From NCBI GenBank assembly GCA_016880465.1, contig JAEHDK010000441.1, forward strand, positions 1 through 39,587: 39,587 bases of DNA. Direction: 5' to 3'. Under the pieces are notes generated by a model. The model saw nothing but the letters and a program-made list of their open reading frames with translations, was not told the origin of the DNA and made no database searches. Positions 1 through 39,587 of the stretch are shown here, piece by piece (position 1 is the stretch's first letter; every line of letters starts with the position of its first letter). The stretch comes from Micromonosporaceae bacterium (GTDB lineage: Bacteria > Actinomycetota > Actinomycetes > Mycobacteriales > Micromonosporaceae). The translations under genes were made by a program, and so were the position numbers.

Positions 1-69
1 CAGCTCACCGTCCTACGCGACGCGATCCTCGGCGACCCGTGGATGCCCCCCGCAACAGCACCCACCTGA
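1..69 (+). CDS. C-terminal end of an unidentified protein (partial)
   Basis: Frame 1 is open from the window edge to a TGA at 67-69, giving 22 codons that end in PWMPPATAPT. The codons have G or C at nearly all third positions, as expected for a real coding end in this genome. Too little is visible to name a family, and the true start lies outside the window. Confidence 0.4.
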   Translation, partial: QLTVLRDAILGDPWMPPATAPT

Positions 70-118
70 CACCCAAGCGATCCGACCACCACCGCGTCAC
101 ACCAACGCGATGAGCTGA

Positions 119-1291
119 ATGTTTACTGGTTGGCGACGAACAGCGGTCCGTGCGGCGATTCTGTCCCTGGTCTGCGGCAGCATGACTGTCGGGTTCGGCT
201 CGCCGGCACATGCGGCCCAGCCGGCGTCGGTGACCATGACGGCGTCGACCAACCCGGTCTCTTCCGGCACCCAGTTGACGTACACGATCGACATCACCAA
301 CACGGCTGACGGTGCCGTCCTCAACGACGTCGTCCTCACCGATCAGGTCGAGGGCATGACCGGGCTCATCCTGACGAGCTCCGTCGGCTCCTGTAGCCAG
401 ACCGCCAACCTCGTCACCTGCGACGCGGGCAGCATCGGCGGGTTCGAGTCGTGGCGCGTGACGATCCGTGGCCAGGTCACGGCGGCGAACGGCGAGACCC
501 TGCACAACACGGCGACCGTGGCAGGTACCCACGCCAGCAACACCTTCACGGTGTCCTCGACGGTGTCGACTCTGGTCAGCAACCAGTCCACGGCGCCGAA
601 GGCCGACCTGTTGATCAGCGTGCAGGGGCCGACCCAGATCGGTGAGCTGCAGGACGTCCAGTACGACCTGACGGTCGACAACGCCGGCAACGCGCACGCC
701 ACCGAGGTCACCGTCATCAACACGCTGCCCGGTGGGTTCAGCCTGCTGTCGGCCAGCGGCACGAGCCTGTTCGTGTGCGCCAACACCCCGCCCGGGTCGC
801 TGACCGTCACGTGCACCGGTGGCCGGGTGAATGCCGGTACGAACGCCACGATCACCATCTACGCGAAGTCCGGCGCCGACCCGGGGCCGTTCAAGGACAC
901 CGCCGTGGTCGACCCGTACAACGAGATTGCCGAGTCCAACGACCTGAACAACACCGGGTCGCTCGTCTCGACCAAGCCCGCGCCGCCGGCCCAGACGAAC
1001 CTGACGATCACCAAGACTGACCTGGTCGACCCGATCCGCCCCGGCGACCTTGAGACGTACACGATTCACGTGGTCAACACCGCGGCGACCAGGGCCGACA
1101 GCGTCGCCGTCGTGGACAGCACCCAGGGCTTCGACGCCGCGAGCGTGCAAGCCACGACCACCAAGGGCGTGTGCACCGTCGACGGCCCCAAGGTCACGTG
1201 CACGCAGACCAGCCCGACGCTGCGGCTCAACGCCGGCGAGGCGATGGACGTGACCATCACGGGCCGGATCGTCGCCACGGCGGGGTCCTGA
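119..1291 (+). CDS. Secreted DUF11-repeat protein, 5' part (frameshifted)
   Basis: Residues 1-32 form a signal peptide (basic start, hydrophobic core, cleavage near AHA-AQP). After it come at least three DUF11-type beta-sandwich repeats of about 120 residues. Each has the usual pattern: a start such as VTMTASTNPVSSGTQLTY, an asparagine-rich middle (NTADGAVLNDV), then a VTIRGQV-like strand. Such domains occur in surface or extracellular proteins and mediate no known reaction. The frame stops at TGA 1289-1291 directly after VTITGRIVATAG, in the middle of a repeat. The missing continuation (VLITNMATV...) is found at once in the -1 frame, so this is the front part of a protein of about 611 residues. 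No sortase motif is seen. Confidence 0.75.
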   Translation: MFTGWRRTAVRAAILSLVCGSMTVGFGSPAHAAQPASVTMTASTNPVSSGTQLTYTIDITNTADGAVLNDVVLTDQVEGMTGLILTSSVGSCSQTANLVTCDAGSIGGFESWRVTIRGQVTAANGETLHNTATVAGTHASNTFTVSSTVSTLVSNQSTAPKADLLISVQGPTQIGELQDVQYDLTVDNAGNAHATEVTVINTLPGGFSLLSASGTSLFVCANTPPGSLTVTCTGGRVNAGTNATITIYAKSGADPGPFKDTAVVDPYNEIAESNDLNNTGSLVSTKPAPPAQTNLTITKTDLVDPIRPGDLETYTIHVVNTAATRADSVAVVDSTQGFDAASVQATTTKGVCTVDGPKVTCTQTSPTLRLNAGEAMDVTITGRIVATAGS

Positions 1292-1299
1292 TCACGAAC

Positions 1300-1953
1300 A
1301 TGGCAACCGTGACCGGCAACATCAAGAACAAGAGCGTGTCGAACACGGCGACCACCACGACGACGGTCCGGCCGGGCGTCGGCCTCACGGTCGTGCAGCA
1401 CAGCGTGTTCAGCCACAGTGACCCGCCGGCGCCGGACGCGTTCCGCGCGCGGGATGACTACAACTACGTCATCACCGTCGGCAACAGCGGTCTCGACGAC
1501 GCGACGAACGTGGTGATCCGCGAGCCGCTCCCGGCGGGAGTGCTGTTCAAGGGCTTCACCCCGCCCGCCGGCCAGCCCGGCGTCGCCTGTGGCGAGTCGA
1601 GCGGCGGCGACGCGGTGCACGTGTTCGTCTCGGGCGGTACCGCCTACGTCGTCCAGTCGAGCTCGTTGACCTCGCTGTCGCGCAGCTGTACGGGTGGCAA
1701 CCCGAAGGTGTGTACCGCGATCGTGCAGGCCGGGTCGGCCACGACGACCGCGATCGACCTCGCCACCGGTACGGCATCGGCAGTGCCCGGTACGTCGTCG
1801 ATCCGGATCGACGCCACGGACGCGGCCGAGCCGGGCGACGCTACGCCGGCGGACCGGTACGCGGTGGCGATCAGCGGCGCGACGGGGTACGCGCTGGGCA
1901 CGCCGGAATCGCCGCTGCCGATCGGCTACGGCAACATCCGGGTACCTAGCTGA
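1300..1953 (+). CDS. DUF11-repeat protein, 3' part (downstream of frameshift)
   Basis: This frame continues the preceding protein. The sense reading joins at the GGGG run 1282-1285, giving ATAG-VLITNMATVTGN, the normal junction of two DUF11 repeats. One extra G in the run would restore a single frame. The first ATG of the fragment is at 1300, but it has no ribosome binding site and probably does not start translation on its own. The fragment holds one more DUF11 repeat (NYVITVGNSGLDDATNVVI...) and a C-terminal domain of about 100 residues rich in Ser, Thr, Ala and Asp, ending GYGNIRVPS. No transmembrane anchor or LPXTG motif follows, so the intact protein was probably released. Sequencing error, mutation or programmed slippage could each explain the break. 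Confidence 0.7.
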   Translation: MATVTGNIKNKSVSNTATTTTTVRPGVGLTVVQHSVFSHSDPPAPDAFRARDDYNYVITVGNSGLDDATNVVIREPLPAGVLFKGFTPPAGQPGVACGESSGGDAVHVFVSGGTAYVVQSSSLTSLSRSCTGGNPKVCTAIVQAGSATTTAIDLATGTASAVPGTSSIRIDATDAAEPGDATPADRYAVAISGATGYALGTPESPLPIGYGNIRVPS

Positions 1954-1958
1954 CGGTG

Positions 1959-1987
1959 CGGGAGCCGGCTCACCGAGCCGGCTCCCG
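1959..1987. terminator. Hairpin terminator between convergent genes
   Basis: A perfect 13-bp inverted repeat (CGGGAGCCGGCTC / GAGCCGGCTCCCG) with a 3-nt loop begins 6 bases after the stop of the DUF11 gene. There is no T-tract, which is usual for high-GC actinobacteria. It can serve both the DUF11 gene and the convergent protease gene. Confidence 0.75.
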
Positions 1988-2121
1988 TGCCCCTGCGACG
2001 CAGGTGGCGCCCCTCGCACGCAGCCGGTAGAAAGAGCTTCACCTATCGATGCAGTGCTGACGCAAGGGAGGATTCCTCATGCGCCGCGCGAGCTCACCGC
2101 AGCACCCACCGCACCACACCG

Positions 2122-2904
2122 TCAGGGCAGCGCGACGAACTGGCCGAGAAACTCCCGGGCCGACTCGGTGTCGAGCCGGTAGTCGACGTTCGTCGACCGG
2201 CACGGTGTGTCGCCGGTGATCGTCGTGGCGACCACCAGGGTCGACGTGGCTCCGCCGAGGAAGTTCGGCCCGCCGGAGTCGCCGTAGCAGGTGCCGCCAT
2301 TGCCGGTGGCCGGATTCTGGGACAGCCGCAGCCACGCGTTGGTCAGGCTGTTCAGTGAGCCGGTCGAAGCGTTCCGGGTGTCGGTGTAGACGAACGTCTT
2401 GCCGCCCGGGCCGTTCACCGGTTCGAGCGAGCCGTACCCGACCGCGGTGAACGCAACCGACGACAGCTCGCCGCTTGCCGCGAGCTGATCCAGGAGGCCG
2501 GCTCGGGGCAGTAGCGCCGGAGTGATGCCCCGGACCGGCGTGTCGAACAGCACGACCGCGATGTCGTGTGGATCCGACTGCGCGCCGCGGTAGCGCGGGT
2601 CGGGCAGGTAGGCGCCGACATACAGTCGGTCACCGTCGTGGTACTGGCTGGCGAACGAGACCCGCGCGGTGGTCTGGCCCGGGTCGCCACAGTGCGCAGC
2701 GGTGAGGAACACGGTCGGTGAGATCAGTGTGCCGCTGCAGTACGCCCACGTGCCGTCCGAGAATGCCTGGTCGGCGATGAGGGCACCGACCTGCGGATGG
2801 GCGTTGCCGTCCGGAGCGCCGTAGGTGATAGCGGATGCCGGCGAGGCCAGACCGAGGAGCAGGCCGGCGGCCGCGGCGAACAGGATAAGGAGTCGGTGAC
2901 GCAT
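2122..2904 (-). CDS. Secreted trypsin-like serine protease (S1 family)
   Basis: 260 residues. Residues 1-25 are a signal peptide with cleavage at ASA-IT. Mature residues show the chymotrypsin-fold triad: His71 in LTAAHC, Asp114 in HDIAVV and Ser210 in GDSGGP. It should cut peptide bonds outside the cell. It lacks the usual IVGG activation site: the mature N-terminus is ITYGAPDG, which may still insert as an Ile N-terminus after signal cleavage. Cysteines at about 56 and 72 would make the standard disulfide next to the catalytic His, and another pair is at about 206 and 235. It is transcribed alone, convergent to the DUF11 gene. The start is supported by a leaderless-type promoter just upstream. 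Confidence 0.85.
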   Translation of the reverse strand: MRHRLLILFAAAAGLLLGLASPASAITYGAPDGNAHPQVGALIADQAFSDGTWAYCSGTLISPTVFLTAAHCGDPGQTTARVSFASQYHDGDRLYVGAYLPDPRYRGAQSDPHDIAVVLFDTPVRGITPALLPRAGLLDQLAASGELSSVAFTAVGYGSLEPVNGPGGKTFVYTDTRNASTGSLNSLTNAWLRLSQNPATGNGGTCYGDSGGPNFLGGATSTLVVATTITGDTPCRSTNVDYRLDTESAREFLGQFVALP

Positions 2905-2939
2905 AACAGCACGCTAGCCGTGGGGACAGCGGGCGTCGA
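2905..2939 (-). promoter_or_regulatory. Probable leaderless promoter of the protease gene
   Basis: Reading the minus strand: TCGACG (-35-like, 2939-2934), 17 bases, TAGCGT (-10, 2916-2911), 6 bases, then the ATG at 2904. Transcription would begin at or one base from the start codon, and no Shine-Dalgarno sequence is present. Confidence 0.5.
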
Positions 2940-3200
2940 GGTCGGCGCGATCCTCCGGGCGTGAATGATTATCGAAGACTATTGATTTGGAGACCATCCA
3001 TCAGAATAACTGCGATCTGGGTCAACATCGTGAACCTGCACGGACACATCGCGGCGATGGCTCTTAACGGCACATCGACCGGTTCCAACTGCGCCACGAC
3101 CTCGCGCCCACAGCCCTTCCGCCGGCATCGACCGCATCGTCGAGTGCGTCCACGCGGCGGTGACATGATCTGATGGATCAATCCAGCAAGGAAGGGTCAC

Positions 3201-3797
3201 ATGAGCCAGTTGCCGATGCTGTCCGCCGTCCAGATCGCAACGGACCGGGTCCTGCTGCGCAAGGCGCGCGACGCTGATCGGGAAAGGCTCATCGAGCTGC
3301 AGACTGACCCGGAGGTCTGGGCCTACCTCGGCGGCCCGCGTCTCCGGGAGGCTGTCGAGCAGCGCCTGGACGCGATCGGCCTAGCTAACGTGACCGCCAC
3401 TCCCGGCGTCTTCGTCATCGCCGACAAGGCTACCGACGACCTCATCGGAACATTGGTGCTCAGCCGGCGCGCCGCCGACCTGCCCGGTCACGTCACCGAA
3501 GGCGGCGAGGAACTGGAACTGGGTTACCTGCTGCGGCGCGACGCCTGGGGCGCGGGACTGGCGTTCGAGGCCGCCACCGCCGCGTTGCGCGCAGCCGCAG
3601 ACGAACTCCCCGACCAGCCGGTCATCATCGTGACCCAGACGGCCAATGAGCGCTCGCTGAGACTCGCGGTCCGCCTGGGATTCCAGCCGGTCAGCACCTT
3701 CGAACAGTTCGACGCCGCGCAGACGCTGGGCCTGGCCAGCCTGCACTCATTCAAAAGCCTGAACGGCAGGCGACGCGGTCACCAAGACCCATTCTGA
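3201..3797 (+). CDS. GNAT-family N-acetyltransferase (RimJ/RimL type)
   Basis: 198 residues. The N-terminal strand ATDRVLLRKARDADRERLIELQ and the segment EVWAYLGGPR are typical of the RimJ/RimL branch, which moves acetyl from acetyl-CoA to an amino group of a protein N-terminus, antibiotic or small amine. The acetyl-CoA loop is seen at about 110-122 (YLLRRDAWGAGLA), followed by the helix that binds the pyrophosphate. The late motif TANERSLRLAVRLGFQPV at about 152-169 is the usual N-x-x-S ... G-F end of the fold. A good Shine-Dalgarno (GGAAGG) lies 7-8 bases before ATG 3201. The substrate cannot be predicted. It stands alone. Confidence 0.8.
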   Translation: MSQLPMLSAVQIATDRVLLRKARDADRERLIELQTDPEVWAYLGGPRLREAVEQRLDAIGLANVTATPGVFVIADKATDDLIGTLVLSRRAADLPGHVTEGGEELELGYLLRRDAWGAGLAFEAATAALRAAADELPDQPVIIVTQTANERSLRLAVRLGFQPVSTFEQFDAAQTLGLASLHSFKSLNGRRRGHQDPF

Positions 3798-3980
3798 TCG
3801 GCACCACCAGCGCATCCCCTGCTGTCTGGCCACAGTGGCACTCCTGCCGGCAACCAAACCTGCAGGCCACCGAAGCTGGTGTGCCGCTCTACCGGAAGCT
3901 CGGCATCGTACCGGTCACCGATTACCACCGATACCTCGTGCCGGTATCGCCGACAGTCGCGGTGTGACCGCGTATAGTCC
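3798..3980. other. Intergenic stretch with one inverted repeat
   Basis: The gap between the acetyltransferase stop and the ArsR promoter contains an inverted repeat CGATACC (3929-3935) / GGTATCG (3943-3949) with a 7-nt spacer. It could be a terminator or protein-binding site. A minus-strand frame here (3779-3991) looks like chance or a decayed gene. Nothing else is seen. Confidence 0.3.
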
Positions 3981-4016
3981 TTGACAGGCATATGCCTCTA
4001 GCGGCATATTAGCCGG
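3981..4016 (+). promoter_or_regulatory. Promoter with palindromic operator of the ArsR gene
   Basis: TTGACA (-35, 3981-3986), 18 bases, CATATT (-10, 4005-4010), then 6 bases to the GTG start: a leaderless layout. The spacer holds a perfect 12-bp palindrome AGGCATATGCCT (3986-3997) and an inverted repeat ATATGCC-N6-GGCATAT (3990-3996 / 4003-4009). An inverted repeat lying between -35 and -10 is the classic place for an autorepressor, here most likely the ArsR protein encoded next. Confidence 0.65.
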
Positions 4017-4322
4017 GTGCCCGTCGACGCGTTTGCCGTACTCGCCGAGCCGACCCGGCGCCGGATCCTCGACGAGCTACGCCGGTCCCGGCGTAGCGTC
4101 ACCGGCCTGGTCGAGGCGCTGGGGGTCAGCCAGCCCACGATGTCCAAGCATCTGAAGGTGTTGCGGGAAGCCGGTTTCGTCTCCTGCCGTACGGCGGCAC
4201 AGCAGCGCATCTACCACGTGGAGGCCACCCAGTTCCAGGCTGTCGCCGACTGGCTGGAGCCCTACCGCAGCCTGTGGACCCGCCATCTCGACGCGCTCGA
4301 GCGTCATCTCGACAAGGAGTAG
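4017..4322 (+). CDS. ArsR-family (SdpR-like) transcriptional repressor
   Basis: 101 residues forming one winged-helix domain: LAEPTRRRILDELRR at 8-22, recognition segment SVTGLVEALGVSQPTMSKHL at 27-46, and the wing region FVSCRTAAQQRIYHVE. The metal-binding ELCVCDL motif of ArsR/SmtB sensors is absent, so it is probably not a metal sensor but a repressor of the SdpR type. It sits 2 bases before an SRPBCC gene, a common pairing in actinobacteria where the repressor controls its own operon. The GTG start is chosen because the promoter ends exactly there and the frame begins with the usual FAVLAEPTRRRIL. Confidence 0.85.
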   Translation: MPVDAFAVLAEPTRRRILDELRRSRRSVTGLVEALGVSQPTMSKHLKVLREAGFVSCRTAAQQRIYHVEATQFQAVADWLEPYRSLWTRHLDALERHLDKE

Positions 4323-4324
4323 CG

Positions 4325-4861
4325 ATGAACCGTGCCTTCGTACCGGGCCCTCTTGCCGCGACCGAGTGCGAGGCGACCGGCGACCGCTGGACGCTCGTCT
4401 TCGTCCGGGAGCTGCCACACGCACCCGAGAAGGTCTGGGCGGCGTTGACCGAACCGGGGCAGTTGAGCCAATGGGCACCCTTCACCGCCGACCGGGATCT
4501 TGCCAGGACCGGCGACGCCACCTTGACGATGATCGATGGCGACACGTCCGTGGACCTGCCCGCATCGGTGCGCCGGGTGGAACCGCCCACGTTGCTGGAG
4601 TACGTGTGGGGCACCGACCGGCTGCGGTGGGAGCTCGCCGCGGTCGGTGCCGGCACGCGGCTGACGCTGCGCCACACCGTCGAGGACCGGGCGTCGGTAC
4701 CGCGGGCGGCCGCCGGGTGGCACATCTGCCTCATCGTCGCCGAGCACCTGCTCGATGGGCGGCCGATCGGGCCGATCCGTGGGGCGGACGCCCGCAACTA
4801 CGGCTGGGACGAGCTGCACGACAGGTACGCCGAGGAACTGGCGACTCCGCGTACCAGCTAG
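4325..4861 (+). CDS. SRPBCC (AHSA1-like) domain protein
   Basis: 178 residues. The fold is that of the START/Bet v1-like superfamily, with a hydrophobic cavity that binds a lipid or other small ligand. Supporting segments are LVFVRELPHAPEKVWAALTE (about 20-39), QLSQWAPFTADR, the middle strands VRRVEPPTLLEYVWG, and RLTLRHTVEDR. AAGWHICL near 135 fits the C-terminal helix of the AHSA1/Aha1-C group. The ATG is preceded by AAGGAG 4 bases upstream, overlapping the end of the ArsR gene, so the two are co-transcribed and coupled. The ligand is unknown. Confidence 0.8.
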   Translation: MNRAFVPGPLAATECEATGDRWTLVFVRELPHAPEKVWAALTEPGQLSQWAPFTADRDLARTGDATLTMIDGDTSVDLPASVRRVEPPTLLEYVWGTDRLRWELAAVGAGTRLTLRHTVEDRASVPRAAAGWHICLIVAEHLLDGRPIGPIRGADARNYGWDELHDRYAEELATPRTS

Positions 4862-5190
4862 CCGCGCCGATCGATGCGCAACCTGTTCGCCGCAACGGTG
4901 ACGGCGCGAATGTCGCTGTCCTCCGACCGACCCGGCCGGTACCGGCTGCTCGGCCGGTGACGACGAAATGCGTGGGCAGCTGCGTACCCGCACCGGTAGG
5001 GTTCAGCCCGTGGAGGTCATCATTCGACGCGTCACGGCGACCGCGCGAGCTACCCGCTCGTCGGTCGCCACCGGCTGACCTCTGCCATCCCGCTGGCGAC
5101 CGGAAACGGCTCGCTGGCGCGTCACCCGACTCCGTTCATGGCCGCGCACGCGGTCCTTTCCGGTCACCCCGACCCGAAAGGCACGACGCC
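4862..5190 (+). promoter_or_regulatory. Leader region with nested strong hairpin before the AlaRS-like gene
   Basis: The 329-bp gap holds a nested inverted repeat. The outer arms are GAGGTCA (5013-5019) / TGACCTC (5076-5082). Inside are GGCGACCG (5036-5043) / CGGTCGCC (5062-5069), closed by CGAGC (5046-5050) / GCTCG (5056-5060) with one bulged base and a 5-nt loop. This could terminate the upstream operon or be a structured mRNA leader for the tRNA-synthetase-like gene. The T-box core sequence was looked for and not seen. A weak Shine-Dalgarno GAAAGG at 5175-5180 precedes the start. Confidence 0.4.
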
Positions 5191-6363
5191 ATGAACACCA
5201 CCGAGGTGCTCACCACGTTCCTCGACTTCTACCGCGAGCGCGGCCACCAGCGCGTCACCGGCGGTTCCCTCGTACCCCCGGCCGGAGATCCGGTCCTGTT
5301 CACCACGTCCGGGATGCACCCGCTGACCCCGTACCTCGAGGGCCGGCCCCATCCGCTGGGCAGGCGGCTGGTCAACGTCCAGCGCTGCCTGCGTACGACC
5401 GATCTGGATGACGTCGGCGACAGTACGCATCTGACGGTCTTCGAGATGCTGGGATCGTGGTCGCTCGGCGACTATTCCGGCCCGCAGAGCCTGCGCTGGG
5501 GGTACGAGCTGCTGCGCGACGGCTTCGGTATCGGGCCGGACCGGCTGCACGCGACGGTGTTCGGTGGCGACGGGCAGGTAGGCCTGGACGCCGAATCCCT
5601 GCAGACGTGGGCGGAGCTCGGTGTGCCGGTGGAGCTGACCCGCGAGGACAACTGGTGGTCGAACGGCCCCACCGGGCCGTGCGGCCCCGATTCGGAAATC
5701 TTCGTGTGGACCGGTACGCCGCCGCCGTGCGGCACGCCGACCACCGACCGGCGCTGGGTCGAGGTGTGGAACCACGTGATGATGCGGTACCGCCGGCACG
5801 TCGACGGCAGCCTGGAGCGGCTGACAAAGTCCAATGTAGACACTGGCATGGGCCTGGAGCGCCTGCTGACCGTGTTGCAGGACAAACGATCCGGTTACGA
5901 GTGCGACGTGTTCGAGCCGTGGCTACGTACGGTGTCGGGCTTGTGGGACCTCGACGAACCGTCTTTGCGGATCACCTGTGACCACCTGCGGTCGGCGGTC
6001 GTCGTCATCGGCGACGGGATCCGTCCGTCGAACACCGGGCGCGGGTACGTACTGCGCCGGCTGATCCGGCGCACGCTGACGGCGATGTGGCGCGTCGACC
6101 CATCCCGGACGCTGGCGGACCTGCCGGACGAGCCGGTCGGGCACACGGTGGCGCACTTCGGCCAGGACCTCGACCTCGCGCCGGTCCGTCACGCCCTGCT
6201 CGACGAGGAGCGACGCTTCCGCCAGCTCCTGCACCGGGGGCGTCCGCTGGTCTCCCGGTTGCGCTCAGCCGGCCCGCTGAGCGAGGAGGACATCAGCTAC
6301 TTGCACGAGACGCACGGCATCCCGCGCGAGCTGGTCGTCGGCGGGCTTCTCGCGGACGACTGA
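5191..6363 (+). CDS. Short alanyl-tRNA synthetase-like protein (catalytic core only)
   Basis: 390 residues against about 880 for AlaRS. It covers the class II aminoacylation domain and the following helical tRNA-recognition region. Matching segments are: TTSGMHPLTPYLEG (38-51, AlaRS: TNAGM); VQRCLRTTDLDDVGD then TVFEMLGSWSLGDY (63-95, motif 2); NWWSNGPTGPCGPDSEIF (154-171); EVWNHVMMRY (191-200); VDTGMGLERL (216-225, motif 3); and SNTGRGYVLRRLIRR (280-294). It ends at ETHGIPREL, where full AlaRS passes into the editing domain, so editing and C-Ala domains are absent. The kept active site argues for alanine or similar amino-acid activation, but charging tRNA without editing is uncertain. Other possible roles are an amino-acyl donor for biosynthesis or a regulator. 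It is convergent with the carbonic anhydrase gene. Confidence 0.75.
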   Translation: MNTTEVLTTFLDFYRERGHQRVTGGSLVPPAGDPVLFTTSGMHPLTPYLEGRPHPLGRRLVNVQRCLRTTDLDDVGDSTHLTVFEMLGSWSLGDYSGPQSLRWGYELLRDGFGIGPDRLHATVFGGDGQVGLDAESLQTWAELGVPVELTREDNWWSNGPTGPCGPDSEIFVWTGTPPPCGTPTTDRRWVEVWNHVMMRYRRHVDGSLERLTKSNVDTGMGLERLLTVLQDKRSGYECDVFEPWLRTVSGLWDLDEPSLRITCDHLRSAVVVIGDGIRPSNTGRGYVLRRLIRRTLTAMWRVDPSRTLADLPDEPVGHTVAHFGQDLDLAPVRHALLDEERRFRQLLHRGRPLVSRLRSAGPLSEEDISYLHETHGIPRELVVGGLLADD

Positions 6364-6384
6364 CGGCAGCCGTCGTGCCGGTGC

Positions 6385-7047
6385 TCAGCCGTCCGGCTCG
6401 GCGCCGCCCGGCTCGGCGCCGCGCGGCGCACCGGCCGACGTGAGCACGGTTACCCGGCCGTCGGCCAGCCGGTACGACATGCCGGCCACCGCGCACCGCC
6501 CGGCGGCCACGGCGTCCGCCATCGCGGTGCCCCGACCGGCGATCAGGTCGACGGTGCGCCGGACGTGTACGTCCGCGATGCCGTCGCGGTCGGTGATGTG
6601 GTGCCGGTGCGCGTACTGGATGCTGGGCGTGACCCGGTCGATGATGGCGCGCAGGTCGCGCCCGGCCGGGCGGTCCTCGGTCAGCGCCTCGTGCGCGGCC
6701 TGGATGGCGCCGCAGGAGTCGTGGCCGAGCACGACGACGAGCGGGGCCTCCAGCACGGTGACGCCGTACTCGATGCTCGCGAGCACCTCGGCGCCGACGA
6801 TGTGCCCGGCGGTCCGTACCACGAACAGGTCACCCAGGCCGCGGTCGAAGATGATCTCGGCGGCGAGGCGGGAGTCGGAGCAGCCGAACACGACGGCGAA
6901 CGGACGCTGCGCGGCGGCGAGCGCGGCGCGGTGCTCAGCGTCCTGGTGCGGGTGGACCCGGGTACCGCTGACGAAGCGGCGGTTGCCCGCGAGCAGCTCG
7001 GCGAGCGCGCCGGCCGGTGTGGTGGGCCGGTGGTTCAGGTACGTCAC
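6385..7047 (-). CDS. Beta-class carbonic anhydrase
   Basis: 220 residues from the GTG at 7047, which has GGGAA 5 bases upstream. The frame is open further upstream, but that part is Arg/Pro-rich and unlike the family. Zinc ligands are visible: Cys56 and Asp58 in GCSDSRL, and His109 and Cys112 in GHDSCGA. The Asp58-Arg60 dyad of the active site is present. It converts CO2 and water to bicarbonate in the cytoplasm. The protein starts with the usual PAGALAELLAGNRRFVSG segment. The last residues contain a short tandem repeat GAEPG-GAEPD from a 15-bp DNA duplication. It is probably monocistronic, convergent to the AlaRS-like gene. Confidence 0.9.
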   Translation of the reverse strand: MTYLNHRPTTPAGALAELLAGNRRFVSGTRVHPHQDAEHRAALAAAQRPFAVVFGCSDSRLAAEIIFDRGLGDLFVVRTAGHIVGAEVLASIEYGVTVLEAPLVVVLGHDSCGAIQAAHEALTEDRPAGRDLRAIIDRVTPSIQYAHRHHITDRDGIADVHVRRTVDLIAGRGTAMADAVAAGRCAVAGMSYRLADGRVTVLTSAGAPRGAEPGGAEPDG

Positions 7048-7142
7048 GACTTCCCTTCCGGCCGGGCGCCGGCCGGGGCGGCCGGGGAGCCGAGCTGCGT
7101 GCGCCTTTGACGCTAACCGTTCCAGCGGCAGCCGTCTGCGCG

Positions 7143-7844
7143 CTAGCCGTCCCGGCCCTGCCAGGTCGTGATGCACGCCTCGTTGCCTTCGGCGTCGGCC
7201 AGGACCCAGAAGCTCGGCGCCCCCGCGTCCGAGCGGACCGTGCCGCCCGCGTCCACCGCGGCCTGGACCCGCCGCAGCGCCTCGTCATGCGGTACCGAGA
7301 TGTCCAGGTGGATCCGGTTGCGCTGCGGTCGCGGCGCATCCATCTGCTGGAACCAGATGGCCGGGCCCTGCCCGATCGGGTCGACCACGGCGTCCTCGGG
7401 ACCGGTCCTCCCGGGTTCGTTGTCGTAGCCGAGCACCGCCTTCCAGAACGGGCGGATCGCCGGGATGTCGAGCGCGTCGATACCGACTTCGAGAATCTGT
7501 ACCGACCGGGGCGCACCGCCGCCGGTCTCCGCGTCGGTTCGCAGGCCGAGCTCGCCGGCGACCGCCGAGATCCGCCGCGCCACCGCGATGTCCCGGGCGG
7601 TCACCGACGCGGTGGCCAACGACTGCACGGAGAGGACCACCCGCTCCCGGCGTACGTCCAGCGACAGGCACTCGTCGGCGGCCCGGCCGGCGGCGGCGAC
7701 GACCCGGGCCGCGACATCGGCCGCCTGGGCGAGCGAGTCCACCCGCACGCACGTACGCACCGTGCCGAGGACGTACCGCCAGCCCAGATCGGTGATGGCG
7801 GCCGAGATCTCCTGCCGGCGCAGCGGCTGATCCGGTCGGGTCAT
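7143..7844 (-). CDS. VOC-family protein with N-terminal pterin-dehydratase-like domain
   Basis: 233 residues. Residues 1-95 look like a pterin-4a-carbinolamine dehydratase fold (LRRQEISAAITDLGWRYV ... TCVRVDSLAQAADVAARVV ... SVTARDIAVARRISAVA). However, the histidine pair needed for dehydratase activity is replaced (AADECLSLD), so this part is probably not catalytic. Residues about 112-230 form a glyoxalase/VOC domain (VQILEVGIDALDIPAIRPFW, GPAIWFQQMD, NRIHLDISVP, FWVLADAEGNEACI), whose His and Glu residues could bind a metal. Substrate unknown. The start is uncertain: ATG 7844 is chosen, GTG 7868 is an alternative, and neither has a clear Shine-Dalgarno. Confidence 0.75.
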   Translation of the reverse strand: MTRPDQPLRRQEISAAITDLGWRYVLGTVRTCVRVDSLAQAADVAARVVAAAGRAADECLSLDVRRERVVLSVQSLATASVTARDIAVARRISAVAGELGLRTDAETGGGAPRSVQILEVGIDALDIPAIRPFWKAVLGYDNEPGRTGPEDAVVDPIGQGPAIWFQQMDAPRPQRNRIHLDISVPHDEALRRVQAAVDAGGTVRSDAGAPSFWVLADAEGNEACITTWQGRDG

Positions 7845-7891
7845 GCCGACATCGTGCCAGCGCGGCACCGGGTCGGCGTGGCGGGTCCCGA

Positions 7892-10234
7892 TCAGGCCGC
7901 GGCGAGGGCTGGCGCCGCGGACCCGGTGCCGGATACCTCGGCCGCCGGCCGCAGGGCCAGCGCCAGCACGTCGGCGACGTCGCCGAGGACGTGCACGGTC
8001 AGCGCCGACCGTACGTCCGCCGGTACGTCGTCGAGGTCCGGCTCGTTGCGCGCCGGGACGATCACCTCGGTCAGGCCGGCCCGGTGCGCGGCGAGCAGCT
8101 TCTGCTTGACGCCGCCGATGGGTAGCACCCGGCCCGCCAGGGTCACCTCACCCGTCATGCCGAGCTCGGGTACGACCGGCCGCCCGGTGGCCAGCGAGGC
8201 AAGCGCCGTCACCATCGTGATGCCCGCGCTCGGCCCGTCCTTGGGCACCGCGCCGGCCGGTACGTGCAGGTGGATGCGGCGTCCGGCCAGCGCGTTCGGG
8301 TCGATGCCCAGGTCACGACCGTGCGACCGCAGGTACGACAGCGCGATGTGCGCCGACTCCTTCATGACGTCACCGAGCTGACCGGTCAGGGTCAGGCCCG
8401 GCTCGCCCTCCATCGCGGTCGCCTCGATGAACAGGACGTCGCCACCGGTACCGGTGACGGCCAGCCCGGTCGCCACCCCGGGTACCGCCGTGCGCTCGGC
8501 CGATTCCGGCGTGAAGCGCGGCCGGCCCAGGTACGTCGCGAGGTTGCCGGCATCGACCCGGATGGGACCGTCACCGGTCGACAGCGTCACCGCGGCCTTG
8601 CGCAGGATCCGGGCCAGGGCGCGCTCGAGCTGCCGTACGCCCGCCTCGCGGGTGTGCTCCGCCGCGATGCTGGACAGCACGTCGTCCTCGATGACCACCT
8701 CGTCGGCGGTGAGCCCGGCGTGCTCCCGCTGCCGGGGCAGCAGGTGGTCGCGCGCGATGGCCACCTTCTCCTGCTCGGTGTAGCCGTCGAGGGTCACCAG
8801 CTCCATGCGGTCCAGCAACGGGCCCGGGATGTTCTCGACGACGTTGGCGGTCGCGAGGAACAGCACGTCCGATAGGTCCAGGTCGACCTCGAGGTAGTGG
8901 TCGCGGAACGTGTGGTTCTGGGCGGGGTCCAGCACCTCCAGCAGCGCGGCGGCCGGGTCGCCGGTGTACCCGACGGAGATCTTGTCGACCTCGTCCAGCA
9001 GGACGACCGGGTTCATGGAACCCGCCTCGCGCAGCGCGCGGACGATGCGGCCCGGCAGCGCGCCGACGTACGTACGCCGGTGGCCGCGGATCTCCGCCTC
9101 GTCCCGGATGCCGCCGAGCGAGACACGCACGAACTTGCGGCCGAGCGCGCGAGCCACCGACTCGCCGAGGCTCGTCTTGCCCACCCCGGGCGGCCCGGCC
9201 AGCGCGAGTACCGCACCGGCGCCGCGGCCTCCGACGACCTGCAGGTTGCGGGCGGCCCGCCGGTTGCGCACGGCGAGGTACTCCAGGATGCGGTCCTTGA
9301 CGTCACCCAGGCCGGTGTGGTCGGCGTCGAGCACGGTCCGGGCCGCGGTCAGGTCGGTGTTGTCGTCGGTACGTACGGTCCACGGCATCTCCAGCACGGT
9401 GTCGAGCCAGGTGCGGATCCAGCCCGCCTCGGGTGACTGGTCGCTGGCCCGCTCGAGCCGGCCGACCTCACGCAGCGCCGCCTCGCGTACCTTGTCGGGC
9501 AGCTGGGCTGCCTCGACCCGGGAGCGGTAGTCGGCGGAGCCGTCCGGCTCGTCCTCGCCGAGCTCCTTGCGGATGGCCGCGAGCTGCTGCCGCAACAGGA
9601 ACTCCCGCTGCGACTTTTCCAGACCCTCGCGGACGTCGGTGCTGATCCGCTCGGCGACCTCCTGCTCGGCCAGGTGGTCACGCACCCAGCCGACCAGCAG
9701 TTCCAGCCGTGCGGTGACATCGGCCGCCGTCAGCAGCTCGACCTTCTGCGCGAGGCTGAGCCAAGGCGCGTACCCGGCGGAGTAGGCCAGCTCGGACAGG
9801 TCGGTCATCCGCTCGACCGCGTCGATCACCTGCCAGGCGCCGCGCTGCTGCAACACGGACGTCATCAGGGCCTTGTACTCGCGCGCCAGCTCGCGCGCCC
9901 GGCCGGCCGGTGCGGGCTCCTCGGTCTCGCTGGCCTCGACCCACAGTGCGGCGCCGGGGCCCGGTACGCCCGAGCCGATGCTGGCACGGGACAGGCCGCG
10001 GACGACCGCGGCGGGTTCGCCGCTCGGTAGGCGGCCGACCTTCTCGATCACGGCGATGACGCCGAACGAGGTGTAGTCGCCGTCGAGCCGCGGTACGGCG
10101 AGAACCTTCTTGTCCGCGGCGGCGGCGCGCGCGACATCCACGGCGGCTTGCGTAGTTATGTCTAGGGTGACCGGAATGACCATGCCAGGAAGCAGGACGG
10201 CATCGGTCAGCGGAAGAACCGGAAAGGTAGCCAT
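7892..10234 (-). CDS. lon: Lon ATP-dependent endopeptidase
   Basis: 780 residues, the full length of Lon A. It has an N-terminal substrate-binding LAN domain (about 1-200), a coiled-coil linker with EGLEKSQREFLLRQQ near 205, and an AAA+ module with Walker A GPPGVGKT (347-354) and Walker B VLLDEVDK (411-418). The C-terminal S16 protease domain carries Ser669 in KDGPSAGIT and Lys712 in GGVKQK, the catalytic dyad. The enzyme degrades misfolded and selected regulatory proteins in the cytoplasm. The tail of about 20 residues (VSGTGSAAPALAAA) is disordered. The start is supported by AGCAGGTG 5 bases upstream. A HAIR-like site 19 bases upstream suggests heat-shock repression by HspR, as described for Streptomyces lon. 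Confidence 0.95.
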   Translation of the reverse strand: MATFPVLPLTDAVLLPGMVIPVTLDITTQAAVDVARAAAADKKVLAVPRLDGDYTSFGVIAVIEKVGRLPSGEPAAVVRGLSRASIGSGVPGPGAALWVEASETEEPAPAGRARELAREYKALMTSVLQQRGAWQVIDAVERMTDLSELAYSAGYAPWLSLAQKVELLTAADVTARLELLVGWVRDHLAEQEVAERISTDVREGLEKSQREFLLRQQLAAIRKELGEDEPDGSADYRSRVEAAQLPDKVREAALREVGRLERASDQSPEAGWIRTWLDTVLEMPWTVRTDDNTDLTAARTVLDADHTGLGDVKDRILEYLAVRNRRAARNLQVVGGRGAGAVLALAGPPGVGKTSLGESVARALGRKFVRVSLGGIRDEAEIRGHRRTYVGALPGRIVRALREAGSMNPVVLLDEVDKISVGYTGDPAAALLEVLDPAQNHTFRDHYLEVDLDLSDVLFLATANVVENIPGPLLDRMELVTLDGYTEQEKVAIARDHLLPRQREHAGLTADEVVIEDDVLSSIAAEHTREAGVRQLERALARILRKAAVTLSTGDGPIRVDAGNLATYLGRPRFTPESAERTAVPGVATGLAVTGTGGDVLFIEATAMEGEPGLTLTGQLGDVMKESAHIALSYLRSHGRDLGIDPNALAGRRIHLHVPAGAVPKDGPSAGITMVTALASLATGRPVVPELGMTGEVTLAGRVLPIGGVKQKLLAAHRAGLTEVIVPARNEPDLDDVPADVRSALTVHVLGDVADVLALALRPAAEVSGTGSAAPALAAA

Positions 10235-10252
10235 CTAACACCTGCTGTCGAA

Positions 10253-10273
10253 GTGAAGTTAACTGTGCTCAAG
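10253..10273 (-). promoter_or_regulatory. Degenerate HAIR-like (HspR) site upstream of lon
   Basis: The minus strand reads CTTGAGC-ACAGTTA-ACTTCAC. The known HspR site is CTTGAGT-N7-ACTCAAG. Ten of 14 arm positions match: 6 of 7 on the left and 4 of 7 on the right. It lies 19 bases before the lon ATG, a fitting place for repression. One arm is weak, so the call is tentative. Confidence 0.4.
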
Positions 10274-10358
10274 TCCTCGACAGCGGTGGGTGTTCCTGGC
10301 CCGGGCCCCGTGTGATCCAGCCCACCCGTGCCGCCGGAGCGACAGGCCGGGCCGCGGC

Positions 10359-10751
10359 TCAGGCGAACTGGCGATCCAGGGCGCGGTCCGGGTGGACCAG
10401 GAAGACCACCCGATCGGTCCGTTGCGGGTACGGCTTGCCCGTGTACTTGCGCGAGATCCGGTCGATGATGTCCCACGCCGGCGCACCCTCCAGGCACTCG
10501 GTGACGCGACCGCGAACCTGGGCCATCGTGTACGGCTGGTCCTGAGCGTTGATGGATATCGCCACTCGGGGCTCCTGCTCGATGTTGCGGGCCTTGCGCG
10601 ACTCCGGGCCGGTCAGAAACGCGATCCGGTCACCCTCCAACCCGACCCACACCGGGACGCTGTGCGGGCTGCCGTCCGGCAGCACGGTGGCGACGTGGGC
10701 GAAGTTGGGCCCCTCGAACAGGGCCCGTACCCGCTCGGGCAGCTCGCTCAT
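10359..10751 (-). CDS. PPOX-class (F420- or FMN-dependent) oxidoreductase
   Basis: 130 residues with the split-barrel flavin fold. The opening segment LPERVRALFEGPNFAHVATVLPDGSPHSVPVW is typical of actinobacterial PPOX proteins, followed by DRIAFLTGPESRKARNIEQEPRVAISI and YTMAQVRGRVTEC. Members bind F420 or FMN and reduce small organic compounds or biliverdin-like molecules, and some only store cofactor. Arg/Lys in SRKARNI may bind the phosphate. ATG 10751 is chosen because GGAG lies 7 bases upstream. An upstream ATG at about 10799 also has GGGAG, but too close. It lies upstream of lon on the same strand, 124 bp apart, and may be independent. Confidence 0.75.
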   Translation of the reverse strand: MSELPERVRALFEGPNFAHVATVLPDGSPHSVPVWVGLEGDRIAFLTGPESRKARNIEQEPRVAISINAQDQPYTMAQVRGRVTECLEGAPAWDIIDRISRKYTGKPYPQRTDRVVFLVHPDRALDRQFA

Positions 10752-10917
10752 GGTGATCTCCGTCCGTTGGTAGGCCCGCTCGGCGAGACGAGTCGACATC
10801 TCCCGTACCCCGTAAGGCGGCTCGGGTACCGCGCCGCTCACGCCCGATCTCGGGCCGGCGCCATCGGCTACGCGATCTCCAGCGGTGAGCTGTGGCGCCC
10901 CGCGCACCGATATCGGC

Positions 10918-10954
10918 TTGTGAGTGAGTGACTCACTCAGTTAGATTGCCGGAC
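10918..10954 (+). promoter_or_regulatory. TetR promoter with 19-bp palindromic operator
   Basis: TTGTGA (-35, 10918-10923), 17-base spacer, TTAGAT (-10, 10941-10946), then GTG 10955: a leaderless layout. The spacer is almost filled by a perfect 19-bp palindrome TGAGTGAGTGACTCACTCA (10921-10939, central G). This is a textbook site for autorepression by the TetR protein encoded directly downstream. Confidence 0.75.
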
Positions 10955-11608
10955 GTGTCGTCACCACGCCTGCCGCGTGCGGGCCCGCCGAGTACGGGCC
11001 GGGCGCGGCCCCTCCCACCGGAAGAGCGCCGGGCGCTGCTCATCGCCGCGACGCTGCCGCTCATCGCCCAGCACGGCATGAAGGTGACGACCAAGCAGAT
11101 CGCGGAGGCGGCCGGCGTCGCCGAGGGCACCATCTTCCGGGTCTTCCCGGACAAGGACGCGCTCGTCAAGGCGGCGATCGCAACCGCACTGGATCCGTCG
11201 CCGCTGCTAACCGAGCTGGCCGCGGTCGATCTCGGGCTGCCGCTGCGCATGCGGCTCCGCCAGGTGGTGACGATCGTGCAGCGCCGGCTGACCAGCGTCA
11301 TCAGCATGATGACCGCCGTCCGGATGCACGCGCCGCCGGAGGAGCTCGACACCCACCGCGCGTCCGGGCGGCCAACCAACGACCTGATCTACGACGCGGT
11401 GGCGCGGGTCATCGAGCCGGACCATGACCAGCTCCGGTGCTCGGCCCACGAGGTGGCCCGGCTGCTGCGCCTACTCACGTTCGCCGGGACCCATCCGTTG
11501 ATCACCGATGGCAACCCGCTGACCGCGGACGAGATCGTCGGCGTACTCCTCGACGGGGTCCACCACCGCGCGACCGCACCGACCGCACCGGGGGACCGCC
11601 AATGCTGA
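10955..11608 (+). CDS. TetR-family transcriptional repressor
   Basis: 217 residues. The helix-turn-helix is at about 36-65 (MKVTTKQIAEAAGVAEGTIFRVFPDKDALVKAAI), preceded by the usual EERRALLIAATLPLIAQHG. The ligand-binding C-terminal half is all-helical and unassigned. GTG 10955 is chosen over GTG 10928, since the latter lies inside the operator palindrome. The last 7 bases overlap the start of the ABC exporter gene, so the three genes form one operon, and the protein most likely represses this operon until the exported drug or metabolite binds it. Confidence 0.88.
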   Translation: MSSPRLPRAGPPSTGRARPLPPEERRALLIAATLPLIAQHGMKVTTKQIAEAAGVAEGTIFRVFPDKDALVKAAIATALDPSPLLTELAAVDLGLPLRMRLRQVVTIVQRRLTSVISMMTAVRMHAPPEELDTHRASGRPTNDLIYDAVARVIEPDHDQLRCSAHEVARLLRLLTFAGTHPLITDGNPLTADEIVGVLLDGVHHRATAPTAPGDRQC

Positions 11609-13335
11609 CCAGGCTCCTACGCACCTACCTGCGCCCGTACGTACGCCCGCTGGCCGCCGTGGTCCTGCTGCAACTCGTCGGCACCATGGCGTCGCTCTAC
11701 CTGCCCAGCCTCAACGCCGACATCATCGACAAGGGAATCGCGCAGGGGGACACCGGCTACATCCTGCGTACCGGCGGGTGGATGCTGCTCGTGGCCGCGG
11801 TGCAGATCGGCTGCTCGGTCGTCGCGGTGTACTTCGGGGCCCGCACCGCAATGAGCTTCGGCCGGGACGTACGGTCGGCGATCTTCGCACGGGTGATCAG
11901 CTTCTCCGGCCGGGAGGTCGGCCACTTCGGCGCCCCCTCGCTGATCACCCGCAACACGAACGATGTCCAGCAGGTACAGATGCTGGTCGTGCTCACCTGC
12001 ACGATGCTCGTGGCCGCGCCCATCATGTGCATCGGCGGCGTCATCATGGCGCTCCGCGAGGACCTCGGCCTCTCCTGGCTGATGGTGGTCTGCGTGCCGG
12101 TGCTGGTCATCGCCATCGGCCTGATCATCCGCCGGATGGTGCCGCAGTTCCGGTTGATGCAGACCCGCATCGACACCGTGAACCGGGTCCTTCGCGAGCA
12201 GATCGCCGGCGTACGGGTGGTACGCGCCTTCGTCCGCGAGCCGGAGGAGACCGCGCGGTTCGGCGCGGCGAACGCCGACCTGACCGCGACCGCGCTGCGG
12301 GTCGGCCGCCTGATGACGCTGATCTTCCCGACCGTGATGCTCGTCCTCAACGCGTCGAGCGTCGCCGTGCTGTGGTTCGGCGCCGCACGCATCGACGCCG
12401 GGCAGATGGAGGTGGGCGCGCTGACCGCCTTCCTCACCTACCTGATGCAGATCCTCATGTCCGTGATGATGGCGACGTTCATGCTGGTCATGGTCCCGCG
12501 GGCCGCGGTCTCCGCGGAGCGGATCGGCGAGGTGCTCGACGCCGAGACGTCCGTACGCCGCGCCGCCAACCCGGTCGCCGAGGTGCGCAGCCATGGCGAC
12601 CTCGAGCTGCGCGGTGTCGAGTTCCAGTACCCGGGCGCCACCGCGCCCGTACTGCGCGACATCTCGCTGCACGCCACGGCCGGCCGGACCACCGCGATCA
12701 TCGGCAGTACGGGCGCCGGTAAGACCACGCTGTTGTCCTTGGTGCCGCGGCTGTTCGACGTCACCGCGGGCGCGGTCCTCGTCGACCGGGTCGACGTACG
12801 GGACCTCGATCCCGATCTGCTGTGGAGCCGGATCGGCCTGGTACCGCAGAAGCCCTACCTGTTCTCCGGTACGGTCGCCAGCAACCTGCGGTACGGCAAC
12901 CCCGACGCGACGGACGAGCAGCTCTGGGAGCACCTCGAGATCGCACAGGCCCGCGACTTCGTCGAGGCGATGCCGGGCGGGCTCGAGGCGCCGATCGCCC
13001 AGGGCGGTACCAACGTCTCCGGCGGGCAGCGCCAGCGGCTCGCGATCGCCCGGGCCCTTGTCCGCCAACCGGAGATCTTCCTGTTCGACGACTCGTTCTC
13101 CGCGCTCGACCTGGGTACCGACGCGCGGCTGCGGGCCGCGCTCCGGCCGGTCACCGCGGACGCCGCCGTCGTCATCGTGGCCCAGCGGGTGTCGACGATC
13201 GTCGACGCCGATCAGATCGTCGTACTGGATGACGGCGCGATCGTCGGCACCGGCACGCACCACGAGCTCCTTCAGAGCTGCCCGACGTACCGCGAGATCG
13301 TCGAGTCCCAGCTGACGGTGGAGGTAGCAGCATGA
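11602..13335 (+). CDS. Heterodimeric ABC exporter, subunit with degenerate ATP site
   Basis: 577 residues: six transmembrane helices (1-300) fused to a nucleotide-binding domain (330-570). Walker A is GSTGAGKT (368-375) and the signature is the intact NVSGGQRQ (471-478). The Walker B catalytic Glu is replaced by Asp497 (IFLFDD) and the switch His by Gln528 (VAQRV). This matches the non-hydrolysing half of exporters such as TM287/288 and BmrCD. It overlaps the TetR stop by 7 bases with GGGGGA just upstream, and overlaps the next subunit by 4 bases. The pair should sit in the cytoplasmic membrane and export a hydrophobic drug, lipid or peptide. The substrate is not predictable. Confidence 0.92.
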   Translation: MLTRLLRTYLRPYVRPLAAVVLLQLVGTMASLYLPSLNADIIDKGIAQGDTGYILRTGGWMLLVAAVQIGCSVVAVYFGARTAMSFGRDVRSAIFARVISFSGREVGHFGAPSLITRNTNDVQQVQMLVVLTCTMLVAAPIMCIGGVIMALREDLGLSWLMVVCVPVLVIAIGLIIRRMVPQFRLMQTRIDTVNRVLREQIAGVRVVRAFVREPEETARFGAANADLTATALRVGRLMTLIFPTVMLVLNASSVAVLWFGAARIDAGQMEVGALTAFLTYLMQILMSVMMATFMLVMVPRAAVSAERIGEVLDAETSVRRAANPVAEVRSHGDLELRGVEFQYPGATAPVLRDISLHATAGRTTAIIGSTGAGKTTLLSLVPRLFDVTAGAVLVDRVDVRDLDPDLLWSRIGLVPQKPYLFSGTVASNLRYGNPDATDEQLWEHLEIAQARDFVEAMPGGLEAPIAQGGTNVSGGQRQRLAIARALVRQPEIFLFDDSFSALDLGTDARLRAALRPVTADAAVVIVAQRVSTIVDADQIVVLDDGAIVGTGTHHELLQSCPTYREIVESQLTVEVAA

Positions 13336-15386
13336 GTGAGCCGACCGGGAAGCCGAACGGTGCCGTGCCGGCCCGGCTGCCGGGCGCCGGCGCACGGCAG
13401 GGCGGCGGCCCGCCGTGGATGAGCGCCGGCATGCCGGCGGAGAAGTCGATGAACTTCGGCCCCACCGCAAAGCGGCTCGTCGGCCGGCTCCGGCCGTACC
13501 GGACCCAGCTGTCGATGGTCATCGGCCTTGCCGTGCTGAGCGTCGCTCTGTCGGTGATCGGGCCGCGCATCCTCGGGCGGGCGACCGATGTCATCTTCGC
13601 CGGGGTGCTCGGGCGGCGGTTGCCCGCGGGCGTACCGCTCGACCGGGCCGCCGCGCAGGCCCGGCAGTCGGGTGCCGGCGGGTTCGCCGACCTGCTGCTG
13701 CGGATGCACGTCGTACCCGGTGCGGGCATCGACTTCACCCGGCTGAGCCAGGTGCTGCTCCTGGCGGTCGCGGTCTACGTCGCGGCGGGCCTGCTCGGCT
13801 GGGTGCAGGGGTACCTGCTCAACAACGTGGTACAGCGGGCGATCCTGAAGCTGCGCGCCGACGTCGAGGACAAGCTCAACCGGTTGCCGCTGCCGTACTT
13901 CGACCGGCAGCCCCGCGGCGAGGTGCTCAGCCGGGTGACGAACGACATCGACAACATCGCCCAGACGCTGTCCCAGACACTGAGCCAGCTGCTCACGTCG
14001 CTGCTCATGGTCATCGGCGTACTCCTGATGATGGTGTTGATCTCGCCCGTGCTGGCCGCGATCGCCCTGGTGGCGGTGCCGCTCTCGGTGGTCGTGACCC
14101 GGCAGATCGCGAAACGGTCGCAGCGGCAGTTCGTCGCCCAGTGGCAGCACACCGGATCGTTGAACGCCCAGATCGAGGAGGCGTTCAGCGGCCACGAGCT
14201 GGTGAAGGTGTTCGGCCGGGGCCGCGAGGTCGAGGCGGCGTTCGCGGCCAAGAACGAGGAGCTCTACCAGGCGAGCTTCGCGGCGCAGTTCGTGTCCGGG
14301 ATCATCATGCCGTCGATGATGTTCATCGGGAACCTCAGCTATGTCGTGATCGCGGTCGTCGGCGGGCTCCGGGTCGCGTCCGGCTCGATGAGCCTCGGTG
14401 ACGTCCAGGCCTTCATCCAGTACTCGCGCCAGTTCACCCAGCCGCTCACCCAGGTCGCCTCGATGGCGAACCTGCTGCAGTCCGGGGTGGCCTCGGCGGA
14501 GCGGGTGTTCGATCTGCTCGACGCCGAGGAGCAGACCCCGGCGCCGGCCGAGCCGGTACGGGTCGGGCAGCCGCACGGCCGGGTGGAGTTCGAGCACGTG
14601 TCGTTCCGGTACCACGCGGACCAGCCGCTGATCGACGACCTGTCGCTGGTGGCCGAGCCGGGCCACACGATCGCGATCGTCGGCCCGACCGGTGCCGGCA
14701 AGACCACGCTGGTGAACCTCATCATGCGGTTCTACGAGCTGGCCGGCGGGCGGATCACGCTCGACGGCGTGGACATCACCGCGATGCGCCGGGACGACCT
14801 GCGCCGCGAGATCGGCATGGTACTGCAGGACACCTGGCTGTTCGGCGGGACCATCCGGGACAACATCGGCTATGGCAACCCGGCGGCCAGCGAGGAGGAG
14901 ATCCTGGCCGCGGCCCGCGCGACGTTCGTCGACCGGTTCGTACGCACGCTGCCGGACGGGTACGACACCGTCATCGACGACGAGGGCGGCAACGTCAGCG
15001 CCGGCGAACGGCAGTTGATCACGATCGCCCGAGCGTTCCTGGCCGACCCGTCGCTGTTGATCCTCGACGAGGCGACGAGTTCGGTGGACACCCGTACCGA
15101 GGTGCTGCTGCAACGCGCCATGGCCGCGCTGCGCTCCGACCGGACGAGCTTCGTGATCGCCCACCGGCTGTCCACGATCCGGGATGCCGACACGATCCTG
15201 GTGATGGAGGACGGCCAGATCGTCGAGCAGGGCACGCACGACGAGCTGCTCGCTGCCGAGGGGGCGTACCACCGCCTCTACCACGCGCAGTTCTCCCAGG
15301 CCGTGGTCGACATCGACGACGTCGTGCCGGCACAGCGGGTCGGCGCCGGTGCCGCCGGCCGTACGGCGTGGCCCGGGGGACGGTAG
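13332..15386 (+). CDS. Heterodimeric ABC exporter, subunit with catalytic ATP site
   Basis: 684 residues. It has a Gly/Pro-rich cytoplasmic start of about 45 residues, six transmembrane helices (60-350) with an unusually long first extracellular loop (about 92-135), and a nucleotide-binding domain. Walker A is GPTGAGKT (451-458), Walker B LLILDE with catalytic Glu580, and the switch His is His611. The signature is altered to NVSAGERQ (554-561), so it completes the degenerate site while the partner's intact signature faces this subunit's good site. This complementary pattern shows that the two proteins work as a dimer. ATGA overlap with the first subunit gives translational coupling. Confidence 0.93.
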   Translation: MSEPTGKPNGAVPARLPGAGARQGGGPPWMSAGMPAEKSMNFGPTAKRLVGRLRPYRTQLSMVIGLAVLSVALSVIGPRILGRATDVIFAGVLGRRLPAGVPLDRAAAQARQSGAGGFADLLLRMHVVPGAGIDFTRLSQVLLLAVAVYVAAGLLGWVQGYLLNNVVQRAILKLRADVEDKLNRLPLPYFDRQPRGEVLSRVTNDIDNIAQTLSQTLSQLLTSLLMVIGVLLMMVLISPVLAAIALVAVPLSVVVTRQIAKRSQRQFVAQWQHTGSLNAQIEEAFSGHELVKVFGRGREVEAAFAAKNEELYQASFAAQFVSGIIMPSMMFIGNLSYVVIAVVGGLRVASGSMSLGDVQAFIQYSRQFTQPLTQVASMANLLQSGVASAERVFDLLDAEEQTPAPAEPVRVGQPHGRVEFEHVSFRYHADQPLIDDLSLVAEPGHTIAIVGPTGAGKTTLVNLIMRFYELAGGRITLDGVDITAMRRDDLRREIGMVLQDTWLFGGTIRDNIGYGNPAASEEEILAAARATFVDRFVRTLPDGYDTVIDDEGGNVSAGERQLITIARAFLADPSLLILDEATSSVDTRTEVLLQRAMAALRSDRTSFVIAHRLSTIRDADTILVMEDGQIVEQGTHDELLAAEGAYHRLYHAQFSQAVVDIDDVVPAQRVGAGAAGRTAWPGGR

Positions 15387-15395
15387 CCGGGGCTG

Positions 15396-15413
15396 CCCGC
15401 CGGCCGCGGCGGG
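15396..15413. terminator. Hairpin between convergent ABC and DUF2461 genes
   Basis: Perfect 7-bp stem CCCGCCG / CGGCGGG with GCCG loop, 9 bases after the exporter stop and 8 bases from the convergent DUF2461 stop. No T-tract. It is likely a bidirectional terminator. Confidence 0.5.
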
Positions 15414-15421
15414 ATCCGGCC

Positions 15422-16072
15422 TCAGCGCCAGCCGGCCGGCTCGGCCGTACTCGGACCCACCCGCTCGTCCAGCCAGGCGTGCAGCGGTGCGGCCGTACGC
15501 AGAAACTCCACGACGCGCTTCTTGGCGGCCGCGGTGCCCAGCCACGCGGCCACGGGCCAGTCCCGCCAGGCGATGAGGTCCTTGTGGCACAGCAGGTCGA
15601 TCCGTGGGTGGTCCCTCGGGTACCCCTTGGGTGCGCTCTTGAGGCTCGCCGTCCCGCTGACCGTGATCTGTTTGGCGTCGAGCCGGCCGATGATGGCTAC
15701 GAGGTCTGCGCCCGGTACGTCATCGGCGACCGCGCGCCGGTAGCGGTCGAGCTGGTCGGGAGCCATCAGGTAGTACCCGGTTCCGGCCGTGAGCCCCTCG
15801 GCGCTGAACCGTACGTAGCCCCCGCGTTCCAGGGTCGCGTAGATGCCGGTCTTGTACGGCGACTTGTCCTTGCTGAACCGCACGTCGCGGTACGGCCGGG
15901 AGATGCGCCCACCGCCGAACTCGTCGGTCAGCTCGGCGAGCAGCCCGGCCATCGGCGCGTACACGCTTGTCTCGTACACCGACCTGTGTGCCGTCCAGTA
16001 CGTCTTGGAGTTGTCTGCCGCCAGGCCCTGGTAGAACTCCACCGCCTCGATGGGCCACCCGGAAAACGCCAT
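15422..16072 (-). CDS. DUF2461-family protein
   Basis: 216 residues. Family segments are visible: an FYQGLAADNSKTYWTAHRSVYE start (13-34), PYRDVRFSKDKSPYKTGIYA near 60, GYYLMAPDQLDRYRRAV near 100, and KGYPRDHPRIDLLCHKDLIAW near 150. DUF2461 proteins are cytoplasmic and of unknown function. The start lies 10 bases after the stop of the large SARP/oxidase gene. The stop codon TAG of that gene is itself part of a -10-like TAGGCT box 7 bases before this ATG, so the gene may be transcribed both by read-through and from its own leaderless promoter (16085-16073). Confidence 0.8.
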   Translation of the reverse strand: MAFSGWPIEAVEFYQGLAADNSKTYWTAHRSVYETSVYAPMAGLLAELTDEFGGGRISRPYRDVRFSKDKSPYKTGIYATLERGGYVRFSAEGLTAGTGYYLMAPDQLDRYRRAVADDVPGADLVAIIGRLDAKQITVSGTASLKSAPKGYPRDHPRIDLLCHKDLIAWRDWPVAAWLGTAAAKKRVVEFLRTAAPLHAWLDERVGPSTAEPAGWR

Positions 16073-16082
16073 GCCGGGAAGC

Positions 16083-19000
16083 CTAGCCAGACCGCGGCCG
16101 GCACCCCAGCGGCGCGGTCCCGACCGGGTGCCCCTCGATCGGGAAGTACCGGTCGACCAGCTCGTTACCGAACTTTCCGGTCGGGTCGTACGCGCGCCGC
16201 AGGCGTACGAAATCCGCCCACCGGTCGTACCGGTCACGCAGCACCGCCGGTGGAGTCCGGAAGAGCTTTGCCCAGTGCGGGCGGGCGGCGAACGGTGCCA
16301 GCGCCTCCTCGACCGCAGCCAGCGCTGCGGCCACCGCGGGCACGTCGAGGACCCAGGTGAAGTGGATGGCCAAACTGTCCCGCCGGTAGCTCGGGCTCAG
16401 CCACAGGTCGTCGGCGGCGACGGTACGGACCTCGCTGACCTGCACGACCGGCGCGACGCGGTCACGGATGCGGTCGATCGCGGCCAGCGCCGGCATGCCG
16501 TGCTCGCGGGCCACCAGGTACTCCGACTGCAGCTCGGCGCCGCTGCTCGGGATGGCATCGACCCGGAAGTGCGGCAGCCGGGCGTACCAGGGACCCGGCG
16601 CGCCGAGCTGGGCCGTGCAGCCGGCGGCGGGCAGGCGGGCGATGGGATGCCGGGGTCCGTCGGCCAGCCGGGCACCGAGCCAGGCTCGGCCCGGCGCCGG
16701 TTCGCGGCCATCGATCCGCCGCTTCAGCCACAGCTGATTGACTTCCGGGCCGGTCCAGTCGGTGAACAGGCTCACGCTGTACGCGCTGCCGAAGATCTCC
16801 GCCCAATGCTCGTCGAGCTGCCCGCGTGGCAGGTTCTCGTAGACGTACTGGGCGACGTCGAACGCGGGCACGATGTCCAGCGTCACGGCCGTGACGATGC
16901 CGAGCACGCCGAGCCCGACGACCGCGCCGGCGAACCGGTCGCCGCCCCGCCGCAGCGTCACGAGCTCGCCGTCGGCGGCCACCAGCTCCAGCTCCGCGAC
17001 CGAGGTCGCCAGGTTGCCGTTGCGGTCGCCCGAGCCGTGGGTTCCGGTGGCAACCGCGCCCGCTACCGAGAGGTGCGCCAGCGAGGCGAGGTTGGCCAGC
17101 GCGTACCCGGCGGAGTGCAGGTACGGCGCCAGTTCCCCGTACCGCACGCCGGCGCAGACCCGGACGACCCGGCGCGCAATGTCGATGTCCATGACCGGCG
17201 GGAGTCCGGCCAGCGAGACGAGATCGCCGCAGGTGTCGGCGAGCCGGCTGAACGAGTGACCGGTTCCGACGGCATGGATGCGTTCGCTGCCGGCGACCAG
17301 CCCGCGAAGTTCGTCCACAGTGGACGGCTCGAGATACCGGGACGCCGAGAAGACCACATTGCCGGCCCAGTTCGTCCGCCCGATCACGCGGGCTCGCCGA
17401 GCCGCCGGCGCCGCTGACTCCGCCGGGTTGCCGTCCACAGTGGATAGCCAGGCGCCGACGGCGGCCGCCTCGGCGTGCCGGTGGGTGCCCAGGATGCCGT
17501 ACGCCTCCCGGCCGTCGCCCGCCGCTCCCAGCCGGTCGCCGCCGGCCAACCGGGCCCGCCCGAGCAGGTACAGGGTCCGCGCCAGGTAGGTCTGCTGGCC
17601 GGTGGCCCGGAGGATCGTCACCGCCGGTTCGAGGTGCGCGATCGCCTGAGCCGGCCGGCTCTCCGCCAGGTGCAGGCGGCCGAGATTTCGCAGCGCGGTC
17701 GCCTCACCCCACGGATGGCGCAGCTCCCGAGCCGTCCGCAGGGTCCGGTCGAGCAGGTCGCGGGCGCGATCCAGGGCGCCGAGCGTCAGGTACACGCCGG
17801 CGAGGGAGTTCTCTGCCATCGTCAGGTTCAGCCGGTCGCGCAGTTCGGCGTACATCTCGATGGCGCGCCGCAGGTGCGTGATCGCGGCCTCGAGCTGCCC
17901 CTGCTCGTGCAGTGCCTGGCCGAGGAACGCGTGCGCCTCGGCGGCACCCCAGCCTTCGCCGAGTTCGTCGAAGATGGCCAGTGCCCGCCGTACCGTGCCG
18001 GCGCGGTCCGGCGTGTCGCGGGTCGCCAGCACGGCGTAACCGGCCAGCGGTGTGCTGCCGCCGTACCGATCCAGGTGGGTGAACGCGGCCTCGAGCATGG
18101 CCCTGGCGAACCGTGGCCGGCCGAGCAGGCCGGCGGCGACCGACCAGCACAGCGCCGCGCAGGCCGCGCCGAGTGGCTCGCCGACCTTCTCGAACTGCCG
18201 GTACGCCCGGCGCAGCAGCGCGAGGGCGGCCCGGTCGTCGTCGCGGAACCGGTACAGGTTGCCGAGGTTGAGCCAGAGCGTCGCCTCGACCGCGGGGTCG
18301 AGCGGGCAGCCCGGCGCGTCGAGTACCGCGCGGTGACTGTGCTCCCACTCGTCCTGGTACCCGCGCATCATGCAGAAGTTGACCATCGACGCCGCCAAGC
18401 GGCCGGCGAGATCGCGCCAGCCGAGCCGGACCGCATGGTCGACGGCCACGACGAGGTGCCCGCGCATCGCCTCGAACCAGCCGACCGGGTCGGCCGGCGG
18501 ATCCTCCACCGGCACCGCGGGCGCCGGAACCGGGCTCGCCCGGCAGGGCAGCCGGCCGTTCGCCTCCACGGCGGTGGCCAGCAGGGCCCGGCAGACCCGC
18601 GCTACGGCCGCGTCCAGCGCCGCTGCCGGCTCGGTGTCGCGCGCCCGTACGGCGGCGTGCAACCGTACGAGATCGTGGATGCGGTACCGATCACCGTCCA
18701 CAATGGAGATAAGGTGGGCCGCGCTCAGGTCGTCGAAGAGGCGCTCCGCCTCGCGCGCCGGCAGCTCAAGAAGTGCCGCCCCGAAGGCCGGTGTGACGGT
18801 CGGGAACGGTACGAGGCTGAGCAACCCGAGCAGCCGTGCCGCCTGGCCGTCCAGGTGCTGGTAGCCGACCTCCAGGCTCGCGCGTACGTCCAGATCGGCC
18901 GCGACCAGCTCGTCCAGGCGCCGGCGCTCGTCGGCCAGCCGGTCGGCGAGGTGGACCGTGTCCATGGTGCGGCTGCGCACCAGCCGGACGGCGGCGACCC

Positions 19001-20477
19001 GGATGGCCAGCGGCAGCCCGCCGCACAGCGCGACCACCCGTTCGGCGTCGTCCCGCTGGCCGCCGATCCGGCTCTGCCCGGCGACCCGGGTGAGCAGGCG
19101 TACGCCGTCGGTGAGTGGCAGCGGGTCGACCGCGACCAGACGCGCACCGGCCAGGCCCGTCAACAGCGGCCGGCTCGTCACCAGCACGCCGCAGCCCGCG
19201 CCCGGCAGCAGCGGCCGCACCTGACCGTCGGTTGCCGCGTTGTCGAGGACCAGGAGCATCCGCCGGCCGGCGAGGACCGACCGGTACAGCCGCTCGCGAC
19301 CGGCGAGGTCGGCGGGTGTCGTCTCGGTCGAGATGCCCAACGCGTGGAGGAACGCACCGAGTACCACCCGGGGCGGCGTGGGCTGCGCGTCCGTACCGCG
19401 GAGGTCGACGTACAGGCAGCCGTCCGGGTACTCGTCGCGTACCTCGTGCGCGAGCCGTACGGCGAGGGTCGTCTTGCCGATCCCGCCCATGCCGGAGATC
19501 GCGACGATCACGGCTGAGCCGGGTGCATCGGGCGGTGGGCCGGCGCGCAGCATCGCGCCCAACTCGCCGAGCTCGCCGCGGCGGCCGACGAAGTCGGCAA
19601 TGCTCGCCGGCACCTCCATGGGCACCGGCAACGGCTCGGCCGGCCTGGGCCGGTCCGCGGGTTTGGTCGCGTCGCCGGGCATGGGCGGGTCAGGCGCCTC
19701 GACCGGGTACGACTCGGCCGACACCGCGCTCCACAGTAGAGCGTTGTCGCGGCGGAGCACCGCCTGCCGCAGCTCGGTGAGCTCGGTGCCGGGCTCGATG
19801 CCGATGTCCCCGACGAGGGCCGCCCGCGCGCTCGCGAACACGTCCAGCGCCGCGGCCGGATCGCCGACCCGGTACAGCGCGAGCATCAGCAGCGCCTGGC
19901 CGTGCTCCCGCAGCGGGTGGGCGCCCACGTGCCCGCGCAGCAGCGGCAGGACCGCGTGGTGCCGGCCGAGCCGGAGCTGAGCCTCGAACGCCAGCTCGGC
20001 GGTGGACAGGTAGACATCCTCGAGCGCGGTACGCCGGGCCGCGAGCCCGGCCCCGACCGGGACGCTCTCGAAGGGCCGGCCGCGCCACAGCCCGCACGCG
20101 CTCGTGAGTGCCTCGGCGCCGGTGGCCGGGTCGCCGTTCGCGAGCGCGGTACGCCCGGCCGCGACCAGCTCGGCGAACACGTCCAGATCGAGCTCGCCGG
20201 GCCGGACCCGCAGGAGGTACCCGCTGCCCGCGGCCGACAGGCGGTCCGGCGGCAGGAGCCGGCGCAGGCGCATCGCGTACGTCCGGATGTTGGCCACGGC
20301 CGATGCCGGCGGCCGTTCGCCCCACAGCTCGTCCACCAGCCCTTCGGGCATCACCGCACGGTTTGCCGACGCCGCGAGGACGGCCAGCATCGTGCGCAGT
20401 TTGGGTGCGCCGATGGCTACCGGCTGCCCGTCAAGCCGTACCTCGAACGGGCCCAACATGCGGAGCTCGCAGCGCAC
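16083..20477 (-). CDS. SARP-type regulator (BTAD/NB-ARC/TPR) fused to FAD-linked sugar oxidase
   Basis: 1464 residues in one uninterrupted frame. Residues 1-90 are the winged-helix DNA-binding domain and 95-250 the BTAD helices of SARP activators. Residues 290-570 are an NB-ARC ATPase with Walker A GMGGIGKT (329-336) and Walker B LLVLDNA (408-414). About 650-1010 are TPR helices. From about 1035 a complete aldonolactone/alditol oxidase begins (TNWAGNVVFSASRYLEPSTV). GTGHSFS holds His1074, expected to bind FAD covalently, and the end has PHWAKLF and YDPTGKFGNELV. The oxidase part equals a stand-alone enzyme starting at GTG 17387 (434 residues), but no stop or good ribosome site separates the two, so as sequenced they form one protein. 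It may link DNA binding to sugar or redox sensing. GTG 20477 is 6 bases after a TACAGT box. Confidence 0.8.
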   Translation of the reverse strand: MRCELRMLGPFEVRLDGQPVAIGAPKLRTMLAVLAASANRAVMPEGLVDELWGERPPASAVANIRTYAMRLRRLLPPDRLSAAGSGYLLRVRPGELDLDVFAELVAAGRTALANGDPATGAEALTSACGLWRGRPFESVPVGAGLAARRTALEDVYLSTAELAFEAQLRLGRHHAVLPLLRGHVGAHPLREHGQALLMLALYRVGDPAAALDVFASARAALVGDIGIEPGTELTELRQAVLRRDNALLWSAVSAESYPVEAPDPPMPGDATKPADRPRPAEPLPVPMEVPASIADFVGRRGELGELGAMLRAGPPPDAPGSAVIVAISGMGGIGKTTLAVRLAHEVRDEYPDGCLYVDLRGTDAQPTPPRVVLGAFLHALGISTETTPADLAGRERLYRSVLAGRRMLLVLDNAATDGQVRPLLPGAGCGVLVTSRPLLTGLAGARLVAVDPLPLTDGVRLLTRVAGQSRIGGQRDDAERVVALCGGLPLAIRVAAVRLVRSRTMDTVHLADRLADERRRLDELVAADLDVRASLEVGYQHLDGQAARLLGLLSLVPFPTVTPAFGAALLELPAREAERLFDDLSAAHLISIVDGDRYRIHDLVRLHAAVRARDTEPAAALDAAVARVCRALLATAVEANGRLPCRASPVPAPAVPVEDPPADPVGWFEAMRGHLVVAVDHAVRLGWRDLAGRLAASMVNFCMMRGYQDEWEHSHRAVLDAPGCPLDPAVEATLWLNLGNLYRFRDDDRAALALLRRAYRQFEKVGEPLGAACAALCWSVAAGLLGRPRFARAMLEAAFTHLDRYGGSTPLAGYAVLATRDTPDRAGTVRRALAIFDELGEGWGAAEAHAFLGQALHEQGQLEAAITHLRRAIEMYAELRDRLNLTMAENSLAGVYLTLGALDRARDLLDRTLRTARELRHPWGEATALRNLGRLHLAESRPAQAIAHLEPAVTILRATGQQTYLARTLYLLGRARLAGGDRLGAAGDGREAYGILGTHRHAEAAAVGAWLSTVDGNPAESAAPAARRARVIGRTNWAGNVVFSASRYLEPSTVDELRGLVAGSERIHAVGTGHSFSRLADTCGDLVSLAGLPPVMDIDIARRVVRVCAGVRYGELAPYLHSAGYALANLASLAHLSVAGAVATGTHGSGDRNGNLATSVAELELVAADGELVTLRRGGDRFAGAVVGLGVLGIVTAVTLDIVPAFDVAQYVYENLPRGQLDEHWAEIFGSAYSVSLFTDWTGPEVNQLWLKRRIDGREPAPGRAWLGARLADGPRHPIARLPAAGCTAQLGAPGPWYARLPHFRVDAIPSSGAELQSEYLVAREHGMPALAAIDRIRDRVAPVVQVSEVRTVAADDLWLSPSYRRDSLAIHFTWVLDVPAVAAALAAVEEALAPFAARPHWAKLFRTPPAVLRDRYDRWADFVRLRRAYDPTGKFGNELVDRYFPIEGHPVGTAPLGCRPRSG

Positions 20478-20608
20478 TGGATCACTGTATCGGTAAGTGT
20501 CGCAGCGCTATATGGACCGTGTATCCGGGACGGCTAGGTTTCCGGCGATCAGCCGTCCTCCGCGGCTTCGCGCGGGGAGGAAACGGCTCGCGCGGGAGGA
20601 AGGAACCC
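20478..20608. promoter_or_regulatory. Divergent promoter region, SARP-oxidase / MauE-like operon
   Basis: 131 bp shared by two divergent units. Minus strand: TACAGT (20489-20484) six bases before GTG 20477, a leaderless layout. Plus strand: TATATG (20509-20514) is a possible -10, and the leader carries an inverted repeat GGACGGCT (20528-20535) / AGCCGTCC (20551-20558), then a strong Shine-Dalgarno GGAGGAAGGAA before ATG 20609. TGTATC occurs twice (20486-20491 and 20520-20525), with related TGTCGC at 20498, spaced by about one helical turn each, which could be a SARP-type direct-repeat site. Confidence 0.45.
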
Positions 20609-21154
20609 ATGTCCGTCGATCTCGCCCTGCTCGGCGCCGGGTGCGTGGTGAGCGCGGTGCTGCTGTGCTCCGGGCTCGCCAAGCTCGCGGTACCCGGGCC
20701 GGCTGGGCGTGCTCTCGCCGAGCTGATGCGCGTACCCCGAGCCCGGGCGGCCGTGCCGGTGCGGACGCTGGCCGCCGGGGAGACGGCCGCCGCGGTGGCA
20801 CTGCTGCTGCCCGGCAGCCGGTTCTGGGGTGCGCTCGCGGTCGCGCTGCTCGGGGTCGCCTTCGCGGTTGCCGGTCTGGTCGGCATCCGCCGCGGTGCCG
20901 ACGTGCCGTGCGGCTGCCTCGGGGGCGACCACGGCCGGCCACTGGGCGCCCGCAATGTGGGTGCGGGCCTGGCCCTGACCGCGGCGGCGGTCTGGGTCGC
21001 GGCGTCCGCCGGGCGAGCGTCGCCCGGCGGCCCGCTGCCCGTGGTCGTCACCGCGGGGCTCACCCTCGCCTGGTGCGGGTGCCTGCACCGGGCGCTGATC
21101 AGGGACCTTACGAGATCCTGGAACGCCCCGACCGACGCGAGCGGAGTCGCGTGA
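20609..21154 (+). CDS. MauE/DoxX-like redox membrane protein
   Basis: 181 residues with four to five transmembrane helices (about 5-25, 50-68, 72-92, 112-132, 140-158). The family is that of MauE, a membrane protein needed for making the disulfide-rich methylamine dehydrogenase light chain. Features: SGLAKLAVPGPAGRALAEL after helix 1, and PCGCLGG near 97-103, the pair of cysteines typical of this group and probably redox-active. Another CGC motif stands near 158. Strong Shine-Dalgarno upstream. The next gene overlaps its stop (TGATG), so a MauD-like partner is made with it. The role in electron or disulfide transfer is inferred from family and neighbours. Confidence 0.75.
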   Translation: MSVDLALLGAGCVVSAVLLCSGLAKLAVPGPAGRALAELMRVPRARAAVPVRTLAAGETAAAVALLLPGSRFWGALAVALLGVAFAVAGLVGIRRGADVPCGCLGGDHGRPLGARNVGAGLALTAAAVWVAASAGRASPGGPLPVVVTAGLTLAWCGCLHRALIRDLTRSWNAPTDASGVA

Positions 21155-21690
21155 TGATGTACCTGTTCGGATTCGTTCTCCTCCTGCTCACCGGCGCGGT
21201 CGTCGTCCTGTTCGCGATGCTCGGCGAGCTGTCCTCCCGGGTCACCCCCGGTTCAGGCGGCAGCCCCGAGGACGTACGGCCGCTGCTCGACGTACCGGTC
21301 GGCAGGGCGCCGGAGCGTTGGCCCGGCCCGCTCGCCGAGCTCGCCGGGGCCGAGCAGGCCGTCGCGCTGGTCCTGAGTACCGCGTGCACCAGCTGTGCCA
21401 AGGTCGCCGGCCAGCTGCGCGACCAGCCAGAGCTGGTCGCCGGCCAGCACATCGGCGTGGTGATATCCACGGCGGACCGCCAGCGCGGCGACGAGTTCGT
21501 CGCGCAGCACGGCCTGGCCCGCCTCCCGTCCTATGTGGACGAACAGGGCGAGTGGGTGGTGCGGGAGTTCGGCATCAACACCAGCCCGTCGGCACTGGTG
21601 TTCCAGCGCGGGCGGCTGGTATCCGCGTTCGTGTTCACCGACGCCGCGGCGCTCCGCGCGGCGGCGCATCCCGCTAAGGAGGCGGTATGA
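21154..21690 (+). CDS. MauD-like membrane-anchored thioredoxin
   Basis: 178 residues. One N-terminal transmembrane helix (4-23) anchors an extracytoplasmic thioredoxin-like domain. The active site is CTSC (Cys78, Cys81) in STACTSCAKVAGQL, and the cis-proline loop is INTSPSALVF near 149. MauD proteins have this build and are needed together with MauE for forming the six disulfides of MauA. Here it should oxidise, reduce or isomerise disulfides in an exported partner, most simply the Cys-rich protein encoded next. The start could be GTG 21151, ATG 21154 or ATG 21157. ATG 21154 fits GGAG 8 bases upstream. It overlaps the next gene by 4 bases. Confidence 0.75.
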   Translation: MMYLFGFVLLLLTGAVVVLFAMLGELSSRVTPGSGGSPEDVRPLLDVPVGRAPERWPGPLAELAGAEQAVALVLSTACTSCAKVAGQLRDQPELVAGQHIGVVISTADRQRGDEFVAQHGLARLPSYVDEQGEWVVREFGINTSPSALVFQRGRLVSAFVFTDAAALRAAAHPAKEAV

Positions 21691-22031
21691 GCGACACCGA
21701 CGAACGGCCGCCCGAGCGGTCCGGCGGCAAGACCCGGCGCCGGATCCTGGGCACCATCGGCGCCGGTGGCCTGGCTACCGCGGCGGCCGTGTTCGGCCGG
21801 TCCGCACCGGCGTTCGCCGGCAACTACGGCTGCTGCAACCTGGCGTTCACCCCGGGCAGCAGCCGGTACATCGGCTGGAGCAGTTGCACGAGCTACCGGC
21901 TCTGCCCGAACTGCCTGGGCAAGTACATCTGGTACTGCAGCAAGTCGCCGTCGATGGACTGCGGGTGCTGCGAGCTCTACTCGGGCAACTACAACTGGCA
22001 GTACTCCGGCGCCACCTGTTACTACGCGTAG
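21687..22031 (+). CDS. Tat-exported small Cys/Tyr-rich protein (MauA-position)
   Basis: 114 residues. A twin-arginine signal TRRRILGT (16-23) with a mild hydrophobic stretch ends at APAFA-GNY, so the mature protein is about 70 residues. It holds ten cysteines (49, 50, 67, 73, 76, 84, 92, 94, 95, 111), ten tyrosines and three tryptophans (64, 82, 104). Tat export means it folds, or takes up a cofactor, before crossing the membrane. The order MauE-MauD-this gene equals mauE-mauD-mauA, where MauA is a Tat-exported, six-disulfide protein carrying a tryptophan tryptophylquinone. I see no clear alignment to MauA and no heavy-chain gene, so it is called only by position. It may be an electron carrier, a modified peptide or a toxin-like knot. 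ATGA overlap with the MauD gene. Confidence 0.8.
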   Translation: MSDTDERPPERSGGKTRRRILGTIGAGGLATAAAVFGRSAPAFAGNYGCCNLAFTPGSSRYIGWSSCTSYRLCPNCLGKYIWYCSKSPSMDCGCCELYSGNYNWQYSGATCYYA

Positions 22032-22041
22032 CGGCCCGGCC

Positions 22042-22101
22042 GTGGCTGTCTGGGTGGTACTGGGCATCGCCGGCGCGGTACTCCAGGTGCTCAGTCCTTG
22101 A
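22042..22101 (+). CDS. Possible 19-residue hydrophobic peptide
   Basis: GTG 22042 opens a 19-codon frame VAVWVVLGIAGAVLQVLSP that would make a single membrane helix. It fills most of the gap between the Cys-rich gene and the membrane protein gene. No Shine-Dalgarno is visible, so it could be a chance frame. Confidence 0.2.
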   Translation: MAVWVVLGIAGAVLQVLSP

Positions 22102-22110
22102 GGTTTGTCG

Positions 22111-22686
22111 ATGGCTGGGGTCGCCAGCCCGATGATCCGGCAGCGGCCGTGGTCGGGAGCCAGATTCCTCGGCGGGCTCGCGGCCGGCGGCATGGTGGCC
22201 GGCCTCCTGCTCGGCATCGCGGTCTACCTCGCCGGCGGCCTGTTGACCCGGGTCCTGCCGGCACCCGGACGGCTGTGGCTGCTGGCGGCGGTGGCGGTCG
22301 CGCTCGGCGTCGCCGACCTGCGCAACCGTACGCCGCAAGTATGGCGGCAGGTGCCGCAGCGGTACGTGCGGGTCCTCCGACCCGGCACGCTCGGCCTGGT
22401 CTGGGGTTTCGACCTCGGACTTCTAGTGACGACACAGAAGACGGTGTCCCTGCTATGGCTGTCGATCGCCGCAGTGCTCCTGCTGGACCCGACAGACGCG
22501 CCGGTCGTACTGGCGAGCGTCGCGTTGGTCGCGAGTACGGCGGTCGTGATCTGGAGCCTGCTGCCGTGGGCCACGAGGATCGAAAGGAGGCAGGACCGGA
22601 CGTGGGTACGCCGGGTCCGGCTGGCGTCGGCCGGGGTACTGCTGACGGTGGGCCTCGGCGTGACGCTGGGGGCCGTCTTGGCCTGA
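22111..22686 (+). CDS. Polytopic membrane protein of the MauE-like operon
   Basis: 191 residues with about six hydrophobic segments (roughly 16-40, 50-65, 90-106, 110-127, 133-153, 170-190), separated by short Arg-rich cytoplasmic loops (DLRNRTPQVWRQVPQRYVRV; RIERRQDRTWVRRVRL). No cysteines occur, so it is not itself a thiol carrier. I cannot assign it to a family. A CcdA/MauF-like role would fit the neighbours, but the motifs are not there. The ATG at 22111 has AGG 8-10 bases upstream. The gene is 79 bases after the Cys-rich gene, on the same strand. It may anchor or supply the exported product. Confidence 0.7.
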   Translation: MAGVASPMIRQRPWSGARFLGGLAAGGMVAGLLLGIAVYLAGGLLTRVLPAPGRLWLLAAVAVALGVADLRNRTPQVWRQVPQRYVRVLRPGTLGLVWGFDLGLLVTTQKTVSLLWLSIAAVLLLDPTDAPVVLASVALVASTAVVIWSLLPWATRIERRQDRTWVRRVRLASAGVLLTVGLGVTLGAVLA

Positions 22687-22724
22687 ACCCGACCTTCCAC
22701 CTGGACCCCGGCGGCGGCCAGGCA

Positions 22725-23066
22725 ATGATCACCCGGTTCGAGTGCCGGACGATCCGCAACATGCTGGTCGTCCTGCTCCTGCATCTACGCGTGAAGCGGG
22801 ACGTCCGGCGGCAGGCGCGCGGGTTCCTGGGCATCGTGCTGCGGCGCGACTGGCGCACCCGCACGATCGTGAGCATCTCGCTCGGGCAGGACATGCACAG
22901 CGTCTACTCGATGGGCGACGTGCCGCGGCACGTCGCGGCTGCCCGGGTCCCCCGGCAGCTCGGCATTACCACCCGGTGCGGGGTCTTCTGCTACGCGGGG
23001 GACTGGCGGCGGGTGATGTTCGGTACGGACGACGAAACCCCATCGCCTCTCACGCCGAGAGACTGA
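22725..23066 (+). CDS. Unknown small basic protein in the MauE-like operon
   Basis: 113 residues from ATG 22725, 38 bases after the membrane protein gene. The N-terminal half is strongly basic and amphipathic (RTIRNMLVVLLLHLRVKRDVRRQARGFLG). The middle has WRTRTIVSISLGQDMHSVYSMG and the end TTRCGVFCYAGDWRRVMFG, with two nearby cysteines. The alternation of strands and helices resembles small ferredoxin-like (dimeric alpha-beta barrel) monooxygenase folds, but I see no motif that proves this. The position in the operon suggests a cytoplasmic part in making or controlling the exported Cys-rich protein. Confidence 0.6.
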   Translation: MITRFECRTIRNMLVVLLLHLRVKRDVRRQARGFLGIVLRRDWRTRTIVSISLGQDMHSVYSMGDVPRHVAAARVPRQLGITTRCGVFCYAGDWRRVMFGTDDETPSPLTPRD

Positions 23067-23082
23067 GGACTGAGGAGTTTCC

Positions 23083-23340
23083 ATGGCAATTCCCACCGAC
23101 CGCGGCCTCGTCGTCGTCGACGTCGACGCCGAGGGCATCCACACGGTGTCCGTCTGCGCCCAGGTCGTCAACGGCCAGCCAGTCGACACGTTCGCCAGCC
23201 ACTTCACGCCGTTCCCCGTGCAGATCCACCCGGACGTCCCGGTGGTCACCCGGGGTACCAGCCGGTACACCCGGGCGATCGCGGAGGTGTTCCTCGACGA
23301 GTCGGGCACGTTGCACGTACGCCGCCCGAAGAGGCGCTGA
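23083..23340 (+). CDS. Unknown 85-residue protein, last gene of the MauE-like operon
   Basis: 85 residues, ATG 23083 with a strong GAGGAG 6 bases upstream and only 16 bases after the preceding stop. The sequence is mainly beta-strand: GLVVVDVDAEGIHTVSVCAQVVNGQPVDTFASHF, then FPVQIHPDVPVVTRGTSRYTRAIAEVFLDESGTLHV and a basic tail RRPKRR. No signal peptide or membrane helix. No family recognised. Good codon bias and the ribosome site argue that it is real. Confidence 0.7.
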   Translation: MAIPTDRGLVVVDVDAEGIHTVSVCAQVVNGQPVDTFASHFTPFPVQIHPDVPVVTRGTSRYTRAIAEVFLDESGTLHVRRPKRR

Positions 23341-23573
23341 GCGCTGCCGGTAACGTTGGCGTCCGCGCCGGCCGGGACGGAGGCGGGTTCGAACGGCGCG
23401 AGCGTGTCGGTGCCCGGCTGGGCCGCGAGCCCGGTGACGACGGCCCGTTGCGCCGCGGTGCCCGGCGCGGGTACCGGTGCCGGCGCCAGCAGGATCACGA
23501 ACACGGCCAGCAGTCCGACCGCGGCCAGCACGGCGAGCAGTCGGCCACTGCCGTCACCGGCGAGGGACCGCAT
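23341..23573 (-). pseudogene. N-terminal part of a single-span membrane protein without proper end
   Basis: ATG 23573 opens RSLAGDGSGRLLAVLAAVGLLAVFVILLAPAP..., with a clear membrane helix (residues 10-30) and a Pro/Ala/Thr-rich outer part. The frame stays open to 22785 but beyond about 23341 it only mirrors the two plus-strand genes, so a proper stop seems lost. Its start overlaps the end of the decayed gene upstream by 20 bases. It is probably a remnant of the same unit. Confidence 0.35.
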
Positions 23574-24013
23574 GGCTCAGTGTGTGCGGCCGCAGGCGGT
23601 CGACGATCAGCTGCCAGGCCACGTCGATGACGAGCAGCAGCATGACGCCGCTGCCACCCGGCCGGCCGAGCGAACGCGCCGCGGATCCGGCCGGGTACCG
23701 AACTCGGCGCGCAGGGCCATGCAGGCCATCGCCAGCGCTGTGGCCGCGACGGCCCGTACCGGGTGCTGCGGTGGGTGGCGCGCGGCGAGCTCCCACGGCA
23801 TCGCCAACGTGCTGCCACCGACCAGCACCGCCCAGGCCAGCCACCGCCGGTCGGCCACGCCGCGCGCGAGCACGACCAGGAACACCCCGAACAGCAGGGG
23901 TACGGCACGGTAAGCGGACCGCCCGTCGCCGCGACGAATCGGTCGCTGACGCATTCCGCGGTACCCGCCGTCGCAAGCGCGGCGGCGATCAGTGCGACGC
24001 CTGCCCTGCGCAC
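23554..24013 (-). pseudogene. Decayed integral membrane protein gene with two frameshifts
   Basis: The sense of one membrane protein is spread over three frames. It starts at GTG 24013 (RRAGVALIAAALATAGTAE). It passes to a second frame near 23920-23950 (YRAVPLLFGVFLVVLARGVA, then RRWLAWAVLVGGSTLAMPWEL and PVRAVAATALAMACMAL). It passes to a third frame near 23660-23710 (VMLLLVIDVAWQLIVDRLRPHT) and ends at TGA 23554. Together these give about five membrane helices in about 150 residues. Family unknown. Two independent shifts make sequencing error less likely than real decay. Confidence 0.45.
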
Positions 24014-24450
24014 GCCACTACGTTAAGCGCCGCTAGGTACGTGGCACGGCCGGTTGCCGTACCACACTCGTTGACGCAGCAGGTTTCTGGATATCTGGCT
24101 CTTTGTCGATGCAGGTCCGGAGGGTGGTCGCGCGTCCGAGCCCGAACGCGCGACGTCCCCACGCGAACGCGGAGCGCGAGCATACGCCAGGTGGCGGATG
24201 TCTCGCACGGTGCGGCACGAGAGTCTAGTCGTCGTGCGGGGCGGCCCCCGCCGGTTCCCACAAACCGCCGGTGAGCGGCGGTCGGTCGTGGGTCGACGTT
24301 TCAGCGGACGTCGGCCCTCCGAACCGCCGCTCATCGGGCATGTGGATCGACCACGAATCACCGCACAGACCGGATGACGTACGGATTGCAGCTCGTGTGC
24401 GGTGCTCGTGAGTCGCCCGCACTTCCCAATCGGGCGCGCGGGGGGGATTA
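24014..24450. other. Gene-free stretch with nested inverted repeats
   Basis: No convincing gene is seen on either strand. It holds a perfect 7-bp hairpin ACCGCCG-GTGAG-CGGCGGT (24264-24282), an 11-bp inverted repeat TGAGCGGCGGT (24272-24282) / ACCGCCGCTCA (24323-24333), and between its arms CGACGT (24294-24299) / ACGTCG (24308-24313). The two pairings that share 24276-24282 exclude each other. It could be a small RNA, a terminator or the tail of decayed DNA. Confidence 0.3.
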
Positions 24451-24639
24451 TTACAGGTCGTGGAACACGTCGGGCGAAGTGGCGGGGGTGGTTGCTGACT
24501 CGTCGGCGGCGACCTGCTGACCCATGGTTGGCTGGCTCAAGTCGTGGAAGACACTGGGGGCCACGGCAATGCCCGCCATGAGTAGACCGGTCGCCGTCAA
24601 TCTTGCGATGGTGCTGATCGCGGTGCGCTTCGGGTGCAT
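24451..24639 (-). CDS. Small exported peptide with repeated P-x-VFHDL motif
   Basis: 62 residues with a perfect AGGAGG 6 bases before ATG 24639, so it is well supported despite its size. Residues 1-27 form a signal peptide (KRTAISTIARLTATGLLMAGIAVA) with a possible AVA-PS cleavage. The mature 35 residues start with PSVFHDL and end with PDVFHDL, joined by a polar Gln/Ala/Thr/Ser-rich linker. No cysteine. No family recognised. The repeated ends look like a precursor of a short signalling peptide or an adhesion or interaction motif. It is divergent from the large LuxR-type regulator gene, with 228 bp between starts. Confidence 0.75.
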   Translation of the reverse strand: MHPKRTAISTIARLTATGLLMAGIAVAPSVFHDLSQPTMGQQVAADESATTPATSPDVFHDL

Positions 24640-24722
24640 GAGTGCCTCCTGGCGATCCGTTGTTTCAGGTTACTCCCGGCCAGGTAGTGGTCGCTAAGGG
24701 TGACCATCTCCCATGGCGGCCG

Positions 24723-24775
24723 AGTTAACGCAAGGTGAACGCCAGGTAAACACTTGGCTACATGGATCATATAGA
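24723..24775 (+). promoter_or_regulatory. Probable LAL promoter with direct repeats
   Basis: TAAACA (24747-24752), 17 bases, TATAGA (24770-24775) form a possible promoter about 90 bases before GTG 24868. Overlapping and upstream of the -35 box are direct repeats AGTTAAC (24723-24729), AGGTGAAC (24733-24740) and AGGTAAAC (24744-24751), spaced 10 and 11 bases. This is the one-turn spacing expected for an activator bound on one DNA face. Confidence 0.4.
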
Positions 24776-24867
24776 GCGCGATTTGGCACGTCGGACACCC
24801 GGCGCGCCTTAACGGTTGTCACGAGACAGGTACCTCCGCAAGCGGCGCGAAGGGTCAGGTTCGCGAG

Positions 24868-27699
24868 GTGGCCGAGGCGGCTCTCGATGCTTTTCTTGTC
24901 GGCCGGCAGCGCCAGCTCGGTTGGGCGCGCGGGTGGCTGGCTGCTCTGACCGCCGGAACCGGCCGCGCCGTTCTCGTCGAAGGCGAACCGGGTATCGGTA
25001 AGTCTGCGCTCGTCCGGGCCACCGCCGATGACGCGGTCGCCGCCGGATGCCAGATGTTCTGGGCCGCCTGCGACGAGCTGAGCCAGGCCTTCCCCTTGTT
25101 GCCCCTGCTGGACGCGTTGGAGGCACGGGCTATCCCCGGAGTGCGCGGCGAGCCGACCATCGCCGACCTGCTCCGCGCCGAATCGGCGCCGGGCAACCGC
25201 GTCGACATGGTGGCCGCCGCGGCCGAACGGCTACTCGCACTCGTCGACGACTACTGCGCGGCGGCGCCAATGATGCTCGTCGTCGACGACCTGCAATGGG
25301 CCGACCCGGCAACCGTACGGACCTTCGGCCGGCTGGTCCGGACCGTGGGCCAGCTCCCGCTGTTGCTGGTCGGCACCATGCGACCGGTACCGCGGCGCGA
25401 CGACCTGACTGCCCTGCGCCGCACCATCGAACCAGCCGGGCTGGTCCGGCTGCACAACCTGTCGGACATCGAGGTTGCCGAGTTCCTCGCCGAGGCGGTG
25501 GACGGTACGCCGAGCCCCAACCTGCTGCGCCTGGCCGGCGGGGCGGCCGGCAACCCGCTGTACCTCACCGAGCTGGTCGACGCGCTGGTACGCGGTGGTG
25601 CGCTGGGGGTCACCGATGGCGTTGTCGACGTGGTCGGCGAGGAGGTGCCGGACTCGCTTGCCGCGGCGATCGCCGACCGGCTCGAATTCCTGTCCGGCCC
25701 GGTGCGGGAGGTGCTCCGCGCGGCCGCCCTGCTCGGCAGGGACTTCTCGGTCTCCGAGCTGGCGGTGGTCTCCCGTCGCGGGCTGAGCGACCTGCTCCCG
25801 GTCCTCGACGAGGCGATGCTCGCCGGTGTGCTGCGCGACCACGGCGCCGAACTGGCGTTCCGCCACCCGCTGATCCGGACGGCGCTGTACCTGGCGATGC
25901 CGGCCGCCGTCCGGGCGGCCTGGCACCTGGATGCCGGCCGGGCGCTCGCCGAGGCGGGTGCCCCCGCCGACCAGGTTGCCCGGCAGTTGTTGCCGGCACT
26001 CGAGTGCCAGGACGGTGCCGGCCCGGTCGACGACTGGCTGGTGCGGTGGCTGGCGGACTCGGCGCAGCATCTGGTGAGCCAGGCGCCCAACGCGGCGATC
26101 CCGCTGCTGCGCTGGGCAATGGCGGGGCGCTCGCCCGGCGCGCCGCCATCCGACCTGCTCGCCTGCCGGCTGGCGGACGCGCTGTACCGGGTCGGCGATC
26201 CGGCCGGTGCGGCCCAGGTGGCGACCGCCGCACAGGGCTACGTCACCCGCCCCGACCTCCTCGTCGACCTGCACTGGACGCTGGTCCAGTGCCAGGCGAT
26301 GGAGGGCCGTTCCGCGGAGGGGATCGCGGCTCTGGAGCGGGCTCTGGCTTCTCCCGGCGTCGGTCCGCAGCAGCGGGCCCGGCTGCTCGTACTCACCGCC
26401 CGGATGCACAACCGGCTCGGCCAGATCGACACCGCGCGGCAGATCGCCGAGGCTGCCCTGGCCTCGGCGGCGATCGTCAACGACCGCTGGGCTACCGGCT
26501 GGGCACTCGGCGTACTGACGATGGCGCACGGGATGCGAGGTGAGTCGACGCGCGCGCTGCCCCTGTTCGAGCGCGGACTGGCGGTGACCGAGGGCGATCC
26601 GGCACTCGCCGATCTGCGGCTGGTCCTGCAGATCAACCAGGCGTCGGCGCTCGGTGACCTCGATCGGTACGAGGACGCGATCAATGCGGCCGAGCAGGCC
26701 CGGCGACTCGCCGACGAGGCAAGCAACGTCGTACGGCTCGCGCAGGCCCAGAGCGTGCTCGGCGAGCTGCTGTTCGACGTGGGCCGGTGGGACGACGCGC
26801 TGGCCGAGGTCGACCCGGCCCCGGGCGCCGCCAAGGACCCGGTCGTCGAGTGCAGCGACCGCGGCGTGGCCACGACGATCCGGCTGCACCGCGGCGAAGC
26901 CGAGGCCGGTCAGCAGCTCGTCGAGGCCGAGCAGTACGCCGCCCTGATCGGCGACCGGGTCATCGGCTCGCTGACCCTGGCTCGGGCACTGGATCGGGAG
27001 CAGGCGGCCGAGCCGGCCGACGCGCTCGCGGTCCTGATGGCCGGGCTCGCCGACTCGGTCGAGGAGCTGGAGGAGCGTGCCGACCTGCTGGCCGACGCGG
27101 TGCGGCTGGCCGTCGCGGTCGGCGACCGTACGGCCGCCGGAAACATCGTCGCGCGGGCCGAGGCCGCCGCACAGGCGTCCGACGTACCGCACCGCCGCGC
27201 GGTCGCGCTGCACTGCCGCGGCCTGTTCGACCACGATGCGGTACCGCTGCTCCAGGCGGCCGAGTACTACCAGGCAGCCGGGCGGCCGCTGCCGCACGCC
27301 CAGGCACTGGAGGCGGCGGGTGTGGCGCTCGCCGACCGCGGCGACATCCCGGACGCCCGTACCCACTTCACGGCCGCGTTCTCGCTCTACACCGCATTGA
27401 ACGCGGGCTGGGACCTGGCGCGTACGCAGGCCAGGTTCCGGGCCTACGGCATCCGGCGCGGGCCGACCGTCCGGCACCGGCGCTCGCGGCGGGGCTGGGC
27501 CAGCCTGACGCCCACCGAGCTGCGCATCGTCCGGCTGGTCGCCGAGGGGATGTCGAACCCGCAGATCGCCGGGCATCTGTTCCTGTCGCGGCGGACGGTA
27601 CAGACGCACGTCTCGCACATCCTCGCGAAGCTGGACCTGCACTCGCGGATCGACATCGCCCGGGAGGCGAGCCGGCGCGACGTCACGCCGCCGAGCTAG
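24868..27699 (+). CDS. LAL-type LuxR-family transcriptional regulator (AAA ATPase)
   Basis: 943 residues, the usual size of MalT/LAL regulators. Walker A is GEPGIGKS (39-46) and Walker B MLVVDDLQWAD (136-146). A winged-helix and helical-repeat middle runs from about 260 to 860, with repeated Ala/Leu-rich TPR-like helices. At the end is a LuxR helix-turn-helix (about 875-935) with LTPTELRIVRLVAEGMSNPQIAGHLFLSRRTVQTHV. Such proteins bind ATP and an inducer and activate metabolic or biosynthetic genes. The start GTG 24868 leads straight into AEAALDAFLVGRQRQL, the usual beginning. No Shine-Dalgarno is clear. Its natural target may be the divergent small-peptide gene. Its stop overlaps a possible convergent gene. 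Confidence 0.9.
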   Translation: MAEAALDAFLVGRQRQLGWARGWLAALTAGTGRAVLVEGEPGIGKSALVRATADDAVAAGCQMFWAACDELSQAFPLLPLLDALEARAIPGVRGEPTIADLLRAESAPGNRVDMVAAAAERLLALVDDYCAAAPMMLVVDDLQWADPATVRTFGRLVRTVGQLPLLLVGTMRPVPRRDDLTALRRTIEPAGLVRLHNLSDIEVAEFLAEAVDGTPSPNLLRLAGGAAGNPLYLTELVDALVRGGALGVTDGVVDVVGEEVPDSLAAAIADRLEFLSGPVREVLRAAALLGRDFSVSELAVVSRRGLSDLLPVLDEAMLAGVLRDHGAELAFRHPLIRTALYLAMPAAVRAAWHLDAGRALAEAGAPADQVARQLLPALECQDGAGPVDDWLVRWLADSAQHLVSQAPNAAIPLLRWAMAGRSPGAPPSDLLACRLADALYRVGDPAGAAQVATAAQGYVTRPDLLVDLHWTLVQCQAMEGRSAEGIAALERALASPGVGPQQRARLLVLTARMHNRLGQIDTARQIAEAALASAAIVNDRWATGWALGVLTMAHGMRGESTRALPLFERGLAVTEGDPALADLRLVLQINQASALGDLDRYEDAINAAEQARRLADEASNVVRLAQAQSVLGELLFDVGRWDDALAEVDPAPGAAKDPVVECSDRGVATTIRLHRGEAEAGQQLVEAEQYAALIGDRVIGSLTLARALDREQAAEPADALAVLMAGLADSVEELEERADLLADAVRLAVAVGDRTAAGNIVARAEAAAQASDVPHRRAVALHCRGLFDHDAVPLLQAAEYYQAAGRPLPHAQALEAAGVALADRGDIPDARTHFTAAFSLYTALNAGWDLARTQARFRAYGIRRGPTVRHRRSRRGWASLTPTELRIVRLVAEGMSNPQIAGHLFLSRRTVQTHVSHILAKLDLHSRIDIAREASRRDVTPPS

Positions 27700-27938
27700 C
27701 CCCGCGCCGGTGCGGCGACCTCAACCGGGGACGGCGGCCGCGGGCGGGGGATGCGCACCGGCCCACACTCGCGGAGCTCGTCGGCCTCGACCGGCCCGCC
27801 CATCGTCTCCAGGTGGAGGGCGAGGTGCGCGCGCATACCGGCATTCCATGCATGCTGGTCAATGTCTGGCGGCGCTATCCAGCGGTGCGAGTGATCGGAG
27901 TAATGCAAGTCGTCATCCCCTTTTCGCAGCACACTCAC
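27696..27938 (-). CDS. Possible small unknown protein convergent to LAL
   Basis: 80 residues from GTG 27938 (GGGAAG 9 bases upstream). It has an acidic/His-rich start (KGDDDLHYSDHSHRWIAPPDID), a helix (AWNAGMRAHLALHLETMGG) and a Pro/Arg-rich end. The second half has normal codon bias; the first is less GC-rich. Its TAG overlaps the TAG of the LAL gene on the other strand, a common arrangement of convergent genes. No family recognised. Confidence 0.4.
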   Translation of the reverse strand: MSVLRKGDDDLHYSDHSHRWIAPPDIDQHAWNAGMRAHLALHLETMGGPVEADELRECGPVRIPRPRPPSPVEVAAPARG

Positions 27939-28072
27939 GGGTGTCAGCTTCCCGGCCGGATACGTACGAAATAACGGCCAGCTCACCGAGAAACGAAGGT
28001 GGCAACCGCGCTGGGTTGGCGACGGGGATGCGCGACCGGGCTCTGCCCGGCAGCCGCGCACCCCACGTCAGG

Positions 28073-28561
28073 TCAGTGTGGGAGGTGGGCCTCGATCGCC
28101 GCGACGAGCTCCGGCGATTCGGGTTCGGTACGCGGCCGGTAGCGGGCGATGACCGCGCCATCGGTGCTGACCAGGAACTTCTCGAAGTTCCATTGAATGT
28201 CGCCGGCCTCGCCGTTGGCGTCGGGAACCGCGGTCAGCGTCTGGTACAGCGGGTGCCGGCCAGCGCCGTTGACCTCCACTTTCTCGGTGAGTGGGAAGGT
28301 GACCCCGTAGCTCGTCGAGCAGAACTCGGCGATTTCCTCGGCACTGCCCGGCTCCTGCCCACCGAACTGGTTGCACGGGACGCCGAGCACCGTGAAGCCG
28401 CGGTCGGCGTACCGCTCCTGCAGCCGCTCCAGGCCCGTGTACTGCGGGGTCAGGCCGCATTGCGAGGCCACGTTGACGACGAGCGTGAGACGGCCGGCGA
28501 AGTCCGCGAGGTCGAGCGGGCTGCCGTCCAGCGCGCGGACCGGGGTGTCGTAGACAGACAT
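28073..28561 (-). CDS. Glutathione peroxidase family protein (thioredoxin-type peroxidase)
   Basis: 162 residues, typical length. Catalytic Cys35 is in NVASQCGLTPQY, the Gln loop is in PCNQFGGQEPG (63-73), and Trp/Asn are in IQWNFEKFL near 124. It reduces hydroperoxides with thioredoxin or mycothiol-linked donors, since actinobacteria lack glutathione. A second cysteine at 64 in the PCNQF loop and one at about 81 (EFCSTS) could be the resolving thiol. The start ATG 28561 is preceded by a leaderless-type TAGATT box. The peroxiredoxin gene lies just upstream on the same strand (46 bp), making a small peroxide-defence pair. Confidence 0.92.
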   Translation of the reverse strand: MSVYDTPVRALDGSPLDLADFAGRLTLVVNVASQCGLTPQYTGLERLQERYADRGFTVLGVPCNQFGGQEPGSAEEIAEFCSTSYGVTFPLTEKVEVNGAGRHPLYQTLTAVPDANGEAGDIQWNFEKFLVSTDGAVIARYRPRTEPESPELVAAIEAHLPH

Positions 28562-28574
28562 GCCGGTAAATCTA
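28562..28574 (-). promoter_or_regulatory. Probable leaderless -10 box of the peroxidase gene
   Basis: Minus strand TAGATT (28574-28569) followed by 7 bases and the ATG at 28561. No Shine-Dalgarno is present and no good -35 is seen. Confidence 0.4.
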
Positions 28575-28607
28575 GCCCGGCGCCCGGTCGAGGCGCCGCA
28601 GTGCCGC

Positions 28608-29084
28608 CTACGCCGCGGTGTGCCGCCGCAGGACGTCGAGGGCGCGATCGGCGTGCTGCGTCATGCTGATCTCGCTGTGGATCACGTCGAGCACGCGGCG
28701 GTCGGCACCGATCACGAACGTCATCCGCCGGGTGCCCAACGCGCCGAGGGAAAGCCGCCGCTTGACGCCGAACCGCTCGGCCACCGTCCCGTCCGGATCG
28801 GACAGCAGCGGGTAGCCGAAGCCATGCTTGTCGGCGAACTGCCGCTGGCGGTCGACCGCGTCCCGGCTGATGCCGACGCGCTGCGCACCGACCTCGCCGA
28901 ACTCGGTCGCCAGATTGCGGAAGTGGCAGCTCTCCGCGGTACAGCCGGGCGTCATCGCAGCCGGGTAGAAGAACAGCACCACCGGTCCGGCGGCCAGGAA
29001 GTCGCTGAGCCGGCGCAGGGTGCCGGTCTCGTCGGGGAGCTCGAAGTCCTCGACGACGTCGCCCGCCTGGATGCCCTTGCCCAC
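28608..29084 (-). CDS. Peroxiredoxin, BCP/PrxQ type
   Basis: 158 residues. Peroxidatic Cys48 and resolving Cys53 are in PAAMTPGCTAESC, the C-x4-C spacing of BCP/PrxQ enzymes. The N-terminus GDVVEDFELPDETG and the segment VGISRDAVDRQRQFADKHGFGYPLLSDPDG are also typical. It reduces hydrogen peroxide and organic or peroxynitrite substrates using thioredoxin. The GTG start at 29084 has AGGAGG 6 bases upstream. It stands directly before the glutathione peroxidase gene, and both may answer to oxidative stress. Confidence 0.9.
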   Translation of the reverse strand: MGKGIQAGDVVEDFELPDETGTLRRLSDFLAAGPVVLFFYPAAMTPGCTAESCHFRNLATEFGEVGAQRVGISRDAVDRQRQFADKHGFGYPLLSDPDGTVAERFGVKRRLSLGALGTRRMTFVIGADRRVLDVIHSEISMTQHADRALDVLRRHTAA

Positions 29085-29229
29085 GGTCGCCTCCTGCCGG
29101 TCGCGAAGCGGCCCTGACTCCGCGGGACCGCCGGGTCACCGGCCAGCCTAGTCCGCCCGTCCGAACCTGCGGGGCCTGCGTCGATCAAGGTGGTGGGGGT
29201 TATGCGGGTCGCCGGCCGGCAGGCACACT

Positions 29230-30759
29230 GTGGCGGTGGGAGCTGATCTCCGTCGCCGTGCGCTGGCCGGCGCGCTCGCGGTCGCACTCGGGTTGATCCT
29301 GACGAGCGCCGCCGCGGACGAGCGCCGGCGGCCGATCTCGGCGACCGCCACCACGCCGCCGGAGTGGAATCCGCCGCCACGCCCCGCGCCCCCGGCGACC
29401 ACCGCGCCGCCGTTCGTCGGCTGGTCGGATCCGGCGAAGGTGGGCAAGCCGTACGGCACAGCGGTACCGGGCCTGCTCACGTTCCGCGGCAACCCGACAC
29501 GTACGTACTACGGCGAGGGACCCGTACCGCGCACGGCGCCGACCCAGCGCTGGCGCTTCCCCCGCTCGGGCAGCCTGTGCGCGATATCCGTCGACCAGAG
29601 CGGCCCGAAGCAATGGTGCGGGGCGGGGTGGACGGGCCAGCCGGCGGTGTTCGAGCGGGAGGGCCGCACCTGGGTCGTGTTCGGCGCGTACGACCGCGCG
29701 ATCCACTTCCTCGACGCGGACACCGGTGACCGGATCCTGCCGGACTTCCCGACCGGGGACATCATCAAGGGCTCGGTCACCATCGACCCGGACGGCTTCC
29801 CGCTCGTCTACTCGGGCTCCCGGGACAACTACTACCGCATCATCGCGATCGACCGCGGCAAGCCGACCGAGCTGTGGCGGCTGTCCGCCCACGCGGTGTC
29901 GCCGACCATGTGGAACGACGACTGGGACGGCGCGGGTATCGTCATCGACGACTATCTGTTCGAGGGCGGCGAGAACGGCCAGTTCCACATCGTGAAGCTC
30001 AACCGGGCGTACCGGCCGGACGGGAAGGTGACCGTCGCGCCGCAGCTCGTCTTCCACGCGCCCGGCTGGGACGCCCAGCTCCTGCGCGACATCGGCGACA
30101 CGAACGTGTCCATCGAGAACTCCGTCGCGGTGTACCGGGACACCGTCTACTTCGCCAACTCCGGCGGCCTGGTCCAGGGCTGGGACATCAGCGGCCTCAA
30201 ACAGGGACGGCCGGCACAGCGGGTCTTCCGGTTCTGGACCGGCGACGACACCGATGCGTCCATTGTGGTCGACGAGGCCGGGGCGCTGTACGTCGGCTCG
30301 GAGTACGAACGGGGCACCGCCCGGTCCAACCAGATCGGGCAGATGATGAAGCTCGACCCGAGCCGTCCGGACAACCCGGTGGTGTGGCGGGTGGACGACC
30401 GCGCGACGAGGCCGGCCGGCATCTGGGGTACGCCCGCCCTCTACGGCGATCTCGTCATCTTCGACACGACCGGCGGCGACGTCATCGGGCTCGACCGCAT
30501 GACCGGGGTGCAGCGGTGGCGGTTCCGGGTGCCTGGTTACGAGACCTGGCAGTCGCCGGTCGTCGTGGACGGCGTCCTGCTGATCGGCGACTGTTCCGGC
30601 GTCATGCGGGCCTACGATGTGACCAACCCGACCGCCGCGCCCACGCCGTTGTGGACGCTGACGGTGGGCGGCTGCATCGAAGCGACACCCGCCGTGTGGC
30701 ACGGGCGCATCTACTTCGGTACGCGTGCCGGCGGCATCCACGCCTTCGGGCTGCCGTAG
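29230..30759 (+). CDS. Exported PQQ-type beta-propeller repeat protein
   Basis: 509 residues. A basic start and hydrophobic helix (about 9-28) give an uncleaved anchor or signal peptide, then a Pro/Thr-rich linker (30-65). The rest consists of propeller blades with the usual pattern: GQPAVFEREGRTWVVFGAYDRAIHFLDADTG, NSVAVYRDTVYFANSGGLVQGWDI, GTPALYGDLVIFDTTGGDVIGLD, SPVVVDGVLLIGDCSGVMRAYD and TPAVWHGRIYFGTRAGGIHAF. Such PQQ-like repeats do not need to bind PQQ, and the metal and PQQ residues of alcohol dehydrogenases are not seen, so a binding or assembly role is likely. The start could be GTG 29230 or GTG 29236. It is convergent to the DUF2267 gene. Confidence 0.8.
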   Translation: MAVGADLRRRALAGALAVALGLILTSAAADERRRPISATATTPPEWNPPPRPAPPATTAPPFVGWSDPAKVGKPYGTAVPGLLTFRGNPTRTYYGEGPVPRTAPTQRWRFPRSGSLCAISVDQSGPKQWCGAGWTGQPAVFEREGRTWVVFGAYDRAIHFLDADTGDRILPDFPTGDIIKGSVTIDPDGFPLVYSGSRDNYYRIIAIDRGKPTELWRLSAHAVSPTMWNDDWDGAGIVIDDYLFEGGENGQFHIVKLNRAYRPDGKVTVAPQLVFHAPGWDAQLLRDIGDTNVSIENSVAVYRDTVYFANSGGLVQGWDISGLKQGRPAQRVFRFWTGDDTDASIVVDEAGALYVGSEYERGTARSNQIGQMMKLDPSRPDNPVVWRVDDRATRPAGIWGTPALYGDLVIFDTTGGDVIGLDRMTGVQRWRFRVPGYETWQSPVVVDGVLLIGDCSGVMRAYDVTNPTAAPTPLWTLTVGGCIEATPAVWHGRIYFGTRAGGIHAFGLP

Positions 30760-30773
30760 CCGCAGGGCCCCGG

Positions 30774-31166
30774 CTAGCGGGTCAGCCGGGCGCCGGTCGC
30801 CTCGGCTACCGCCCAGAACTCCTTCGGCAGCTGCGACATCACGTCGTCGAACTCGCCACCGGTGACCGCTTCGCGCAGCGTGGCGAAGACCGCCTGTACC
30901 CCGTCGGCGGCCAGGTCGACGTCCACGCCGCCGCGTATCGCGACCCGGCGTACGAACTCGTCGAACCCGAACCGTTCGGCCGGCTCGATGGTTGGCATCA
31001 GCGGCTCCTGGAGCGCCTTGGGCAGCTGGGCGGCCAGGTCCTTGGCCTCGCCACCGGTGATGCGCTCGGCCAGGGTCTCCAGGGTGGCGTAGGTGAGGAT
31101 GGCGGCGTCGTCCTCCGGCACCATCGCCTGCGTGGACACCCGCTCCATGAACTGCTCGTATCTCAT
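30774..31166 (-). CDS. DUF2267-family protein
   Basis: 130 residues from ATG 31166 (GAGGAGGAA upstream). Two similar helical halves: MRYEQFMERVSTQAMVPEDDAAILTYATLETLAERITGGEAKDLAAQLP and FGFDEFVRRVAIRGGVDVDLAADGVQAVFATLREAVTGGEFDDVMSQLP. Each ends in the sequence GG-E-x-x-D-x-x-x-QLP, the mark of DUF2267. Soluble and of unknown function; members often accompany stress or dormancy genes. It lies 47 bases after the start of the glycogen synthase frame region, on the same strand as that gene but downstream of it. Confidence 0.85.
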   Translation of the reverse strand: MRYEQFMERVSTQAMVPEDDAAILTYATLETLAERITGGEAKDLAAQLPKALQEPLMPTIEPAERFGFDEFVRRVAIRGGVDVDLAADGVQAVFATLREAVTGGEFDDVMSQLPKEFWAVAEATGARLTR

Positions 31167-31213
31167 GGCAATTCCTCCTCTCCCCATCGCGTCTACCCGG
31201 CGCGACGGGGCAG

Positions 31214-32431
31214 CTAACGGGCCGCGGCCGAGTCGCCGCCGACGCGCCGGTAGACCGCCATCGTGCGCTCGGCGATGGAGCTCCAGGAGAAGTGGTCGAG
31301 CACCCGGCGCCGCCCGGCCCGGCCGAGCTCGGCCGCCCGATCGGGGTCGTCGAGGAGCGCGGTGATCGCGGCGGCGAGATCAGCGACGAAACGGTCCGGC
31401 TCGACCGGCGTACCGGTGCCGTCGGCCGCCTGGGTGACCGGTACCAGGAGACCGGTCTCCCCGTCGACGACGACTTCCGGGATCCCCCCGGTGGCCGTGG
31501 CGACGACCGCGGTCTCACCGGCCATCGCCTCCAGGTTCACGATGCCCATCGGCTCGTAGATCGACGGGAAGACGAACACCGTGGCATGCGTGACGACCTG
31601 GATGACCTCCGGCTTGGGCAGCATCTGCTGGATCCACACGACGCCCTCGCGGCCCGCGCGCAGCTCCGCCACCAGGCCGGCCACCTCCGCCGCGATCTCC
31701 GGCGTGTCCGGCGCGCCGGCGAGGAACACCAGCTGCGCCCGCGGCGGCACCGAACGCGCCGCCCGGAGCAGGTACGGCAGCCCCTTCTGCCGGGTGATCC
31801 GGCCGACGTACACCACGCTCGGCCGGTCCGGGTCGATGCCGTACTTCGCCAGCACATCCGTACCCCGGTCCGGCGCGTACTGGGCCGCGTCGATCCCGTT
31901 GTGCACCACCGCCACCCGGTCGGGGTCGACGGCCGGGTAGGCGGCCAGCACGTCGCGCCGCATCGCGCCGGACACCGCGATCACCGCGTCGGCCGCCTCC
32001 ACCGCCGTGCGCTCGCACCAGGACGACAGGGCGTACCCCCCGCCGAGCTGCTCGGCCTTCCATGGTCGCAGCGGCTCCAGGCTGTGCGCCGTGACGACAT
32101 GGGGTACGCCGTGCAGCAGCTTCGCGACGTGGCCGGCGAGGTTGGCGTACCACGTGTGGCTGTGCACCACGCCGGTGCCCGCGGTACCGGCGGCGATGGC
32201 GAGGTCGACACCCATGGTGCGCAGCGCGGCGTTGGCGCCGGCGAGCTCGGGTGGATCCGGGTACCCGATCACCCCCGGCTCGTCCCGCGGCGGTCCGAAG
32301 CAGTGCACCCGTACGTCGGCGAGCCGGCGGAGCTCGCGGGCGAGGTACTCGACATGCACACCGGCGCCGCCGTACACCTGGGGCGGGTACTCCCGGGTGA
32401 GCAGGTCCACGCGGAGCGGGGTATCGGCCAC
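31214..32431 (-). CDS. glgA: Glycogen synthase / alpha-maltose-1-phosphate synthase (GT4; GlgA/GlgM type)
   Basis: 405 residues, GT-B fold of family GT4. The donor-binding N-terminus has LLTREYPPQVYGGAGVHVEYLA (10-31). The second domain carries VYVGRITRQKGL and the E-x7-E type motif in PSIYEPMGIVNLEAMA. This is the short actinobacterial form (Rv1212c, GlgM), which joins ADP-glucose with glucose-1-phosphate to make maltose-1-phosphate, the substrate of GlgE encoded nearby. It may also extend glucan. It is divergent from glgC, as in mycobacteria. Start GTG 32431 follows a TAGGGT box by 6 bases (leaderless). Confidence 0.92.
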   Translation of the reverse strand: MADTPLRVDLLTREYPPQVYGGAGVHVEYLARELRRLADVRVHCFGPPRDEPGVIGYPDPPELAGANAALRTMGVDLAIAAGTAGTGVVHSHTWYANLAGHVAKLLHGVPHVVTAHSLEPLRPWKAEQLGGGYALSSWCERTAVEAADAVIAVSGAMRRDVLAAYPAVDPDRVAVVHNGIDAAQYAPDRGTDVLAKYGIDPDRPSVVYVGRITRQKGLPYLLRAARSVPPRAQLVFLAGAPDTPEIAAEVAGLVAELRAGREGVVWIQQMLPKPEVIQVVTHATVFVFPSIYEPMGIVNLEAMAGETAVVATATGGIPEVVVDGETGLLVPVTQAADGTGTPVEPDRFVADLAAAITALLDDPDRAAELGRAGRRRVLDHFSWSSIAERTMAVYRRVGGDSAAAR

Positions 32432-32510
32432 AGCCGCACCCTAGTACGGGAGGCGCCGCCGCTCCGCGGTTCCGCTGGTGCTTGGCCGGTCGGGTCGTTA
32501 GCGTCGGTCC
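32432..32510. promoter_or_regulatory. Divergent leaderless promoters, glgA / glgC
   Basis: Minus strand: TAGGGT (32443-32438), six bases, GTG 32431. Plus strand: TAGCGT (32499-32504), six bases, ATG 32511. Both genes therefore have a -10 box at the same distance from the start codon and no Shine-Dalgarno. The 79-bp gap leaves about 55 bp between the two boxes for shared control. No clear operator was found. Confidence 0.55.
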
Positions 32511-33742
32511 ATGGCTGCGAAGGTCCTCGCGATCGTCCTGGCCGGCGGTGAGGGCAAGCGTCTCATGCCGCTCACCGCGGACCGGGCCAAGCCGGCCGTA
32601 CCCTTCGGCGGCATCTACCGCATGATCGATTTCGTGCTGTCCAACCTCGCCAACGCGGGGTACCTGAAGATCGTCGTGCTCACCCAGTACAAGTCGCACT
32701 CGCTCGACCGGCACGTGACCAAGACGTGGCGGATGTCGACACTGCTGGGCAACTACGTGACCCCGGTACCGGCCCAGCAGCGGTTGGGCCCGCGCTGGTT
32801 CGCCGGCTCCGCCGACGCCATCTACCAGAGCCTCAACCTCGTCAACGACGAGCGGCCCGACTACGTCCTCGTCTTCGGCGCGGACCACATCTACCGGATG
32901 GACCCGTCCCAGATGATGCGCGGGCACCTCGAGTCGGGCGCCGGCGTCACGGTCGCCGGCATCCGCCAGCCGCTCTCCACGGCCAGCCAGTTCGGGGTGA
33001 TCGAGGTCGGCGAACGGAGCACCCAGATCCGCGCCTTCCGCGAGAAGCCGACCGACGCCACCGGCCTGCCGGACGCCCCCGACGAGATCTTCGCGTCGAT
33101 GGGCAACTACGCGTTCACCACCGGCGCCCTGCTCGACGCGCTGGCCAAGGACGCCGGCGACATCGGCAGCAAGCACGACATGGGCGGCAACATCATCCCG
33201 ATGCTGGTCGAGCGCAACGAGGCCTGCGTCTACGACTTCCGGGACAACGACGTACCGGGCAGCACCGACCGGGACCGCGGGTACTGGCGGGACGTGGGAA
33301 CGCTCGACTCGCTGTACGAGGCGCATATGGACCTCATCGCGATCCACCCGGTCTTCAACCTGTACAACGCCGAGTGGCCGATCTACACCGACCATCCGCC
33401 GTGGCCGCCGGCGAAGTTCGTACACGGCTGGCAGGAGCGCGTCGGCCGGGCGATCGGGTCGATGGTGTCGCCCGGTGTAGTGATCTCCGGATCGCTCGTG
33501 GAGAATTCGGTGGTCTCACCGAATGTCCGGGTCCACTCGTGGGCACACGTGGCAGGCTCGGTGCTCATGGAGGGCGTCGACGTCGGCCGGCACGCGGTGG
33601 TTCGCAACGCGATCCTCGACAAGAACGTCGTGGTACCCGAGGGCGCCGAGATCGGCGTCGACCCGGAGCACGACCGCGCCCGGTTCCACGTCTCCGAGGG
33701 CGGCATCGTGGTGATCGGCAAGGGCCAGAAGGTCGAGGCTGC

Positions 33743-33746
<4 letters not shown>
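32511..33746 (+). CDS. glgC: Glucose-1-phosphate adenylyltransferase (ADP-glucose pyrophosphorylase)
   Basis: 411 residues, usual length. The nucleotidyltransferase signature is at 8-32: [27 protein letters not shown]. Further family segments are [19 protein letters not shown] (about 87-105), [11 protein letters not shown], and FREKP near 177. The C-terminal left-handed helix has the repeats [43 protein letters not shown]. It makes ADP-glucose from ATP and glucose-1-phosphate, the donor for GlgA/GlgM. Overlaps the start of glgE by 4 bases. Confidence 0.96.
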
Positions 33747-35736
<1,990 letters not shown>

Positions 35737-35737
<1 letters not shown>

Positions 35738-37845
35738 TGGATGATCTGATCGCCGGCCGGACGCCCGATCCGCATGCGGTGCTGGGAGCGCACCCGGCGG
35801 CCGACCGTACCGTCATCCGTACGCTGCGCCGGGGGGCCGGTGCGGCGGCGGTCCTCGTCGACTCGCACCGCTACCCGATGACCCGGGTGCGCCACGAGGG
35901 CGTGTTCGAGGCGGTCGTGCCCGGCATCGTGCTCGACTACCGGGTCGAGGTGGACGGGCACGAGCGGGACGACCCGTACCGGTACCCGCCGCAGCTCGGC
36001 GAGCTCGACCTGCACCTGATCGGCGAGGGCCGGCACGAGCGGCTGTGGACGGTGCTCGGTGCCCGGCCCCGGGAGGCGGGCGGCGTGGCGTTCGCCGTGT
36101 GGGCGCCGAATGCCCGGGGCGTCCGGGTGATCGGGGACTTCGCCGGTTGGGGTCCACACGACGGCTGGCCGATGCGTTCCATGGGCGGCAGCGGCGTGTG
36201 GGAGATCGTGGTACCGGATGCCGTGCCGGGGCAGCGGTACAAGTACCGCATCCTGGGCGCCGACTGGGTCTGGCGGGACAAGGCCGACCCGCTGGCGACG
36301 GCGGCCGAGGCCCCGCCGGGCACCGCCTCGGTCATCTACCGCTCGCAGTACGAGTGGCGGGACGGTGAGTGGCTGGCCGCCCGGGCGCGCCGGCAGGCCC
36401 ATGCCGAGCCGATGAGCATCTACGAGGTCCACCTCGGTTCGTGGCGGCCCAATCTGTCCTACCTGGAGCTCGCCGAGCAGCTCACCGCGTACGTCGTCGA
36501 GCTGGGTTTCACGCACGTGGAGTTCCTGCCCGTGATGGAGCACCCGTACGGCGGCTCGTGGGGTTACCAGATCACCGGGTACTACGCGCCGACGGCCCGG
36601 TTCGGCGCACCCGACGACTTCCGCCGGCTCGTCGACCGCCTGCACCGGGCCGGCATCGGGGTGATCCTCGACTGGGTGCCCGCGCACTTCCCGCGGGACG
36701 AGTGGGCGCTCGCGCGGTTCGACGGTACGCCGCTCTACGAGCACCCGGACCCGCAGCGCGGCGAGCACCCCGACTGGGGCACGTACATCTTCGACTACGG
36801 CCGGCCGGAGGTCCGCAACTTCCTCGTCGCCAACGCGCTGTACTGGTGCGATGAGTTCCATGTGGACGGTCTGCGGGTCGACGCGGTGGCCTCGATGCTC
36901 TACCTCGACTACTCCCGGGCGGACGGCCAGTGGACGCCGAACCAGCGCGGCGGCCGGGAGAACCTGGAGGCGATCGCGCTGCTCCAGGAGGTGAACGCCA
37001 CCGCGTACCGGCGCCAACCAGGCATCGTGACGGTGGCCGAGGAGTCCACGGCGTGGCCGGGGGTCACCCGGCAGACCGACGCGGGCGGCCTGGGTTTCGG
37101 CTTCTTGTGGAACATGGGCTGGATGCACGACACGCTCTCGTACGTCGCCAAGGAACCCATTCACCGGCAGTCCCACCACAACCAGATGACCTTCTCCCTG
37201 GTGTACGCCTGGACGGAGAACTTCGTCCTGCCGATCAGCCACGACGAGGTGGTGCACGGGAAAGGCGCGCTGGTCGCCAAGATGCCGGGCGACCAGTGGC
37301 AGCGGCTTGCCAACACCCGCGCCCTGCTCGCCTTCATGTGGGCGCACCCCGGCAAGCAGCTGCTGTTCATGGGCTGCGAGCTGGCCGACGAGCGGGAGTG
37401 GAGCGAGGAGCACGGGCTCGACTGGGGGCTGCTCGGCGATCCCGCCCATGCCGGCGTCCAGCGGCTGGTCCGCGACCTCAACGCCGGGTACCGCGCGCAC
37501 CCCGCGCTGTGGTCGCAGGACACGAGCCCGGCCGGCTTCCACTGGATCAACGCCGACGATGCCCCGCACAACACGTTCGCGTTCGCGCGTACCGGTACCG
37601 ACGGCGGGCTCGTCGTCTGCGTGGTGAACTTCGCCGGGGTGCCGCACGAGGGTTACCGCCTCGGGCTGCCGCACGCCGGCGCTTGGCAGGAGATCCTCAA
37701 CACCGACGCCGAGGTGTACGGCGGTTCGGGGGTCGGCAACCTCGGTACGGTGCACGGCGAGGACGTGCCGTGGCAGGGGCAGCCCGCGTCGGCGGTGGTA
37801 CGCGTACCGCCACTCGGCGCGCTCTGGCTGCGCCCGCAGGCGTAG
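35737..37845 (+). CDS. glgB: 1,4-alpha-glucan branching enzyme
   Basis: 702 residues, GH13 subfamily 9. N1 and CBM48 domains (1-220; [21 protein letters not shown] at 119-139) precede the catalytic barrel. Nucleophile Asp382 ([20 protein letters not shown]), acid/base Glu435 (VAEEST) and Asp503 ([11 protein letters not shown]). A C-terminal beta domain ends GALWLRPQA. It makes alpha-1,6 branches in the glucan extended by GlgE. The start GTG shares its first G with the glgE stop (TAGTG). The sugar kinase follows 2 bases after its stop. Confidence 0.96.
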
Positions 37846-37847
37846 CG

Positions 37848-38759
37848 ATGATCGTCGTCTGCGGCGAGGCGCTGATCGACCTGGTGCCGGCCGCCGGACA
37901 GCCCATCCCCCGACCGGGCGGCAGCGCAGCCAACGTCGCCGTGGCGCTCGGCCGGCTGGGCACCGACGTGGCGTTCCTCGGCCGGCTCTCCACCGACCAC
38001 TATGGACGGCTCCTGCGCGAGCACCTCGGCACGTCGCACGTCGACCTGTCCCCGGTGGTACCGGTGGCCGAGCCCACCACCGTCGCGACCGTACGTCTCG
38101 GCGTCGACGGCAATGCCGGGTACACCTTCGCCATCGAGGGCAGTGCCGACGGTACGTGGCGCCCGGCCGACCTGCCGGCCACCCTGCCGCCCGGCGCCGC
38201 GCTGCACGTCAGCGGCTCGTTCGCGCTCGCCGTACCGGGACTGGCCGAGACGGTCGAGGCGCTGCTGCACCGCGAGCACGGGCAGCGGGTCATCAGCTTC
38301 GACCCGAATCCGCGGCCCGCGCTCGCGGCGGATCCGCCGGCCGTGCGCGCCCGGCTGGAGCGCTGGGCCGGGCTGGCCGACATCGTCAAGGTGAGCGCCG
38401 AGGACCTGGCCTGGGCGGTGCCCGGGGAGTCCACGGTGGACGTCGCCCGGCGGTGGCAGGAGACCGGCAGCGCGCTCGTCGTCGTCACGCGGGGGAGCGA
38501 TGGCGTGTACGCGCGCGGTCCAGCCGGTGAGGCCTCGCTCGTGGCGCACTCCGCGACGCTCGTCGACTCGGTCGGCGCCGGCGACGCGTTCATGGCCGGG
38601 CTGCTCGCGGCGCTCGACCGTACCGGCGACCTGACCCGCGAGCGGCTGGCCCGGCTGCGCACGGTAGACCTGGTCGCCGGACTCCGGTACGCCCAGCGGG
38701 TCGCCGCGTTCACCTGCGGCCGGCCGGGCGCCGACCCACCGTGGCGGCACGAGCTCTAG
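37848..38759 (+). CDS. PfkB-family carbohydrate kinase (fructokinase-like)
   Basis: 303 residues, ribokinase fold. The N-terminal VVCGEALIDLVPAAGQPIPRPGGSAANVAVALGRLG (3-38) is the PfkB sugar-binding start, and DSVGAGDAFMAGLLAAL near 244-260 holds the ATP/anion-hole signature with catalytic Asp. It phosphorylates a sugar, most probably fructose, at the cytoplasmic face of sugar metabolism. It starts 2 bases after glgB, so it is co-transcribed with the glucan genes. The true substrate is not certain from sequence. Confidence 0.88.
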   Translation: MIVVCGEALIDLVPAAGQPIPRPGGSAANVAVALGRLGTDVAFLGRLSTDHYGRLLREHLGTSHVDLSPVVPVAEPTTVATVRLGVDGNAGYTFAIEGSADGTWRPADLPATLPPGAALHVSGSFALAVPGLAETVEALLHREHGQRVISFDPNPRPALAADPPAVRARLERWAGLADIVKVSAEDLAWAVPGESTVDVARRWQETGSALVVVTRGSDGVYARGPAGEASLVAHSATLVDSVGAGDAFMAGLLAALDRTGDLTRERLARLRTVDLVAGLRYAQRVAAFTCGRPGADPPWRHEL

Positions 38760-38810
38760 GGGCCCCGCCGGGCCGGCCCGAGCGGTAGCCGGCCGGGTCG
38801 ATGTGGCCGC

Positions 38811-38823
38811 TAGGCTTGCCCCC
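38811..38823 (+). promoter_or_regulatory. Probable leaderless -10 box of the aminotransferase gene
   Basis: TAGGCT (38811-38816) followed by 7 bases and GTG 38824, with no Shine-Dalgarno. No good -35 is visible upstream in the 64-bp gap. Confidence 0.45.
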
Positions 38824-39587
38824 GTGAGCCTGCCGACCGACGCCGCCGATGCCGGGACCGGCGATCCGCTGGTCGAAAGGATGCGCCCGTTCGGTACGAC
38901 CATCTTCGCCGAGATGTCCGCGCTGGCCGCCCGTACCGGCGCGGTCAACCTCGGCCAGGGGTTCCCGGACACCGACGGGCCGCCGGAGATGCTGGCGGCC
39001 GCCGCCCAGGCGCTGCGGTCGGGTCGCAACCAGTACCCGCCGGGACCGGGCATCCCGGAGCTGCGCGCCGCGATCGCCGGACACCAGCGCCGGTTCTGGG
39101 GGCTGGAGTACGACCCGGACGGCGAGGTCCTCGTCACGGCCGGTGCCACCGAGGCGGTCGCGGCGGCCATCCTCGCGCTGTGCGAGCCCGGCGCCGAGGT
39201 GGTCTGCTTCGAGCCCTACTACGACTCGTACGCCGCGTCGATCGCGCTGGCGGGCGCGGTACGCCGGCCGGTGACGCTGCGCCCGGAGGCCGATGGGCGG
39301 TACCACGTCGATCCCGACGAGCTGGTCGCCGCGTTCGGCCCGGGTACCCGGCTGGTCCTGTTGAACTCGCCGCACAACCCGACGGGCAAGGTGTTCACGG
39401 CCGACGAGCTGGCCCTGATCGCCCGGCTGTGCCAGGAGCACGGCGCCTACGCGGTCACCGACGAGGTATACGAGCACCTGGTCTACGACGACGCGGCCGC
39501 GGTGCACACTCCACTCGCGACGCTGCCCGGGATGCGCGGGCGTACGCTGCGCATCTCCTCGGCCGGCAAGACGTTCTCGTGTACCGG
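38824..39587 (+). CDS. Class I/II aminotransferase (DapC/kynurenine-aminotransferase-like), partial
   Basis: 254 complete codons are visible and the gene runs out of the window. The start segment FGTTIFAEMSALAARTGAVNLGQGFPDTDGP is typical of the group with N-succinyldiaminopimelate aminotransferase DapC and kynurenine/methionine aminotransferases. PLP-site landmarks are TAGATEAV (about 102), NSPHNPTGK (182-190), TDEVYEHLVY (about 213), and the Schiff-base lysine in SSAGKTFS just before the edge. The substrate cannot be fixed between these options. DapC would act in lysine and peptidoglycan synthesis. Transcribed apart from the glg operon by its own box. Confidence 0.85.
   Translation, partial: MSLPTDAADAGTGDPLVERMRPFGTTIFAEMSALAARTGAVNLGQGFPDTDGPPEMLAAAAQALRSGRNQYPPGPGIPELRAAIAGHQRRFWGLEYDPDGEVLVTAGATEAVAAAILALCEPGAEVVCFEPYYDSYAASIALAGAVRRPVTLRPEADGRYHVDPDELVAAFGPGTRLVLLNSPHNPTGKVFTADELALIARLCQEHGAYAVTDEVYEHLVYDDAAAVHTPLATLPGMRGRTLRISSAGKTFSCT

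Follow-up and report, generated by a model that had tools for sequence, protein, structure and literature searches.

Do a SARP regulator and an alditol oxidase that share one uninterrupted reading frame in a Micromonosporaceae genome form a single protein, and, if so, is the oxidase a built-in sensor of the regulator or a former neighbor joined to it? Across the window (the whole 39,587-nt stretch of DNA that was analyzed), the frame holding these two parts shows the strongest codon signal, with a third-position G+C rhythm that is steady through the SARP half and the oxidase half alike. As the first-pass annotation had it, the frame comprises 1464 codons without an internal stop; it lies on the minus strand and runs from a GTG at 20477 to a stop at 16083-16085 (Table 1). 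Since both halves show homology within this one frame, chance is excluded as an explanation for it.

Table 1. Features of the joined frame and its immediate neighbors (window coordinates).
Feature	Position	Strand	Basis or remark
Single ORF, SARP and oxidase	16083..20477	-	1464 codons, GTG start
Winged-helix DNA-binding domain, aa 1-95 (Trans_reg_C 24-78)	20193..20477	-	Pfam; AfsR-structure alignment from residue 6
BTAD, aa 96-241	19755..20192	-	Pfam PF03704, E 2.6e-38
NB-ARC / STAND ATPase, aa 324-515	18933..19508	-	Pfam PF00931, E 1.4e-11; Walker A K335, Walker B D412, GLPLA 487
Helical TPR sensor array, aa about 664-1015	17433..18488	-	Pfam TPR; predicted helices; ends of SARP relatives
Linker, aa 1016-1030	17388..17432	-	pLDDT <50; coding-frame preference not clear
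GTG at aa 1031, aligned with stand-alone oxidase starts	17385..17387	-	GTGA with next base; TGA 17384-17386 is a +1-frame stop
AldO-type alditol oxidase, complete, aa 1031-1464	16086..17387	-	Alignment with AldO; active-site residues
Next downstream gene, DUF2461	15422..16072	-	Same strand; 10 bases past oxidase stop
Divergent neighbor, MauE-like membrane protein	20609..21154	+	Pfam

A large SARP and a complete oxidase in one frame

The domains read from the letters at first pass, namely a BTAD, an NB-ARC with intact Walker A, TPRs and a full oxidase, were all recovered by Pfam, motif and structure alignments. In a search against solved structures, residues 6-883 match AfsR (E 3.7e-116). This part displays the winged helix and BTAD of large SARPs (the Trans_reg_C match, E 4.6e-5, being below the curated cut-off), an NB-ARC domain with intact nucleotide-binding motifs and a C-terminal TPR array (TPR_12, E 4.5e-20), whose modeled helical repeats reach aa 1015. 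The motifs comprise Walker A GMGGIGKTT, Walker B LVLD, GLPLA and an MHD-like IHD, whose histidine (H601) lies just C-terminal of the NB-ARC domain. The architecture of the N-terminal 1015 residues is that of AfsR and the other large SARPs, which have about 1000 aa (SARP-NB-ARC-TPR) and end after the TPRs, whereas the present frame continues to 1464 aa and carries a 434-residue oxidase at its C end. As the oxidase follows the TPRs, we restrict the large-SARP name to those 1015 residues. The AfsR equivalog NF053617 reaches only 533 bits against a curated cut-off of 1430; hence, this half resembles a large SARP and not AfsR itself. Its best matches come from the same family (Micromonosporaceae) at about 40% identity, with no clear orthologue. 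For AfsR, recruitment of RNA polymerase falls to the SARP domain, which is inhibited by the NOD and TPR parts; ATP relieves that inhibition (PMC10936776). Judging from its sequence, the N-terminal part is expected to function like other large SARPs, as a DNA-binding activator of the type that switches on antibiotic genes.

The C-terminal part contains the Pfam domains FAD_binding_4 (1047-1175) and ALO (1317-1443). Residues 1034-1443 match the alditol oxidases 8ot8 (E 2.6e-148) and 2vfr (E 1.7e-136) in the search against solved structures, and the full-length alignment with AldO (2vfr) and AldO_Ab (8ot8) places the domain in the AldO type. All eight residues named for the 8ot8 active site (Gln295, Glu327, Arg329, His350, Lys382, Ser103, His118 and His45; PMC10771423) are identical in the alignment (Q1317, E1349, R1351, H1372, K1404, S1132, H1147 and H1074), and H1074 is the covalent-FAD histidine. 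Of the two motifs singled out at first pass, GTGHSF and HWAKLF, both are present, but HWAKLF does not form the very end of the protein, with about 60 residues following it. AldO of Streptomyces coelicolor (2vfr) and AldO_Ab (8ot8) are normally stand-alone enzymes of about 420-430 aa, whereas this oxidase is in frame with the SARP, with no stop, as the regulator's C-terminal part. Because AldO homologues remain functional when fused behind a SUMO domain, an N-terminal partner is tolerable for such an oxidase. Accepting its homology, the C-terminal part should oxidize polyols and release peroxide. The only other oxidase match in this genome is a 36% paralogue, so that the family's oxidase is represented in the assembly by the fused copy alone.

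The reviewed SARP architectures are the small, medium, large and SARP-LAL types (PMC10972967). SARP-LAL regulators (PimR, SanG, FilR type) are like the present protein in combining a SARP domain with extra C-terminal material; however, in these the C half is similar to guanylate cyclases/LAL regulators (PMC10972967), whereas here it is an oxidase. No oxidase-bearing SARP was found in the literature searched. Such a protein, predicted here from one draft genome, would add to the known SARP architectures (PMC10972967).

Other SARPs in long frames were also encountered. The same genome encodes one in a 1558-codon open frame (L167:9745-14418; G000:C766), in which a SARP-NB-ARC runs into a second SARP devoid of a DNA-binding domain (a BTAD remnant, a second NB-ARC and TPRs); this double SARP may be a tandem-paralogue fusion or an assembly collapse. 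Long SARPs of two family members (L170:3336-7301 and L172:3338-6961) display an additional HTH_31/HTH_3 domain ahead of the winged helix in the same open frame.

The join

An alignment of 13 long SARP relatives, most of them from the family, shows that these mostly end at the equivalent of aa 1008-1022, while stand-alone oxidases begin a few residues before NWAGN (here aa 1031-1035, with a GTG present). Because SARP relatives end and oxidase relatives start at the join, two complete genes meet here across a linker of ~15 codons. The GTG that the first-pass annotation had put forward as a possible start of a separate oxidase is found exactly at 17385-17387, aligned with the native starts. In an AlphaFold2 model of aa 561-1464, the TPR helices extend to aa 1015 and are followed, past the linker, by a confident oxidase fold. 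The pLDDT stays below 50 over aa 1017-1035 and 1037-1044, and the 15-residue linker is predicted to be disordered; with an overall pTM of 0.53, the model predicts no set orientation of one half relative to the other.

A less probable but still substantial alternative to a fusion is that these are two tightly packed separate genes, with the apparent fusion stemming from a base error, a strain mixture or an assembly join in the draft. The SARP would then end near 17390-17440 and the oxidase would start at the GTG, possibly with GTGA translational coupling. Consistent with this, the start GTG persists within a GTGA, whose TGA terminates the +1 frame, which is open upstream. A stop/start overlap of the GTGA form is common among overlapping genes, and the sister oxidase in genome G062 likewise starts at a GTGA that overlaps the stop of its own upstream gene. 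However, GTGA or ATGA is common at the oxidase starts of relatives anyway, since the second codon often begins with A, so the GTGA is weak evidence for separate genes. The codon likelihood summed over aa 1012-1030 does not favor the fused frame (-69.7 vs. -65.7 for the +1 frame); most sliding windows in the linker lean toward the fused frame. Linker codons 1020 (GAG), 1021 (TCA) and 1028 (CGA), along with 1010 (TGG) just before the linker, are each one substitution away from a stop, so a single wrong base could create the fusion and, equally, one changed base in the linker would separate the genes. The assembly is an 808-contig draft (94.2% complete, 2.5% contaminated), and the fusion is seen in this one genome. 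Against an artifact, the linker contains no homopolymer of at least 4 bases, and the join is flanked by unbroken frame on either side. It is far less likely that the fused frame is real but that the oxidase is mainly made from the internal GTG, with little or no full-length chain: the alignment of this GTG with native oxidase starts would suit such an arrangement, but direct reading reveals no good ribosome-binding site, with just a weak GGCGAG located a few bases before it.

The origins of the halves bear on how they were joined. In a quick tree, the oxidase groups inside Micromonosporaceae, sister to that of G062 (SH-aLRT 94), and the G+C of the two halves is similar (0.749 and 0.725). Given the same-family relatives and the similar base composition, the halves do not come from unrelated organisms and a cross-species chimera is improbable; these data are compatible with a join within the genome or with the change of a single base.

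Two copies of the near-palindrome GTCCACAGTGGA, at window 17313-17324 and 17433-17444, lie 120 bases apart and span the junction; both encode STVD. This element occurs in 107 copies in the whole genome (0 for the reversed control; about 0.5 expected from composition by our own estimate) and in 0-11 copies in each of 8 relatives. Sampled copies do not have a longer repeat in common in their flanks, and the element looks like a lineage-specific iterated site.

The two genes in related genomes

A search for the same fusion in related genomes, proposed at first pass as a check, did not find it among the matches listed from 355 family, 399 order and 396 phylum genomes. The full-protein query retrieved it from none of 61 genomes, and at the oxidase loci of named genomes the enzyme is separate in 46 out of 46 cases. 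Nearly all of the 355 family genomes match a C-terminal 493-aa query; none of the matches listed is a fusion, the strong ones being separate oxidases. With a 193-aa junction query against the order and phylum genomes, the only fusion among the matches listed is that of the window's own genome. A true fusion should outscore plain oxidases in these searches, and a weakly scoring one could escape them; we take the absence of the fusion in relatives as a strong but not absolute negative. The collection searched holds no second genome of the window's genus.

Gene neighborhoods are equally devoid of a conserved pairing. Within 6 kb of the oxidase at the 46 named loci, a SARP-like gene is found only once (L035; 2.8 kb off, on the opposite strand), and among 10 larger family loci only one (L150) has a SARP, which is partial and more than 5 kb away. 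A SARP beside DUF2461 without the oxidase, which would point to insertion, was approached only at L159, where the SARP is ~5 kb away and divergent, and the neighborhood is not conserved. Relatives with adjacent SARP and oxidase genes separated by a stop, which the first-pass annotation had named as evidence against its fusion, did not turn up; instead, relatives keep the oxidase apart from SARPs.

Some oxidases of other genomes are part of extended open frames (in G031, for instance, one of 1277 aa) and were considered as further fusions. The ones inspected proved to be lengthened by upstream GC-rich open runs, and five of the most suspicious have no SARP upstream.

Fused neighbors or a dedicated sensor

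On balance, we lean toward two complete neighboring genes having been fused in frame, specifically in this lineage and probably recently. Of the first-pass proposals, the loss of a stop between what had been two genes gives the best fit: the ends of SARP relatives fall within about 0-20 residues of the join, oxidase relatives begin there, and the GTG is retained. An AfsR-type large SARP gene would have come to lie directly upstream of the family-conserved oxidase gene, and the stop between them would then have been lost. The product would most likely be one 1464-aa protein, an ATP-switched DNA-binding activator with an oxidase on a floppy C-terminal tether, and the old GTG start may still yield some free oxidase. 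The two halves probably work independently, with each keeping its own job. We infer that the frame is expressed as one chain, that both halves are active and that the fusion is recent.

We consider it unlikely that the protein is a dedicated sensor, in which the redox state of the oxidase, its occupancy or its product (hydrogen peroxide among them) would alter the NB-ARC/TPR autoinhibition and so control DNA-bound activation. Such a sensor would reproduce in covalent form the contact between a STAND regulator and another protein that is known from MalT and MalY, the latter of which is an enzyme. The AfsR precedent, with its inhibitory NOD and TPR parts and relief by ATP, would favor a sensor, as would the position of the oxidase at the sensor end with its active site kept. 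So would the TPR-equipped STAND regulator MalT, which proteins such as MalY keep inactive (PMC10427625) and which, as a STAND activator whose TPR sensor is touched by another protein, is the nearest working analogy. However, MalT and MalY are separate proteins of a different regulator class and partner type, so that the comparison is an analogy only, and we claim no homology of the partners. Moreover, neither the fusion nor a SARP-oxidase neighborhood is conserved in the genomes searched, and the floppy linker offers no predicted fixed contact. The one-protein sugar or redox sensor suggested at first pass thus gained no positive support from a second genome, a conserved pairing or a rigid linker and is the least supported reading. 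There is a slim prospect of a new architecture, a SARP/STAND activator with an oxidase incorporated at its sensor end, by which polyol oxidation or the flavin state would directly gate transcription.

Whether an inducer binds the sensor end of AfsR "remains elusive", according to the authors of that work (PMC10936776). An enzyme joined to the sensor end, if real and functional, would name a candidate signal and make this question testable with one protein. Should the present case be no more than a base error or a newly formed fusion, it would be a useful warning on single-genome fusions in draft assemblies.

Beyond the fused frame favored here, a run of small divergent genes (window 20609-23340) begins with the MauE-like protein, and its next four genes, when tested, had no Pfam match; this run could be the target operon of the SARP. 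Elsewhere in the window, at 5191-6363, the match of a 390-aa gene to the class II AlaRS catalytic family is confined to the N-terminal part (1-402 of 552), as in a stand-alone AlaRS-like protein.

Follow-up and report, generated by a model that had tools for sequence, protein, structure and literature searches.

The window, by which we mean the whole stretch of 39,587 nucleotides analysed here, carries at positions 24451 to 24639 on the minus strand a gene of 62 codons plus stop for a putative exported peptide precursor, with equivalents at 19 further LAL loci. Its translation, read from 24639 down to 24451, is MHPKRTAISTIARLTATGLLMAGIAVAPSVFHDLSQPTMGQQVAADESATTPATSPDVFHDL. Inspection of the sequence and a Shine-Dalgarno scan located AGGAGG (24645–24650, minus strand) 5 nt upstream of the ATG, and the encoded N-terminus has a K/R-bearing start followed by a hydrophobic stretch, in line with the Shine-Dalgarno sequence and signal peptide that an earlier note had claimed for this frame. 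The pentapeptide VFHDL is encoded twice on this strand, at residues 30–34 directly after the signal sequence (24538–24552), and at residues 58–62 (24454–24468), which form the C-terminus, an end conserved across genera and the proposed pheromone unit. Synonymous codons partly differ between the two copies, and when the last 36 residues were shuffled 100,000 times, a repeated 5-mer appeared in 55 cases. The earlier note had the mature part begin with PSVFHDL and end with PDVFHDL. Both are present, the second at the very C-terminus, but the exact mature start is uncertain, because AVA|PSV, the sole AxA site found in a crude signal-peptidase scan, would place Pro at +1, where cleavage by signal peptidase is disfavoured. 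Searches of Pfam and PHROGs gave no fitting family for the peptide, and the lone NCBIfam row for the peptides was for the homologue from genome G341, at an E-value of 0.51, far under the cut-off; the second NCBIfam query, L126:4501-4722, was meant as the peptide of genome G330, and its frame is putative.

On the opposite strand, with 228 bp between the start codons, lies the large LAL regulator from which the earlier note had correctly described the peptide gene as divergent. This proposed receptor (24868–27699, plus strand; GTG start, 943 aa) was characterized by Pfam, AlphaFold models and its orthologues. An AAA_16 NTPase domain (E 1.5e-20) is followed by a TPR solenoid at about residues 389–858 (TPR_12 by Pfam) and a GerE HTH at residues 879–933 (E 7.5e-17), and the motifs GEPGIGKS and VVDDLQWAD are present. 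The protein thus has the features of the LAL class: large size, an N-terminal ATP-binding domain with Walker motifs and a C-terminal LuxR HTH. On sequence homology of the LAL to Rap, NprR, PlcR, PrgX, Rgg or AimR, a search of PDB chains listed GerE-type HTH proteins alone at E 0.01, and the fold matches Rap, AimR and NprR (below).

Relatives of the peptide were sought by its own sequence. With the 62-aa peptide as the sole query, 370 pattern stretches were obtained from genome contigs, none of them a confirmed relative, and a search of 354 family genomes gave one real homologue (G341, E 0.026), low in a long list of weak matches. A weak match recurring in many family genomes (query residues 16–58) was dismissed, as it has a TAG inside the frame and no such motif. 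For a two-row peptide profile, the listed matches besides its own two rows fall inside other reading frames. The double motif, searched as a DNA pattern, occurred in 2 of the 354 family genomes (the window and G341, both real), and the reversed control gave one match; in the genome contigs it matched 17 stretches, with a short exported peptide only in L067 (Micromonospora sp. NBRC 107566), and the other 16, out of frame or within larger frames, were set aside. Six MAG contigs (L065, L069, L070, L071, L074 and L079) have a larger protein in common, in which NHVHDL and NNVFHDI occur as units; it was rejected as unrelated to the peptide and merely fits the DNA pattern. The search for VFHDL in small exported proteins, which the earlier note had proposed, therefore yielded relatives (G341/Micromonospora sp. 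NBRC 107566), but the exact double motif is very rare and VFHDL itself is no family signature; the family was revealed only through a search with the LAL. The G341 peptide has the same design: its signal part is followed by SVYHDM, its linker has 23 residues, the same length as that of the window peptide, and its last residues are AVYHDM. It too is divergent from a LAL, which is 63% identical to the window LAL over 941 aa.

A 341-residue part of the window LAL was used as query against the 354 family genomes (E 1e-40), and at least 37 related LALs were found in 27 of them, a lower bound because six candidates were scored per genome. Besides the window, which supplied its own LAL, 36 LAL regions located in 35 loci were compared. 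A divergent upstream gene for a peptide of 37–74 aa with a signal-like start is present at 20 of the 37 LALs and absent at 17, and these 20 loci represent 20 genomes from 9 of the family's 44 genera (designated g1, g2, g8, g22, g30, g33, g38, g39 and g42). A strict rule (ATG, 30–80 aa, at least two K/R, 11 of 14 positions hydrophobic, Shine-Dalgarno match of at least 4/6, distance 100–400 nt), drawn up after the peptides were already known, passes at precisely those 20 of 37 LALs, versus 36 of 4000 random windows sampled from 13 of the stretches, one of which was the window. An ending of the form [FYW]-x-D-x was seen in none of the 36 rule-passing random windows. The LAL tree (37 sequences) has many weakly supported inner branches; it places the 20 peptide-bearing proteins within a clade of 25 that is split from the other 12 at support 1.00. 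No peptide lies beside any of the 12 outgroup LALs, and 5 of the 25 clade members are without an adjoining one. Conservation of the gene in relatives with the same neighbourhood, on which the earlier note had made its reading depend, is consequently found in 20 of the 37 LALs, all in one LAL clade. A LAL search of 394 genomes of the class (E 1e-45) matched the own genome alone among the five candidates scored per genome, a depth at which the result is no proof of absence, and the best LALs in plasmid records are 31–39% identical. In genome G351 two clade LALs (L118:4684-7497 and L118:9686-12499) lie close together on one strand, with a peptide at only one.

The C-termini of the peptides are alike across genera. 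An aromatic-x-Asp-x ending ([FYW]-x-D-x) is found in 13 of the 20 peptides, from seven genera: VFHDL in the window, VYHDM, IYYDL, DYYDT, VWLDI (twice), LWYDM, LWHDM, VWLDV, MWHDL, TYYDS, TYFDG and TYHDF. The six g30 peptides all have a final Pro (AVYHP, IRVYP, IAHHP, ARLYP, ARFNP and TRLHP), and the sole g22 peptide ends in FMPYD; these two groups fall outside the pattern, which counts against a pheromone reading. Whether g30 and g22 were included or left out, the similarity of the last five residues, calculated with one peptide per genus and with representatives of our own choice, was higher than that of each of 20,000 shuffles of the final 20 residues. Two identical copies are found in only 3 of the 20 peptides (the window, G341 and G330), and Pro-x ahead of the motif recurs in G330 (SPN-IYYDL, and TPP-IYYDL if counted loosely) and G342 (RPD-DYYDT). 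As judged from these comparisons, the constant of the family is a C-terminal unit of about five residues and not the double copy or the exact VFHDL. The earlier suggestion of a signalling precursor tied to the LAL is accordingly strengthened in its conserved linkage and weakened in its details, as the double copy is not essential.

The g30 genes are the most informative, with only 37–38 codons that correspond to a signal peptide and a variable pentapeptide. In five of the six, the last five residues directly follow an AxA signal-peptidase motif, and in the sixth they follow VSA, so that cleavage at this site would free the pentapeptide; additional AxA sites closer to the start occur in five of the six. 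Among the four closest g30 species the stretch preceding the end is nearly invariant and three of the five final residues vary. Pairwise codon comparisons between these four species were nonsynonymous in 15 of 30 cases at the end versus 19 of 150 in the preceding 25 codons (p of 1.7e-5, a guide only, because pairs share history). For the two genera with several species, the nonsynonymous/synonymous ratio was 0.24 (g8) and 0.47 (g30), and a nonsynonymous rate under the synonymous one indicates protein-level constraint on these genes; in a few single g30 pairs dN is near or above dS. A g30 peptide profile found one gene per g30 genome, and an extra row (E 0.0097) inside a 329-aa frame was taken as chance. 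A comparison of LAL positions separating g30 from the other peptide-bearing LALs gave a single position, and this line was dropped.

A palindrome, TACCTGGCCAGGTGTAA or a near form of it, is found upstream of most peptide genes. In the window the candidate operator is TACCTGGCCGGGAGTAA (24670–24686, minus strand), centred 40 nt upstream of the ATG; it agrees with the family consensus at 15 of 17 positions, a score reached by 0 of 100 shuffles. Scored with this consensus, which was derived from the same peptide promoters, 16 of the 20 promoters have at least 12 of 17 matches; in 12 of these 0 of 100 shuffles reach the score, and in the other four 1 to 6 do. The scores at L126, L124, L118 and L129 were no better than those of shuffles, and a TGGCCAG core is readable in three of these four. 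The exact form ACCTGGCCRGGTGT occurs 11 times in the 20 genomes, seven times before a peptide gene and four times elsewhere; the reversed control also gave four, so that these counts offer no sign of a regulon wider than the peptide gene itself. The palindrome of the TACCTGGCCAGGTGT region is a plausible candidate site for the LAL. Upstream of the palindrome, three heptamers with 11-bp spacing, TTTACCT-n4-TTCACCT-n4-TTAACTC (24722–24750, minus strand), score 17 of 18, with 0 of 300 shuffles reaching this, and are confined to the window and some relatives; the g8, g33, g42 and g22 regions showed no excess of heptamers over shuffles. We take the layout in the window to be reminiscent of SARP-type regulator boxes.

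Neighbourhoods were compared at 14 loci; one of these covered 5.4 kb and the other 13 about 20 kb each. Besides the LAL, the single recurrent neighbour is a gene for a small conserved protein (GDDDLHYSDHSHRWIAPP...) that is convergent with the 3' end of the LAL gene (27696–27938, minus strand in the window), with a similar gene at 16 of the 20 peptide loci. The protein contains GDxxLHYSDxSHRWxAPP and matches no Pfam family above the cut-off. Matches of any strength were obtained in 23 of 101 sampled genomes, several of them without this LAL (distant homologues), so it may be incidental to the peptide–LAL system. Genes for modification enzymes, proteases, sensor kinases, immunity or transport do not recur at a constant position next to the LAL in the 14 loci. 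SARP-type (6 loci), ABC-ATPase-like (4) and MFS-like (3, read from sequence) ORFs do recur; they were weighed for a RiPP or SARP reading and set aside, their positions being variable. Oligopeptide-binding proteins (SBP_bac_5) are encoded in 9 of 9 genomes checked. Elsewhere in the window, a 1464-aa ORF (16083–20477, minus strand) fuses a SARP-type regulator (BTAD, NB-ARC, TPR) to a FAD-binding sugar-lactone oxidase (FAD_binding_4, ALO), and a 114-aa Cys-rich exported protein (21687–22031, plus strand) has a twin-Arg-like start and no Pfam match, and may resemble the small subunit of methylamine dehydrogenase.

AlphaFold models gave a long TPR solenoid both in the whole window LAL (pLDDT 84.8) and in residues 385–862 alone (92.3). 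In a VIA-align comparison of the latter model, with Z differences under 1 treated as ties, the top seven rows are Rap-pheromone entries (Z 23.0–23.6), among them RapF-PhrF (4i9c, Z 23.6, 346 residues, 5.0 Å) and RapJ-CSF (4gyo, Z 23.5, 340 residues, 4.9 Å). The same TPR model matched MalT domain III at Z 23.0, AimR at 22.7, APC/C TPR subunits at 21.9 and NprR-NprX at 21.6. For the whole-LAL model MalT ranked first, with Rap among the next, and Foldseek's own ranking put eukaryotic TPR proteins on top. The fold is therefore permissive evidence, since MalT domain III and APC/C match almost as well and Foldseek favours eukaryotic TPR proteins: by its fold the modelled LAL could accommodate a short peptide, and actual binding is putative. 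In RapF, as described in parts of PMC3601957, a pentapeptide lies on the concave side of the TPR solenoid. Three peptide-less LAL paralogues of the clade (L130:5167-7761, L131:1547-4132 and L133:1522-4095; 858–865 aa) end before the GerE HTH, and for two of them the same genome has the complete LAL about 20 kb away. Like Rap, these paralogues may act as receptors that do not bind DNA.

We favour, with moderate confidence, a model in which a pheromone of about five residues is released from the C-terminus of the precursor, taken back into the cell and sensed by the adjacent LAL as cytoplasmic receptor and regulator. The gene, its linkage and conservation, the constraint on its codons, the recurring palindrome and the receptor-type fold are established, and processing, import, binding and output are what we infer. 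In this pathway the precursor, which has a signal-like sequence in all 20 cases, would be exported by Sec and cut by signal peptidase. A C-terminal unit of about five residues would then be freed, in the window as VFHDL from both copies through extra proteolysis, and in g30, to judge from the anatomy of its precursors, directly by the signal-peptidase cut; outside g30, freeing the end requires one more protease, a point against the pheromone reading. Re-import could proceed through an oligopeptide permease, binding proteins of the right family being present. As its fold suggests, the LAL would bind the peptide on the concave face of its TPR solenoid, as Rap binds Phr. Finally, its activity would change at the conserved ACCTGGCCAGGT palindrome before the peptide gene, forming an autoregulatory loop; the LAL may read the peptide, control the peptide gene, or both. 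The conserved C-terminus and the oligopeptide-binding proteins are no more than compatible with a re-imported peptide of 5–10 aa that is bound by the TPR domain.

The divergent layout and common palindrome would also suit a regulator and its target, and passages of PMC3282765 describe LALs as usually regulating neighbouring genes. The peptide could accordingly be a LAL-controlled extracellular product (a surface factor, an antimicrobial or a signal for a membrane-bound receptor), with the LAL sensing something else. A five-residue g30 product would be small for an antimicrobial or a surface factor, the neighbourhoods offer no recurrent immunity, transport or sensor-kinase gene at a fixed place, and the end diversifies where the remainder of the precursor is kept; we consider this reading unlikely, though still deserving some weight. 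It is improbable that the peptide is an uncut small membrane protein, or a toxin-like hydrophobic peptide, with the LAL as its regulator. That reading would account for the g30 peptides, which at 37–38 aa are mostly one hydrophobic segment, but not for the constant spacing between AxA or VSA and the C-terminus in 6 of 6 of them, nor for the long polar linkers and conserved ends in other genera.

A RiPP precursor with the C-terminus as core would likewise be short, with a variable end and an adjoining regulator. The 14 loci show no conserved adjacent modification enzyme, the leader is a Sec-type signal and not a RiPP leader, and the ends are without a Cys, Ser or Thr pattern, which leaves this reading a slender chance. 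As for a chance ORF with a chance repeat, G+C-rich DNA has many short ORFs, but for the family as a whole this is contradicted by the excess of peptide genes at the LALs over the base rate in random windows, by constraint at the codon level and by the conserved ends, and its probability is negligible.

To our knowledge, what LALs sense is mostly unknown. If one LAL clade reads the adjoining peptide, the nature of the ligand could be tested with synthetic pentapeptides, other LALs could be screened likewise, and these peptides would be the first genetically encoded ligands for LALs. Taking the pheromone model further, we see about an even chance of peptide quorum sensing outside Bacillota, in which STAND-type LALs of one actinobacterial family read adjacent pheromones of about five residues with genus-specific types (VFHDL, VYHDM, VWLDI, LWHDM, TYHDF, ARLYP and others) and the HTH-less LAL paralogues serve as extra receptors or sinks. 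Confirmation would establish a new form of bacterial peptide communication and mean that linear peptides signal through cytoplasmic TPR receptors in Actinobacteria too, where the signals named in sections of PMC10075063 and PMC4748050 are small molecules and peptides that are cyclic or modified. LAL regulators are common in actinomycete antibiotic gene clusters, according to parts of PMC3282765. A literature search, mostly without subscription papers and preprints, found no LAL–peptide pair, and the relevant sections of PMC4748050 and PMC3466318 describe actinobacterial signalling and LuxR proteins without one.

Like LAL/MalT-type STAND proteins, the window LAL has AAA_16, TPR and GerE in that order and a close structural match to MalT domain III; unlike them, it is divergent from a conserved exported peptide gene. 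The ligand of MalT is a sugar. The double-unit exported precursors of the window, G341 and G330 resemble those of Phr3T and Phr105, which have two identical or near-identical units, one internal and one C-terminal (parts of PMC11343458), although the peptide sequences and the receptor family are unrelated. The closest likeness in design is to RRNPP(A) systems (Rap-Phr, NprR-NprX, PlcR-PapR and AimR-AimP). As in these, a short Sec-exported precursor gene adjoins that of a cytoplasmic TPR protein, the signal unit is proposed to be about five residues at the C-terminus, and VIA-align Z scores place Rap, AimR and NprR nearest to the TPR fold. In contrast, the proposed receptor has 943 aa and is of the STAND/LAL type, with an NTPase domain and a GerE HTH at its C-terminus, the gene order is divergent and the host belongs to Actinobacteria instead of Bacillota; RRNPP systems are described for Firmicutes in parts of PMC10075063, PMC11343458 and PMC9765709. 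Among the features that RRNPP_detector looks for are adjacent genes, a short precursor that is exported, TPRs in the receptor and a receptor length of 250–500 aa (section of PMC10075063); the peptide–LAL pair has the first three features and its receptor exceeds that size, so that the pair would work like an RRNPP system and not be a member. If so, the TPR-pheromone solution would appear to have been reached on two unrelated receptor architectures.
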